Source: Bacteroidales bacterium (GTDB lineage: Bacteria > Bacteroidota > Bacteroidia > Bacteroidales > UBA932). Taken from it: a stretch of 51,455 nucleotides of DNA. Shown piece by piece: positions 1 through 51,455 of this stretch. The DNA lies in contig JAFTFV010000027.1 of NCBI GenBank assembly GCA_017458265.1, positions 1 through 51,455 of the forward strand, in the 5' to 3' direction. Position numbers and translations under genes: made by a program. Position 1 is the stretch's first letter. Every line of letters starts with the position of its first letter. A model generated the notes under the pieces. That model had not been told where the DNA came from and made no database searches. It was given only the letters and a program-made list of their open reading frames with translations.

Positions 1-462
1 CTTGCGCACGGTCATCATCAGGGACAGGACTATCCACACGAAGGATGCCATGGAGATGAACCCGAAAAGGCCGCTTTCCGCCGTTATGACAATATTGTCG
101 GCAGCCTGCAGGAGATTTTCGATAAGGTCCTCCTCCTGGCCGATGTTGGAATACAGAACCTGCGCAAATGTATCGCGGAGGCCAAGTCCGTCAGTAAGGT
201 AAAAGCCGATAGCTATCGCGGGCACGACGGACAGCATGCTCCTGTATGCCAGGGCCGTGATCTGGTATCCGATTTTCTGGTCGATGAAGGTGTTGTACAT
301 TAGCACAACCGTCTTGAGGTCCCTCACAAGACGCCCTTTCCAGCGCGTGAAGTCCTCCTCCCTCAGGAACCATAAATCATGGGCGAGGAACTTCAGTATG
401 CGCGTGATCCATATGGAAATCCACCGGATCAATACAGCAATCTTATGAAAGAACTTCTTCAT
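1..462 (-). CDS. YihY/BrkB family inner-membrane protein (3' truncated by window edge)
   Basis: The open frame runs 154 codons from ATG at 462 to the window edge without a stop. A basic N-terminus (MKKFFHKIAV) leads to the family hallmark near residues 69-81 (TALAYRSMLSVVP), then a first membrane segment to about residue 90 and another around 133-150. YihY/BrkB proteins (once misnamed RNase BN) are six-helix inner-membrane proteins of uncertain function, usually 280-420 residues, so more than half is missing here. The ATG directly abuts the TAG stop of ligA (463-465), so the two are probably cotranscribed and translationally linked. Family call is fairly secure; function is unknown. Confidence 0.8.
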   Translation of the reverse strand, partial: MKKFFHKIAVLIRWISIWITRILKFLAHDLWFLREEDFTRWKGRLVRDLKTVVLMYNTFIDQKIGYQITALAYRSMLSVVPAIAIGFYLTDGLGLRDTFAQVLYSNIGQEEDLIENLLQAADNIVITAESGLFGFISMASFVWIVLSLMMTVRK

Positions 463-2514
<2,052 letters not shown>

Positions 2515-2517
2515 TTA

Positions 2518-2548
2518 CAAAAATAGTAAAAATCCATCTTTATTTCAA
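2518..2548 (-). promoter_or_regulatory. ligA promoter (-7 TATTTTTG, -33 TTG)
   Basis: On the minus strand TATTTTTG (2525 to 2518) matches the Bacteroidota -7 consensus TAnnTTTG. TTG lies 20 bp upstream (CAA at 2546-2548 on the plus strand). The box ends 6 nt before the ATG, implying a leader of only a few nucleotides. Confidence 0.7.
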
Positions 2549-2550
2549 TA

Positions 2551-2581
2551 TTGCTTAAAATTTTTAAAATGGTTATATTTG
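2551..2581 (+). promoter_or_regulatory. pfp promoter (-33 TTG, -7 TATATTTG)
   Basis: TTG at 2551-2553 and TATATTTG at 2574-2581 are separated by 20 bp, the Bacteroidota spacing. The promoter stands back to back with the ligA promoter; the two -33 elements are 2 bp apart. The predicted leader to ATG 2625 is about 40 nt. Confidence 0.7.
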
Positions 2582-2624
2582 TAGATTAGAAATTGAGATA
2601 CAAAGTACAAACTTCAATACACTT

Positions 2625-3854
2625 ATGAAAGATTCCATCATCATCCTCTGCGGAGGCGGCCCGGCACCGGGTATGAACACCGTTGTAATGTCTGTTGCAA
2701 AGACTTTCCTTTCAAATGGTTACAGAGTTATCGGCCTTCACGGCGGATACAGCGGCCTCTTCTCCAAGACACCCCGCACAGAGGACATCGACTTCTTCAA
2801 GGCCGACGCTTACTTCAACCGCGGCGGCTCCTATCTCCAGATGAGCCGTTTCAAACCCACCGACAAGGACTTCGAGGAGAACTTCAACCTGAGCCTCTTC
2901 CAGGACAACAACATCAAGCTCCTTGTTACCGTCGGCGGTGACGATACCGCTTCAACGGCTAACCGTATTGCCAAATTCCTTGAGGCAAAGCAGTATCCCA
3001 TCCACAACATCCACGTCCCCAAGACCATCGACAACGATCTCCCTCTTCCCAACAATACACCTACTTTCGGTTTCAATTCTGCAAAGAATGAGGGTGCTCA
3101 TCTTGCCCGCACCGTTTACGAGGATGCACGCACCAGCGGAAACTGGCTCATCATCAGCGCCATGGGCCGCAGCGCAGGCCACCTTGCCCTTGGCATCGGC
3201 GAGGCAACCCACTGTCCTATGACCATCATCCCCGAGATGTTCAACAAGACCGGTATCACCCTTGACAAGATCGTGAACCTTGCCCTTTCCGCCATCCTCA
3301 AGCGCAAGCTCCTTGGTATCGGATACGGCACCGTGGTGGTTGCAGAAGGCGTTTTCCATGACCTTGATCCTCAGGAAATCAAGAATGCAGGCGTTTCCAT
3401 GACCTATGACGAGCACGGCCACCCGGAGCTTGGAAAGATCTCCAAGGCTGTCCTTTTCAACGACATCCTCGAAAAGAAGTTCAAGGAAATCGGCCTCAAG
3501 GTGAAGACCCGTCCCGTGGAAATCGGCTACGATGTCCGCTGCCAGGATCCTATCGCCTATGACCTTACATACTGCACGGAACTTGCAATGGGCGCTTATG
3601 AGCTCTTCGCAAAGGGAGAGACCGGCTGCATGGTTTATGTAGATGCCTTCGGCACAGCCCATCCGCTCTATCTGAAGGATCTCCAGCAGGCCGACGGAAA
3701 GATTCCTCCGCGCCGCGTAGACATCGAAGGAGGTACCTCGCAGAACTACTTCGGCCACATCTGCCACTACATCACTCCGGCAGACTACGAAGCCGCAAAG
3801 AAGTATGTCCAGAATCCTGAGCAGTACGACTTCAAGAAGATCCTGAATTGGTAA
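2625..3854 (+). CDS. Pyrophosphate-type 6-phosphofructokinase
   Basis: Interconverts fructose 6-phosphate and fructose 1,6-bisphosphate in glycolysis. The 409-residue protein starts with the nucleotide-loop region CGGGPAPGMN. The phosphoryl-donor site reads GGDD (104-107) and the substrate loop reads PKTIDND (132-138). ATP-dependent enzymes such as E. coli PfkA carry Gly at the positions of Asp107 and Lys133; the Asp/Lys pair is the accepted signature of PPi-dependent enzymes. The MGRSAGH motif is intact. The stop codon overlaps the start of the amylase gene by 7 bp, so glycolytic entry and glucan breakdown are coupled. PPi preference is inferred from those residues. Confidence 0.92.
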   Translation: MKDSIIILCGGGPAPGMNTVVMSVAKTFLSNGYRVIGLHGGYSGLFSKTPRTEDIDFFKADAYFNRGGSYLQMSRFKPTDKDFEENFNLSLFQDNNIKLLVTVGGDDTASTANRIAKFLEAKQYPIHNIHVPKTIDNDLPLPNNTPTFGFNSAKNEGAHLARTVYEDARTSGNWLIISAMGRSAGHLALGIGEATHCPMTIIPEMFNKTGITLDKIVNLALSAILKRKLLGIGYGTVVVAEGVFHDLDPQEIKNAGVSMTYDEHGHPELGKISKAVLFNDILEKKFKEIGLKVKTRPVEIGYDVRCQDPIAYDLTYCTELAMGAYELFAKGETGCMVYVDAFGTAHPLYLKDLQQADGKIPPRRVDIEGGTSQNYFGHICHYITPADYEAAKKYVQNPEQYDFKKILNW

Positions 3855-5254
3855 AAACACTTATCTATCAGCTTCTTCCCCGCCTTTGGGGGAAGGGCAG
3901 ATTCTCCTCAATCGACTCCGGGTCCCTTAAGTATATCAAGGGGCTCGGTGCCGGTTATGTATGGTACACCGGCATGATCCGGCATGCCACATCGGCAACG
4001 GAAAAGGTGGTGAAAGGGGACGCCGGCTCTCCTTATGCCATAACTGATTACTTTGACGTGAATCCCTACATGGCTGATGACCCGGCAAGCAGGATGCAGG
4101 AATTCACTGACCTCATTGCCCGCACTCACGATGCCGGGCTCAAGGTCATCCTTGATTTCGTGCCCAACCATGTTGCCAGGGAATACCACGGGGAACTTGG
4201 CAGGAGGGACGACAAAAACGTCCACTGGACACCGGAGAACGACTTTTTCTACTATCCGGGCCAGGAGTTGAAACTCCCTGTTGAGACTGCATACAAGGAG
4301 AATCCTGCAAAGGCTTCCGGCAACGCTTTTACTCCTGAACCCGGCATGAAAGACTGGTGGGAGACGGTGAAGCTCAATTACTGCGATTTTCACACCTCCA
4401 CTTGGGACAGGATGCACGACGCCGTCCGCTTCTGGGCATCAAAAGGAGCCGATGGTTTCCGCTGTGACATGGTGGAGCTTGTGCCTCCGCAGTTCATGCA
4501 GTGGCTCATTGCCGAAATCAAGCGTGAATTCCCTCATGTCATCTTCATCGCAGAGGTTTACGAGAAGGAAAAGTACCGTATGTATCTGGACGAAGTAGGC
4601 TTTGATTTGCTATATGACAAGTCTGGACTATACGATACTTTACGCGCCGTTACCTGCAGCGATGCTTCAGCACAGGGAATCACCTGGAACTGGCAGTTTC
4701 TCGGAGATCTCCAGAGCGGCATGCTCAACTTCCTCGAGAACCATGACGAGCAGCGTCTCGCCTCTGATTTCTTCTGTGGAAACGCCCAGGCCGGGAATGC
4801 TGCGCTTGCAGTTTCCATGCTCCTGAACACAGCTCCTTTCATGCTCTATTTCGGGCAGGAACAAGGAGAAAGGGGAATGGATGCCGAGGGATTCAGCGGC
4901 AGGGACGGCAGGACCAGCATCTTCGACTGGAGTGCAAGGCACTTCGGCCCGGGGGAGGTCCTTCCTGCATACAGGGAACTCCTTGACCTCGCACAGCTTC
5001 CCGCATTCAGGGAAGGGAAGACCTATGACCTCTGCTACTGCCAGGACGGCAATTTCAATCCCAGCCGCCACTTTGCCTGGCTCCGTTCAGATGGTACTGA
5101 CACCTATCTTATGGTCTCCAATTTTGGCGTTTCCGAGGACATCACACTCCGCATACCCCCGGAAGCACTCGGCTATCTTGGCATAAAAGCCGTAAGGACG
5201 GTATACACCATCACGGTGCCGTCATCGGGTTATATGGCAGTAAAGGTAAACTAG
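3848..5254 (+). CDS. Cytoplasmic GH13 alpha-amylase family protein
   Basis: A glycoside hydrolase family 13 enzyme acting on alpha-glucans, probably glycogen or maltodextrins. The (beta/alpha)8 signatures are visible: region I DFVPNH (103-108), nucleophile Asp207 in GFRCDM, acid/base Glu236 in IAEVYE, and transition-state Asp300 in ENHDEQR. The 468-residue protein has no signal peptide and so should be cytoplasmic. The start is the TTG at 3848, inside the last codons of the phosphofructokinase gene: the conserved first strand (LIYQLLPRLWG) begins at residue 5 and the first internal ATG is at residue 43. Exact specificity (amylase, neopullulanase, trehalose-related) cannot be told. The stop interlocks with that of the convergent methyltransferase gene (CTAG). 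Confidence 0.88.
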   Translation: MVKTLIYQLLPRLWGKGRFSSIDSGSLKYIKGLGAGYVWYTGMIRHATSATEKVVKGDAGSPYAITDYFDVNPYMADDPASRMQEFTDLIARTHDAGLKVILDFVPNHVAREYHGELGRRDDKNVHWTPENDFFYYPGQELKLPVETAYKENPAKASGNAFTPEPGMKDWWETVKLNYCDFHTSTWDRMHDAVRFWASKGADGFRCDMVELVPPQFMQWLIAEIKREFPHVIFIAEVYEKEKYRMYLDEVGFDLLYDKSGLYDTLRAVTCSDASAQGITWNWQFLGDLQSGMLNFLENHDEQRLASDFFCGNAQAGNAALAVSMLLNTAPFMLYFGQEQGERGMDAEGFSGRDGRTSIFDWSARHFGPGEVLPAYRELLDLAQLPAFREGKTYDLCYCQDGNFNPSRHFAWLRSDGTDTYLMVSNFGVSEDITLRIPPEALGYLGIKAVRTVYTITVPSSGYMAVKVN

Positions 5255-5946
5255 CAGCGGCGGCGGAATTCCGCAACGGTGATGGCAGTCGCAATTGCCG
5301 CGTTAAGAGATTCCGAGCCTGGAGTATCGGCAGGGAAGGGCGGAATATAGAGGCGGTCGCTTACGCAGGCGGCCGTCTCTTTTGATATGCCGTTAGCCTC
5401 ATTGCCGATGACGATTATGCCGGAGGCCGAAAGCGCCTTGCCATACATGTTCTCTCCGTCCAGGAAAGTGCCGTAAACGGGACCGTCGTAGGAGCGGCAG
5501 AGAGTGGGGATATCGGCAGTGTAGAAGGGCACGCGGAAAATGGCGCCCATCGTTGCCTGGACCACTTTTGGGTTATATAGTTCGACCGTATCGGGGGAGG
5601 CATAAACCGCATCTATGCCGAACCAGTCCGCTATCCTCAGGATGGTTCCAAGGTTACCCGGATCCCTGATGCCGTCAAGTGCCAGGTACAGGCCCTGCGA
5701 AGGGGCCTTGAAAGGCCTTGAGGACTGCTTTACGACAGCAAGGACGGGGGAGGGGGAGGAAAGGGAGGATATCCTTTCCATAGCAGCATCGCCGATGTCT
5801 TCCTTCCTGTACCTGGCCTCAATGACAAAACCGGATTTCTCTGCCTCTCTGACGAGTTTTTCTCCTTCTACCGTGAATACGCCATACTCGTCACGGAATT
5901 TCTTCTGTGACAGGGATTTGACATATTTGATCTCGGCAGATGTCAT
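5251..5946 (-). CDS. TrmH/SpoU-family RNA 2'-O-methyltransferase
   Basis: SAM-dependent ribose methyltransferase with the trefoil-knot (SPOUT) fold. All three family motifs are present in 231 residues: motif 1 DGIRDPGNLGTILR (91-104), motif 2 IGNEANGIS (180-188), and motif 3 IPP...SESLNAAIA (201-219). An N-terminal substrate-binding domain (1-75) is typical of rRNA-modifying members (RlmB/TsnR-like), so 23S rRNA is the probable target; the site cannot be deduced. The gene follows the decarboxylase gene by 5 nt and is probably cotranscribed. Its TAG stop shares the palindrome CTAG with the stop of the convergent amylase gene. Confidence 0.9.
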   Translation of the reverse strand: MTSAEIKYVKSLSQKKFRDEYGVFTVEGEKLVREAEKSGFVIEARYRKEDIGDAAMERISSLSSPSPVLAVVKQSSRPFKAPSQGLYLALDGIRDPGNLGTILRIADWFGIDAVYASPDTVELYNPKVVQATMGAIFRVPFYTADIPTLCRSYDGPVYGTFLDGENMYGKALSASGIIVIGNEANGISKETAACVSDRLYIPPFPADTPGSESLNAAIATAITVAEFRRRC

Positions 5947-5951
5947 TGAAT

Positions 5952-7352
5952 CTACTTGTATCCCAGGGTTTTCAGCATTGATTCAGAGCTCTGCTCCTCG
6001 GCAAAGACGCTGGTGACGAGGTTGCCGTCCTTGTCCCTGTCGATAAGGATGTGCTTGGGGGAGGGCATGAGGCAGTGCTTGATGCCGCCGTAGCCGGAAA
6101 TGGCTTCCTGATATGCACCGGTGTGGAAGAAGCCGATATAGAGGCTTTCCCTGCGGCTGCGGATGGTGGGCAGGAAGATGGCGTTGGCGTGATAATCGGC
6201 ATTGTAGAAGTCCTGGCTGTCGCAGGTGAGACCGCCGAGGAAGACGCGCTGGTACTCGTCGTTCCACTTGTTGATAGGGAGGAGGATGAAGCGCTGGTTA
6301 AGGCCCCATGTGTCTGGGAGGCAGGTCATGAAGGAGTTGTCAATCATGTACCACTTTTCGCGGTCGTTCTGCTGCTTGATGTCCAGGATCTTGAAGATGG
6401 TGGCGCCGCTTTCACCCACTGTGAAACTGCCGAATTCGGTGAAGATGTCAGGCTCTTTAACGCCATAAGCGTTGCAGGTGACCTTGATCTGGTTTATGAT
6501 CTCTTCCACCATGTATTCATACTCGAAATCCATGGCAAGGGATGTCTTGTTGGGAAGGCCGCCGCCGATGTTAAGGCTGTCCAGTTCGGGGCAGATGGAC
6601 TTGAGCTCACAGTATACCCTGACGCATTTGGAAAGTTCGTTCCAGTAATATGCAGTGTCCCTGATTCCGGTGTTGATGAAGAAGTGGAGCATCTTCAGGT
6701 GGAAGTTGGGATGCTTTGCGATATTGTCCTTGTAGAACTTCACGATGTCTGAATAGCGGATGCCAAGACGGGAGGTATAGAAGTCGAAATTGGGCTCTTC
6801 CTCGGATGCGATGCGGATTCCGAGGTAGGTTTCCTCTTCAATAAGGTCGGAGAGATCGTCGAATTCGTTCTTGTTGTCAAGGACGGGAATGATTTTCTTC
6901 CATCCGTCTTTCCTGAGGGTGGCGATATTCTCGATATACTGCGGCCTCTTGAAACCGTTGCAAATGATGAAGGTCTCTTCCTTGCTCACGGAACCGTCCT
7001 TCTCCAGGGCCTGGACAAGGTCAAGGTCGTAGGCCGATGAAGTCTCAAGATGGATGTCGTTCTTGAGGGCTTCGTGAAGAACAAATGCGAACTGGGAGCT
7101 CTTTGTACAGTAACTGTAGTTGTATTCACCCTGGTAGTCGGCCTTTGCCATTGCTACCTTGAAAAGCCTCTTTGCCCGCTGGATCTGGGAAGATATCTTG
7201 GGCAGATAGGTGATTTTAAGGGGGGTACCGTACTTGTCGATAATGTCCATCAGGTCTATGTCGTTGAACATCAGATTGCCGTCTGCAACCATGAATTCGT
7301 CCTGAGGGAAATCAAAGGTTTGCTCAATGAGATCAATGTACTTGTTTTTCAT
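5952..7352 (-). CDS. PLP-dependent fold-III decarboxylase, arginine-decarboxylase-like
   Basis: A 466-residue alanine-racemase-fold decarboxylase. Visible features are the Schiff-base lysine Lys84 in YCTKSSQF, ETSSAYDLD (103-111), a glycine-rich phosphate loop NIGGGLP, and the C-terminal Cys/Asp active-site motif GGLTCDSQDF. Architecture fits the shorter Bacteroidota proteins commonly annotated as arginine decarboxylase rather than LysA or the long SpeA of enterobacteria. If so it makes agmatine for polyamine synthesis, but ornithine, diaminopimelate or carboxynorspermidine are possible substrates. No other polyamine gene lies nearby. It has its own promoter facing away from tamL. Confidence 0.75.
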   Translation of the reverse strand: MKNKYIDLIEQTFDFPQDEFMVADGNLMFNDIDLMDIIDKYGTPLKITYLPKISSQIQRAKRLFKVAMAKADYQGEYNYSYCTKSSQFAFVLHEALKNDIHLETSSAYDLDLVQALEKDGSVSKEETFIICNGFKRPQYIENIATLRKDGWKKIIPVLDNKNEFDDLSDLIEEETYLGIRIASEEEPNFDFYTSRLGIRYSDIVKFYKDNIAKHPNFHLKMLHFFINTGIRDTAYYWNELSKCVRVYCELKSICPELDSLNIGGGLPNKTSLAMDFEYEYMVEEIINQIKVTCNAYGVKEPDIFTEFGSFTVGESGATIFKILDIKQQNDREKWYMIDNSFMTCLPDTWGLNQRFILLPINKWNDEYQRVFLGGLTCDSQDFYNADYHANAIFLPTIRSRRESLYIGFFHTGAYQEAISGYGGIKHCLMPSPKHILIDRDKDGNLVTSVFAEEQSSESMLKTLGYK

Positions 7353-7376
7353 CGCTTGTCAACGCATAAAAGTGTG

Positions 7377-7384
7377 CAAATATA
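7377..7384 (-). promoter_or_regulatory. -7 box of decarboxylase gene (TATATTTG)
   Basis: The minus-strand sequence TATATTTG is an exact TAnnTTTG match, 24 nt upstream of the ATG at 7352. No convincing TTG was seen at the usual distance. Confidence 0.55.
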
Positions 7385-7396
7385 AGCAAAAAGTGT

Positions 7397-7404
7397 TATT
7401 TTTG
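7397..7404 (+). promoter_or_regulatory. -7 box of tamL-like gene (TATTTTTG), very short leader
   Basis: TATTTTTG is an exact -7 consensus match ending 7 nt before the ATG at 7412. The predicted transcript is leaderless or nearly so. The box is 12 bp from the oppositely oriented decarboxylase -7 box, so the two promoters share one short divergent region. Confidence 0.6.
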
Positions 7405-7411
7405 CAGATAT

Positions 7412-9583
7412 ATGAAACGGAAAGTTTGCATAATCATATCAATGCTCCTCGTACTCTCCTGCGGAACAACCCGTTCCCTCAAAGACGGAGAGTACCATCT
7501 GAGGGAAACGAAGGTTGTTGCAAACGATCCTTCATACAATACGTCATCCCTTTCCACATACATCGGCCAGAAGCCAAATACCTATTTCCTGGGCATTAAT
7601 CCCTTTGTTGCGCTGTATAATGTCGGCAATGACGAAACGGGTTTCGGCCGCTTCGTGAGAAAACTCGGCGAGGCACCTGTGGTATACGACCCCTTCAAGG
7701 TTGAAGAGAGTATTACCAGCATGGAAAACCACCTCAAGAATACCGGGTACTACGGTTCTTCCGTGGAAAGTCAAATAGAGGTGAAAGGCAGGAAGGTCTA
7801 CGTCACATATTATGTAGATGTAGGGAAGCGCTATCAAATAAGTTCCATCACCTATGAGGTCCCTCAGTATGGGACTTTTCAGAAAGACTTCGACGCCGAC
7901 CTTCCCAACACGACCATAAAGAAGGGGCAGTACCTCTCCGAATCGGCCCTGGATGCAGAGGCGGCAAGAAGCGCAGAGTACTTCCGCAGCATCGGCTACT
8001 ACGGTTTCACCAAGAACTTTTTCGCCTTCGAAGCCGACACCCTCTCACATGACGGCAAAGCCACCCTTAAGATGCAGATAAGGGACTATGCCCTGGGAGA
8101 TTCACCGGAAGCAGCGGCGGAACACAGGAAATTCACTATCGGCAAGGTTACGATTTCCCGTCCTGAAAAGCTGCGCCTGAGGCAGTCCGTCCTGGAAAAC
8201 CTGAACATGCTCCGCCCCGGTGATCCGTACAACGAAAAGGAAATCAACACCACGTACTCAAGGTTCGCATCGGTGAGCATGCTCTCCGGAGTGAACATCA
8301 ACATGACACCGTCGACCCTTGACAAGGTAGACTGTGACATCGCCCTGCGTACATCAGGTATCCAGGGATTCAAGACCAACCTGGAAGGTTCCGTGAACTC
8401 TACCGGACTCTTCGGCATTTCACCGCAGCTGAGCTACTATCACAAGAACGTTTTCCATGGGGGAGAGATACTCAATATCGGCCTGAAGGGAAACTTCCAG
8501 TTCAAGCCCGGAGACAGCGCCTATTCTACGGAAGTGAGCGTTTCGGGAAGCCTCCGTTTCCCCAAGGCGCTGGGTCTTCCCAATCATCTTTTCCAGGGAC
8601 CTTACATCCCCAGAACGGATATTTCGGCATCATTCAGCTACCAGGACCGTCCCGAGTATGAAAGGACCATGATCTCGACGTCCATGTCCTATACCGGAAG
8701 ATGGGGGAGCAGGATATCGTATCTGCTGACGCCTTTTCAGGCCAATATAGTGCGCCTGTTCAATATAGACAGCAGTTTTGAAACCAGCCTCAAACAGAGC
8801 AACCCCTTCATCCTGGCGGCCTACATGGACCATGTGGACATCGGCGTGGGAGGCAATTTCTACTATACCACGGATGCATCGGCCGTGCCCACCGGGGCTT
8901 ACCATTATTTCAGGCTCGGGGCCGATGTCTCCGGCAATGTCATCAGCGCCTTCAACCGGTTCATGCCGGTAAACGAAGCAGGGCAGCATACCATTTGGGA
9001 AACTCCTTACTCACAGTATGTCCGGGCCGAATTCCAGGCGGGAAAGGTATTCCGCTTCGGATTCAGGGAACTGCAGGCGCTCGCTCTCCATTTCATGGCG
9101 GGAGCAGGCTACGCATACGGCAACAGCACTTCACTGCCTATTGAAAAGCAGTTCTACAGCGGAGGCGCAATGTCCATGAGAGGCTGGCAAGCAAGGACCC
9201 TTGGACCGGGAACATCGGCAATGCTTACCGATTTTGCCATCCCAAGCCAGATCGGCGAGATGAAACTGGAGGCGAATATCGAATACCGGTTCCCCTTGTT
9301 CTGGAAGATAGAAGGCGCCCTTTTCACTGACGTCGGCAATATCTGGGACATCCATTCGGATACGGAGGGCGCCGCCTTCGACATCAAGACCCTGCCGGAA
9401 TCCCTTGCAGCGGACTGGGGCATTGGCATACGCCTGAATCTGGATCTCATCCTCATCCGCGTGGACGCAGGTATCCGCTATCGTGACCCCGCCCTTGCCG
9501 CAGGCTCGCGCTGGATAGGGCCCAAGGACTGGTTCACTGGGGACAATACCGCAATCCACTTCGGTGTGGGATATCCTTTCTGA
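7412..9583 (+). CDS. TamL-like lipoprotein of the Omp85/BamA-TamA family
   Basis: Outer-membrane barrel protein anchored by lipid. A short signal peptide ends in a lipobox (LVLSC, Cys17), followed by POTRA-like alpha/beta repeats (about 100-290) and a C-terminal beta-barrel (about 330-723) ending in an aromatic residue (GVGYPF). A strand near the end of the barrel region carries GAMSMRGWQ, the RGF/RGW-type loop of Omp85 proteins. In Bacteroidota the lipidated Omp85 partner of TamB is called TamL, which is the best match; no tamB gene lies in this window. The ATG is kept because the next Met would remove the positive N-region. The stop abuts that of rarA with no spacer. Confidence 0.85.
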   Translation: MKRKVCIIISMLLVLSCGTTRSLKDGEYHLRETKVVANDPSYNTSSLSTYIGQKPNTYFLGINPFVALYNVGNDETGFGRFVRKLGEAPVVYDPFKVEESITSMENHLKNTGYYGSSVESQIEVKGRKVYVTYYVDVGKRYQISSITYEVPQYGTFQKDFDADLPNTTIKKGQYLSESALDAEAARSAEYFRSIGYYGFTKNFFAFEADTLSHDGKATLKMQIRDYALGDSPEAAAEHRKFTIGKVTISRPEKLRLRQSVLENLNMLRPGDPYNEKEINTTYSRFASVSMLSGVNINMTPSTLDKVDCDIALRTSGIQGFKTNLEGSVNSTGLFGISPQLSYYHKNVFHGGEILNIGLKGNFQFKPGDSAYSTEVSVSGSLRFPKALGLPNHLFQGPYIPRTDISASFSYQDRPEYERTMISTSMSYTGRWGSRISYLLTPFQANIVRLFNIDSSFETSLKQSNPFILAAYMDHVDIGVGGNFYYTTDASAVPTGAYHYFRLGADVSGNVISAFNRFMPVNEAGQHTIWETPYSQYVRAEFQAGKVFRFGFRELQALALHFMAGAGYAYGNSTSLPIEKQFYSGGAMSMRGWQARTLGPGTSAMLTDFAIPSQIGEMKLEANIEYRFPLFWKIEGALFTDVGNIWDIHSDTEGAAFDIKTLPESLAADWGIGIRLNLDLILIRVDAGIRYRDPALAAGSRWIGPKDWFTGDNTAIHFGVGYPF

Positions 9584-10882
9584 TTATTTCTTGTAGTACT
9601 TGGGCCAACAGGCTTCGAGGTATGCTCGGAGAACGTTTTCGTGCTTGTTGGGCTGGGGTTCGTAGAAGACGGTGCCCCTGGCGGCATCAGGAAGGAATTC
9701 CATGTCTACGAAGTGACCGGGATAGTCGTGTGCGTACTTGTATCCGTCGGAATAGCCCAGTTCTTCCATGAGTTTTGTGGGAGCATTGCGGATAGGGAGG
9801 GGAACAGGCAGATTCCCTGTTTCCTTCACGTATGCAAGCGCCTTTTCCAGTGCCATATAAGAGCCGTTGCTCTTGGGTGAGGAGGCGAGGTAAACCGTGG
9901 TCTCTGCAAGCGGGATGCGGCCTTCCGGCATGCCTATTTTGGATACCACCTCAAAGCAGGCATTGGCCAGAAGAAGCGCATTGGGATTTGCAAGGCCGAT
10001 GTCTTCGGAAGCGCTAAGGCAAAGGCGCCTGGCGATGAAAAGAGGGTCTTCTCCGCCGTCTATCATCCTTGCGAGATAATAAATGGCGGCGTTGGGGTCA
10101 GACCCGCGTATACTCTTGATAAAGGCCGATATGATGTCGTAATGCATTTCGCCGTCCTTGTCATAAATGGCCATGTTCTCCTGGATAGAATCCGTGACCG
10201 TGGCGTTGTCTATGACTATTGGATCCTTGCCGGCATTGGCATCGACAACAATCTCCAGGACATTGAGGAGCTTCCTGGCATCTCCGCCGCTGTAGCGCAT
10301 CAGAGCCTCTGTCTCTTCGATTTTGATGTTCTTCTGCTTGAGGAGCACATCTTCCTTGACAGCCCTGTCAAGAAGGGTCTGGAGATCTTCCTTGTCAAGG
10401 CTTTTGAGAACAAACACCTGACAGCGGGAAAGAAGGGGAGTGATCACCTCGAACGAGGGATTCTCCGTTGTGGCACCTATTAATATAATGGTACCGTTTT
10501 CCACCGCGCCAAGGAGAGCATCCTGCTGGGCTTTGTTGAAACGGTGGATTTCATCGATGAAAAGGATGGGGGAGCCCTTCTGCGAGAAGATATTGGAAGA
10601 GCCGGCCTTCTCGAACACTTCGCGCACATCCTTGACGCCTGCAGTGACTGCGGAGAGGGTGAAAAACTCCCTGTCAAGGGTATGGGCAATGATTCTTGCA
10701 AGCGTAGTCTTTCCTACACCCGGAGGCCCCCAAAGTATGAAGGATGAAAGGTTTCCGGATTCTATCATCCTTGAGAGCACGGAGCCCGGCCCCACAAGAT
10801 GACGCTGACCGACATAATCGGCCAGCGTCACGGGTCTCATGCGCTCCGGAAGGGGAGGCAGCATTTGCGATGAAGCGCTCAT
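9584..10882 (-). CDS. rarA: Replication-associated recombination protein A (RarA/MgsA AAA+ ATPase)
   Basis: AAA+ ATPase related to clamp loaders and to eukaryotic WRNIP1, acting at stalled replication forks. The 432-residue protein shows Walker A GPPGVGKTT (52-60), Walker B LFIDEIHRF (107-115), sensor motif GATTENPSFEV (136-146), and the C-terminal oligomerisation domain typical of MgsA. The start ATG shares its A with the TGA of the upstream acetyltransferase gene (TGATG), so translation is coupled. The stop directly abuts that of the convergent tamL-like gene, with no terminator between. Confidence 0.95.
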   Translation of the reverse strand: MSASSQMLPPLPERMRPVTLADYVGQRHLVGPGSVLSRMIESGNLSSFILWGPPGVGKTTLARIIAHTLDREFFTLSAVTAGVKDVREVFEKAGSSNIFSQKGSPILFIDEIHRFNKAQQDALLGAVENGTIILIGATTENPSFEVITPLLSRCQVFVLKSLDKEDLQTLLDRAVKEDVLLKQKNIKIEETEALMRYSGGDARKLLNVLEIVVDANAGKDPIVIDNATVTDSIQENMAIYDKDGEMHYDIISAFIKSIRGSDPNAAIYYLARMIDGGEDPLFIARRLCLSASEDIGLANPNALLLANACFEVVSKIGMPEGRIPLAETTVYLASSPKSNGSYMALEKALAYVKETGNLPVPLPIRNAPTKLMEELGYSDGYKYAHDYPGHFVDMEFLPDAARGTVFYEPQPNKHENVLRAYLEACWPKYYKK

Positions 10883-12012
10883 CAGATTTCCTTTGTAAAT
10901 ACTCTTCTGCGGCGTTTGAATTCCCTGCGGTAGTCGTTCCAGAGGTTCTGTACCTTGTTGTTGGACTCCATCTCGGCATTTGATTCACCATACTTGAACC
11001 CGCCTTCCTGGATGGCAGGAATAAGCTCGTTGAAGAGCATGGCGTGGACACCGCGGTTGCGGTATTCGGGATCCACTGCGATGAGCATGAGTTCAAGGGC
11101 CTCTTCGTGCTTGATGTACATGGATTTGATCACATGCCACCAGCCGAAGGGGAACAGATATCCGCGGCATTTGTGCACAGCATGGGCAAGCGACGGCATG
11201 CTCACTGCGAGTGCCACCAGTTTGCCGTCCTTGTCTTCTACAAGCGTCACATAGCGGAGGTCCAGAAGGCCAAGGTAAGTGTCCACGTAGGAATCGATAA
11301 CCTCAGGAGGAAGCACGGTGAAGTCGAAGAGTTCGCAGTATGTGCGGTTCACAAGGTCGAAAATCTTGCGGCCGTACTGCTCTTTCTTCACTTCACGCTT
11401 GGAGATTTTGCGAATCTTGAGGCCGTAGCGTTCAGATATGAGTGCCGATGCTCTCACAATCTTGTCAGGGGCCTTATCAGGAACGTATATCCTATACTCC
11501 AGCCAGTCATTTACCTTACCCATTCCAAGGGCCTCGAAGTGCTCTCCGTAGTAGGGATAATTGTACTTGAGCATGAAGGAGGAAATGTCGTCGAATCCTT
11601 CGATTACGCATCCTTCGTTGTCAAAATCCGTAAAACCGAGCGGACCGGAAATCTGGGTCATTCCATATTCTTTTCCGAAGGTAATCACAGCCTCTATGAG
11701 GGCTTTGGATACCTCCTTGTCATCTATGAAGTCAATCCATCCGAAACGCACTTCTGCGTGGTTCCAGTCGCGGTTTGCGATTTCATTGATGATTGCCATC
11801 ACGCGGCCGACAATCTTTCCGTCCTTGTATGCAAGGAACTTTCTGGACTTGGAATACTTGCCCATTGGATTCTTCTTAGGATTCAGGGCGGTAAGCTCAT
11901 CCAGGTACAGATTGGGGACGTAATAAGGGCAATCCTTATACAAATGCAAAGGGAACTTCACGAATTCGCGAAGTTCCTTTGCTGATTCAACCGTTTTTAT
12001 TGTAACAGGCAT
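10882..12012 (-). CDS. GNAT-superfamily N-acetyltransferase-like protein
   Basis: A 376-residue cytoplasmic protein. The C-terminal third has a GNAT acetyl-CoA loop: LMLIAVDPEYRNRGVHAML, with the R/Q-x-x-G-x-G/A pattern represented by RNRGVHA. The N-terminal part holds a second GNAT-like half (residues about 55-120, FLAYKDGKIVGRVMAII), suggesting two GNAT domains in tandem. I recognise the family as a conserved Bacteroidota hypothetical acetyltransferase; its substrate is unknown. The gene starts 30 bp after the DUF5723 gene, with no -7 box in the gap, and overlaps rarA by one base, so it probably belongs to a four-gene transcript. Confidence 0.75.
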   Translation of the reverse strand: MPVTIKTVESAKELREFVKFPLHLYKDCPYYVPNLYLDELTALNPKKNPMGKYSKSRKFLAYKDGKIVGRVMAIINEIANRDWNHAEVRFGWIDFIDDKEVSKALIEAVITFGKEYGMTQISGPLGFTDFDNEGCVIEGFDDISSFMLKYNYPYYGEHFEALGMGKVNDWLEYRIYVPDKAPDKIVRASALISERYGLKIRKISKREVKKEQYGRKIFDLVNRTYCELFDFTVLPPEVIDSYVDTYLGLLDLRYVTLVEDKDGKLVALAVSMPSLAHAVHKCRGYLFPFGWWHVIKSMYIKHEEALELMLIAVDPEYRNRGVHAMLFNELIPAIQEGGFKYGESNAEMESNNKVQNLWNDYRREFKRRRRVFTKEI

Positions 12013-12042
12013 TGGTTCAGGTTTTTAGTACACGTGCTTTTG

Positions 12043-14148
12043 TTAAAGCGTAGGGAACTCGAATACGGTAGGAGCTGCGGGAGCTTCTTCCTTTGCGGGT
12101 TCATTTGCAGGCTCCTCTGTCTTGGGGGCTTCCTCTGCAGGTGCTGCTTCAGGTGCGGGTTCGAGGATGGTCTCGAGGAGAGTCTCGGCCTCTGAAGGCT
12201 TTGCCTCTTCGGGCTGTACTTCAGGAGCGGCGGGTTCCTGCTCGATAGTGGCCTTTGCGGCTTCGAATTCGGCAGCCTTGGCCTCGAGGGCGGCGTTGGT
12301 GGCAGCAGCCTTTGCTGCAGCCTTGGCGGCCTTCTCCTGTGCCTTTGCAGCCTTGGCGGCTTCCTTTGCAGCCTTGGCGTCGGCCTTGGCCTGCTTTTCA
12401 GCCTCCTTGGCGGCCTTTGCTTCTTCAGCGGCCTGTGCCTTTGCTATCTTTTCGGCTTCCTTGGCTTCTTTTTCTGCCTGCTTTGCAGCCTTGGCTTCTT
12501 CAGCGGCCTGGATCTTGGCCTGCTTTTCAGCCTCCTTGGCTTCCTTCTCTGCCTGCTTTGCGGCTTCCTTCTCTGCCTTCTCGTATTCCTTCAGCTGCTG
12601 CTCCTTGGCCTTCTGCTCTTCCTTCTCCTTCTTCTCTGCAGCCTTGGCTTCGGCCTTTTCCTTCTGCTCCAGGATGATGGACTTCGACATCTTGCGGTAA
12701 TCGATCTGGCGCTTGCCAAGTGCGAAGGAGAGACCTACGTAAGCATTGAGATTGAGGTCGTCTGCGGGCATGAGGGCGTTCTTCTTGATTGCGGCGGGAA
12801 CGCTGTCAGGAAGAAGGGCGCCGATGTTCACGAGATTCAGAGGCACGGATACGGCATCAACACCGACAAACAGGTTGAACAGTGAAGGATGCAGGTTGAT
12901 GGCTGCGCCGAATACCTTGAAATTGTCACCGAGCCTTGTGCTCACGGATGCGCTCAGGAAATTGAGGGGTGTCCAGTTGGCAGAAAGGAGGATGTCATTG
13001 GTATTGAATGCAAACTTGCCGCCGTACATGGTGTAAAGGGCACCGATTGACAGACGCTGATAGAAAGGAACGCGGACTTCAAGGCCTCCGTTTACACGGA
13101 AAGGAATCTGCTCCCACTTGGAGCCGAGGGTCTTGGCGGGTGTTTCGGGCTCGACTGCCTTGAATTTGAAGAGGTCGGGCAGCGTTTTTACGAAATTGTC
13201 AAGCTGGTCGCCGTCGGCGGAATCGGCAGACATCTCCACGCTCTGAGCATAGTCGGAATTGCCGATGATTTCATTGGCCCAGTTCACATAACCGAAGTCC
13301 AGGATGGAAGCGGAAAGGGTGAGCCAGGGGAGGAAGTTAATGCTGAGACCTGCATCGATAGCTCCGCCAAGGCCGATGTTCTTTGTGATCTTCTGGGCAT
13401 TGATGACGGGCTTTGTGAAATCGATGAAGCCTTCTGAATCATTGTTGAATTCTGCGAAAGGAACGGAACCGGAGAGGGTACCCTTGCTCACGATGTTCCA
13501 GTTGGTTCCAGTTACGGCAACTTTCAGATTGTCCATCGTCATGCTGGCATTTGCAAGGCCTACGAGAGCCTTGATGCGGATACCGTATGAGAAGACGTTC
13601 TTGACAATCTTGCTGGTGCCGTATGCGAGTTCCAGATAGTTCCTGGATGAAAGGCCGGTGCCGGAGAAATCGAAGGTGTCTCCGTTCGATGCGCCGTCCT
13701 TAAGGAAGCGGAACAGGTCATAGGGAAGGTCAAGGCGGTTGGCTGTCTTGACAGAAACGTCAAATGTGGAGAAGGAGACCTTTTCCTTGTTCCAGTGACC
13801 GCGTGAAATCAGGTTCACGTTGGATGAGAACTCGAACTTGTTCAGGGCATCCTGGTTGAAACCGGAAAGGAAATCTGCAGAGCTGATATCCTTGTTGAGT
13901 GCAAGGACATACTGGCCTTCTGCGTTCTTCTTTACGAAGTCGGAGAATCCGAAGTCACTCTGGATGTTTGCCCCGAACTGGCCAAGGCCGATGGAGAAGA
14001 AGTTGTGCTCGCTGGCGAAGGCAGGGTTCATGCGGTAGGCATACTGGTAGCCACCCAGGAAGTAGCCGGTCCTGAAGTCCTGGGCGCTTGCAGATGCAAC
14101 GCTCAGGAGAATAATGGACGATGCTACGAATAGTTTAGCAGTTTTCAT
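12043..14148 (-). CDS. DUF5723-type outer-membrane barrel protein with long Ala/Lys/Glu helical C-terminal extension
   Basis: A 701-residue exported protein. A Sec signal peptide (1-22, ending SASAQ) leads into a beta-rich region (23-485) that reads like an outer-membrane barrel: alternating strands with Gly/aromatic girdles, beginning YFLGGYQYAYRMNPAFA, as in DUF5723 proteins. Residues about 490-635 are almost only A, K, E and Q (AEKEAKEAEKQAK and variants), predicting one long charged alpha-helix. Residues 636-695 are Pro/Glu/Ala-rich, and the end is VFEFPTL. The barrel is the expected size and the extension unusual. It sits 21 bp behind a lipoprotein gene with which it probably works. Function unknown; the helix could span periplasm or bind peptidoglycan or a TonB/Tol partner. 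Confidence 0.75.
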   Translation of the reverse strand: MKTAKLFVASSIILLSVASASAQDFRTGYFLGGYQYAYRMNPAFASEHNFFSIGLGQFGANIQSDFGFSDFVKKNAEGQYVLALNKDISSADFLSGFNQDALNKFEFSSNVNLISRGHWNKEKVSFSTFDVSVKTANRLDLPYDLFRFLKDGASNGDTFDFSGTGLSSRNYLELAYGTSKIVKNVFSYGIRIKALVGLANASMTMDNLKVAVTGTNWNIVSKGTLSGSVPFAEFNNDSEGFIDFTKPVINAQKITKNIGLGGAIDAGLSINFLPWLTLSASILDFGYVNWANEIIGNSDYAQSVEMSADSADGDQLDNFVKTLPDLFKFKAVEPETPAKTLGSKWEQIPFRVNGGLEVRVPFYQRLSIGALYTMYGGKFAFNTNDILLSANWTPLNFLSASVSTRLGDNFKVFGAAINLHPSLFNLFVGVDAVSVPLNLVNIGALLPDSVPAAIKKNALMPADDLNLNAYVGLSFALGKRQIDYRKMSKSIILEQKEKAEAKAAEKKEKEEQKAKEQQLKEYEKAEKEAAKQAEKEAKEAEKQAKIQAAEEAKAAKQAEKEAKEAEKIAKAQAAEEAKAAKEAEKQAKADAKAAKEAAKAAKAQEKAAKAAAKAAATNAALEAKAAEFEAAKATIEQEPAAPEVQPEEAKPSEAETLLETILEPAPEAAPAEEAPKTEEPANEPAKEEAPAAPTVFEFPTL
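12244..12681 (-). repeat. Degenerate in-gene repeat encoding the K/A/E helix
   Basis: Imperfect tandem units rich in GCC, AAG and GAG codons encode residues about 490-635 of the DUF5723-type protein. Units such as EKEAKEAEKQAK recur with changes, spaced roughly 30-35 residues apart, suggesting expansion by slippage or unequal crossing-over. The next 200 bp encode a Pro/Glu/Ala tail. Confidence 0.75.
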
Positions 14149-14169
14149 AAGTTATTATGTTGATTTTGA

Positions 14170-16005
14170 TTACTTTACGATATCTTTTAGGTCTGTAGTG
14201 ATACCCTGGGGGAGACCTACCTTGACATTCTTTACGGTAATGCTCTGTTTCTCGTTGAGAGGAATGCCCGCAAAGTCCTTGTCGCTGTAGGCGCTCATCT
14301 TGAGGCCGATACCCTTGATAATGCTGCTGTTGGCAGGAAGGGTGAATGAAATCTTGACATCGGTGGTCTGTGCATTGCCCAGAGAGCCTGCTGCAACCTT
14401 GTCAAAGTGTGCCTTTACACCGGGAATTGCGTTCTTGGAAGCATCCAGGGCCTGAATCTCGATACCGAAGTTAAGGGGAATGGAGTTGACAGCGGTGAGG
14501 CTGATGTCGACGGGAGTTTCGCCTTTGATGATGTCACCGGTCTTTCCAAGGTTAACGTCAATTTCTTCATCGATGCCAAGGGAGAGGCGGGTGTCGGCGG
14601 TAAATGAAACAGGTGCTTCGAAACCTACGGAGAAGGTTCCGCCGTAGTTCTTTCCGGATTCAACGGTAATCCACTGGCTGTCGTCGAAGATGATGTCGAA
14701 ATCCCTTGCCTCGATGCGGGTGGGGAGGGGAGAGAGTATTTTTCCAAGTTCGGGATCGTCAATTGTGTGAGAAGTCTTCGTGAATGCAGGGAAGTTGAGA
14801 GGGCCGATGGCGATGTTGTGGTTGACAGTACTTCCCGTCATGGCGACGAGATTTGTCTTGAGGCCGAAATCGAAGGGGAGTGCGCTCTCTACCTGAAGGT
14901 TGACCTTGACGTCGGAAAGTTCGACGTGGGCGTCGGAATCGGAGAGGAAATCGGGAAGACCGTCAATGTCGAAACCGAAGTTTCCAGCATCGAATGAAGG
15001 AAGGGCATCCTTTGACAGGCAGATAGTTGCATTCGCAAGCTGCACCTTTTCAGCGGCGTATTCATATCCGATTACAAAAGCCGTGAGGGGAGTGTCCTCC
15101 GATACCACAACAGCCTTGTGGGATCCAAGTACGACTTCCTTCTTGCTGCCGTTGAAATCGGCAGGGTTGATGGCGATTTTGCCATTGACGGAGACATTGC
15201 CGCTGAGATTGAGCCCATTTGCGGTGGAAATGCCGTTGGGGAAGTCAAGAGCCTTGAGAGTGAGGCCGATGGAAAGGCCCTGGCCAAGGATTACGTCAAC
15301 ATCCTTACCGGCGGTGATGACATTGTTGCCGGAAAGGATGAAATCGGGATTGTCGCAGGCCGAGAACTGCATGAATTCGGGGAAAGTGATTGAAGTACCC
15401 TCCTTGAAAACCAGTTTAGTGAAGGGAATTCCTGCGGGAACAAGACGGAAGGAAATGCTTCCGGAAAGGTCTGCCTTGCGGAATTTGCTGATGAGCTTGG
15501 GAAAATCACCGATGGAGGAATCGAGGTCGAAGACGAAGCTGAAATCCTGGGACAGGAGACTTTCGAAAAAGTCGATGTCAATGCCGGGAATGGCTGCAGC
15601 GAGGGCGGCCTTGTCTTCTTCATTATACTCCAGAGGAGCATTTGCGGGAATCTTTGCCTCAGTGAGGGTGATTGCCGTATTCTTGTTTCCCGAGAAATTC
15701 AAGGCAAACTGTGAGGCGTCGAAGGTAAATCCGTCACCAAGTGTCTGAGGTTCAAGATTATAAGTAATAGCGTATTCTCCTTCTGCAGAAACCGTGACAG
15801 TTCCGTTGGAGCCGTCAGCGGAAATGAGGTCTTTGAGAGTGAAGGTTTTCTCATTGAGCACCGTAATCTCAGTACCGGGAGCAACTGTTACCTCGGTGTT
15901 GATCTCATCGACGTTCTCGATGTTCACCAAGCCGTTACATCCCTGGAGAAAAGCAGCAGCAAAAGTGATTGCTGCAATGCATCCGATGGAATAGATTCTC
16001 TTCAT
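14170..16005 (-). CDS. Large beta-rich lipoprotein, partner of the DUF5723-type barrel
   Basis: A 611-residue lipoprotein with signal peptide and lipobox FLQGC (Cys23). The mature part is almost entirely predicted beta-sheet, with many alternating hydrophobic/polar strands and repeated phrases such as LNLSGNVSVNGKIAIN and VELSDVKVNLQV. No catalytic motif is visible. It has no SusD/SusE look and lies beside no SusC. It is the first gene of the transcript that continues into the DUF5723-type gene 21 bp downstream; both have a promoter only upstream of this one. I do not know its function. A surface or periplasmic structural role alongside the barrel protein is an inference. Confidence 0.65.
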   Translation of the reverse strand: MKRIYSIGCIAAITFAAAFLQGCNGLVNIENVDEINTEVTVAPGTEITVLNEKTFTLKDLISADGSNGTVTVSAEGEYAITYNLEPQTLGDGFTFDASQFALNFSGNKNTAITLTEAKIPANAPLEYNEEDKAALAAAIPGIDIDFFESLLSQDFSFVFDLDSSIGDFPKLISKFRKADLSGSISFRLVPAGIPFTKLVFKEGTSITFPEFMQFSACDNPDFILSGNNVITAGKDVDVILGQGLSIGLTLKALDFPNGISTANGLNLSGNVSVNGKIAINPADFNGSKKEVVLGSHKAVVVSEDTPLTAFVIGYEYAAEKVQLANATICLSKDALPSFDAGNFGFDIDGLPDFLSDSDAHVELSDVKVNLQVESALPFDFGLKTNLVAMTGSTVNHNIAIGPLNFPAFTKTSHTIDDPELGKILSPLPTRIEARDFDIIFDDSQWITVESGKNYGGTFSVGFEAPVSFTADTRLSLGIDEEIDVNLGKTGDIIKGETPVDISLTAVNSIPLNFGIEIQALDASKNAIPGVKAHFDKVAAGSLGNAQTTDVKISFTLPANSSIIKGIGLKMSAYSDKDFAGIPLNEKQSITVKNVKVGLPQGITTDLKDIVK

Positions 16006-16046
16006 AAGTATTTAAGCTATTTGATTATTGTCTTCCTAATTAAGTA

Positions 16047-16054
16047 CAAATATA
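16047..16054 (-). promoter_or_regulatory. -7 box of lipoprotein/DUF5723 operon (TATATTTG)
   Basis: Minus-strand TATATTTG matches the -7 consensus exactly, 41 nt upstream of the ATG at 16005. No TTG is seen at the -33 position, where the palindrome at 16076-16087 begins instead. Confidence 0.55.
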
Positions 16055-16075
16055 GCATTTTTCATTTCATATCAC

Positions 16076-16087
16076 ACACGCGCGTGT
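16076..16087. promoter_or_regulatory. 12-bp perfect palindrome ACACGCGCGTGT, possible operator
   Basis: A perfect palindrome of alternating purine and pyrimidine bases at the -33 position of the lipoprotein operon promoter. It is conspicuous in an otherwise AT-rich intergenic region and is placed where an activator or repressor could act. A second, weaker inverted repeat (ATTGT-TAC-ACAAT, 16137-16149) lies on the rlmD side. Confidence 0.35.
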
Positions 16088-16164
16088 AAAATTTGCCTTT
16101 CAAATGGTAAAATTGACTAAAAATAAGCATATTTATATTGTTACACAATTTATATTATGTTAAG

Positions 16165-16195
16165 TTGAGTATTTGTAAAAAATCCCCTACCTTTG
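16165..16195 (+). promoter_or_regulatory. rlmD promoter (-33 TTG, -7 TACCTTTG)
   Basis: TTG at 16165-16167 and TACCTTTG at 16188-16195 are 20 bp apart. An in-frame TTG at 16193 lies inside the -7 box and cannot be a start; it sets the true start at ATG 16214. Confidence 0.7.
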
Positions 16196-16213
16196 CAAAG
16201 CAAAAGAAACGCT

Positions 16214-17623
16214 ATGTCAAGAAAAAGAGTTGATCTCCTCCTGGAGAACGTGGAAATCGAAAAAATCGCTGCCGAGGGCAAAGGTCTCGCACATGTAGAC
16301 GGAATGGTCGTGTTCGCAGATTACGCCGTTCCCGGAGATATCGTGAACATCAGGGTCCTGAAAAAGAAGAAAAACTACATGGAAGGCCGGATTGAAAAGC
16401 TCGTGCAGCCTTCAAAAGACCGACTGGAGCCCTTCTGCAGCCATTTTGGCGTCTGTGGCGGCTGCCGCTGGCAGCATCTCCCGTACGAGATCCAGCTGGA
16501 AGCAAAACGTCAGCAGGTCGAAGACCAGCTTGTCAGAATCGGCCATCTGAACGTTCCTGAAATCAGGCCTACGCTCCCCTCAGAAAAGATTCAGTATTAC
16601 CGTAACAAGCTGGAATTCAGCGCATCTGAGCGCCGCTGGCTGCTTCCCGGAGAGAATCCTGACGAAGTTCCAGAGAACGACCGCGTGGGACTCGGTTTCC
16701 ATGTGGGCAAATTCTTTGACAAGGTGCTGGATATCAAGCAGTGCCACCTCCAGGCAGAGCCTTCCAACTCAATCAGGCTCTTTATCAAGCGTTTCTGCAT
16801 TGAAAACGGATATAGTTTCTACAATATACGGGAAAATCACGGCTTCTTCCGCAACATGTTCGTCAGAACCACGGAAGACGGCCAAGTGATGCTCATCGTA
16901 TGCTTCGGCACTGCCGACATGCCCAAAATCACCGCCCTCCTTGACGCCGTCCAGGCTGAATTCCCGCAGATTACAAGCCTCTATTACGTTGTAAACGAGA
17001 AGCTTAACGACTCCATCGGAGACCTCTCCCCTGTCCTTTACAAGGGCTCCCCTGCCATCTATGAAAGCATGGAAAACCTCCGGTTCAAGATAGGTCCCAA
17101 GTCCTTCTACCAGACCAATTCTGCACAGGCATACCGCCTCTACAGCGTTGCAAGGGAGTTCGCCGCCCTCACCGGAAATGAGTTCGTATATGACCTCTAC
17201 ACCGGAACCGGCACCATCGCCCAGTTCGTCAGCGCAAAGGCGAAAAAGGTCATCGGCATAGAGTATGTGCCGGAGGCAATCGAGGACGCAAAGGCCAATG
17301 CCGATGCCAACGGAATCACCAACTGCGAATTCTTTGCCGGAGACATGAAAGACGTTCTTTCTGAGGCGTTTATAGAAGAGCACGGCAGGCCGGACGTGAT
17401 AATCCTGGACCCGCCGCGTGCCGGTATCCACCCTTCGGTAGCAGACGTCATACTGAAAGCCGCCCCTGAAAGGATGGTCTATGTAAGCTGCAACCCCGCA
17501 TCACAGGCAAGGGACCTTGCCATTCTGTGCAAGGACTACTTCATCACGGCCGTACAGCCCGTTGACATGTTCCCCCACACCATGCACGTAGAGAACGTGG
17601 TTGCGCTTGAGAGAAAGGCCTAA
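16214..17623 (+). CDS. rlmD: 23S rRNA (uracil-5)-methyltransferase, RlmD/RumA family
   Basis: SAM-dependent methyltransferase making 5-methyluridine in RNA. The 469-residue protein has an N-terminal TRAM domain (about 1-65), iron-sulfur ligands CSHFGVCGGC (Cys75, Cys81, Cys84) with a likely fourth Cys in KQCHLQ, the SAM motif YDLYTGTGT, DPPRAG, and the catalytic cysteine in YVSCNP. RlmD, RlmC and related enzymes differ in target uridine and the exact site cannot be assigned; RlmD is the usual label for this form in Bacteroidota. The ATG at 16214 is chosen because upstream codons fall in the promoter. Its TAA interlocks with the TAG of the convergent M6 protease gene. Confidence 0.9.
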   Translation: MSRKRVDLLLENVEIEKIAAEGKGLAHVDGMVVFADYAVPGDIVNIRVLKKKKNYMEGRIEKLVQPSKDRLEPFCSHFGVCGGCRWQHLPYEIQLEAKRQQVEDQLVRIGHLNVPEIRPTLPSEKIQYYRNKLEFSASERRWLLPGENPDEVPENDRVGLGFHVGKFFDKVLDIKQCHLQAEPSNSIRLFIKRFCIENGYSFYNIRENHGFFRNMFVRTTEDGQVMLIVCFGTADMPKITALLDAVQAEFPQITSLYYVVNEKLNDSIGDLSPVLYKGSPAIYESMENLRFKIGPKSFYQTNSAQAYRLYSVAREFAALTGNEFVYDLYTGTGTIAQFVSAKAKKVIGIEYVPEAIEDAKANADANGITNCEFFAGDMKDVLSEAFIEEHGRPDVIILDPPRAGIHPSVADVILKAAPERMVYVSCNPASQARDLAILCKDYFITAVQPVDMFPHTMHVENVVALERKA

Positions 17624-19419
17624 TCGACCTTTATTTCTGCCGATATCGTCTCCTTCCTGCCGTCACTGTAAGTGAGGCGGGCCTTTACCTTATGGACACC
17701 CTTGACAAGGCTCACAGAGGCCCCGGAGACCATTTTTCCGTCAAAATACCAGTTCACGGAAGACGGTGCTGAATACTCGGGGAAGGCCACTTCGAGCTTC
17801 AGGGACTCCCCTGCCGAAAACTTGCCTCCGCCAAGGTCTATGTATGCGTATCCAAGCGCTGTAAGCGACTCCTCCGAAATCACTGAAGAAGGATTGTATG
17901 CGTTCATGTGCACGATGGAGCCGTCATACTTGATGCCCGACAGGCTTGTTCCGTCATTCCGGCCGTTCCAGTCCACAGGACTGTAGCCCGTAATGTTGTT
18001 CTTACCCGGGAAAGGGTATCTTGCCATGGTATCTTCCGGCCAGAAACTGAGCGAGGTCTGGGCATGGGAAGGTACAATGTAGAAACAGGGATGATTCCTG
18101 TCTGCATTGATTGCATTAGTCCTTTCCCAGTTGTACCAAAGCTCATACGGAGTATACTTCCCCACCTTCCTGTCCGTTGACTTGTCTACATGATAGACAT
18201 AGAGACCGTAGGAAATGAAACTGTCCCAGCCGGTGAAATCCCTGCATTCGTAGACGAAGTACTCCCCTTCCGTGGACGATTCGCTTCTGTAAGCGACATT
18301 GTCCTTTATTGACGAAAGCTGAATGTCATCTCCTGTAGGAAGCTCCTTAAGCTCAGATTCTTCCATCCAGCCTAGCATAATCCTCTCCTCTGCATTAAGG
18401 TAAGGCGGAGTGCGTCCATTGTTAAGATACGGGCCGTAATGCATGAGGGAGAAATATGCCAGTCCGTGGGCCGATCCCTCCGACTTGTCTTCATCCGTCT
18501 CGTCGGTATCATAGAAATCGGGAAGTCCCAGGGAATGGGCAAATTCGTGACAGGTTGTGCCGATACCGCACATGTTCACTCCCTCGCTCTTGCTGCCCTT
18601 GAGCTCAGAGGTGCAGAAATAGCGTCCCAGCAGCTTCCCGTCAAGGTATTTCTTCTGGCTGTAATATGCATAGAACTGATGAGGCCAGATGGTCTCTTCG
18701 GCATCGGAAACGCCGTCGTCGTCCCAGTCGCTTTCGGCTTCGTTGTATCCGGCATAGTACATGAGAATCATGTCTACGGTGCCGTCAGAGTCATAATCGT
18801 ACTTTGAAAAGTCTATCCTGTCGTCCAGGAGGGTTGCGCCCTCAATGACGGCAAGAGGGGCATTATCTTCATCTCCTCCGCCATAATAGGCAACATCATT
18901 GGACAGCGTGACAGGGCCGAAGACATCAAACACCGGCTGGTATTTGCCATGTGAATTCTCGAAATAATAGTCCCTTACGGAGCCGGTTGCCCCGTTGTCG
19001 GAATAGCCTTCCTGATTCAGAAGGGCATCGAACTTGGCGGCAGGGTCTGAAATCTTGAAACTTACGTCCTTGAATTCAACCAGAATGACAGGAATGTGCT
19101 TTTCACCGCTCGCCCTGTCATTTTCAACGCGAGTAGACAGCGAGCGCCTCTCCCTTGCCATGGCAGCCTTTCTGGCCATACCCCTTTCGCGGGCGCCGTA
19201 ATCCAGCCGGCCGGGAACGATGAAACCGCGTGAATCCCTTACCACAACCTGTCCCGATTCGTCTGAAACCCAGTGGAAGAACTCGTCTCCGTGGCGTTCC
19301 AGCATCACTACGGTACCGTCCGGCTGCGTATATTTGAATTTTCCGGGCTTTGCCGGAACAGCGAAAACACTTATTGCCACGGCAAACAACGCTGCGGCAA
19401 CCGCAATCAGCCTTTTCAT
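17620..19419 (-). CDS. Secreted M6-family metalloprotease with N-terminal propeptide (cassette copy B)
   Basis: A 599-residue secreted zinc protease. Signal peptide (1-20), then a propeptide-like region (24-107) with the M6-typical QPDGT and HGDEFFHW motifs, then the catalytic domain with HEFAHSLGLPD (291-301; His291, His295 and probably Asp301 bind zinc, Glu292 catalytic) and a Met-turn candidate SLMHYG. A DxDxDG-like loop (DYDSDGTVD) may bind calcium. The C-terminal 50 residues form an Ig-like module (WYFDGKMVSG...KGVHKVKARL) shared with the upstream M6 protease. No type IX secretion C-terminal domain is apparent. Its ATG overlaps the lipoprotein stop by 4 bp. Substrate unknown. Confidence 0.88.
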   Translation of the reverse strand: MKRLIAVAAALFAVAISVFAVPAKPGKFKYTQPDGTVVMLERHGDEFFHWVSDESGQVVVRDSRGFIVPGRLDYGARERGMARKAAMARERRSLSTRVENDRASGEKHIPVILVEFKDVSFKISDPAAKFDALLNQEGYSDNGATGSVRDYYFENSHGKYQPVFDVFGPVTLSNDVAYYGGGDEDNAPLAVIEGATLLDDRIDFSKYDYDSDGTVDMILMYYAGYNEAESDWDDDGVSDAEETIWPHQFYAYYSQKKYLDGKLLGRYFCTSELKGSKSEGVNMCGIGTTCHEFAHSLGLPDFYDTDETDEDKSEGSAHGLAYFSLMHYGPYLNNGRTPPYLNAEERIMLGWMEESELKELPTGDDIQLSSIKDNVAYRSESSTEGEYFVYECRDFTGWDSFISYGLYVYHVDKSTDRKVGKYTPYELWYNWERTNAINADRNHPCFYIVPSHAQTSLSFWPEDTMARYPFPGKNNITGYSPVDWNGRNDGTSLSGIKYDGSIVHMNAYNPSSVISEESLTALGYAYIDLGGGKFSAGESLKLEVAFPEYSAPSSVNWYFDGKMVSGASVSLVKGVHKVKARLTYSDGRKETISAEIKVD

Positions 19420-20120
19420 AGTTTCTCCTCCTCCATTACCGCAACTATATAGACATTGGCATCGGAAACATCCTTGAGCCAGGCCATTCCATCCTTGACT
19501 CTCACGGCACTGAACTGACGCCCTTCTTCGAATATGACATCTAAATTACTGACAATCTTGACGTCAAGGTTCACCTTGTCCCCTTTTGCAATTTTGGCAG
19601 GAATGCCGGAAACTTCTGAGACAGAGTTGGTAAGGGGATACAGTATCCTTATTGCAAGGAGCCCGTTCTTCTCCTGCAACAGCGAAACCTGTGAAGAGCC
19701 GTCAATGCTGGCAAAATAATTCAATCCGTTCAACCCATATAAACCAGGAACAATCACTGCCGTGATGGGATCCGGAATGCACTTTGCCTGGGTAAATTCA
19801 ACGCGTGTAGAAGCGCCTTCACACGATAGAAGCAGTGCATTGGCACGTTCAGTCTCGTCGTCATTTACGGTGCAGAAAACCACCACTGAACCGATTCCGC
19901 TGTTTCGGTTGACTGCCTGGATGCGGGCCCATTTCGAGTCTTCGACCACAGCCGACCAGTTCTCCCTGTTGCAGTCAATGGCAACAGTCATCTTTCCTCC
20001 CTCGGCCGGGAAGGTGTCAATGTCGGCATTGGCGTTGATGTAAGGCGCCGGTTCCGTTACACATGATCCCACACTCAGGGCGGCAATCGCCATGATGAAG
20101 GAAAAAACTTTCTTTCGCAC
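19416..20120 (-). CDS. BACON-like lipoprotein with PGLYG domain (cassette copy B)
   Basis: A 234-residue lipoprotein; lipobox SVGSC (Cys20). Residues about 30-115 resemble a BACON domain, an Ig-like fold of Bacteroidota surface proteins: FPAEGGKMTVAIDC..NWSAVVEDSKWARI, ending VEFTQ. The second half (about 118-234) begins PDPITAVIVPGLYGLNG and is shared with the other lipoprotein of this cluster (PDPLTLNKNPGLYGVQG), so the two are paralogues. The start is GTG at 20120, overlapping the TAG of the preceding protease gene by one base (TAGTG). The stop overlaps the next protease gene by 4 bp. It may tether, chaperone or inhibit its partner protease; that is inference only. Confidence 0.75.
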   Translation of the reverse strand: MRKKVFSFIMAIAALSVGSCVTEPAPYINANADIDTFPAEGGKMTVAIDCNRENWSAVVEDSKWARIQAVNRNSGIGSVVVFCTVNDDETERANALLLSCEGASTRVEFTQAKCIPDPITAVIVPGLYGLNGLNYFASIDGSSQVSLLQEKNGLLAIRILYPLTNSVSEVSGIPAKIAKGDKVNLDVKIVSNLDVIFEEGRQFSAVRVKDGMAWLKDVSDANVYIVAVMEEEKL

Positions 20121-22405
20121 TATTCTATATTAATTTTCAGTTTCAGATTTTCATTTCTTCCAAGGCTGTATTCAACCTTGGCAACTATCGTATGGACTCC
20201 CTTGGACAGGGTCACGGAAGGGTTTTCAAGCACCTGGCCGTCATACAGCCACCTGACGCTCAGAGGCTCAAGGCTTCCCTTCTTCAGGCTCAGGGAGACC
20301 ACGCTTCCGTCGGTCTTCTGTCCATCAATGCTTATCGTCGCATATCCCATCCTGCCGATGTCCTGATTCTCCGGGACTTCCCGTATGCCAGCGCTCAGGA
20401 TAAGGTCCATGTAGCCGGTGCGGCTCCTTTCGGTGTACATTTCCTGCCACTCTGAGGCTTCCAGGTTCAGTTTTCCGTAGTAGCTGTTGTCGGCATGACC
20501 GGTGAGCGTTGCGGCCAGCGGATATACATAGCCGGAACCCTTGACACCGTAGCCGACATACACATCGGCCCCGTCCGGAATGCGGATATCCTCATCTGAA
20601 ATGTCAACCACGTTCTCTGCAAGAAGGCCATATACCGGAACTTCGATTTCCTTCGTAAGGACCCTTTCCGTGCCGATGTCAACAATCACGTAAAGCGCCT
20701 CTGCGTCACCTCCCTGCACATAATTGTCAAAGACGACCTTTTCCAGCCTGCTGCCAACATAAGGGAACAGTTCCGAAGCGCTCCAGCGCACGGCGCCCAT
20801 GCAGTCTCCGTAATCCCTTGCAGGAAGCGGATAGAAAATCTTGGTTGCCGACTGGTCATACTTCTTCAGTTCCACGACCGAGGTTTCGCCGTTCCGGTAA
20901 AGGACTATCGGCAAATATGCGCTGCGACCGTCCAGGACGCCATATTCCACCGCCTTGCGGTAGCCTTCCCTGGTTGCCAATACCTTGAATGGAATGTCCC
21001 TGGTATCATCCGGAAGGTCCAGGAGGAAACTGCCCTCCCGGTCTGTCACGGAGACAATTTCGGCGGCGTCTGAGCTCACAATCACGCCCTGCACCGGAAG
21101 GCCGTCATTACCGGAAACCTTGCCGGTAATGATGGAGCCGTGTCCCTTTATGATACGTGCCGATACGCCCTCTGCGCCCACGCTTATATCCGAGATATGG
21201 TAATCAGTCTCTGCCCCGTCCCAGTCCTTCATGTCCAGGAAAACGCAGCCCGAAATGCCCGGGAAAGGCACTCCTTCATGGCTGCCTGTGAAATTCATGG
21301 AGAACCTGTCAGACGACGGGACGATATATGCGCAGGGGTGTTCTGCAGATGCATTGAGGTTGTTGTATACCATCCACTCGTTCCACATCTGTGATGCCGG
21401 CATATTGCCTACAGTCCTTTCAGATGCGTCGATATGATACACCAGAAGTCCCTTCGGAAGCGGTGCATCCCAGCCTTCTCCATACCTTGCCTCCACTATG
21501 AAGTACTCCCCTTCCGTTGACGTTGGAATCATATAAGCCTCATCTTCCTGAACCGGGCCGACGGTAATCCTTCCTTCCGGAATCTCCGGAATCTCCTCAA
21601 TCCAGCCAAGCATCCTCCGCTCAAGCGCATTCAGGTAAGGCGGAGTCTTCCCCGAGTCGTTGTAAAGCCCCATGCCCATGAGGGCGAAATCATACATGCC
21701 ACCCGCAACGCCGCCCTGGGCGCCGTCGGTGTCATAAAAATCCGGAAGTCCCAGCGCATGCCCGAACTCATGGCAGATTGTGCCGATGGATGCGAACACC
21801 GTTCCTGTATTCCCGGAAAGTTCCGAAGAGCAGATATACCTTCCCAGCTTCTTGCCGTCAAAAACGGCATTCTGAACCATCTTGTTGGTGCTTTCCTGGG
21901 CATCGGCATGCTTTGACCAGATTGCCTCGGCGGGGCCGTGGTCTGCCTCATTGTATCCTGCATAGCAGTAAATGACAAGATCAAGGATGCCGTCTCCGTC
22001 TGAATCGTATACTGAAAAATCGATATCGCCGTCAAGGAGAAGGCAGGCATCGTGAAGGGCGAGCTCCGGGGCCCTGTCTCCCTTGAGGCCGGCATTGCCG
22101 CCATAGTAGCTCAGCGTCTTGTCAAGGGTAACGGCCGGCAGAACGTCGAAGACAGGAGTGAACCTCCCATTGGAATTGTCAGTGTAATAATCCTTCACAG
22201 ACCCGTTTGCGCCATCCTGGGAGTAGCCCTGCTCATTGAGCATAGCTTCCAGCCTGGGGCCGATATCGTCAAAAGAGAAAGCGACGTCTGAAAAGGCCAC
22301 CGGGATTACCGGAATGTGCACTTCACCGAGCGGCGTGAAAGCCGGCTGGGCCCGGACAGAAGCGGCTGCAAGGCACGAAAGCAGTATGAGAGCGAACCTT
22401 TTCAT
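20120..22405 (-). CDS. Secreted M6-family metalloprotease with carboxypeptidase-regulatory-like domain, no propeptide (cassette copy A)
   Basis: A 761-residue secreted protease. Signal peptide (1-19), then almost immediately the catalytic domain: its HIPVIPVAFSDVAF (30-43) aligns with residues 108 onward of copy B, so the propeptide is absent. Active site HEFGHALGLPD (212-222), Met-turn candidate ALMGMG, calcium-like loop DSDGDG (134-139). After the catalytic domain comes a carboxypeptidase-regulatory-like beta sandwich (about 425-495: ITGKVSGNDGLPVQGVIVSS), a further beta-rich region, and the terminal Ig-like module (WLYDGQVLEN...KGVHTIVAKV) also found in copy B. ATG overlaps the lipoprotein stop in ATGA. 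Substrate unknown. Confidence 0.88.
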   Translation of the reverse strand: MKRFALILLSCLAAASVRAQPAFTPLGEVHIPVIPVAFSDVAFSFDDIGPRLEAMLNEQGYSQDGANGSVKDYYTDNSNGRFTPVFDVLPAVTLDKTLSYYGGNAGLKGDRAPELALHDACLLLDGDIDFSVYDSDGDGILDLVIYCYAGYNEADHGPAEAIWSKHADAQESTNKMVQNAVFDGKKLGRYICSSELSGNTGTVFASIGTICHEFGHALGLPDFYDTDGAQGGVAGGMYDFALMGMGLYNDSGKTPPYLNALERRMLGWIEEIPEIPEGRITVGPVQEDEAYMIPTSTEGEYFIVEARYGEGWDAPLPKGLLVYHIDASERTVGNMPASQMWNEWMVYNNLNASAEHPCAYIVPSSDRFSMNFTGSHEGVPFPGISGCVFLDMKDWDGAETDYHISDISVGAEGVSARIIKGHGSIITGKVSGNDGLPVQGVIVSSDAAEIVSVTDREGSFLLDLPDDTRDIPFKVLATREGYRKAVEYGVLDGRSAYLPIVLYRNGETSVVELKKYDQSATKIFYPLPARDYGDCMGAVRWSASELFPYVGSRLEKVVFDNYVQGGDAEALYVIVDIGTERVLTKEIEVPVYGLLAENVVDISDEDIRIPDGADVYVGYGVKGSGYVYPLAATLTGHADNSYYGKLNLEASEWQEMYTERSRTGYMDLILSAGIREVPENQDIGRMGYATISIDGQKTDGSVVSLSLKKGSLEPLSVRWLYDGQVLENPSVTLSKGVHTIVAKVEYSLGRNENLKLKINIE

Positions 22406-23103
22406 CTTTCAACGATAAAGTAAACAGATTCGCTCTGGCGCAGCCACACCATGGTGGGCGTGCTCCTTACTACGGTTACGTTCCTGAAGGTCTCCGTATA
22501 GTCTGAAAGGCCCTGGGTGACGGTTTTGAAGGTAAGGAAGGGTATGACGTCCCCTGATACGAGATTTTCAGGGATGTTGCCAAGTGCGCTCACGGTGAGG
22601 GTGAGAGGGTCTACCAGCCTGTAGGACCATCTTTCCCCGTAGTGAAAGCTGCTTGCCTGACGGCCCTGGTTAAGGAGCACGTCGCCGCCCTGAACTCCGT
22701 AGAGACCGGGATTCTTGTTCAGCGTGAGAGGATCCGGTGCGGTCTGGCTCACTGTGACAACCGTGCTGTAATCGTCGGCCGATATGGTGATTTCCGAACT
22801 GCGGGGATATTCGCCTTCGTTGGGTAAAACGTCAAGTGAGAGCGTCCAGATGTTCTTTTCACCGCGGGACTTCTCCCCTATCCTTATCCAGGATGTCTCC
22901 TTGGGAAGGGTGGCGGTCCAGGCGGCGTCGCAGGTTACTGTGAGCGTTACATTTGCACCGTCCGGCGAAACGGGAAGCTCGAAATCTCCTACCTGACGGT
23001 TGACCACAAGGAAGCCGGCCACATCGGGATCCTTTTTCTCGGGCTCCACGCAGGAAATGACCGCTGCCGCAATGGCCAGATATGCCGCCAGGCGTACTTT
23101 CAT
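22402..23103 (-). CDS. BACON-like lipoprotein with PGLYG domain (cassette copy A)
   Basis: First gene of the cassette: 233 residues, lipobox AVISC (Cys18). A BACON-like domain spans about 35-120 (LPVSPDGANVTLTVTCDAAWTA...SWIRI, ending VTVSQTAPDP). A C-terminal domain begins PDPLTLNKNPGLYGVQGGD and ends SVYFIVER. Domain order and both signature phrases match copy B, although overall identity looks low, indicating an old duplication. The gene has its own -7 box at 23128-23135. No sugar-binding or catalytic residue can be pointed out; BACON domains are generally thought to bind mucin or to act as linkers. Confidence 0.75.
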   Translation of the reverse strand: MKVRLAAYLAIAAAVISCVEPEKKDPDVAGFLVVNRQVGDFELPVSPDGANVTLTVTCDAAWTATLPKETSWIRIGEKSRGEKNIWTLSLDVLPNEGEYPRSSEITISADDYSTVVTVSQTAPDPLTLNKNPGLYGVQGGDVLLNQGRQASSFHYGERWSYRLVDPLTLTVSALGNIPENLVSGDVIPFLTFKTVTQGLSDYTETFRNVTVVRSTPTMVWLRQSESVYFIVER

Positions 23104-23127
23104 ATTTTTTTAATTAAGGTACAATCG

Positions 23128-23135
23128 CAAATATA
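23128..23135 (-). promoter_or_regulatory. -7 box of BACON/M6 cassette (TATATTTG)
   Basis: Minus-strand TATATTTG, 24 nt upstream of the ATG at 23103. It is the only promoter-like box seen for the four-gene cassette, because all downstream junctions overlap. Confidence 0.55.
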
Positions 23136-23147
23136 GCAATTATTGTT

Positions 23148-23155
23148 TATATTTG
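23148..23155 (+). promoter_or_regulatory. -7 box of CaCA exchanger gene (TATATTTG)
   Basis: Exact -7 consensus, 24 nt before ATG 23180. An in-frame TTG at 23153 lies within this box and is not the start. The box is 12 bp from the divergent cassette box, so polymerases would compete for this region. Confidence 0.55.
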
Positions 23156-23179
23156 CACACTCAAAAAAGAGAGAAGGAA

Positions 23180-24133
23180 ATGTTGGTATCAGTAGTATTG
23201 TTTCTTGCAGGTCTTGCACTTGTGGTCGTGGGGGCAGATGTCCTTGTAGACGGAGCCAGCGGAGTGGCACGCCGCGTGGGACTGAGCGAATTCGTCATCG
23301 GCCTCACCATAGTGGGAATGGGAACATCGGCACCGGAGATGGTCGTGAGCCTTCTGGGTGCAATCGAGGGAAAGGGAGATGTAGCAGTGGGAAACGTCGT
23401 GGGGTCCAACATTTTCAACACCCTCCTTATCCTTGGCCTTACGGCCGTGCTGCTTCCCATCGGCATAACTTCCGGCAACCGCAAGAGGGATATTCCCATG
23501 AACCTTGTGGTAACGGCGCTTTTCATTTTCCTTGGCCTGGAGGCCACAATTTTCGGTTTCGGGACCGACGGCCTTTCAAGGATCGACGGCTTCATCCTCA
23601 TCGGCCTTTTCCTGGCATACATGGTTTACAGCTTCATTGAAGGAAAGGATGACAAGCCGGCAGAGGAAGAATCGGCAAAAAAGCCGCTGTGGCTCAATAT
23701 ATTGATGATTCTTGGAGGTCTCGCAGCGCTCACGTTCGGCGGCGATCTCTTTGTGAACAATGCCACCAAAATCGCGTCCGAGCTTGGCGTAAGCGAGAAA
23801 TTCATCGCCATCACCATCCTCGCCGGGGGCACTTCCCTGCCGGAACTTGCCACCTGCGTTGCCGCCGCTGCGAAGAAGAAAGGGCAGCTGGCCCTTGGCA
23901 ACATCCTGGGTTCGAATATTTTCAACATACTGCTCATACTTGGATTATCCTCTGCCATCAGACCGCTTTCATTCGAGAACATCAACCTTGTAGACATGGG
24001 CATGCTTCTCCTGAGCGCTCTGGCCCTCATCCCCTGTGTATTCCCCAAAAAGAACAGGCTGGGGCTGGCAGACGGCATCATCTTCCTCCTTATATGGGTT
24101 GGGTATATGGCTTACTTGATAATTAATCTATGA
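23180..24133 (+). CDS. CaCA-family Na+(or H+)/Ca2+ exchanger, YrbG type
   Basis: A 317-residue inner-membrane antiporter of about ten transmembrane helices. Both alpha-repeats that line the ion path are clear: GMGTSAPEMVVSLLGAI...VGNVVGSNIFN (about 47-80) and AGGTSLPELATCVAAAA...LGNILGSNIFN (about 205-245). They are related in sequence and oppositely oriented in the membrane, with the conserved acidic residues present (E53 and the second-repeat Glu). A charged cytoplasmic loop (EGKDDKPAEEESAKK) divides the halves. The ATG at 23180 is preceded by GAAGGAA and follows the promoter. It overlaps the mscS gene by 4 bp, suggesting a joint ionic or osmotic role. Confidence 0.9.
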   Translation: MLVSVVLFLAGLALVVVGADVLVDGASGVARRVGLSEFVIGLTIVGMGTSAPEMVVSLLGAIEGKGDVAVGNVVGSNIFNTLLILGLTAVLLPIGITSGNRKRDIPMNLVVTALFIFLGLEATIFGFGTDGLSRIDGFILIGLFLAYMVYSFIEGKDDKPAEEESAKKPLWLNILMILGGLAALTFGGDLFVNNATKIASELGVSEKFIAITILAGGTSLPELATCVAAAAKKKGQLALGNILGSNIFNILLILGLSSAIRPLSFENINLVDMGMLLLSALALIPCVFPKKNRLGLADGIIFLLIWVGYMAYLIINL

Positions 24134-25065
24134 TTCACCTCCTCATGCAGGCTGCAGACGGCGCAGTCATAGCTCAGAAACTGAGCCCCGATTCCCTTGC
24201 CGTCAAGAAAGAAGTTCTTGTGGAAACCCTCAGGAACACTCCTCCCGATCAGCTTCTGCAGCAGTTCACATCGGCCGCGGTGGGCTTCGGACTCAAGGTC
24301 CTTGGGGCACTGCTCATCTATGCTATCGGCGCCTGGATAATCCAGATAGTCAAGAAGAGTCTCAAGAAGGGCTTTGCCAGAAAGAACACTGAAAAGACAA
24401 TCGCATCCTTCACCTACTCGCTTGTGACGATAATCCTCTGGGTAATTGTCATTATCATTGCAGTGAGCACGCTGGGCGTGAATACATCCTCTCTTGCAGC
24501 GCTTCTTGCTGCCGGCGGCATGGCAATAGGCATGGCCCTCAGCGGCACCGTCCAGAACTTTGCCGGCGGTATCATGATACTGGTCTTCAAGCCTTTCAAA
24601 GCCGGGGATTTCATTGAGGCGCAGGGCTTCAGCGGCACCGTGAAGGAAGTTAACATCGTGAGCACCAAACTGCTCACGACAGACAACAGGGTTGTCATAC
24701 TCCCCAACGGAGCGCTCTCCAACGGGAACATCAACAATGTCAACACCCTGCCCCTGAGAAGGGTAGACATCAACGTGAGCGTGGCCTACGGCTCGGATGC
24801 CACGGCAGTCAAAAACGCCATTCTGGAGATTGCGGCCGGCATTCCGGAGATCATAGACTCCAAGACCCCCGGTGCCGCAGATCCGTTCGTAGCCTTGATG
24901 TCACTGGAATCAAGCAGCGTAGACTTCGTTGTGCGCTGCTGGGTGAAGGCTCCTGATTACTGGGGCGTAAAATTCGGCCTTACGGAGGCCATCTACACAC
25001 AACTGCCCGGGAAGTACGGAATCCAGTTCCCCTTCCCTCAGGTGGATGTGCACATCAAGAGTTAG
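24130..25065 (+). CDS. Small-conductance mechanosensitive channel, MscS family
   Basis: A 311-residue channel protein that opens under membrane tension to release solutes during hypo-osmotic shock. It has an amphipathic N-terminus, two transmembrane helices (about 50-72 and 92-112), and the pore helix TM3 rich in Gly and Ala (LAALLAAGGMAIGMALSG). It continues into the conserved QNFAGGIMILVFKPF and beta-domain signature (DNRVVILPNGALSNGNI). The C-terminal alpha/beta vestibule ends QFPFPQVDVHIKS. Length is close to E. coli MscS (286). The start overlaps the exchanger stop (ATGA). Its TAG interlocks with the stop of the convergent acyltransferase gene (TTAG). Confidence 0.93.
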   Translation: MIHLLMQAADGAVIAQKLSPDSLAVKKEVLVETLRNTPPDQLLQQFTSAAVGFGLKVLGALLIYAIGAWIIQIVKKSLKKGFARKNTEKTIASFTYSLVTIILWVIVIIIAVSTLGVNTSSLAALLAAGGMAIGMALSGTVQNFAGGIMILVFKPFKAGDFIEAQGFSGTVKEVNIVSTKLLTTDNRVVILPNGALSNGNINNVNTLPLRRVDINVSVAYGSDATAVKNAILEIAAGIPEIIDSKTPGAADPFVALMSLESSSVDFVVRCWVKAPDYWGVKFGLTEAIYTQLPGKYGIQFPFPQVDVHIKS

Positions 25066-26201
25066 AGTTCTTCCTTGGACAGCACAGGGTTGCTGTAGAT
25101 GTGAAGAAGAATGGCACGGAGCTCGTCCTGGTCAAGGGTGGGCTCCACTTTTTTGAGCTGGCCCTCAATGTATGCCTTGAAGGATTCGAGTTCTGCAGGG
25201 GTGTACTTGTCTGAATACTTGCCACCGGGATTTACAATGTCGTAGGCCATGTAGTTGGTCTTCCAGAGCTTGTAGCCGCTTATGATGCGGCGGTCCAGGC
25301 AACGGCGGATGCTCTGGTAACGGTCGTTCTTGTCACAACCGGCTGCCTCACGGATCTCTTCCTCCGAAAGGGGTTTGTTGATCTCGAGATGGACGTTGCC
25401 CTTCTGCTGTTTTATGCCCATGAGAATGCTCTGGAGGTCTTCATTCTCTGTCTTCACATACTTCTGGGAACGGGAGATGAGAAGCTCGCGCGCCTTGAGG
25501 ATGTCACATGATTCGTATTCGTAAGAGATGCTCATGGGGACTATATTCAGTTCCATGAAATTCTGCACGAAATCCTTGGTGCCGCTCATGTCGCACATCT
25601 TGAGAAGGCCCTGTTCGGTGGTGTCAATGCCGTTTTTAGTACGGCCCTGGCGCTGGGCAATCCAGACAGAGCCCGTGCCGGAAGTCACGGTTTCCCTTAT
25701 GTACTTTGACAGCAGCTGTGAGCTCAGGTACAGTTCCCTTGCCGATATGCCCCTGATGACCTTGATCATGCGGTTGGAACGGATGAGAAGTTCAACCGTT
25801 TTATGGCTCAGGAGGTTGTCTCCTACGGCAATCTGCGTCATGGGCAGATTGTTGCGGAAGAGGACTATCTGGGTAAAAGCAGGGTCAAGGATGATATCCC
25901 TGTGGTTGGACATTGCAAGATAGCAGCCGTCTATGGACTTGATGTTCTCCAGACCATTGTATGTAAACTCCTTCACCGTAGTCTTTATTACCCATTCCAC
26001 GGCCTTGGACATGACCAGGGACTGGAATTCGTCAACTGAATGGATGCTCTGGAGGATGTCCCTCAGGTAGGTTTCAGGCTGGTTGGGGAATATGTACTTG
26101 GATACCCACGGCGTTGCAGGGTGAAGTGATACTCTGGCAAGCGCAGCGGCGGCTTCTTCGTCATTGAAGGGAGCTATGTCTGAAAATTCAGTAAGGTCCA
26201 T
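25062..26201 (-). CDS. PlsB/PlsC-like glycerolipid acyltransferase with atypical HX5D motif
   Basis: A 379-residue protein resembling glycerol-phosphate acyltransferases. Block I is SNHRDIILD, where the aspartate lies six residues after the histidine (HX5D) instead of the classical HX4D, with another Asp at H+2. Block III-like WIAQRQGRTKNG and block IV-like IVPMSISYEYES occur in the right order, closest to the PlsB/DHAPAT pattern. There is no clear membrane span, so peripheral attachment is likely. The start is set at ATG 26201: longer frames would overlap queA and the promoter at 26230-26260. Expected role is phospholipid or ornithine-lipid synthesis; the acceptor is unknown. Confidence 0.7.
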   Translation of the reverse strand: MDLTEFSDIAPFNDEEAAAALARVSLHPATPWVSKYIFPNQPETYLRDILQSIHSVDEFQSLVMSKAVEWVIKTTVKEFTYNGLENIKSIDGCYLAMSNHRDIILDPAFTQIVLFRNNLPMTQIAVGDNLLSHKTVELLIRSNRMIKVIRGISARELYLSSQLLSKYIRETVTSGTGSVWIAQRQGRTKNGIDTTEQGLLKMCDMSGTKDFVQNFMELNIVPMSISYEYESCDILKARELLISRSQKYVKTENEDLQSILMGIKQQKGNVHLEINKPLSEEEIREAAGCDKNDRYQSIRRCLDRRIISGYKLWKTNYMAYDIVNPGGKYSDKYTPAELESFKAYIEGQLKKVEPTLDQDELRAILLHIYSNPVLSKEEL

Positions 26202-26229
26202 AAACGTTCTTTTTAACCAACTAACTCTA

Positions 26230-26260
26230 CAAAGGTAGAAAATTATTCCGCCCTTTCCAA
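26230..26260 (-). promoter_or_regulatory. Acyltransferase promoter inside the queA 3' end (-33 TTG, -7 TACCTTTG)
   Basis: On the minus strand TACCTTTG (26237 to 26230) has TTG 20 bp upstream (CAA at 26258-26260). The -33 element lies within queA coding sequence and the -7 box just after its stop, fixing the acyltransferase start at 26201 with a leader of about 25 nt. Confidence 0.65.
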
Positions 26261-27454
26261 GAGAGAGGAGTCTCCGTAGCTGAGGAATCTGAACCCGTGT
26301 GAGAGCGCATAATCGTAGATTGTTTTCCAATCCCCTTTCACAAAGGCAGATACCAGAAGGATGAGTGTGCTCTCAGGCTGGTGGAAATTCGTCACCATGC
26401 GCTTCACAATGCGGAACTCAAAGCCCGGAACGATGATTATCCTGGTCCCGAGGGAAAGTTCATCCTTCCCCGTCCTTTCCAGGTATTTCACAATGGCATC
26501 AAGGGCCTCTCGCGTGCTGTACGGATACTCCCTTGTATAAGGAACCCACTGGCCGATATCCTCAGGCTCTCCCTTTTCGATGATGCTTACGCCGGCATAG
26601 TACAGGGATTCCAGTGTGCGTACGCTTGTGGTTCCGACGGCGGTGACGCCTTCTTCACAGTCCCGCAGCTTTTCCAGAAGCGCCTTCTTGACAAGAAAGG
26701 GCTCACGGTGCATTGGATGCTCACTCACAAGCGAACCCTTAACTGGCAGGAACGTGCCGGCACCGACGTGCAGGCATACGTTTTCTTCCCTTATACCCTT
26801 CTCCCTTATTGCCTGAAGCACATTCTCCGTGAAATGCAGACCGGCCGTAGGTGCAGCCACAGACCCTCTCCATTTGGCATAAAGGGTCTGATAGCGCTCC
26901 GTGTCGATGCTCTCAGACTCCCTGTTAAGATACGGAGGGATAGGAATGGTCCCGCATATCTCCAGAACCCTGGAAAAAGGAATGCCGCCATCCCAGGTGA
27001 ACGTGACCTTCCCCGTCCTGCCGTCTCTTCCGGCCGGCTCTGCCTTAAGATTCAGGGCCGATATCGCAGGATCATCCTGCGGATTGTAGAGACTGAGGAC
27101 GTCGTCCTTCCACTTCTTTGCATTTCCAACCACGCAGGTCCACGTGGTTTTTGCCGATGCGGCGAAAGCCGTGACATACTCTGCCGGCTCTACAGGTTCA
27201 AGGCAGAAAATCTCTATATGGGCTCCGGTATCCCTCTTGAAATGAAGGCGGGCGGGTACAACTTTGGTATCGTTGAATATCATAAGTGAATCTGCCGGAA
27301 GAAGTGAGGGCAGTTCACGGAACACATATTCTGAAACCTTTCCGTCCTTATAATGCAGGAGCTTGGATGAATCCCTCTCCGGGAGAGGGTATTTCGCTAT
27401 CCTGGAGTCATCCAGGGCATAATTATAATCTTCTATGTGTATCTCAGGAATCAT
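26243..27454 (-). CDS. queA: tRNA preQ1(34) S-adenosylmethionine ribosyltransferase-isomerase QueA
   Basis: Transfers and isomerises ribose from SAM to preQ1 in tRNA, giving epoxyqueuosine at wobble position 34. Family motifs are in order: FNDTKVVPARL (near 60-70), AAPTAGLHFT, VGAGTFLPVK, and TTSVRTLES. The end FLSYGDSSLLE matches QueA C-termini. At 403 residues it is longer than E. coli QueA (about 356), as in other Bacteroidota homologues. The ATG at 27454 (MIPEIHIEDY) is chosen because the in-frame GTG at 27484 lies over the -7 box. No other queuosine genes are nearby. Confidence 0.95.
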   Translation of the reverse strand: MIPEIHIEDYNYALDDSRIAKYPLPERDSSKLLHYKDGKVSEYVFRELPSLLPADSLMIFNDTKVVPARLHFKRDTGAHIEIFCLEPVEPAEYVTAFAASAKTTWTCVVGNAKKWKDDVLSLYNPQDDPAISALNLKAEPAGRDGRTGKVTFTWDGGIPFSRVLEICGTIPIPPYLNRESESIDTERYQTLYAKWRGSVAAPTAGLHFTENVLQAIREKGIREENVCLHVGAGTFLPVKGSLVSEHPMHREPFLVKKALLEKLRDCEEGVTAVGTTSVRTLESLYYAGVSIIEKGEPEDIGQWVPYTREYPYSTREALDAIVKYLERTGKDELSLGTRIIIVPGFEFRIVKRMVTNFHQPESTLILLVSAFVKGDWKTIYDYALSHGFRFLSYGDSSLLERAE

Positions 27455-27473
27455 GAGAATTGCGTTTTCAAGG

Positions 27474-27481
27474 CAAATATA
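27474..27481 (-). promoter_or_regulatory. queA -7 box (TATATTTG)
   Basis: Minus-strand exact -7 consensus, 19 nt upstream of ATG 27454. No TTG at the usual -33 distance. TTTACA/TGTAAA half-sites cluster 60-120 bp upstream. Confidence 0.55.
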
Positions 27482-27620
27482 CACACTTTATTTGGAATAC
27501 GGAATTCTTGCAGATAATCGTGCTTACCGCCCTGTTTGTATTTACAAAATTGAATTGGTTTACACGGATGGTTTGTTCGGATTTGTAAACAGAGGTAAAC
27601 AAAGTTACAAGTGCGAATTA

Positions 27621-27640
27621 CGCCCTGCAACCCCAGGGCG
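27621..27640. other. GC-rich hairpin (7-bp stem, 6-nt loop)
   Basis: CGCCCTG, loop CAACCC, CAGGGCG: a perfect 7-bp stem within AT-rich DNA. No T-run follows on either strand, so it is not a standard terminator. It could be a structured part of an unrecognised RNA or a remnant of a mobile element. Confidence 0.4.
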
Positions 27641-27823
27641 GGCAACCGATAATCAAATGTTCCACACTAATAGTATATTACTAATAATCAGTTATTTATA
27701 TGGTTTTATATGTAATATAACTTTAGTAAAATACACGTGGCCGGAATCGAAAAATACCGCCACGAGCCGTTTTGAGGCGGCCAAAATTATGTAAATTCAT
27801 TTATTTTCAGTTATTTATAATTC

Positions 27824-27844
27824 ATAACTAAAGTATAACTAAAG
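27824..27844. repeat. Tandem direct repeat ATAACTAAAG x2
   Basis: ATAACTAAAG occurs at 27824-27833 and 27835-27844, exactly one helical turn apart (11 bp). A reverse-orientation relative (TAACTTTAGT) lies about 100 bp upstream around 27718. They sit 60-75 bp upstream of the XRE gene promoter -33 element, a typical place for an activator or repressor site. Confidence 0.4.
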
Positions 27845-27898
27845 GTTATAATTTACATATCCTCCCCTATCCCTTCCTGAATTAACATCTTCCAACAC

Positions 27899-27929
27899 TT
27901 GGATTTCTCATTTATACTTTTTACATTTG
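27899..27929 (+). promoter_or_regulatory. XRE gene promoter (-33 TTG, -7 TACATTTG)
   Basis: TTG at 27899-27901 and TACATTTG at 27922-27929 are 20 bp apart. ATG 27950 follows after 20 nt. Confidence 0.7.
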
Positions 27930-27947
27930 TGAAAACAAAGGTGTAAA
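27920..27947. promoter_or_regulatory. Inverted repeat TTTACA...TGTAAA over the XRE promoter, candidate auto-operator
   Basis: TTTACA (27920-27925) and TGTAAA (27942-27947) flank an inner inverted pair TTTGT/ACAAA centred on GAAA, giving nested dyad symmetry over the -7 box and transcription start. A repressor bound here would block the promoter. The XRE protein encoded next is the obvious candidate. Confidence 0.45.
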
Positions 27948-27949
27948 TT

Positions 27950-28291
27950 ATGAACCGTCGTTTATTGCAGTTTTTGCAGGCCCAAAACATCACGCAGGCT
28001 CAATTTGCAGACACTCTTTCAGTCGCCCGCGGAAGTGTCTCCCATATTCTCTCCGGGCGCAACAAACCAGGCTACGAATTCCTCGAGAGCCTTGCGCTTC
28101 ACTACCCCGCACTGAGCATGGACTGGATTCTCACGGGGAAAGGCAGCATGTTCAAGGGCCAGAGCACAGATGAAAACGACCCCGCAGCGCTCTCTGACAG
28201 CCTTTTCCTCCCGGCACAGCCGCTCGGAATCAAGAAAATAATGGTATTTTTCGACGACAACACTTTCAAGGAATTCCTTGCTGCAGAGTGA
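27950..28291 (+). CDS. XRE-family helix-turn-helix regulator
   Basis: A 113-residue DNA-binding protein. Residues about 5-62 form a Cro/CI-type HTH: helix 2-turn-helix 3 in ITQAQFADTLSVARGSVSHI, then SGRNKPGYEFLESLALHYP and MDWILTGKGSMF, the usual phrase of this Bacteroidota family. A linker leads to a short C-terminal stretch (KKIMVFFDDNTFKEF) found at the end of many relatives, possibly for dimerisation. It is most likely an autorepressor acting on the nested inverted repeat over its promoter. The gene lies directly upstream of, and partly over, the promoter of the DHODH-like gene (-33 TTG at 28278 is inside its coding region), so the two may be linked in control. Confidence 0.9.
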   Translation: MNRRLLQFLQAQNITQAQFADTLSVARGSVSHILSGRNKPGYEFLESLALHYPALSMDWILTGKGSMFKGQSTDENDPAALSDSLFLPAQPLGIKKIMVFFDDNTFKEFLAAE

Positions 28292-28308
28292 GGTTTTTAC
28301 TATCTTTG
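28278..28308 (+). promoter_or_regulatory. Promoter of the DHODH-like gene/cinA (-33 TTG, -7 TATCTTTG)
   Basis: TTG at 28278-28280, inside the XRE coding region, and TATCTTTG at 28301-28308, 20 bp apart. ATG 28317 is 8 nt beyond the box, so the leader is only a few bases. The in-frame TTG at 28278 is this -33 element, not a start. Confidence 0.7.
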
Positions 28309-28316
28309 CAGGTGTT

Positions 28317-28994
28317 ATGTGGCCATTCAGAAAAAAGAAGACTGCAGACCTCTCTGCAGAGCTCTCCGGAATCCGCTTCCGGAATCCGGTGGGCCTGTTC
28401 CTCCCCCAGGGCAGCCTTATAGAGAAGTCCGGCCGCCTCAGAAAGCAGGCCGGATTCATTACCGCAGTTCCTCCCAAAGACAATATAATCACCTGGATAT
28501 CAAACTTTAAGAACACATTCCAGGGAGAGATTACGGCAGTGGAAATTGCAGAGGACATTACCCGCAATTTCTCTCTTGCATATGACTTTGCCGACATCCT
28601 CATCATCAATCCCGACGGCAATGAAGGCATAAATGCAATGGATATCTCGGATACCGTTTCCCTTCTTGATTCCCTTCTGAACCTGCGGCTCTGCTACGAG
28701 AAATATACACCGGTTTATCTTCGTGTATCAGAAGCCGTTACACATGACGAGCTAAAGACAATCTTAACATATTGCCGCCTTGCCGGAGTGGACGGAATGG
28801 TTGCGCCGCCCCAGAAGGTAGAGGCCATCCGTGACCTTACCGAGGGCCGCTTCCCCATTATCGCATACGCCACAACGCCGGAAGATGCTCTCAAAAGCCT
28901 CAAATCCGGGGCTGAACTGGTAGAGATGCAGTCACGCCTGTGGCAGCTGGCAAAGTTACTCAAAGAGCTTGAAAAAGGCGCACTTGAACAATGA
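28317..28994 (+). CDS. Short, degenerate dihydroorotate-dehydrogenase-like TIM-barrel protein
   Basis: 225 residues with the strand order of a DHODH/FMN TIM barrel but weak at the active site. FRNPVGLFLPQG (21-32) matches the first strand FKNPVGLAAG; ADILIINPDGNEG (92-104) sits where DHODH has its Asn-Ser-Pro-Asn-Thr loop; PVYLRVSEAVTHDEL (132-146) matches the VKIAPDLT strand; GVDGMVAPP (157-165) matches the IDGIIATN strand; and FPIIAYATTPEDALKSLKSGAELVEM (179-204) matches the phosphate-binding end, where the Gly-Gly pair is lost. DHODHs have 300 or more residues, so loops or a domain are missing. FMN binding and catalysis look doubtful. It overlaps cinA by 4 bp. Function unknown. Confidence 0.6.
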   Translation: MWPFRKKKTADLSAELSGIRFRNPVGLFLPQGSLIEKSGRLRKQAGFITAVPPKDNIITWISNFKNTFQGEITAVEIAEDITRNFSLAYDFADILIINPDGNEGINAMDISDTVSLLDSLLNLRLCYEKYTPVYLRVSEAVTHDELKTILTYCRLAGVDGMVAPPQKVEAIRDLTEGRFPIIAYATTPEDALKSLKSGAELVEMQSRLWQLAKLLKELEKGALEQ

Positions 28995-30241
28995 TACAGG
29001 CTTCAATTATCACTATCGGCGATGAGATCCTCATCGGACAGGTTGTAGACACTAACTCATCGCGCATCGCAATGGCCCTGGAAGAGGCCGGAGTCAAGGT
29101 CAGAAGGATGCTATCCATCTCTGACAAGAATGCAGAAATCAAGGACATACTTCTTTCGGAACTGTCCGGCTCAGACATAGTTGTCACGACCGGCGGCCTC
29201 GGACCCACCAAGGACGACATTACCAAGGAAGCTCTTTTCCAGCTCAGCGGCAGCTCTTCATGGGTAGAACATGCCGGCCAGATGGAAATGGTGAAGGCAA
29301 TCCTCAGGAGCCGCGGCCTGGATACGCTAAAAAGCAACCGCGCACAGGCACTTGTGCCGGACAAGGCAGAAGTGATAGTAAACAAGCTTGGAACGGCTCC
29401 GATAATGGTTTTCAGGGCAATCCAGGGCAAGGGAACGCTATATTCCCTCCCCGGTGTCCCGCACGAGGCCGTAGGCGCCATCCCTGACATCCTTGCCGAT
29501 ATCAGGAACCACTTCCCCCTTGCAGAGATACTCCACCGCAATATAATGGTATATGGAATTGCAGAGTCGGCCCTGTCAGAGCTCATTGCTCCCTGGGAGG
29601 ATGCACTTCCGGAGGACATGCACCTTGCATACCTTCCCAACCCACTCACGGGAATACGCCTGAGACTGTCCCTCTACGGCAGCGACAAAGAGGCCGAAAA
29701 CGCCCGTGCAGATGCGCAGATTGCCGCTTTGAAGGAAATCCTTGGCGACAGGATCTATGCCCTCAGGGACAGCACCATGGAAGAAGCCGTGGGAGAACTG
29801 CTCATTGCAAAAGGCAAGACCCTCTCTGCAGCGGAATCCTGCACCGGAGGCGAAATTGCCCACATGATAACTACGGTTGCGGGCTCGTCGGCATACTTCC
29901 TTGGCTCTGTCACATCCTATGCGATATCGGTAAAGGAAAAGGTTCTCGGAGTACCCCACGGAATCATAGAGGAAAAAGGCGTAGTAAGTGCCGAGGTTGC
30001 CGCCGCAATGGCAGAAGGTGTGCGGCGCCTTACAGGCAGTGACTATGCCGTTGCAACCACCGGCCTTGCCGGCCCTGGTGGTGACGATGTAAATCCTGTC
30101 GGAACCGTCTGGATAGGAGTGGCCGGCCCACACGGAACCACCACCGAAAAGCACTGCTTCAAAAGCGACAGAAAGCGCAATATCCAGCGTTTTGCCTCTA
30201 CTGCGCTCAATGCACTGCGTCTTGCTATCATAAAAGACTAA
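28991..30241 (+). CDS. cinA: CinA family protein: nicotinamide-nucleotide amidohydrolase with COG1058 domain
   Basis: A 416-residue two-domain protein. The N-terminal MoaB/MogA-like domain (about 1-170) has TIGDEILIGQVVDTN and TTGGLGPTKDDITKEA. The C-terminal PncC domain (about 255-416) has AAESCTGGEIA, SYAISVKEKVLGV and TTGLAGPGGDD. The family deamidates NMN back to NaMN in pyridine-nucleotide salvage and hydrolyses ADP-ribose through the N-domain; it was first linked to competence. The start overlaps the DHODH-like gene (ATGA), so both come from the 28278-28308 promoter. A strong hairpin terminator follows the TAA by about 20 bp. Confidence 0.95.
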   Translation: MIQASIITIGDEILIGQVVDTNSSRIAMALEEAGVKVRRMLSISDKNAEIKDILLSELSGSDIVVTTGGLGPTKDDITKEALFQLSGSSSWVEHAGQMEMVKAILRSRGLDTLKSNRAQALVPDKAEVIVNKLGTAPIMVFRAIQGKGTLYSLPGVPHEAVGAIPDILADIRNHFPLAEILHRNIMVYGIAESALSELIAPWEDALPEDMHLAYLPNPLTGIRLRLSLYGSDKEAENARADAQIAALKEILGDRIYALRDSTMEEAVGELLIAKGKTLSAAESCTGGEIAHMITTVAGSSAYFLGSVTSYAISVKEKVLGVPHGIIEEKGVVSAEVAAAMAEGVRRLTGSDYAVATTGLAGPGGDDVNPVGTVWIGVAGPHGTTTEKHCFKSDRKRNIQRFASTALNALRLAIIKD

Positions 30242-30263
30242 CTCGCTGAAAATACATAAATAA

Positions 30264-30296
30264 AACACTTATGTTATACTGCATAACATAAGTGTT
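30264..30296. terminator. Bidirectional hairpin terminator between cinA and the M19 dipeptidase gene
   Basis: A perfect 14-bp inverted repeat (AACACTTATGTTAT and its complement) around a 5-nt loop. On the minus strand it is followed by a T-rich run (TTTATTTATG); on the plus strand by ACTTTATATATATT. It sits between convergent stops at 30241 and 30317, so it can end both transcripts. It is the only clear terminator in the window. Its stem is unusually AT-rich. Confidence 0.75.
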
Positions 30297-30316
30297 ACTT
30301 TATATATATTCCACAC

Positions 30317-31396
30317 CTAAAGTGTTGATTCAGCTAGACTTAGGATTCTACCCCAGACAGACATCAGATTCAGGCCGGAAACCTTCTCGATATCCTCCTT
30401 GGAGTATCCACGGCGGTTCATCTCTGTAAACACGAGAGGCATCATGGAGACGTTGTCAAGACCTGTCGGAGCAAGAAGGATTCCGTCAAAGTCGGAGCCT
30501 ATTCCAACGTGGTCTATCCCGCAGATTTCGACTGCATGGTCTATGTGGTCTACCACCTCTTTCACACCGGGACGCGGAACCGTGGCAAGGCGGTCCTGGG
30601 CACGGTGCCATGCCTCGATGCGGGAGGCATCGGCAGGAGACTCAATGAAGGCGGCTTCGGCGGCATCGGCCTCGTCAATGAGGGATTCATATCCTTTGCC
30701 GAAGTCGTCGGAGAGGAAGGCGGGGTAGAAGTTTATGCCCACGTAGCCGTCGACATCGGCAATGGCGCGGAGCATGTCGTCGGTGAGGTTGCGCCTGTGG
30801 GAACAGAGGGCACGGCAGCAGGAGTGGGAGGCGATCACCGGAGCTTCCGACAGCTTGATGCAGTCCCAGAAGGTGCTGTCTGCGCTGTGGGAAAGGTCCA
30901 CCATCATTCCAAGGCGGTTCATTTCACGGAGCACTTCCCTGCCGAATGGGCTCAGACCACCCCAGGTTGCACTGCCGGCGGCGCTGTCGGCAATGGCATT
31001 GTCTGCATTGTGCGTGAGGGTAAGGTAGCGCACTCCGCGGCGCCGGAAGGCGTGAAGCTTCTCGATGGAGTTCCCTATCGGCAGGCCGTTCTCCATACCT
31101 ATAAAGATGGAAAAGATGCCTTTGCCGACGTTTTCCAAGGCCCCGGCGGGGCTGGTTGTTACGGCTGCGATATCCGGATACTTTCCCGCCGCCGCATAAA
31201 TTGCGTCCAGAAGCCTTGCAGCGTAGTCTTCGGCAAGGGAGGGATCATAGTCCGGCGGAGTATAGAGGGCCCAGAAAGCGCCGTCGACTCCCCCTTTTTT
31301 GAGTTTGGGGAAGTCGACCTGGCTGTAATTATTGTCGATACCCGGGTCCCTGAGCCTCAGAAGCTGTGACGGGGTATCCTGGTGTGAATCGTACAT
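30317..31396 (-). CDS. M19 family (renal-type) dipeptidase
   Basis: A binuclear zinc dipeptidase of the amidohydrolase superfamily, 359 residues. Metal and active-site motifs are visible: DSHQDTP near the N-terminus (His5 and Asp7 as the HxD pair), FIGMENGLPIG with the bridging Glu, VDLSHSAD and ASHSCCRAL with the two histidines, and GSDFDG near 300. There is no signal peptide or lipobox, so unlike many relatives it appears cytoplasmic, with a role in dipeptide (including D-amino acid) turnover. Start ATG shares one base with the stop of the head-GIN gene (TAATG). It is the last gene of the valS-tat transcript. Confidence 0.88.
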   Translation of the reverse strand: MYDSHQDTPSQLLRLRDPGIDNNYSQVDFPKLKKGGVDGAFWALYTPPDYDPSLAEDYAARLLDAIYAAAGKYPDIAAVTTSPAGALENVGKGIFSIFIGMENGLPIGNSIEKLHAFRRRGVRYLTLTHNADNAIADSAAGSATWGGLSPFGREVLREMNRLGMMVDLSHSADSTFWDCIKLSEAPVIASHSCCRALCSHRRNLTDDMLRAIADVDGYVGINFYPAFLSDDFGKGYESLIDEADAAEAAFIESPADASRIEAWHRAQDRLATVPRPGVKEVVDHIDHAVEICGIDHVGIGSDFDGILLAPTGLDNVSMMPLVFTEMNRRGYSKEDIEKVSGLNLMSVWGRILSLAESTL

Positions 31397-32397
31397 TACT
31401 TGACGGGAGCGCCCTTGGGAGCAAGAGTAGATTTGATGACGCGGCCGATCTTGAATGCAGGAGTACCGGTGTAGAAGAGGGAGCTGCCGCCCAGAAGGGT
31501 TGCTTCAACGGTGTCGGATACGTTCACGTTCACCTTGCTGGAGCCATTGAGGTTGGCAACTACTTCCTTGGTGAGGAGGCCGTCACCGTCGATTTCGGCA
31601 TTCTTTTCAGTGCGCACCTCGAGGGTTGTGGTTTCACCGGAGAGGACGACCTTGGTGCTTGCGATACCGCTGGCGATGATCTTGTCGGCCTTGGCGGCGA
31701 GGGCAATCTTGCTGTTGGCAGCACCGGTCACGTTTGCGACAGGAGTTTCAGCGCCGATGGAGATGGTTGCATTGCCTGCGCCGTTCACGTTAAGGGTGCC
31801 GGTATTTGCAGAAAGCTTGAGGTTGGAGTTGCCGTCGTTGGTGATTTCGATCTTGTCGTCGGCCTTGAGGGAAAGAACAGCCTGGGCGTTCTTTGTCATG
31901 GTAATGTTGGCGGTAACTGAATTGACGGAGAGGCTCTTGATCTGGCCCTTGTCTGCGATGCTCACCTGGAGGAATTCGCCGGGGAATTCAACTGCAGAAT
32001 TGATGACGGCGTTGTCTGCAACGGTGATGCCTGCAATTTCAGGAAGGGTGACAACTGCACGGAAAGTAGGTGCAGAGGCGTTTTTCTGCTTGTAGAGCTT
32101 CTTGATATCCTTGGGAACGGATTTTTCATCATAGCCGATGTAGAGGGTCTTTGCCCTTACATAAACCTGCACATAGGGAGAGAGTGCATTGTCTACTGTG
32201 AGGCGTACGCCGTAGTCGCCTTTGTCGAGGGTGACTTCGAAGTCGCCGGAGGCGCTGATTGAGTTGAAATCACCTACGGGAAGGGTTTTGTCTTCCAGCT
32301 GGATGGTGAATGACTGCTGGTCCTGGGCGAGGGCCACTGCGCCTGAAAGAGCGAAAACGGAAACGAAGATTCCGATTGCTTTGAAAATGTTTTTCAT
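31396..32397 (-). CDS. Exported head-GIN (DUF2807) beta-helix protein
   Basis: A 333-residue exported protein with a Sec signal peptide (1-24, ending AVALAQ). The body is a regular run of short strands with Gly/Asn turns (GAGNATISIGAETPVANVTG, NGSSKVNVNVSDTVEATL), typical of the head-GIN/DUF2807 domain that folds as a right-handed beta-helix. Despite the Pfam name (putative auto-transporter adhesin) no function is established. It begins with the usual phrase DFNSISASGDFEVTL. It lies 33 bp after the ABC-F gene with no promoter box in between, and overlaps the dipeptidase gene. Confidence 0.85.
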   Translation of the reverse strand: MKNIFKAIGIFVSVFALSGAVALAQDQQSFTIQLEDKTLPVGDFNSISASGDFEVTLDKGDYGVRLTVDNALSPYVQVYVRAKTLYIGYDEKSVPKDIKKLYKQKNASAPTFRAVVTLPEIAGITVADNAVINSAVEFPGEFLQVSIADKGQIKSLSVNSVTANITMTKNAQAVLSLKADDKIEITNDGNSNLKLSANTGTLNVNGAGNATISIGAETPVANVTGAANSKIALAAKADKIIASGIASTKVVLSGETTTLEVRTEKNAEIDGDGLLTKEVVANLNGSSKVNVNVSDTVEATLLGGSSLFYTGTPAFKIGRVIKSTLAPKGAPVK

Positions 32398-32430
32398 AGT
32401 CTTTTTAAGTTATTTGATGTTAATAATTAA

Positions 32431-34341
32431 TTATCCAATTTTTTCCATGAGCGCAGTCCACTCTTCCGTGAGGGAGTCTGTGACCTGCCTTAATTCCTGA
32501 TACTCTGCTGTTAAAGCGAAAATATCGGCATTATTTCCCGGATTTGCAAGAGATTCTTCAATAATCTTGAGTTTTTCCTCATTTTCTGCAATTGCGTTTT
32601 CTACCGTTACTAACCTTGCACGTAACTTCCTGTCCTCCTTGGTGAAGCCCTTGGGCTGGGGCGTCTTTTCCTTTTTGGGCGCATCGGCAGCCTGCTGCTT
32701 CTTTGCCGAAGCCTCCAGTTCCTGAAGGTTTCTGAGCCTGAGCCTCCGGAGAAAGTCCTGTACGCCTCCAAGATGCTCCTTGACCCTTCCGTCGCGGAAT
32801 TCGTACAACTTTCCAACAAGGCCGTCCAGGAAGTCACGGTCATGGGATACGACAATAAGCGTGCCATCAAATGCCTGAAGGGCCTGCTTGAGCCTGTCCT
32901 TGGACTGGATATCCATGTGGTTTGTGGGCTCGTCAAGCACCAGCACATTGTACGGAGACAGCATCAGCCTAGCCATTCCAAGGCGGGCCCTCTCCCCTCC
33001 TGATAGGACTGAAACTTTCTTGTCAACGTCCTCTCCCTTGAACAGAAACGCCCCCAGAATATCCCTGAGGCGCGTTCTCACCTCTCCAACGGCAACGCGG
33101 TCAAGCGTCTCCTCCACGGTTAGGTTCTTGTCCAGAACGTCCTCCTGGTTCTGTGCATAGTAGCCGATATGGACATTGTGGCCGACTCTGGCCTCTCCGT
33201 CGATGGGGGCAAGTTCTCCTGTGATGATTCTGAGGAAGGTGGTCTTGCCCTCACCGTTGCGGCCAACGAGGGCAATCTTCTCCCCGCGCTGGATTTCAAT
33301 GTCGGCACCGGTGAAGACAACCTTTCCGGGATAGCCGGCGGCAAGGTCTGAAGACTTGAAAACGACGTCTCCTGAGCGCTGCGCAGGAGGAAAACGGAGA
33401 TTTATGCGGGAATTGTCAGTTTCATCTATCTCTATCCTTTCCAGCTTTTCCAGGGCCTTGATGCGGGACTGGACCTGATTGCTCTTGGTGGGCTTGTAGC
33501 GGAAGCGGTTGATGAAGTCTTCAGTCTTCTCGATCATGCGCTGCTGGTTGTCGTAGGCGGCCTTCTGCTGGGAAAGCCTTTCCTCCCTGAGCACCAGATA
33601 TTTGCTGTAATGTACCTTATAGTCATGTATGTGACCCAGGAGTATCTCCACGGTGCGTCCTGTGACGTTGTCCAGGAACTTGCGGTCATGGGAGACCAGA
33701 AGGAGCGAGCCCCGGTAGGACTTGAGATAGCTTTCGAACCATTCAATGGACTCTATGTCCAGGTGGTTTGTGGGCTCGTCCAGAAGAAGGACGTCGGGGG
33801 CTCCCAGAAGGATTTTCGCAAGTTCCATGCGCATGTTCCAGCCCTGGCTGAAGGTCTCTGTCTTGCGGTCCAGCTCTTCTTCCTTGAATCCCAGGCCCTT
33901 GAGTACCTTCACGGCCTTTACCCTGGGGGATTCCCCGCTTTCGAGGGAGAGCATGTCGTTAAGGTGGTTCATCCTGTCGATTATCGCAGCATAGGAGGCC
34001 GATTCATAGTCATCCCGTTCTCCAAGCTCTGCCGTGAGCCGCGAGAGTTCATCCTCCATGTCCTTGATGTAGTCGAAAACGGAGAGCACCTCGTCCATGA
34101 CGCTCAGACCCTTGTGGTGAGCCATGCTCTGGGGAAGGTAGCCTATCCTTATTCCGGCCGGTTTCTCTATGGTACCGGAAGTGGGAACCTGCTCTCCGGT
34201 TATGAGTTTCATGAGCGTAGACTTCCCCGCCCCATTCTTTCCAACCAGGCCTATTTTGTCATTATCGCTGATATGGAAACTAATGGAATCGAGCAGGTTA
34301 AATCCACCAAACGAAACCGTTACGTTAGATACAGAAATCAT
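32431..34341 (-). CDS. ABC-F family ATPase (Uup/YheS-like)
   Basis: A 636-residue soluble protein with two ABC ATPase domains and no membrane spans. First domain: GKNGAGKS, FSQGWNMRMELAKILL and LLDEPTNHLD. Second: GRNGEGKT, LSGGERARLGMARLML and LVLDEPTNHMD. The two are joined by a basic linker (about 240-310, RFRYKPTKSNQVQSRIKALE), and the C-terminal 70 residues predict a coiled coil. ABC-F proteins act on ribosomes at the E site, relieving stalling or conferring antibiotic protection; no resistance subtype can be assigned. The start is ATG 34341, which overlaps the tatC stop (ATGA), in preference to an upstream TTG. Confidence 0.9.
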   Translation of the reverse strand: MISVSNVTVSFGGFNLLDSISFHISDNDKIGLVGKNGAGKSTLMKLITGEQVPTSGTIEKPAGIRIGYLPQSMAHHKGLSVMDEVLSVFDYIKDMEDELSRLTAELGERDDYESASYAAIIDRMNHLNDMLSLESGESPRVKAVKVLKGLGFKEEELDRKTETFSQGWNMRMELAKILLGAPDVLLLDEPTNHLDIESIEWFESYLKSYRGSLLLVSHDRKFLDNVTGRTVEILLGHIHDYKVHYSKYLVLREERLSQQKAAYDNQQRMIEKTEDFINRFRYKPTKSNQVQSRIKALEKLERIEIDETDNSRINLRFPPAQRSGDVVFKSSDLAAGYPGKVVFTGADIEIQRGEKIALVGRNGEGKTTFLRIITGELAPIDGEARVGHNVHIGYYAQNQEDVLDKNLTVEETLDRVAVGEVRTRLRDILGAFLFKGEDVDKKVSVLSGGERARLGMARLMLSPYNVLVLDEPTNHMDIQSKDRLKQALQAFDGTLIVVSHDRDFLDGLVGKLYEFRDGRVKEHLGGVQDFLRRLRLRNLQELEASAKKQQAADAPKKEKTPQPKGFTKEDRKLRARLVTVENAIAENEEKLKIIEESLANPGNNADIFALTAEYQELRQVTDSLTEEWTALMEKIG

Positions 34342-35078
34342 TCTTTGCAAAGGAGTATGGAGAGTTCAAACAGACCGTACAGCGGGATTGCCAGCACAAA
34401 CATGGAGAAGGGATCGCTTGGCGTTATGAGGGCGGCAATCACCATGGTGACTATGACCGCATATTTCCTCCATCCCTTCAGCATGTCCCTTTTCACTATC
34501 CCAAGCGAACTCAGGGCCAGGATCACGGTAGGAAACTCGAAGATGAGCCCTATCATGAACACCATGGAAACGAAAAGGGAAATATATGAATTGAGCGTAA
34601 TGGTGTTTGTGATCTCACTCGAGAGAGAGAAGTTCACAAAGAACATGAGGCATACCGGAAGCACGATGAAATATCCCACGGCAACGCCCAGATAGAAAAG
34701 CCCGGAGGAAAGGCTGAAGGCCTTCCCCACCGCTTTCTTCTCGTTCTCGTAAAGTGCCGGCGCAATGAACTTCCACACCTCATATATAATATATGGAAAC
34801 GCCACCACAACGGCGCACAGGGCCGATATCTTCAGATAAACGAAGAACTGTGCCGATATCTCGATATTGATGAGGCTCATTGAAAAGTCCACCCCGGGGA
34901 GCCTGTACAGCGGGAAATCCGGACGGGTGGGCCACATGACTGCAGCGAATACCTGCCGGGGGAAACACATCGCAAGGGCAGTGATGACGACAATGGCAAG
35001 CACTGAACGGAACAGAGTTCCCCTCAGTGCTTCCAAATGGTCCCAGAAGGACATTTCTACGTCTCCGGAAGACGCCAC
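34338..35078 (-). CDS. tatC: Twin-arginine translocase subunit TatC
   Basis: Receptor subunit of the Tat pathway, which exports folded proteins bearing twin-arginine signals. The 246-residue protein begins with the conserved cytoplasmic motif SFWDHLEALRGTLFRS, then six transmembrane helices, with the family phrases FPYIIYEVWKFIAPALYENEKK (first cytoplasmic loop) and ALITPSDPFSMF near the end. It begins 1 nt after tatA and overlaps the ABC-F gene by 4 bp. With tatA alone upstream and no tatB, this looks like a minimal TatAC system. Confidence 0.95.
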   Translation of the reverse strand: MASSGDVEMSFWDHLEALRGTLFRSVLAIVVITALAMCFPRQVFAAVMWPTRPDFPLYRLPGVDFSMSLINIEISAQFFVYLKISALCAVVVAFPYIIYEVWKFIAPALYENEKKAVGKAFSLSSGLFYLGVAVGYFIVLPVCLMFFVNFSLSSEITNTITLNSYISLFVSMVFMIGLIFEFPTVILALSSLGIVKRDMLKGWRKYAVIVTMVIAALITPSDPFSMFVLAIPLYGLFELSILLCKE

Positions 35079-35079
35079 C

Positions 35080-35295
35080 CTACTTTTCCTCCTTGTTGTA
35101 GGTGTCTGTCTTTTCAGGAGTATTGCCGGCCTCGTTGATTTCCTTTTCCACCTCGTTCATGCCCTCCTTGAAGCTCTTGACGCCTTTGCCGAGTCCTTTC
35201 ATGAGTTCGGGAATCTTCTTGCCCCCGAAAAGAAGGAGAACTACCAGTACTATGGCAACGATCTCCCAGGTGCCGATGAAAATAAGAGGATACAT
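35080..35295 (-). CDS. tatA: Twin-arginine translocase subunit TatA/E
   Basis: Pore-forming Tat component, 71 residues. It has a single N-terminal transmembrane helix ([22 protein letters not shown]) with the canonical FGGKKIPEL hinge, an amphipathic helix ([16 protein letters not shown]), and a short acidic tail. The ATG at 35295 (MYPLIFIG) is the right start; a longer upstream frame would run into the thioesterase gene. It follows that gene by 4 nt and precedes tatC by 1 nt. Confidence 0.95.
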
Positions 35296-35299
35296 GGTA

Positions 35300-35707
35300 C
35301 TATAGTTTTTGTTCGATGAGTTTGCAGAGTATTTCCGGACAGCGTGTAGGGCGGAAGGTCTTGGCATCGATGAAGCCAAGGACCACCTGCCCTTCTGCGC
35401 AGAGTTCCCCGTTCTGGTTCACTACCGTTTGCCGGATTATCATTTTTGCCATGGGGACCTTGTCGAATTCTGCCGTTGCCGTGAGGACATCTCCCATCCT
35501 TGCCGGATGCTTGAAATGGCACTCTACGGAAACTATCGGGATCATCACGCCAAGTTCTTCCTCACACCTTTCGATGGGGAAACCCAGTTCCACCATCATG
35601 AGGTTGCGGGCATTCTCGAAGTAACGGATGTAATTAGAGTGGTGAACCACCCTCATCTGGTCCGTTTCGTAGTACCTAACGGGAAAACTTGTGCTGAAAA
35701 CCGCCAT
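35300..35707 (-). CDS. Acyl-CoA thioesterase, YbgC/4HBT hotdog family
   Basis: A 135-residue hotdog-fold thioesterase. The active-site segment [23 protein letters not shown] matches the YbgC pattern Y-x-D/E-T-D-x-M-x-V-V-H/Y-H-x-N-Y, with the catalytic Asp in ETDQM. It then reads [11 protein letters not shown] and [16 protein letters not shown]. It hydrolyses acyl-CoA or acyl-ACP; in proteobacteria YbgC is tied to the Tol-Pal system and phospholipid synthesis. It lies 36 bp after valS; the only box there (CATTTTTG) misses the consensus by one base, so it is probably read from the valS promoter. Confidence 0.88.
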
Positions 35708-35743
35708 AACAAAAATGTTATTACTTGAAACTATTTTGTTTCT

Positions 35744-38407
35744 TTAATTGTTTTTAAGTTGCTTGAGCTTTGCTTCAAGAGATTCTATCTTGGAGAGCGA
35801 ATCGGCCTCCTTCTTGCGCTCGTTTTCGATGACCGCGGCCGGTGCATTGGCAACGAAACGCTCGTTGGAGAGCTTTGAACGCACTCCCTGAAGGAACTTC
35901 TTCTGGTATTCGAGGTCCTTTTCTGCCTTGGCAATCTCCTCTTCCACATTGACGCCGGCCGCATCCAGGACAACGAACATTTCGGTGGTCCTTACCATGA
36001 AACCGACACCCGTTGTAGAGGTGAATTCAGGAACGGGCTCAATGTCTGCGTTAGCAATTTTTCCGACGATGTTGCAGAATGGCAGTGATGCTGCTTTGAC
36101 CTGCAGCTTGAGCTGGACCTTGGGGCCGATGTTGCGCTGGTTGCGCACTCCCCTCACGCCGTTCACCGTCTCTGCGGCGAAGGCGAAATCGTCAAGGGTC
36201 TTTGCGCTGAACTCTCCTGCCTTGGGAGAAGGTGCATACATGATGGTCTCTCCGTCCTTCCTGGGGACGATGTCCTGCCAGAGTTCCTCCGTGATGAAAG
36301 GCATCACCGGATGGATGAGTTTGAGAAGAGCCTCGAAGAAGTCAAGGGTAGCATCGTAAGTGGCCTTGTCCATGGGAAGGGCCTTTCCGTCCACGAATGC
36401 CGGCTTGATGGCCTCAAGATACCAGGAGCAATAGTCGTCCCAGAAGAGCTTGTAAATGGTCATGAGCGCATCTGAGATGCGGAATTTGCTGTAATGGTCC
36501 TCTACGAGTGCGACTGTTGCCGAGAGCTTTGCAGTGAACCAGTCCACGGCTTCCCTGGCGGCAGGAGTCTGGACGGCGTCCTCTGCCACTGTGAAGCCCT
36601 TTACGAGACGGTAGCTGTTCCAGATCTTGTTGCAGAACGCTGCGCCCTGCTTGATCTGGGCCTCGTCATAGAAGATGTCGTTTCCGGCGCTGGAGCAAAG
36701 CAGCATGCCGATACGCACGGCATCCGCACCGTAAGTGTCGATTAGATCAAGGGGATTCGGGGAATTTCCGAGAGTCTTTGACATCTTGCGGCCGATCTTG
36801 TCACGCACGATGCCGGTGAAATACACGTTGGAGAAAGGCTCACGGCCCATGAACTCCTCACCTGCCATGATCATTCTGGCAACCCAGAAGAAGATGATGT
36901 CCGGTCCGGTTACGAGGTCAGAGGTGGGATAATAGTACTGGAGGTCCTTGTTGGGAGTATGGTCAGGATGGCCTGGCATCTGAGGGTCAAAGACCGAGAT
37001 GGGCCATAGCCAGGAACTGAACCAGGTATCCAGTACGTCTTCATCCTGACGAAGGTCTTCTGCCTTGATTGAAGGATTCTTGGCCTGTGCTTCCTTAAGT
37101 GCTTCTTCAGCTGAAGGAGCCACTACGAAGCTGCCGTCGGGAAGGTAGTATGCAGGGATGCGCTGGCCCCACCAGAGCTGGCGGGAGATACACCAGTCGC
37201 GTGCATTTTCCATCCAGTGGCGGTATGTGTTGACGTATTTCTCAGGGATGAACTTGGTGCGGCCGCTTTCCACGGTTTCAAGAGCCATGGATGCAAGCTT
37301 GTCCATCTTGAGGAACCACTGTGCGCTGAGCTTGGGCTCGATGACGGCATCGGTGCGCTCCGAATAGCCAACAGGGCTGATATACTCCTCTACCTTGAGA
37401 AGGTTGCCGGATTCCTCCAGCATCTTGGTAATCTTCTTGCGGGCCACAAAACGGTCTTCTCCCACGAGAATCTGGGCTTTTTCGTTGAGCTTGCCGTGGT
37501 CGTCGATGATTTCAAGGACCGGAAGATTGTGGCGCAGGCCGATCTCATAGTCATGCACGTCATGTGCAGGGGTGACCTTGAGGCAGCCGGTTCCGAAGTC
37601 CATCTCCACGTAATCGTCCTCAATCACGGGGATTTCCCTGTTGATGAGAGGGATGAGGACCTTCTTTCCGTGAAGGTGGAAATGGCGCTCGTCCTTGGGG
37701 TTCACGCAGATGGCGGCATCGGCCATGATGGTTTCCGGACGGGTGGTGGCGATGACGAGGTAATCGTCAGTGGGATTGCCGTTTCCGTCGGAAATGTAGT
37801 ACTTCAGGTGATAGAAGTGGCTCTTGGTGTCACGGTGGATGACCTCGTCGTCAGAAACGGCGGTGAGGGCCTCCGGATCCCAGTTTACCATGCGCACACC
37901 CTTGTAAATCCATCCTTTCCTGTAGAAATACACGAAGGTGTTGATAACAGCCTCAGAGAGGGCCGGTTCCATGGTGAAGCGGGTGCGGTCCCAGTCGCAG
38001 GAGCAGCCAAGGCGGCGCAGCTGCTGAAGGATGATGCCGCCGTGCTCTTCCTTCCACTCCCAGGCATGACGCAGGAACTCTTCCCTGCCGATGTCTTCCT
38101 TGGAGATGCCCTGAGCCTTGAGTTTGGCTACGACCTTGCTTTCCGTAGCGATGGATGCATGGTCTGTACCGGGGACCCAGCAGGCGTTCTTGCCGTCCAT
38201 GCGGGCCTTGCGGATGAGGACATCGTTAAGGGTGTTGTTGAGCACGTGGCCCATGTGCAGGATACCCGTCACGTTGGGCGGGGGTATAACTATGGTATAA
38301 GGTTCCTTCTCGTTGGGTTCACTGTGGAAGAACTTGTTTTTGAGCCAGTAGGCATACCACTTGTCCTCCACGCTCTGTGCGCTGTATTTTGCTGCCAGTT
38401 CTGTCAT
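35744..38407 (-). CDS. valS: Valyl-tRNA synthetase
   Basis: Class I aminoacyl-tRNA synthetase charging tRNA-Val. The 887-residue protein carries the HIGH-type motif PPPNVTGILHMGH (42-54), a CP1 editing domain (about 190-340, with TTRPETIMAD), the KMSKS-type loop GRKMSKTLGN, an anticodon-binding helical domain, and a C-terminal coiled-coil arm (about 820-887). This is the usual size. Its promoter diverges from that of the DUF3467 gene. Six further minus-strand genes follow with small gaps or overlaps, so valS probably heads a long transcript. Confidence 0.97.
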   Translation of the reverse strand: MTELAAKYSAQSVEDKWYAYWLKNKFFHSEPNEKEPYTIVIPPPNVTGILHMGHVLNNTLNDVLIRKARMDGKNACWVPGTDHASIATESKVVAKLKAQGISKEDIGREEFLRHAWEWKEEHGGIILQQLRRLGCSCDWDRTRFTMEPALSEAVINTFVYFYRKGWIYKGVRMVNWDPEALTAVSDDEVIHRDTKSHFYHLKYYISDGNGNPTDDYLVIATTRPETIMADAAICVNPKDERHFHLHGKKVLIPLINREIPVIEDDYVEMDFGTGCLKVTPAHDVHDYEIGLRHNLPVLEIIDDHGKLNEKAQILVGEDRFVARKKITKMLEESGNLLKVEEYISPVGYSERTDAVIEPKLSAQWFLKMDKLASMALETVESGRTKFIPEKYVNTYRHWMENARDWCISRQLWWGQRIPAYYLPDGSFVVAPSAEEALKEAQAKNPSIKAEDLRQDEDVLDTWFSSWLWPISVFDPQMPGHPDHTPNKDLQYYYPTSDLVTGPDIIFFWVARMIMAGEEFMGREPFSNVYFTGIVRDKIGRKMSKTLGNSPNPLDLIDTYGADAVRIGMLLCSSAGNDIFYDEAQIKQGAAFCNKIWNSYRLVKGFTVAEDAVQTPAAREAVDWFTAKLSATVALVEDHYSKFRISDALMTIYKLFWDDYCSWYLEAIKPAFVDGKALPMDKATYDATLDFFEALLKLIHPVMPFITEELWQDIVPRKDGETIMYAPSPKAGEFSAKTLDDFAFAAETVNGVRGVRNQRNIGPKVQLKLQVKAASLPFCNIVGKIANADIEPVPEFTSTTGVGFMVRTTEMFVVLDAAGVNVEEEIAKAEKDLEYQKKFLQGVRSKLSNERFVANAPAAVIENERKKEADSLSKIESLEAKLKQLKNN

Positions 38408-38432
38408 AATCTATATTCCATCATTAATCTTA

Positions 38433-38440
38433 CAAATTTA
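38433..38440 (-). promoter_or_regulatory. valS -7 box (TAAATTTG)
   Basis: Minus-strand exact -7 consensus, 25 nt upstream of the valS ATG at 38407. It is only 12 bp from the divergent DUF3467 box. Confidence 0.55.
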
Positions 38441-38452
38441 CTTAATTTTTGT

Positions 38453-38460
38453 TAATTTTG
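38453..38460 (+). promoter_or_regulatory. -7 box of DUF3467-kdsC-maf operon (TAATTTTG)
   Basis: Exact -7 consensus ending 18 nt before ATG 38479. An in-frame TTG at 38449 just upstream of the box is not a plausible start. Confidence 0.55.
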
Positions 38461-38478
38461 TGGAAATTATTTGACACT

Positions 38479-38820
38479 ATGGACAACAATCAACCCAAAG
38501 GGCAGCAGATAAGCCTTGAACTCAAGCCGGAAGTGGCCAAGGGACAGTATTCCAACCTCGCAATCATCTCCCACTCACGCAGCGAGTTCATCATCGATTT
38601 CGCCACCACCCTCCCCGGTCTTGCAAAGCCTGAAATCGGCAGCCGCATCATCATGACTCCGGAACATGCAAAACGCCTCATGAACGCACTCTTTGACAAT
38701 ATTTCAAAGTACGAGGCCCAGTTCGGCATCATTGACCTGAGCGGCAACAAGAACGGCCCACAGGGCGGCGGAACCTTCAATCTTGGCGACTTCGGCCCCA
38801 TGGGAGGCAGCAAGTCATGA
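38479..38820 (+). CDS. DUF3467 family protein
   Basis: A 113-residue cytoplasmic protein of the DUF3467 family, small and widespread in Bacteroidota with no known function. It is recognised from ISLELKPEVAKGQYSNLAII, the core HSRSEFIIDFATTLPG, and RIIMTPEHAKRLMNALFDNI. The C-terminal 20 residues are Gly-rich (GGGTFNLGDFGPMGG). ATG 38479 follows the -7 box. It overlaps kdsC by 4 bp (ATGA), so the three genes DUF3467, kdsC and maf form one coupled operon. Confidence 0.88.
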   Translation: MDNNQPKGQQISLELKPEVAKGQYSNLAIISHSRSEFIIDFATTLPGLAKPEIGSRIIMTPEHAKRLMNALFDNISKYEAQFGIIDLSGNKNGPQGGGTFNLGDFGPMGGSKS

Positions 38821-39338
38821 ACCTTCTCGGAATCAAGGCATTCGCATTTGACATCGACGGCGTAGCAACTGACGGAGGAGTCTTCTGCAATTCCGACGGT
38901 GACCTCCTCAGGACCTACGATGCCAAGGACGGCTTTGCCATCCGCATGGCCGTCATGAACGGTTATCCCGTTGCAGTCATCACCGGCGGCAGTTCGGAGA
39001 GCATCAGAAAGAGGATGGTCACAAGCGGCGTAAAGCCGGAAGACGTCTTCCTTCACTGCCGCAACAAAATTGAGCAGTTCACAGAATTCTGCAGCCGTTA
39101 CGGCCTCAGGCCGGAGGAAGTCATGTACTTCGGAGATGACGTTCCAGATGTAGAGTGCATCATGGCGGCCGGCTGCGGGGTATCCCCTGCCGACGCCGTC
39201 CCGGAGGCCATCGAAGCCGCAGACTGGGTAACTGAGCACAAGGGCGGCCGCGGCTGCCTCAGGGAGGCCATTGAAGGCACCCTGCGCGCCCAGGGCAAGT
39301 GGGTTTTCGATCCGGCGGCATATAAGAAGAAGTTCTGA
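38817..39338 (+). CDS. kdsC: 3-deoxy-D-manno-octulosonate 8-phosphate phosphatase (KdsC-like HAD)
   Basis: HAD-superfamily phosphatase, 173 residues without a cap domain, the size of tetrameric KdsC. Motif I FAFDIDGVATDGG (nucleophile Asp13 by position), motif II VITGGSS, a conserved Lys region, and motif IV YFGDDVPD are present. KdsC removes phosphate from Kdo 8-phosphate to give Kdo for the lipid A inner core. YrbI/CMP-acylneuraminate-linked relatives look similar, but nothing nearby suggests sialic acid. It shares ATGA with DUF3467 and TGATG with maf. Confidence 0.87.
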   Translation: MNLLGIKAFAFDIDGVATDGGVFCNSDGDLLRTYDAKDGFAIRMAVMNGYPVAVITGGSSESIRKRMVTSGVKPEDVFLHCRNKIEQFTEFCSRYGLRPEEVMYFGDDVPDVECIMAAGCGVSPADAVPEAIEAADWVTEHKGGRGCLREAIEGTLRAQGKWVFDPAAYKKKF

Positions 39339-39916
39339 TGGACCTCAAATCGGCACATATCATCCTTGCGAGCGGCTCCCCCAGGCGAAGGGAGCTGCTC
39401 AAGGGTCTGGACCTTGACTTTGAGGTGGATACGGGTAACAGTTTCGTGGAGAAGTATGACCCTTCCACCCCATTTGACGAGGTTCCGCTTCTAATGAGCG
39501 AGGGTAAATCGGCCGGATTTCACAGGGCGCTGCAGCCGGGAGAGGTCCTCATCACTGCCGACACCATGGTCATCCTTCCCGGAAAGGAGATTCTGGGAAA
39601 GCCCAGGGACAGGGAGGATGCAGTAAGGATGCTCCGGGACCTTTCCGGACGGGAGCATCACGTGGTCACGGCCGTAACCATCCGTGACATCAGTCACAAG
39701 AAGAGCCTCACAGCCACTACAAAAGTGTGGTTCAAGGAGCTCTCGGACGAAGAAATCACCTATTACGTAGATACTTACAAGCCCTTTGACAAGGCCGGCG
39801 CATACGCCATCCAGGAATGGATAGGCCATATAGGAATAACCCGCATCGAAGGCTCATACTTCAATGTTGTCGGATTCCCGGTCCAGAGGGTATATGAGGC
39901 GCTCAAAAGATTCTAA
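39338..39916 (+). CDS. maf: Maf-family nucleoside triphosphate pyrophosphatase
   Basis: Hydrolyses non-canonical or methylated nucleoside triphosphates (dTTP/UTP or m5UTP type) to the monophosphate. The 192-residue protein has the Maf signature LASGSPRRRELL (10-21), ITADTMV (about 71-77), GKPRDREDAVRML and FDKAGAYAIQEWIG. The last motif, with Gln, fits the YhdE-type dTTPase/UTPase subgroup. Its ATG overlaps the kdsC stop by one base. Its TAA interlocks with the stop of the convergent thrE-like gene (CTAA). Confidence 0.95.
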   Translation: MDLKSAHIILASGSPRRRELLKGLDLDFEVDTGNSFVEKYDPSTPFDEVPLLMSEGKSAGFHRALQPGEVLITADTMVILPGKEILGKPRDREDAVRMLRDLSGREHHVVTAVTIRDISHKKSLTATTKVWFKELSDEEITYYVDTYKPFDKAGAYAIQEWIGHIGITRIEGSYFNVVGFPVQRVYEALKRF

Positions 39917-41187
39917 TGCGCCAGTTTCCTGTGCCGTGAGAACAGCCTGTGTGGCAGTTCCATTGCCAGAATGATTCCAAGCACGATTGCAATCGCAACC
40001 TTGAGGGCCATGAAACCGCTGGCCATGGACATTGCGAACTCACTGGCCGTGAGATAGTATGAGAACCAGAAGATTCCGGCTCCCGGAACCAGCGTGAAAA
40101 TGCCGCAGATAATGAAAACCTGGGCCGGGCAGCGCATGGGAACCGCAGCGTAGCGGGACAGGATGCTCACTACAAATGCGGCAAAAGCTGCCGACACCGG
40201 GGCCGACAGGCTTACATACCTCACACCAAGGAGATACACCATCCAGCCGGCAATTCCGATGATACCGGCAGTAATATACTGCTCCTTGTCCACGCCATAC
40301 AGAATTGCGAAGCCCACGGTGCCGAAAAGCGCCGCCACAGCCTGCCAGAAGAAGCTTTCTGTCTGTGGATTGGGCTCAACTCCCGTAAGGTGTATCACTC
40401 CCCCGAAAAACGCTCCGTCAATCATGAAGGCTGCCGACACGCCCATCGCAATACAGAAGAATCCCAGCATTGCATCCGTCATTCGCGTGATGCCGGCAAG
40501 ATAATCGGAATTGGCAAGGTCCCTGACGCCGTTAGTGAACGGAACTCCGGGAATAAGGGGCATTATTGCGCCGATGATTATGTTGCTCAGGCAAGTTCCA
40601 AGCCCAAGGCGGTAGCAGACTATGGAAACGAGGGTGGCAAGAAGCGCGTTGCAGATGCCTCCGACTATCTTTGAAAGGTAGCGGGAACTTACCAGGGAGA
40701 TAAAGAGGTACAGGATGAATCCGGCAACGCAGGCGGCGGCACAGTCGGCAAAACCGCCCCCGAAGACCGCAGAGAAGGCTCCGGCGGCGAAGGTGGTTGC
40801 CAGAAGCTGCTCCCAGAAAGGTTTGGGAGCCATGGTCTCGATGGCGTTCAGGCGCCTGCGGGCTTCGGCAAGGGAGCATCGGCCAGCGGAAATGTCATAA
40901 CTGAGGCGGTTCACAGCCGTCACCTTCGCAAGGCGGACACTCCTGATGGGAATGAATGCGATGTTGGCATAGGTAGAGGCCTGGCCGCCGGACTTGGAGA
41001 CTTTCTCGTTGCGTCCGCTGGTGAAAATGCCGTTGGAGAGGATGAAGAAATGGCCGCTGCTCACACCGTAGTGGGTGGAAATGCGAGTCATGATGTCCTC
41101 TACGCGGGATATTTCGGCCCCGTTCTCAAGCAGGATGTGTCCGGCCTGGGAGGCTACTTCCAGGACCTCTGAGAAATCATTTTCCAT
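39913..41187 (-). CDS. Threonine/serine exporter, ThrE family (fused DUF1212-DUF3815)
   Basis: A 424-residue inner-membrane protein. The N-terminal ThrE domain has the soluble hallmark GAEISRVEDIMTRISTHYG (23-41) and SGRNEKVSKSGGQASTYANI, followed by helices with IVCYRLGLGTCLSNIIIGAI and MPLIPGVPFTNGVRDLANSD. The second half holds a further helix set including LVPGAGIFWF. About ten transmembrane segments are expected. Characterised members (Corynebacterium ThrE) export threonine and serine. It overlaps the large mscS gene by 11 bp and lies in the same run as serB, which fits a role in serine balance. Confidence 0.87.
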   Translation of the reverse strand: MENDFSEVLEVASQAGHILLENGAEISRVEDIMTRISTHYGVSSGHFFILSNGIFTSGRNEKVSKSGGQASTYANIAFIPIRSVRLAKVTAVNRLSYDISAGRCSLAEARRRLNAIETMAPKPFWEQLLATTFAAGAFSAVFGGGFADCAAACVAGFILYLFISLVSSRYLSKIVGGICNALLATLVSIVCYRLGLGTCLSNIIIGAIMPLIPGVPFTNGVRDLANSDYLAGITRMTDAMLGFFCIAMGVSAAFMIDGAFFGGVIHLTGVEPNPQTESFFWQAVAALFGTVGFAILYGVDKEQYITAGIIGIAGWMVYLLGVRYVSLSAPVSAAFAAFVVSILSRYAAVPMRCPAQVFIICGIFTLVPGAGIFWFSYYLTASEFAMSMASGFMALKVAIAIVLGIILAMELPHRLFSRHRKLAH

Positions 41188-43777
41188 CGGCAGGCAGTTC
41201 CTTGATGTAGATGTCGTTCTGGGGGAACGGGATTTCTATGCCGTTCGCTGCGAAGGCGTTGTAGATGGCTTCCTTCGCCTGGGCGGCAAAGGTGTAGTGG
41301 GCGTCCACGGTGGCAAACAGCACCACCTGGATGTCAACGCTGCTGTCTCCGAAGTTCTTAAGGCGCACGTTGATGCCCTTCTTGCCGTCCACTATGTCGC
41401 GGCCGTACTTGTCCTTGCCAAGAAGCGGCTGAAGGGCCTCCAGGATAACTGTACGGGCCTTTTCCACATCCGTTCCGTACTTGACGCCAACGGTGAAGTT
41501 GATCATCTCGTAGTGGTGGTTGCGGGTAAGGTTCTTGAAGTTCTGGTTGAAGAGGGCTGTGTTAGTGAATGCAATCACGGAGCCGTCCTCTGCGGCCACC
41601 TGGGTGCTCTGGTAAGAGAGGCTCTGGACAACGCCGCGGATGCCGTCGCATTCGATTGTGTCCCCCACCCTCACGCGGCCGCTCATGAGCTGAACTCCGT
41701 AGAAGAAGTTGTTAAGGACATCCTTCATAGCGAAACCGATACCCGTAGCAAGGCCCGTTGTTATGATAGTGAGGGCCGATGTAGGTATCTTCAGCATCAC
41801 GAACACTATAATGACGTAGATGCCCCAGCACACCAGGGTTATGATGTTGTTGGCAAGGTTGAAGTTGATGTCGGACTCCTTGAAGACCGTTCCCTCGCTC
41901 ATTTTTTCTATGGTAGCCCTTGTGAGGTTGACGCGGTAGAAAGCCTTGATTGCATATACGACGTAACGGAATATGAAGAACAGGCTGAGTACCATTATGA
42001 GCTTGAACAGGGACAGGTGAACCACGCCTTCTACATTGATGAGGGGATTCATGAAGAAGTCTCCCGCAACCGTGGAAAGGTTGAACACGTTGCAGGCAAG
42101 GTTGATAGCTATCGGAATAGACCACAGGGCAAGCAGAGGGATGACCACCATGTTCATGAGGTCATGGAACCAGGTTATCTCGATGAATGCACCCTTTCCT
42201 GAGGAGAGAGGCATCCTGGGATTGCGCTTGCGATAATTGACCTGGTGCTGTTTGATGTGGCTTTCGTAATTGCGGTCCATGATATTGGACACGGCCATCA
42301 CCGTCTGCACAAGCGACAGCTGGAAGAACCACCAGATAAGGATGATGACAGACATCATCACAAGGCCGTACCAGGATATTGCGGTAGATACTGCCATGAC
42401 TCCGAAGGATATCCAGAGCATTATCCTGTCGCTCCTTGGCACCTTGTCCAGGAACTTGTAATTGAACCAGAACTGCCAGGCCGTAAACAAGAGTACAATC
42501 AGCGGGAAGAATACGTTCAGGGCGCTGTTGGGGACGAATATAGTCCTCAGGAACACCACTATGAAGCCAAGGGTAAGCGTGGGCAGGTATGCCTTGAGGG
42601 CGGGATATGTCTGCTGCTCATTCAGGCGGATGAGCATTGAAGTGAAAATCGCCGCAAGCAGCCACGCATACTCTCCCATCATTCTGGAGGCAAGGTTGAT
42701 AAAGGTATCGGGGCCCTTGCTGTATGAGTTGAACAGGATGATGACGGAGAAGATGATGACGCCCGTAAGAGCTATGAGTATTCCCTTGTGTTCCTGGAAA
42801 TACTGCATCTGGAAGAACTTCACGCGCTTTACAAGGAGTTTCACGATGAAGGTTCCCAGTATCATCGCAAAGATGAGGATAACCAGCATCACAAAGGCAT
42901 ATCCGGCAACGATGGGGCCGCGCCAGGCGCTGTAGGTTCCGCGGTCGTCGACGGCTCCGGGGCTGTACTTGGCCTTCATATCTGCCACGGCACGCTGGAC
43001 ATTGCGCCCAAAGCTCTTCAGAATCACGAAATAGTTGCGCTGCCCGCGCAGGAAAACCTTGTTCTGGACTGCATGGTAACGTTCCTGGGCATAGTCGTAG
43101 GCTTCTTTGAGGAGTTTGTCGGTGTCGGCATAATCCTCGGAGTCTGCCTCGATGTGCTTGATGGACTCCATGTAGTGATTTACCATGGATTCAGCATAGA
43201 AGAGACAGCTGTCTCTGACGGCTGCGGTTTCTTCATCCATACGGAAACCTTCCTTCAGGGCGAACGAGGGCAGGTTCAGAAGGGTGTCAACCTTGAATTC
43301 AAGGCTGTCCATGACATTTCCCAGCTGCGGCACAAGAGAAGGGTCTATCTTCACCGGAGGCATGTTTCTCAGAGTCTGGGCAAGCTTGGAATAGCGGTCC
43401 AGCTCAGTGCTCATGTTCTGGATAATCTCGTCGAAGGGCATGCGGTTGGCGTCGAACTTTTCATACTGGTCCGTAACCTGGTGCAGGGCATAGGTAAGGT
43501 CGAAAGTATGGTTCTGAGGCTGGGAATACAGCATGAGGGACAGTTCGTTGGACTGCTCCACAAGGTTCACGAGACTCTGGTGCTGGGACTGGATACGGGC
43601 AGCACCGGCGGCGTTTCTGCGGACGGTGTTCTCGTAGTCTGTCTTGAGCTCGGAAAGGAGCACCAGGAGGGTCTGCTGGAGGTCTTTTTCCTTAAAAACG
43701 GCATATGCCGGCACAAGGGCCAGCATAACTGCAGAAATGCCTGCGATGAGGCGTCTGGGGAATTTGTTCAGTGTCAT
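41177..43777 (-). CDS. Large MscS-family mechanosensitive channel with periplasmic N-terminal domain
   Basis: An 866-residue membrane protein. A signal-like N-terminus (LIAGISAVMLALVPAYA) is followed by a long helical, probably periplasmic region (27-285), about eight to ten transmembrane helices (from about 290 to 680), and a C-terminal MscS core. The core has the pore helix LTIITTGLATGIGFAMKDVL, NNFFYGVQLMSGRVRVGDTI, the beta-domain DGSVIAFTNTALFNQNFKN, and a vestibule ending PFPQNDIYIKELP. Architecture recalls MscK/YbdG-type channels. It overlaps serB and the thrE-like gene, so it is cotranscribed with both. Confidence 0.87.
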   Translation of the reverse strand: MTLNKFPRRLIAGISAVMLALVPAYAVFKEKDLQQTLLVLLSELKTDYENTVRRNAAGAARIQSQHQSLVNLVEQSNELSLMLYSQPQNHTFDLTYALHQVTDQYEKFDANRMPFDEIIQNMSTELDRYSKLAQTLRNMPPVKIDPSLVPQLGNVMDSLEFKVDTLLNLPSFALKEGFRMDEETAAVRDSCLFYAESMVNHYMESIKHIEADSEDYADTDKLLKEAYDYAQERYHAVQNKVFLRGQRNYFVILKSFGRNVQRAVADMKAKYSPGAVDDRGTYSAWRGPIVAGYAFVMLVILIFAMILGTFIVKLLVKRVKFFQMQYFQEHKGILIALTGVIIFSVIILFNSYSKGPDTFINLASRMMGEYAWLLAAIFTSMLIRLNEQQTYPALKAYLPTLTLGFIVVFLRTIFVPNSALNVFFPLIVLLFTAWQFWFNYKFLDKVPRSDRIMLWISFGVMAVSTAISWYGLVMMSVIILIWWFFQLSLVQTVMAVSNIMDRNYESHIKQHQVNYRKRNPRMPLSSGKGAFIEITWFHDLMNMVVIPLLALWSIPIAINLACNVFNLSTVAGDFFMNPLINVEGVVHLSLFKLIMVLSLFFIFRYVVYAIKAFYRVNLTRATIEKMSEGTVFKESDINFNLANNIITLVCWGIYVIIVFVMLKIPTSALTIITTGLATGIGFAMKDVLNNFFYGVQLMSGRVRVGDTIECDGIRGVVQSLSYQSTQVAAEDGSVIAFTNTALFNQNFKNLTRNHHYEMINFTVGVKYGTDVEKARTVILEALQPLLGKDKYGRDIVDGKKGINVRLKNFGDSSVDIQVVLFATVDAHYTFAAQAKEAIYNAFAANGIEIPFPQNDIYIKELPADGK

Positions 43778-45003
43778 AATTTACCTTGTTCGCCAAGATG
43801 GCTGTCCTTGAATCCCAGGAAGTAGAGAACGCCGTCAAGGCCTATCGTAGAGAGGCTTTGGCTGGCGCTGGCCTTCACCCTGGGCTTTGCGTGGAAGGCT
43901 ATGCCAAGACCGGCTTCATTGATCATGGGAAGGTCATTGGCACCGTCTCCTACGGCAATGGTCTGGGCTATGTTAACTTTTTCAGTCTGGGCTATGAGCC
44001 TCAGGAGGTCTGCCTTGCGGCGGCCGTCGACGATGTCGCCTACATATCGGCCCGTGAGTTTACCGTCCTCTCCTACTTCGAGCTCGTTGGCGTAGACGTA
44101 ATCTATGCCGTAGCGGCGCTGGAGGTATTCACCGAAGAAGGTGAAGCCGCCGGAGAGGATGGCTATCTTGTATCCGCAGGTCTTGAGAACGCTCATGAGG
44201 CGGTCGGTGCCTTCGGTTATGGGGAGGTTGTCGGCAATGTCCTGCATGACGGAGATGTCGAGGCCCTTGAGGAGGGCGACTCTTTCCGTGAAGCTTTCCT
44301 TGAAGTCGATTTCACCGCGCATCGCACGTTCAGTGATGGCGGCAACCTTTTCGTAGACGCCGTGGCGGCGGGCAAGTTCGTCAATGCATTCGGCCTGGAT
44401 GAGTGTGGAATCCATATCGAAGCAGATGAGGCGGCGCATGCGGCGGTACATGTCGTCTTTCTGGAAGGAAAAGTCCATGCCAGTATCGGCAGAAAGGGCC
44501 ATCAGTTCCTTCTGGAAGGCGGCTTTGTCGGAGAGGGTGCCGCGGATGGAGAACTCCACGCAGGCGCGGACGTTCTTTTCCGGATGCATGATGCTCATTC
44601 GGCCGGTGAGGCGCTTGATGGCGTCGATGTTAAGGTCGTGCCGGGCGATGATTTCGGCGGCGGACTGGAGCTGGGCTGCAGAAAGGCTCCTGCCGATGAC
44701 GGTGAGGATGTAGCGGTTCTTGCCCTGACGGCCGGCCCAGGCCTCGTAATCGTCGTCAGAGATGGGTTCAAAGCCGATGGTGACGCCCAGTTCGGTGGTT
44801 TTGAAGAGGAGTTCCTTCATCACCTGGCCGGAGAGGTCGTCGTCAATTCTTATGAGAAGGCCCAGGGAAAGGGTGGAGTGGATATCGGCCTGGCCGATGT
44901 CCAGGATCTGGGCGTCGTACTTTGCGAGTATGGTCATTATTTCCGATGTAAGGCCGATGCGGTCCTTGCCGGAAATGCGGATAAGTATCTGTTCCTGTTT
45001 CAT
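43774..45003 (-). CDS. serB: Phosphoserine phosphatase SerB with two ACT domains
   Basis: Final step of serine synthesis, phosphoserine to serine. The 409-residue protein has two ACT-like regulatory domains (about 1-85 and 97-180) and a HAD domain with motif I CFDMDSTLIQAECIDELA (nucleophile Asp196), motif II ILSGGFTFFG, and motif IV AVGDGANDLPMI. The ACT domains suggest feedback by an amino acid, as in mycobacterial SerB2. It overlaps the CNNM-like gene upstream and the large mscS gene downstream, each by 4 bp. Pairing with a ThrE-type exporter in one operon suggests serine overflow control. Confidence 0.94.
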   Translation of the reverse strand: MKQEQILIRISGKDRIGLTSEIMTILAKYDAQILDIGQADIHSTLSLGLLIRIDDDLSGQVMKELLFKTTELGVTIGFEPISDDDYEAWAGRQGKNRYILTVIGRSLSAAQLQSAAEIIARHDLNIDAIKRLTGRMSIMHPEKNVRACVEFSIRGTLSDKAAFQKELMALSADTGMDFSFQKDDMYRRMRRLICFDMDSTLIQAECIDELARRHGVYEKVAAITERAMRGEIDFKESFTERVALLKGLDISVMQDIADNLPITEGTDRLMSVLKTCGYKIAILSGGFTFFGEYLQRRYGIDYVYANELEVGEDGKLTGRYVGDIVDGRRKADLLRLIAQTEKVNIAQTIAVGDGANDLPMINEAGLGIAFHAKPRVKASASQSLSTIGLDGVLYFLGFKDSHLGEQGKL

Positions 45004-46064
45004 TCTTCTTCGTCGTCTTCAGGGAGAACGATCTGCTTGTACTGATTGCGGCGTTTCTGCCAGCGTTCGCGGGCATACTGCTGCATGTCCGTGATGGTGT
45101 CGTTCTCGTCGATGATTTCCATTCCAAGGATGGTTTCGATGATGTCTTCGAGGGTGAGGATGCCCTGGAAGCAGCCGTAATCGTCAATGATGAGGGCTAT
45201 CTGGTCCTTGGTCTTGAGGAGGCTTTCCCAGACATCGGAAACGGAGGTTTCCTCGTGGAAAGCAGCTATTTTGCGCTTGATGCTGCGAAGGCGTGTGTCG
45301 AACTTGTCTTCTGCAAGGTTTTCGAGAACGTCATTTCGCATGATGTAGCCGGTGATGAATTCGGGGGAATCGGCATACACCGGAATGCGGGAGTTGTGGG
45401 AGAGGTCTTCCTGCTTGTAGAACTGTCTCAAGGTCATGTTCTCTGGGGCGATGGCGGCCACAACACGGGGAGTCATGATTTCGTAGGCCTTGATGTCGTC
45501 CAGCTTGATGATGTTCTGGATTACCTTGTTCTCAGAGTTGTCAAGGACGCCTTCTTCCTCGCCGATATTGGCCATTGCGGAGACTTCTTCCCTGGAAATG
45601 GCGGTGTCAGGTTCTTCGTCGGAAATGCTGGTGTGCAGCTTGTCGATAATCCATACCAGAGGATAGAGAAGGTACACCAGGAACTGCATTATCTTGGAGA
45701 GCCAGAGCATGTCCTTCCAGTGCTTTGTGCCGATGGATTTTGGAAGGATCTCTGAGAACACAAGGATAAGGAGCGTCATGACGGCGCTGATGACACCGAA
45801 CCAGTGGTCTCCGGAAAGGAGCGTGGCCTGATGGCCTACGGCAGCCGCACCAAGAGTGTTGGCGATTGTGTTCAGTGACAGAATTGCCGACAGGGGCCTG
45901 TCCGGATTCATTTTCATCTTCATGAAAAGGGCGGCGTTCCTGTCGCCTTCGTCCTCTTTCATCGTGATATATGAGATGGGTGTGGACATGAGAACCGACT
46001 CCAGAAGTGAACACAGGAAGGAGATTCCCATGGTCAGAAGCAGGTATACTATCAGCAGCGTCAT
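45000..46064 (-). CDS. CNNM/CorB-type transporter (DUF21 plus CBS pair), lacking the CorC domain
   Basis: A 354-residue inner-membrane protein. DUF21 domain (1 to about 135) has transmembrane helices and the family phrase LSLNTIANTLGAAAVG and SEILPKSIGTKHW. A CBS-domain pair follows (about 190-325: IMTPRVVAAIAP, SRIPVYADSPEFITGYIMRND, LIIDDYGCFQGILTLEDIIE). A CorC/HlyC C-terminal domain is absent; the protein ends in a basic and acidic tail. Related proteins move Mg2+ or regulate Na+/Mg2+ exchange; the hemolysin name is historical. It heads the serB-mscS-thrE transcript and has its own promoter. Confidence 0.87.
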   Translation of the reverse strand: MTLLIVYLLLTMGISFLCSLLESVLMSTPISYITMKEDEGDRNAALFMKMKMNPDRPLSAILSLNTIANTLGAAAVGHQATLLSGDHWFGVISAVMTLLILVFSEILPKSIGTKHWKDMLWLSKIMQFLVYLLYPLVWIIDKLHTSISDEEPDTAISREEVSAMANIGEEEGVLDNSENKVIQNIIKLDDIKAYEIMTPRVVAAIAPENMTLRQFYKQEDLSHNSRIPVYADSPEFITGYIMRNDVLENLAEDKFDTRLRSIKRKIAAFHEETSVSDVWESLLKTKDQIALIIDDYGCFQGILTLEDIIETILGMEIIDENDTITDMQQYARERWQKRRNQYKQIVLPEDDEEE

Positions 46065-46085
46065 AGCTCAGTTTGCAATAATTTG

Positions 46086-46115
46086 CAAATTTACTGTTTT
46101 TTACGGGATTCTCAA
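46086..46115 (-). promoter_or_regulatory. CNNM-serB operon promoter (-33 TTG, -7 TAAATTTG)
   Basis: Minus-strand TAAATTTG (46093 to 46086) with TTG 19 bp upstream (CAA at 46113-46115), which overlaps the hddC stop codon. The start at 46064 lies 21 nt beyond the box. Confidence 0.65.
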
Positions 46116-47320
46116 AGGAGGATGAAGGGGATGCCGGCGTTTTCTGCAAATGCGGCGTCAGTTTCGGAGTCGCCCAGCATGATTGCGCGTTCCATCGAGG
46201 GAAAAAGTTGTTTTGCCTCATGGTACATGCCGGGGTTAGGCTTGCGGCGGGGGTCGCCGTCGTCGGTGGCGGTGCAGGTAAGGATGGCATCTATCCGGCC
46301 GCCGGCTTCAGTGATGGCACGGAGCATGTGTGAGTGGATGTCTGCAAGGTCTTCATCTGTCATGAGTCCCCTGCCCACTCCCCTCTGGTTGGTTACTACT
46401 ATGATTCGCCTGAACTTTGCAGCCCACTTCGGGAACTCCTCCAGGATGCCGCTCAAGAACTTGAACTGATTCCGGTTTCTGACGTAATCGCCTTTAATCC
46501 TGACGTTTATAGTTCCGTCGCGGTCTATCAGGAGAGTGTCGGCATCGCTTTCTATGAGCTTTTTAGATGCGGCTTTTACCGCCCTGTACTCCGGCAGCTC
46601 GGTCTGCGCCCTTTCGTAATCTTCCGGAATGCCTATGTCCAGAAAATAACAGTCCTGAACCACACCGCACGTCTTGTATTTCAGAGGCTCCAGCACCTCT
46701 TTCTCAAATGAAAACTTCGGCGGAAAACCGCTCAAATCCAGATTATTGAGCGCATATATCCCGCCATTGATCAGCCCCTCCCTGCAGTATGCTTTTTCCC
46801 TGAATCTGAAAATCTCCACTCTGTCATTTCGAGCGGAGCCGAGAAATCTCACATCCACCGCCCCATACCTCTCAAACTCCCTCATAGGCTTCAGTGCAAC
46901 GGTAATGGGCGCGTCAAAGGTAAAAGCATTAAGGTCTACAGGAAAGAACGTGTCTCCGTTGATGACGAACACTTTTTTTCCATGGCAGTATTTGAGCGCT
47001 TCACGTATGCCGCCGCCGGTGCCAAGAGGGGTCTCCTCCACTGCAAAGTCTATTTCAAACGGATAGTTTTGTCCTGATATCCAGTTTATTATGTATTCAC
47101 GGAGGTAGCCGACGGAAAGGATAACATGGTCTGCACCCTGGTCCTGCAGCCAGTCAAGGATGTAGGAGAGAAAAGGCCGAGATTTCTCGACTTCGCTCGA
47201 AATGACAGTGGGGGCGCTCGAAATGACAGTGGGGCCGATGGGGGCCATGCATTTGGGGAGGTTGGAGACGGCGCTGCGAAGGCGGGTGCCCAGGCCGCCG
47301 GCGAGGACTATTGCTTCCAT
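46112..47320 (-). CDS. Fusion: heptose-1-phosphate guanylyltransferase (HddC-like) with HAD-IIIA phosphatase; contains in-frame repeat insertions
   Basis: A 402-residue two-domain protein. Residues 1-235 are a sugar-phosphate nucleotidyltransferase (LAGGLGTRLR, catalytic Lys23 in LPKCMAPI, GTGGGIREA, VINGDTF). Residues about 255-402 are a HAD-IIIA phosphatase (LLIDRDGTIN with Asp266/Asp268, VVTNQRGVGRG, RRKPNPGM, MLGDSETDA), the place of GmhB. With HddA next door this fits the GDP-D-glycero-alpha-D-manno-heptose pathway. The HAD zinc site of GmhB is missing (only Cys349 remains). Residues 30-48 and about 158-166 are encoded by copies of a dispersed palindromic repeat; the first lies next to the active-site lysine. 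The frame stays open. It overlaps hddA by 13 bp. Confidence 0.85.
   Translation of the reverse strand: MEAIVLAGGLGTRLRSAVSNLPKCMAPIGPTVISSAPTVISSEVEKSRPFLSYILDWLQDQGADHVILSVGYLREYIINWISGQNYPFEIDFAVEETPLGTGGGIREALKYCHGKKVFVINGDTFFPVDLNAFTFDAPITVALKPMREFERYGAVDVRFLGSARNDRVEIFRFREKAYCREGLINGGIYALNNLDLSGFPPKFSFEKEVLEPLKYKTCGVVQDCYFLDIGIPEDYERAQTELPEYRAVKAASKKLIESDADTLLIDRDGTINVRIKGDYVRNRNQFKFLSGILEEFPKWAAKFRRIIVVTNQRGVGRGLMTDEDLADIHSHMLRAITEAGGRIDAILTCTATDDGDPRRKPNPGMYHEAKQLFPSMERAIMLGDSETDAAFAENAGIPFILL
46821..46850 (+). repeat. Dispersed palindromic repeat, copy 1, inside hddC
   Basis: A 30-bp element on the plus strand, beginning CTGTCATTTCGAGC and ending GAGAAATCTC. It is an imperfect palindrome (ATTT..CGA against TCG..AAAT with a 2-nt bulge). 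It differs from copy 2 at two positions. Read on the gene strand it encodes RFLGSARND at residues 158-166 of the HddC-like protein. Confidence 0.85.
47179..47208 (-). repeat. Dispersed palindromic repeat, copy 2, inside hddC (opposite orientation)
   Basis: The same 30-bp element in reverse: GAGATTTCTCGACTTCGCTC onward, ending AAATGACAG on the plus strand. It encodes ISSEVEKSR at residues 40-48 of the HddC-like protein. With copy 1 it forms a long-range inverted pair about 330 bp apart. Confidence 0.85.
47194..47234 (-). repeat. 21-bp tandem duplication of one repeat arm
   Basis: CGCTCGAAATGACAGTGGGG occurs at 47194-47213 and again at 47215-47234, period 21 bp. On the gene strand it gives the seven-residue repeat PTVISSA-PTVISSE. 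The period is a multiple of three, so the frame is kept. Confidence 0.85.
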
Positions 47321-48306
47321 GATACTGCGCCTTGGTGGGTGAAATGGAAATCGCGGACTTCGCCGGGGAGGCGCGAGAGGGCATCGGCAATGATGGCTTT
47401 GCGCTCCGGAGGGACCATGAGCATGATGAAGCCGCCGCCACCTGCTCCGGAGACTTTGCCGGAGATGGCGCCTGCGGCCATGGCGGTGTCGAAGGCGGTC
47501 TGGATCATGGGATTGGTGATGGAACTGGCCATTTTCTTCTTGTCTTCCCAGGCGCGGCCTAGGATATCGGCAAAGGCTTTGAAGTTGGCGTCCAGGAGGG
47601 CCTCACGCATGTCGAAGGCGCTTTGCTTGATGCGGTGCATGGCTTCGACGGCGGTGGTTTTGCCGGTGCGGGTGGCGTTCTGCTGCTCGGAGATGATGGC
47701 GGCGCTTTCGCGGCTGCGGCCGGTGAAATAGAGGAGCATGGAGTCCCGGAGGGTATTCTCGGTGGCTTCAGGGAGGGCGACGGGGGTTACGGTTACGGTG
47801 TCGTCGGTATTGAAGGACATGAAGTTGAAGCCGCCGAATGCCGCCGCGTACTGGTCCTGCTTGCCGCCTGCAAGAGCGAGGTCTATGCGTTCGATTTCGT
47901 AGGCCGTGCGGGCAAGGGTGTAGGTGTCGATCGGCCGTTCAAGCCACTCTGAGAAGCATTTGAGGATGGCGACGACCATGGTGGAAGAGGTGCCCAGGCC
48001 GGAGCCTGCGGGCGCATCGTTCCAGGTATGGATGCGGAAGCCTGTTCTGAGCGGTCCCATTCTGGCAATCACACCGTCGATGAGTTGCGCACCGGTCTTC
48101 CCGTTCATGGGGACGCAGGCAGAGATGCCGGCATCATCGGCCCGAACCTCTATAACGGGCTCATTCAAAGGCTCAATGGTGCAATATGCACTGAGGTTGA
48201 TGGTGGCATTGAGCACGTTGCCGCCATATATGTCGCTGTATGGAGAGACGTCGCTCCCTCCCCCCGCCAGCCCCAGCCTGAGCGGTGCCTTGGAACAGAC
48301 AGTCAT
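47308..48306 (-). CDS. hddA: D-glycero-alpha-D-manno-heptose-7-phosphate 1-kinase (HddA-like GHMP kinase)
   Basis: GHMP-superfamily sugar kinase, 332 residues. Motif 1 APLRLGLAGGGSDVSPYSDIYGG is the form typical of HddA and relatives (GGG-x-D); motif 2, the ATP loop, is PAGSGLGTSSTMV; motif 3 is KVSGAGGGGFIML. GKQDQYAAAFGGFNF is a further family phrase. HddA phosphorylates the anomeric carbon of heptose 7-phosphate on the way to GDP-heptose. L-fucokinase-like members are related, but the adjacent nucleotidyltransferase-HAD fusion favours heptose. It overlaps the flanking genes by 1 bp (TAATG) and 13 bp. The isomerase GmhA is not in this window. Confidence 0.85.
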   Translation of the reverse strand: MTVCSKAPLRLGLAGGGSDVSPYSDIYGGNVLNATINLSAYCTIEPLNEPVIEVRADDAGISACVPMNGKTGAQLIDGVIARMGPLRTGFRIHTWNDAPAGSGLGTSSTMVVAILKCFSEWLERPIDTYTLARTAYEIERIDLALAGGKQDQYAAAFGGFNFMSFNTDDTVTVTPVALPEATENTLRDSMLLYFTGRSRESAAIISEQQNATRTGKTTAVEAMHRIKQSAFDMREALLDANFKAFADILGRAWEDKKKMASSITNPMIQTAFDTAMAAGAISGKVSGAGGGGFIMLMVPPERKAIIADALSRLPGEVRDFHFTHQGAVSWKQ

Positions 48307-50318
48307 TATTTGATGGCCTCGAGGGTGCCTTTGGTGCCGGCGAGTTCGGCGTCGATTTTTTCGTAGACGGAGTTGTTGGACTTGTATTCCGGGACGATTA
48401 GCTTCATCTTGCGGACGGTGGCCATGTCGTCAAACTGCTTGGCGATGTCTACCAGTTCCTCGATTTCGCGATTCACTTCGTCGTAGTCGTATTCGCGCAC
48501 CTGGGCGATGCGGATCTTCTCATGGAAGGTGGGCTTGGTGTCTTCCAGCTCATTGAGGACTTCCTCGTAGAGCTTTTCGCCTTCACGGAGGCCCGTGTAC
48601 TTGATTTCCACGTTCTGAGCGTTGGAAAGGGCAATCATGCGCTTTGCAAGGTCTGCAATCTTGACGGGAGCGCCCATGTCGAAGACGAATATTTCACCGC
48701 CGTTACCCTTGGTGCCGGCCTCGAGAACCAGCTTGCAGGCCTCGGGGATGAGCATGAAGAAACGGACGATGCGTTCGTCGGTAACCGTAACGGGACCGCC
48801 GTTCTTGATCTGCTCCTTGAACAAAGGAATCACGGAGCCGTTGGAACCCAGGACGTTACCGAAACGCGTGGTGACGAACTGAGTGTACTCGCGCGGCTTG
48901 TCCCCTGCCTTCCAGCCCTTGAGGGCTTCCATCTTGAGCTTGCGGTCAAGGCTCTGGACGTAGATTTCGCAGATGCGCTTGGAGCAGCCCATGACATTGG
49001 TGGGGTTCACAGCCTTGTCCGTGGAAATCATCACGAACTTCTTGACGCCGTACTTGACGGACATATCGGCAATGATCTTGGTGCCGTTGATGTTGTTCAT
49101 GACGGCCTCGGAGGGATTGTCCTCCATCATGGGGACGTGCTTGTATGCGGCGGCGTGGAAGACATAGTCCGGGAGGAAGTCCCTGAAGATGAAATCCATC
49201 CTGGTGCGACGGCTGATGCTGGTGACGATAACTTCGCACGGGACATCCGGGAAGTCCTTCGCCATCATGAGGCGGACGTCGTGCTGGGGCGTTTCGGCCT
49301 GGTCGATGAGCATCATCTTGGAGGGCTTGAACTGCGCCACCTGCCTTACTATCTCCATGCCGATGGAACCTGCCGATCCGGTGATGAGCACCTTCTTGCC
49401 GGTGAGGAGACGTTCGACGGATTTCATGTCTACCTTGATCTCGGAACGGGGAAGAAGGTCTTCAACGCTCACTTCCCTGAGCTGGAGATCTTCAACTTCC
49501 TCGTCGGAAAGGACGCCGTTACGGATACTGGCTTCCTTGGCCTCGTGCGCCATGAAAATCTTGCAGCCTGCGCCGATGAGAACGTCCTGGATCTTCTGGT
49601 TCTGGCGGAACTCATTGGCCCTCAGGGGGCTCACGAGGACGGCCTGAATGCGTTCCCGCTTCACGATATCGGCAATGTCATCCTCCAGGGTATAGACTTT
49701 AACGCCCATAAGGCGCATGTCTTTGATGCGGTGCTCGTGGGAGATGAAACCCTTGAGCTCGAAGCGCTGTGGACTCTGGGAGCGGATACTCTTTGCTACG
49801 CCGATACCTCCTGTGAGCGCGCCGTATATAAGGCAGGGAATAGCCCTGGAATCGGCATTCGAGGCGTCGAACAGGAGCTTGACCAGGATGCGCATCGCCC
49901 ACATGAGAAGGGTGGCAATGAGGAAGGAGACGAAAATCTGCATGAGGGAAAGCGCGCTGAGCATCTCCACGTCCTGCCACTTCATGAGATACATCATGCC
50001 GATGCAGAGTGCGAGCGACACAAGATTAGCGTACACAAGCTTCAGAAGGTCGACGAAGCTGGAGTAGCGCAGGACTCCTGAATATGTCCTGAAAATCCTT
50101 GCTCCAATCCAGCTAAGGACGGCATAGAACAGCGATGTGAGAAAAACTGCCGGATGATGCTCATATGTTATCTGGGAGTTGGTGTCTACCCAGTAAGTAA
50201 AAACACATGACGCAAAAACGATTGCGGCGTCGGCGAGGAGGATTACCCAATATGGCAGCACCTTTTTGCTGAAATACCAATTGGAAATTCGTTTTATAGG
50301 GTCTAGTTTTTGAGCCAT
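48306..50318 (-). CDS. Membrane NDP-sugar 4,6-dehydratase (CapD/WbpM/PglF family)
   Basis: A 670-residue inner-membrane enzyme that dehydrates UDP-GlcNAc-type sugars to 4-keto-6-deoxy forms, the first step toward many rare aminosugars of capsule, O-antigen or protein glycans. Four N-terminal transmembrane helices (about 22-150) are followed by a CoA-binding-like Rossmann domain (155-270) and the SDR domain: NAD loop LITGSAGSIGMEIV, substrate region HAAAYKHVPMMEDNP, catalytic segment STDKAVNPTNVMGCSK, and TRFGNVLGSNGSVIPLF. The start ATG 50318 (MAQKLDPIKR) follows a promoter at 50336-50366; a longer in-frame start falls on the -7 box. First gene of the operon with hddA and hddC. Confidence 0.92.
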   Translation of the reverse strand: MAQKLDPIKRISNWYFSKKVLPYWVILLADAAIVFASCVFTYWVDTNSQITYEHHPAVFLTSLFYAVLSWIGARIFRTYSGVLRYSSFVDLLKLVYANLVSLALCIGMMYLMKWQDVEMLSALSLMQIFVSFLIATLLMWAMRILVKLLFDASNADSRAIPCLIYGALTGGIGVAKSIRSQSPQRFELKGFISHEHRIKDMRLMGVKVYTLEDDIADIVKRERIQAVLVSPLRANEFRQNQKIQDVLIGAGCKIFMAHEAKEASIRNGVLSDEEVEDLQLREVSVEDLLPRSEIKVDMKSVERLLTGKKVLITGSAGSIGMEIVRQVAQFKPSKMMLIDQAETPQHDVRLMMAKDFPDVPCEVIVTSISRRTRMDFIFRDFLPDYVFHAAAYKHVPMMEDNPSEAVMNNINGTKIIADMSVKYGVKKFVMISTDKAVNPTNVMGCSKRICEIYVQSLDRKLKMEALKGWKAGDKPREYTQFVTTRFGNVLGSNGSVIPLFKEQIKNGGPVTVTDERIVRFFMLIPEACKLVLEAGTKGNGGEIFVFDMGAPVKIADLAKRMIALSNAQNVEIKYTGLREGEKLYEEVLNELEDTKPTFHEKIRIAQVREYDYDEVNREIEELVDIAKQFDDMATVRKMKLIVPEYKSNNSVYEKIDAELAGTKGTLEAIK

Positions 50319-50335
50319 AATTAAAGTATTGCCTA

Positions 50336-50366
50336 CAAAGATAAGCATTTATTACAATCGGGGCAA
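50336..50366 (-). promoter_or_regulatory. Promoter of the surface-sugar operon (-33 TTG, -7 TATCTTTG)
   Basis: Minus-strand TATCTTTG (50343 to 50336) with TTG exactly 20 bp upstream (CAA at 50364-50366). It gives a leader of about 14 nt to ATG 50318. The rest of the gap to 50453 shows only a near-match box for the plus-strand gene (TAACTTAG at 50425-50432). Confidence 0.7.
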
Positions 50367-50453
50367 ATGTTTTACAGAAAAACGATAACGGCCGGGATTA
50401 TTTTGCAGGCAGCCCGAAAAATGCTAACTTAGCCCCGGAAAACATGCCTGTAA

Positions 50454-51164
50454 ATGCCTGAAACGTCCCTATACGATGCCATGCTGGCGGCCGCAGACCC
50501 TTCCCAGGTCCCCGGTCTGAGCCGATTCTTCAAGACCGGCCCCGGCCAGTACGGAGAAGGTGATAAGTTCCTGGGAATCAAAGTGCCGGTGACGCGCGCC
50601 ATAGTCAAAGCCCACTGGAAAAGGTTGGCCGCATCCGGGGACCCTTTCCCGGAGCTGGAACGCTGCATCGGCAGCGAATACCACGAAGTGCGGCTGGCGG
50701 CGCTGCTCACGCTGGTGGAAATCTTCGCCCGCGCCGACAAGGATAAATGCATCCGCTTTTACCTCTCTCATACAGACCGCATCAACAACTGGGACCTCGT
50801 GGACCTGAGTTGCTATCCCCTTCTGGGCGAATGGCTTCTCCCGCAGAAAGACCGCAGCCTCCTGTATGATCTGGCACGCAGCGGGAAGACGATTTGGGAG
50901 CAGCGGATCGGCATAGTGAGCACCATGACCTTCGTCCGCCACGGGGAGCTGCAGGACACCTTTGCCATTGCCGATATCCTCCTCCACCATCCCCACGACC
51001 TCATCCACAAGGCTGTGGGCTGGCTCCTTCGGGAAGCCGGAAAACGCAATCAGGAAGCCCTGGAGGCCTATCTTCTACCCCGCTATCGGCACATGCCGCG
51101 AACCATGCTCCGCTACGCCATCGAAAAATTCCCGGAGCCCCTGCGCAGGCTGTACCTTAATTAG
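50454..51164 (+). CDS. AlkD-like DNA alkylation repair protein (HEAT-like repeats)
   Basis: A 236-residue all-helical protein of the AlkC/AlkD DNA glycosylase family, which excises 3-methyl- and 7-methyl-purines. Typical phrases are FLGIKVPVTRAIVKAHW (about 39-55), EVRLAALLTLVEIFARAD, the active-site segment INNWDLVDLSC (Trp and Asp equivalent to the catalytic pair of Bacillus cereus AlkD), and WEQRIGIVSTMTFVRHGE with the active-site Arg. The C-terminal helices HKAVGWLLREAGKR and MLRYAIEKFPE are also standard. The ATG at 50454 has no perfect -7 box upstream. The HAD gene follows after 21 bp. Confidence 0.92.
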   Translation: MPETSLYDAMLAAADPSQVPGLSRFFKTGPGQYGEGDKFLGIKVPVTRAIVKAHWKRLAASGDPFPELERCIGSEYHEVRLAALLTLVEIFARADKDKCIRFYLSHTDRINNWDLVDLSCYPLLGEWLLPQKDRSLLYDLARSGKTIWEQRIGIVSTMTFVRHGELQDTFAIADILLHHPHDLIHKAVGWLLREAGKRNQEALEAYLLPRYRHMPRTMLRYAIEKFPEPLRRLYLN

Positions 51165-51185
51165 CATGCTCAAACAGATTTATCC

Positions 51186-51455
51186 ATGAATACGCCATAC
51201 AAACTCATTCTCTTCGACCTTGACGGTACGCTGCTGGACACCCTGGAAGACCTTGCCGCGGCAGTAAACCACGCCCTATCGCTCCGCGGCCTTCCCCTTC
51301 ACAGTCTGCAGGATTACCGCACCATGGTGGGACACGGCGTCCGCAACCTGGTGCAGAAAGCGCTGGAAAAGTCGCTCGCATCGGCCCCGGACGATACTGC
51401 CATCGACGCAGCCCTTGCCGATTTCAAGGCCCACTACACCGCCAATATCGACGTC
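51186..51455 (+). CDS. HAD phosphatase, phosphoglycolate-phosphatase-like (3' truncated by window edge)
   Basis: Ninety codons run from ATG 51186 to the window edge. HAD motif I is LILFDLDGTLLDTLEDLA (nucleophile Asp11 by position), followed by a helical cap start with YRTMVGHGVRNLVQKAL, the pattern of Gph-type phosphatases (GHGVRNLV). Full members have about 215-230 residues, so motifs II-IV lie beyond the window. Substrate is uncertain: 2-phosphoglycolate or another small phosphate ester. It lies 21 bp after the AlkD-like gene and is probably cotranscribed, which would fit clearance of phosphoglycolate released in DNA repair. Confidence 0.85.
   Translation, partial: MNTPYKLILFDLDGTLLDTLEDLAAAVNHALSLRGLPLHSLQDYRTMVGHGVRNLVQKALEKSLASAPDDTAIDAALADFKAHYTANIDV

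What the first reader, a model, noticed from the sequence alone, without database searches (positions are those of the whole stretch)
46821..47234. A dispersed palindromic repeat has entered the hddC reading frame twice without breaking it
Two 30-bp copies of one element (28 of 30 bases alike) lie in opposite orientation within one gene, and part of one copy is duplicated with a 21-bp period. All changes keep the frame, adding about 19 residues (30-48) beside the catalytic lysine and about 9 residues (158-166) in a loop. Because the element is read on both strands, it yields two different peptides (VISSEVEKSR and RFLGSARND). From memory, peptides of this kind occur in many Bacteroidota hypothetical proteins. 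This resembles the Rickettsia palindromic elements that insert in frame in proteins: a mobile DNA element used as a protein linker.
Basis: partly seen in the sequence, partly recalled or inferred. Interest (0 to 1): 0.75.

Follow-up and report, generated by a model that had tools for sequence, protein, structure and literature searches.

The report
Short palindromes inserted in working genes
A gut-type bacterium carries dozens of copies of one short palindromic DNA repeat, more than half of those found sitting in frame inside ordinary genes, so that repeated DNA has become part of everyday enzymes.

Summary
Both copies are in hddC (+46822-46849, -47180-47207), the gene is open, and 13 of 14 homologues covering site 1 have no insert there. 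The element is dispersed: 54 matches in the 2.13-Mb genome, none for the reversed control. With longer variants I collected 73 copies; 50 lie in ORFs, 46 of them internally, in 34 genes. 37 of 38 host ORFs match Pfam, including MurB, DapF, MetRS, CysRS, DnaX and UvrA. The 21-bp duplication is a family trait: an upstream reiteration of the 5' arm, its period a multiple of 3 in 18 of 19 in-gene cases against 3 of 9 others. The arms covary in 115 of 115 readable copies from records of several phyla. Site 2 of hddC also carries an element in one sister species and a likely remnant in another, read differently. It works like Rickettsia palindromic elements and resembles CGTC-tagged REPs, but differs in stem, loop and tail. 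How it moves is unknown: 0 of 21 Y1-domain loci checked is flanked by it. Use of the peptides as linkers is not shown.

The parts
46112..47320 (-). hddC-like gene, 402 aa: N-terminal sugar-1-phosphate nucleotidyltransferase domain fused to a C-terminal HAD (GmhB-like) phosphatase domain
   Evidence: NTP_transferase 3-193; several HAD/phosphatase models between residue 266 and 401; 5xhw/6jq8 for residues 2-238; GmhB-type structures for 261-397
47179..47207 (-). full element, site 1 (TGTC...TCTC), read in the gene's orientation as VISSEVEKS, residues 39-47
47216..47228 (-). half unit TGTCATTTCGAGC, 21 bp upstream of the full element (reiterated 5' arm)
47208..47215 (-). 8-nt locus-specific spacer between half unit and element, GCCCCCAC; the flank before the half unit is GGCCCCAC (7 of 8 alike)
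46822..46850 (+). full element, site 2, opposite to the gene, read as RFLGSARND at residues 158-166, between VDV and RVEIF

Best explanation
The repeat is a short REP-type palindromic element: a TGTC tag, a stem ATTYC/GRAAT, a GA/GA internal mismatch, and a short apex. It has spread to many places in this Bacteroidales genome. SHOWN: copies lie both between genes and inside them; the short form has no stop codon in five of its six frames; 46 internal copies sit in 34 open genes, many of them housekeeping genes. (That in-gene copies keep the frame open follows in part from how ORFs are found; Pfam matches on the same ORFs show that they are real genes.) INFERRED: it inserts at many sites, and in coding DNA only insertions of a net length divisible by three, at places that tolerate extra residues, survive; hddC has been hit twice. 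The 5' arm plus a few bases of upstream flank is then locally reiterated, most often every 21 bp here, perhaps by strand slippage at the hairpin, and again multiples of three survive in genes. The peptides are passengers, filtered by selection for a harmless frame (VISS/VIPS...), rather than designed linkers. The enzyme that moves it is not known.
For: Dispersal: 54 matches to the short form, none for the reversed control. Of 73 copies with variants, one search put 47 in ORFs (4 of them at residues 0-7, perhaps upstream of the true start); a recheck of the 26 others found three more that are in frame in Pfam-matching genes, so 50 of 73, 46 internal in 34 genes. 37 of 38 host ORFs match Pfam. 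MurB and CysRS each gave one match in the genome; hddC one strong match plus one weak paralogue. Homologues: 13 of 14 without insert at site 1. Pairing: among 127 copies whose 5' arm was fixed by the search, 115 had a readable 3' arm (defined by AATCY) and in all 115 the free base before it fits the Y of the 5' arm (51 T-A, 64 C-G). In 22 distinct 25-mers 97.0% of cells pair against 86.7% in shuffles, covariation score 0.302 against 0.123, 0 of 500 shuffles as high. Frame filter: half-unit period divisible by 3 in 18 of 19 in genes against 3 of 9 others, one-sided Fisher p 0.0014. Same-orientation internal copies use one frame in 21 of 23, or 23 of 26 with the three added copies, and 11 of 11 in sister genome G006 (loci for the first 30 of 108 places). 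Recurrent sites: hddC site 2 in G028 and, as a likely remnant, in G005; MurB in G005.
Against: Nearest-neighbour folding gives the hairpin no advantage over shuffles as DNA or RNA, so the hairpin rests on covariation. In one search two of the five measures do not exceed the shuffles (pairs with change on both sides, 313 of 500 as high; further pair types, 127 of 500), and 4 of 132 cells do not pair. No strain-level empty site was seen; insertion is inferred from homologues of about 50-83% identity. Net gains (17 and about 7 residues in hddC; small in CysRS against G003) do not equal element length everywhere, so some host DNA was lost or altered. No mobilising enzyme was found: of 21 Y1 stretches one holds an element, about 480 bp from the Y1 gene and inside a neighbouring gene; 5 further Y1-like loci of this genome show nothing that reads as an element. 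Spacers match their own flank only in part (mean identity 0.49 against 0.31 for swapped flanks; 20 of 109 at 80% or more against 1.0 expected), so simple tandem duplication is not the whole story. One in-gene case, L091, has period 20. Three of 26 same-orientation copies use another frame.
Confidence: 0.8

Rival explanations
1. The unit of selection is the peptide: VISSEVEKS-like segments are useful linkers and spread as coding DNA.
For: Strong frame bias: 23 of 26 same-orientation internal copies here and 11 of 11 in G006 give VI(S/P)SE....
Against: What covaries is DNA base pairing, which a peptide would not need. Selection against the two other forward frames (CHFERSREI, SFRAKSRN) would give the same bias.
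Confidence: 0.1
2. hddC is decaying and the inserts mark loss of function.
For: Site 1 lies close to the conserved PK motif, with 17 extra residues.
Against: The frame is open over 402 codons with a coding-like codon score (86.3), both domains match Pfam and PDB relatives, and the same state is seen in genes expected to be essential with one match each in the genome (MurB, CysRS).
Confidence: 0.06
3. The repeats are RNA elements (terminators or stability hairpins) kept for regulation, with in-gene copies as accidents.
For: 23 of 73 copies lie outside ORFs, several within 10 bp of a predicted gene end.
Against: RNA folds of the three forms and one reverse strand tested are no better than shuffles; 50 of 73 copies are in ORFs; the distribution among sister species is patchy, 16 of 37 same-genus genomes (own included) with at least one.
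Confidence: 0.1
4. Assembly artefact or contamination of this draft genome.
For: G000 is a draft of 67 contigs.
Against: Copies are spread over many contigs; the same family with the same architecture is in other assemblies from different studies.
Confidence: 0.02

Closest known systems
CGTC-tagged REPs (Di Nocera et al. 2013, PMC3733652; abstract, passages and the section on genome distribution read)
   Same: Dispersed 20-40-bp palindromes with a CGTC or TGTC tag at one end, stem opening with A-T pairs, copies inside genes, no transposase found beside them; the paper reports tRNA synthetase and uvrA hosts and Xanthomonas recB inserts at about the same site.
   Different: The four published families have stems of 8-9 bp, mostly loops of 4-5 and a mostly CCA tail. 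Here the stem is 5 pairs, a GA/GA mismatch and at least 1 pair; loops are 3 or longer; the end is ATCT(C). The reiterated 5' half unit is not mentioned in the parts that I read.
Rickettsia palindromic elements (RPE; Ogata et al. 2000, seen only as described in passages of PMC10969869 and PMC3733652)
   Same: Dispersed palindromes inserted in frame in unrelated genes.
   Different: RPEs are given as about 150 bp in PMC10969869, while RPE-4 and RPE-6 are equated with CGTC repeats in PMC3733652; the host here is a Bacteroidales; the element is 28-40 bp and has half-unit arrays.
GTAG REPs with RAYT transposases, including subclass 2.4 with REPs inside its own gene (PMC6006769, passages)
   Same: Short hairpins with a tag tetranucleotide; Y1 proteins of the RAYT size are numerous in this genus.
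   Different: No GTAG tag; none of the Y1 loci checked is flanked by the element.
[quoted passage not shown]
   Same: Palindromic DNA read as protein, scattered over distant bacteria.
   Different: A 25-residue protein motif in tandem in ORFs of unassigned function, not a short DNA element dropped into housekeeping genes.

Membership tests
CGTC-tagged REP superfamily | Unpaired CGTC (or TGTC/CCTC) tag at one end | tested here: met
   TGTC in 52 of the 54 copies (the others TGCC and GGGC); fixed by the search pattern
CGTC-tagged REP superfamily | Stem of 8-9 bp opening with complementary A-T residues | tested here: not met
   Opens A-T, T-A, but only 5 contiguous pairs, then GA/GA
CGTC-tagged REP superfamily | Loop of 4-5 bases and CCA tail | tested here: not met
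   Loop 3 in the 25-mers, longer in others; end is ATCT(C)
CGTC-tagged REP superfamily | No dedicated transposase beside the repeats | tested here: met
   None of the Y1 loci checked is flanked (21; 5); other transposase classes not tested
Rickettsia palindromic elements | In-frame insertion of dispersed palindromes into unrelated protein genes | tested here: met
   46 internal copies in 34 genes; Pfam matches
Rickettsia palindromic elements | Length of about 150 bp as given for the classical families | tested here: not met
   28-40 bp
GTAG REP/RAYT system | GTAG tag and flanking of a RAYT gene | tested here: not met
   Tag is TGTC; no flanking found

The most novel reading that the evidence does not exclude
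A family of TGTC-tagged single-strand hairpins with a GA/GA-mismatch stem and a GNA-like apex, spread over several phyla, is a repeat maker. Once inserted, it reiterates its own 5' arm with a few bases of flank, and in coding DNA this seeds new in-frame 7-residue peptide repeats inside housekeeping enzymes, without a dedicated transposase.
Probability: 0.35. Interest if true: 0.75.

Novelty: new variant of a known kind. Interest (0 to 1): 0.58.

Why it matters
In-frame palindromes are best known from Rickettsia. Here a gut or rumen Bacteroidales carries them inside 34 genes of a 2.1-Mb genome, some expected to be essential, so proteins tolerate them more widely than the Rickettsia case alone suggests. 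The number of copies, the frame bias, the recurrent sites and the half-unit arrays make it testable how such elements enter proteins and whether they ever become useful. It also warns annotators: ORFs with VISSEVEKS, RFLDFARND or ISPxASLGRND may carry repeat DNA.

Tried and rejected
Pseudogene, assembly-artefact and RNA-element readings were weighed as above. An association between Y1_Tnp genes and the element was tried: all 13 same-genus genomes with 2 or more copies have a PF01797 match against 14 of 24 others (Fisher p 0.007; Spearman 0.30, p 0.07; counts typed by hand). A protein query then found relatives of the one Y1 protein in 32 of 61 genomes, all 32 in the genus of 37, so the association may only reflect the insensitivity of the Pfam model; I do not rely on it. 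The apparent HddC match in G026 was only the element's own peptide. HddC relatives in viral contigs: none found. Rfam: no hit in the window. Thermodynamic folding did not support the hairpin. Published sequence or peptide: none of the 23 papers listed for the DNA strings is on bacterial repeats by its title; 0 papers for the peptides; the papers used here came; one search also lists coding palindromes in nematomorph mitochondria (PMC6649704) and Rickettsia genome papers, which I did not read. Only openly licensed PubMed Central papers are searched.

Full report
What is there. The finding's two copies are as read, lie in opposite orientation in an open 402-codon gene, and the copy at site 1 has a partial second copy 21 bp upstream. 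The protein is a sugar-1-phosphate nucleotidyltransferase fused to a HAD phosphatase; the best PDB relatives are a 'putative 6-deoxy-D-mannoheptose pathway protein' (5xhw, 6jq8; that this is Campylobacter HddC is recalled) for the first domain and heptose bisphosphatase-type structures for the second. Of 18 other loci compared, 14 cover both sites. At site 1 the insert is 17 residues and absent in 13; the 14th (G028) has a different palindromic minisatellite there. At site 2 the window's protein is 7 residues longer than 10 of 14, 8 longer than one, 2 longer than two, and one homologue is longer. At site 2 G028 carries a TGTC-type element read as CHSERSEES, and G005 has a likely remnant: 17 of 20 bases alike by my count on the DNA, read as VIPSEAS. 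So of nine same-genus HddC genes, the window's and two others carry element-like DNA there, in three different readings.

How common. In the window's genome the short form has 54 matches at up to three mismatches and the reversed control none. With longer stems and up to two mismatches I collected 73 copies in fetched stretches (not a full census of variants). A codon model trained on the genome's own loci put 47 in ORFs; four of these lie at residues 0-7 and may precede the true start, leaving 43 in 31 genes. A recheck of the 26 others found three more with an open, coding-like frame on both sides, and all three ORFs match Pfam: a glycosyltransferase, a tRNA pseudouridine synthase and a GH88 enzyme. 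That makes 50 of 73 in ORFs, 46 internal in 34 genes, still perhaps an undercount. Of 38 host ORFs 37 have a Pfam match at E 0.001 or better; the exception is in L090. Hosts include MurB (two elements), DapF, methionyl- and cysteinyl-tRNA synthetase, DnaX (two), UvrA (two), a Mur ligase, a poly(A)-polymerase-type nucleotidyltransferase, a SpoU methylase (two), prephenate dehydrogenase, a penicillin-binding protein, peptidases, transporters and glycoside hydrolases. MurB and CysRS each gave one match here; that such genes are essential is general knowledge, not tested.

Frames. In the gene's orientation 21 of 23 internal copies are read as VI(S/P)SE... (binomial against one third, p about 1e-8). 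With the three added copies it is 23 of 26; the GH88 copy, a 38-mer, is read as LSFRPERS. In the sister genome G006 it is 11 of 11 (loci for the first 30 of 108 places; 19 of the 40 copies seen there are in ORFs, some of them of a further palindrome). Copies are not independent in ancestry, so p values are guides. On the other strand the 28-bp form is read as RFLDFARND (3) or DFSTSLEMT (5), never in the frame that holds TGA, and the 36-bp form in 9 of 10 as ISPxASLGRND or close variants.

The half unit. Upstream of many copies stands TGTCATTYCGAGC plus a pyrimidine-rich spacer. In this genome the period is a multiple of three in 18 of 19 in-gene cases and 3 of 9 others (half units found with up to two mismatches). 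The 80 titles shown include Bacteroidales, Chloroflexi, Dehalococcoidia, Desulfobacteraceae, Ruminococcus, Nitrospinae, Omnitrophota, Aeromonadales and Coriobacteriales. There the period runs from 18 to 25, the upper end being the limit of the search; multiples of three are 42 of 72 where some open frame of at least 120 codons spans the site and 28 of 93 otherwise (several pairs can come from one array, and an open frame is not proof of a gene). The spacer resembles its own upstream flank more than other flanks, most at the two bases next to TGTC (0.71 and 0.60 against 0.39 and 0.31), and 20 of 109 are at least 80% alike against 1.0 expected. I read this as local slippage at the hairpin followed by divergence, but the half units stay exact while spacers differ. 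The searches demanded exact half units, which explains part of this; repeated insertion or conversion is not excluded.

Structure. In one search the 5' arm was fixed and the 3' arm free: 115 of 127 copies had a readable 3' arm and all 115 kept T-A or C-G at the varying pair. In 22 distinct 25-mers from the phylum survey that pair is T-A 10, C-G 9, T-G 2 and unpaired 1; the inner pair round a three-base loop is C-G 10, G-C 7, A-T 1, T-G 1 and unpaired 3. The GA of the 5' arm was fixed by the pattern; the opposite GA is at least 90% conserved. The outer pairs were largely fixed by the search, so only the two varying pairs carry weight. The apex GCGAAGC of the long form is a known very stable DNA mini-hairpin (PMC4686876, passages), but standard folding energies do not favour the hairpin over shuffles.

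Distribution and movement. 114 of 296 genomes of the phylum (own included) have at least one match and, by my count of the table, 37 have ten or more; the reversed control matched once, in one genome. In the genus 16 of 37 genomes (own included) have at least one and the highest count is 108. The contig length of G006:C19 equals that of a record titled Bacteroidales bacterium RGIG8170 from water buffalo rumen, so the genus is very probably a rumen or gut Bacteroidales; I did not name the window's own species. None of the Y1 transposase loci checked is flanked by the element (21; 5); the single copy in those stretches lies in a neighbouring GH3 gene, about 480 bp from the Y1 gene.

Against what is known. 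Di Nocera et al. (abstract, passages and all of the section on genome distribution read) describe CGTC/TGTC-tagged REPs without a transposase and with intragenic copies, and equate two of them with Rickettsia RPE-4 and RPE-6. The present family shares tag and habit but fails their stem, loop and tail definitions, so I file it as a new variant of a known kind and not as a member of their four families.

Noticed in passing
L063 about 880-1085 (G028 hddC): A different palindromic minisatellite (TCGAGCAC...GTGCTCGA units) sits in frame at the same place as site 1 of the window's hddC.
   Followed up: partly
L281, L283, L297 (G006): Head-to-tail pairs of two different element forms (short form, then the TTTCGACC long form) only 4-5 bp apart.
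   Followed up: no
L271, L286, L295 (in ORFs); L270, L273 (outside) (G006): A further palindrome of the type TGTCATCCCGAGGAGCG..CGACGAAGGGATCT, in ORFs read as DPFVAxxPRDD.
   Followed up: no
L239 (G005 murB): MurB of a sister species has elements at the same FAD-domain place as MurB of the window's genome, in a different make-up; G003 has none there.
   Followed up: partly
G000:C57, C50, C28, C20, C61 (L300, L308-L312): Six matches to one RAYT-like Y1 protein in this genome (the weakest at E 6e-5), of which the Pfam model found only one; the genus seems rich in them.
   Followed up: partly
L009, L016, L021, L032: Copies just upstream of genes, where the element or its flank offers a TTG-type start in frame with the gene; true starts unknown.
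   Followed up: no
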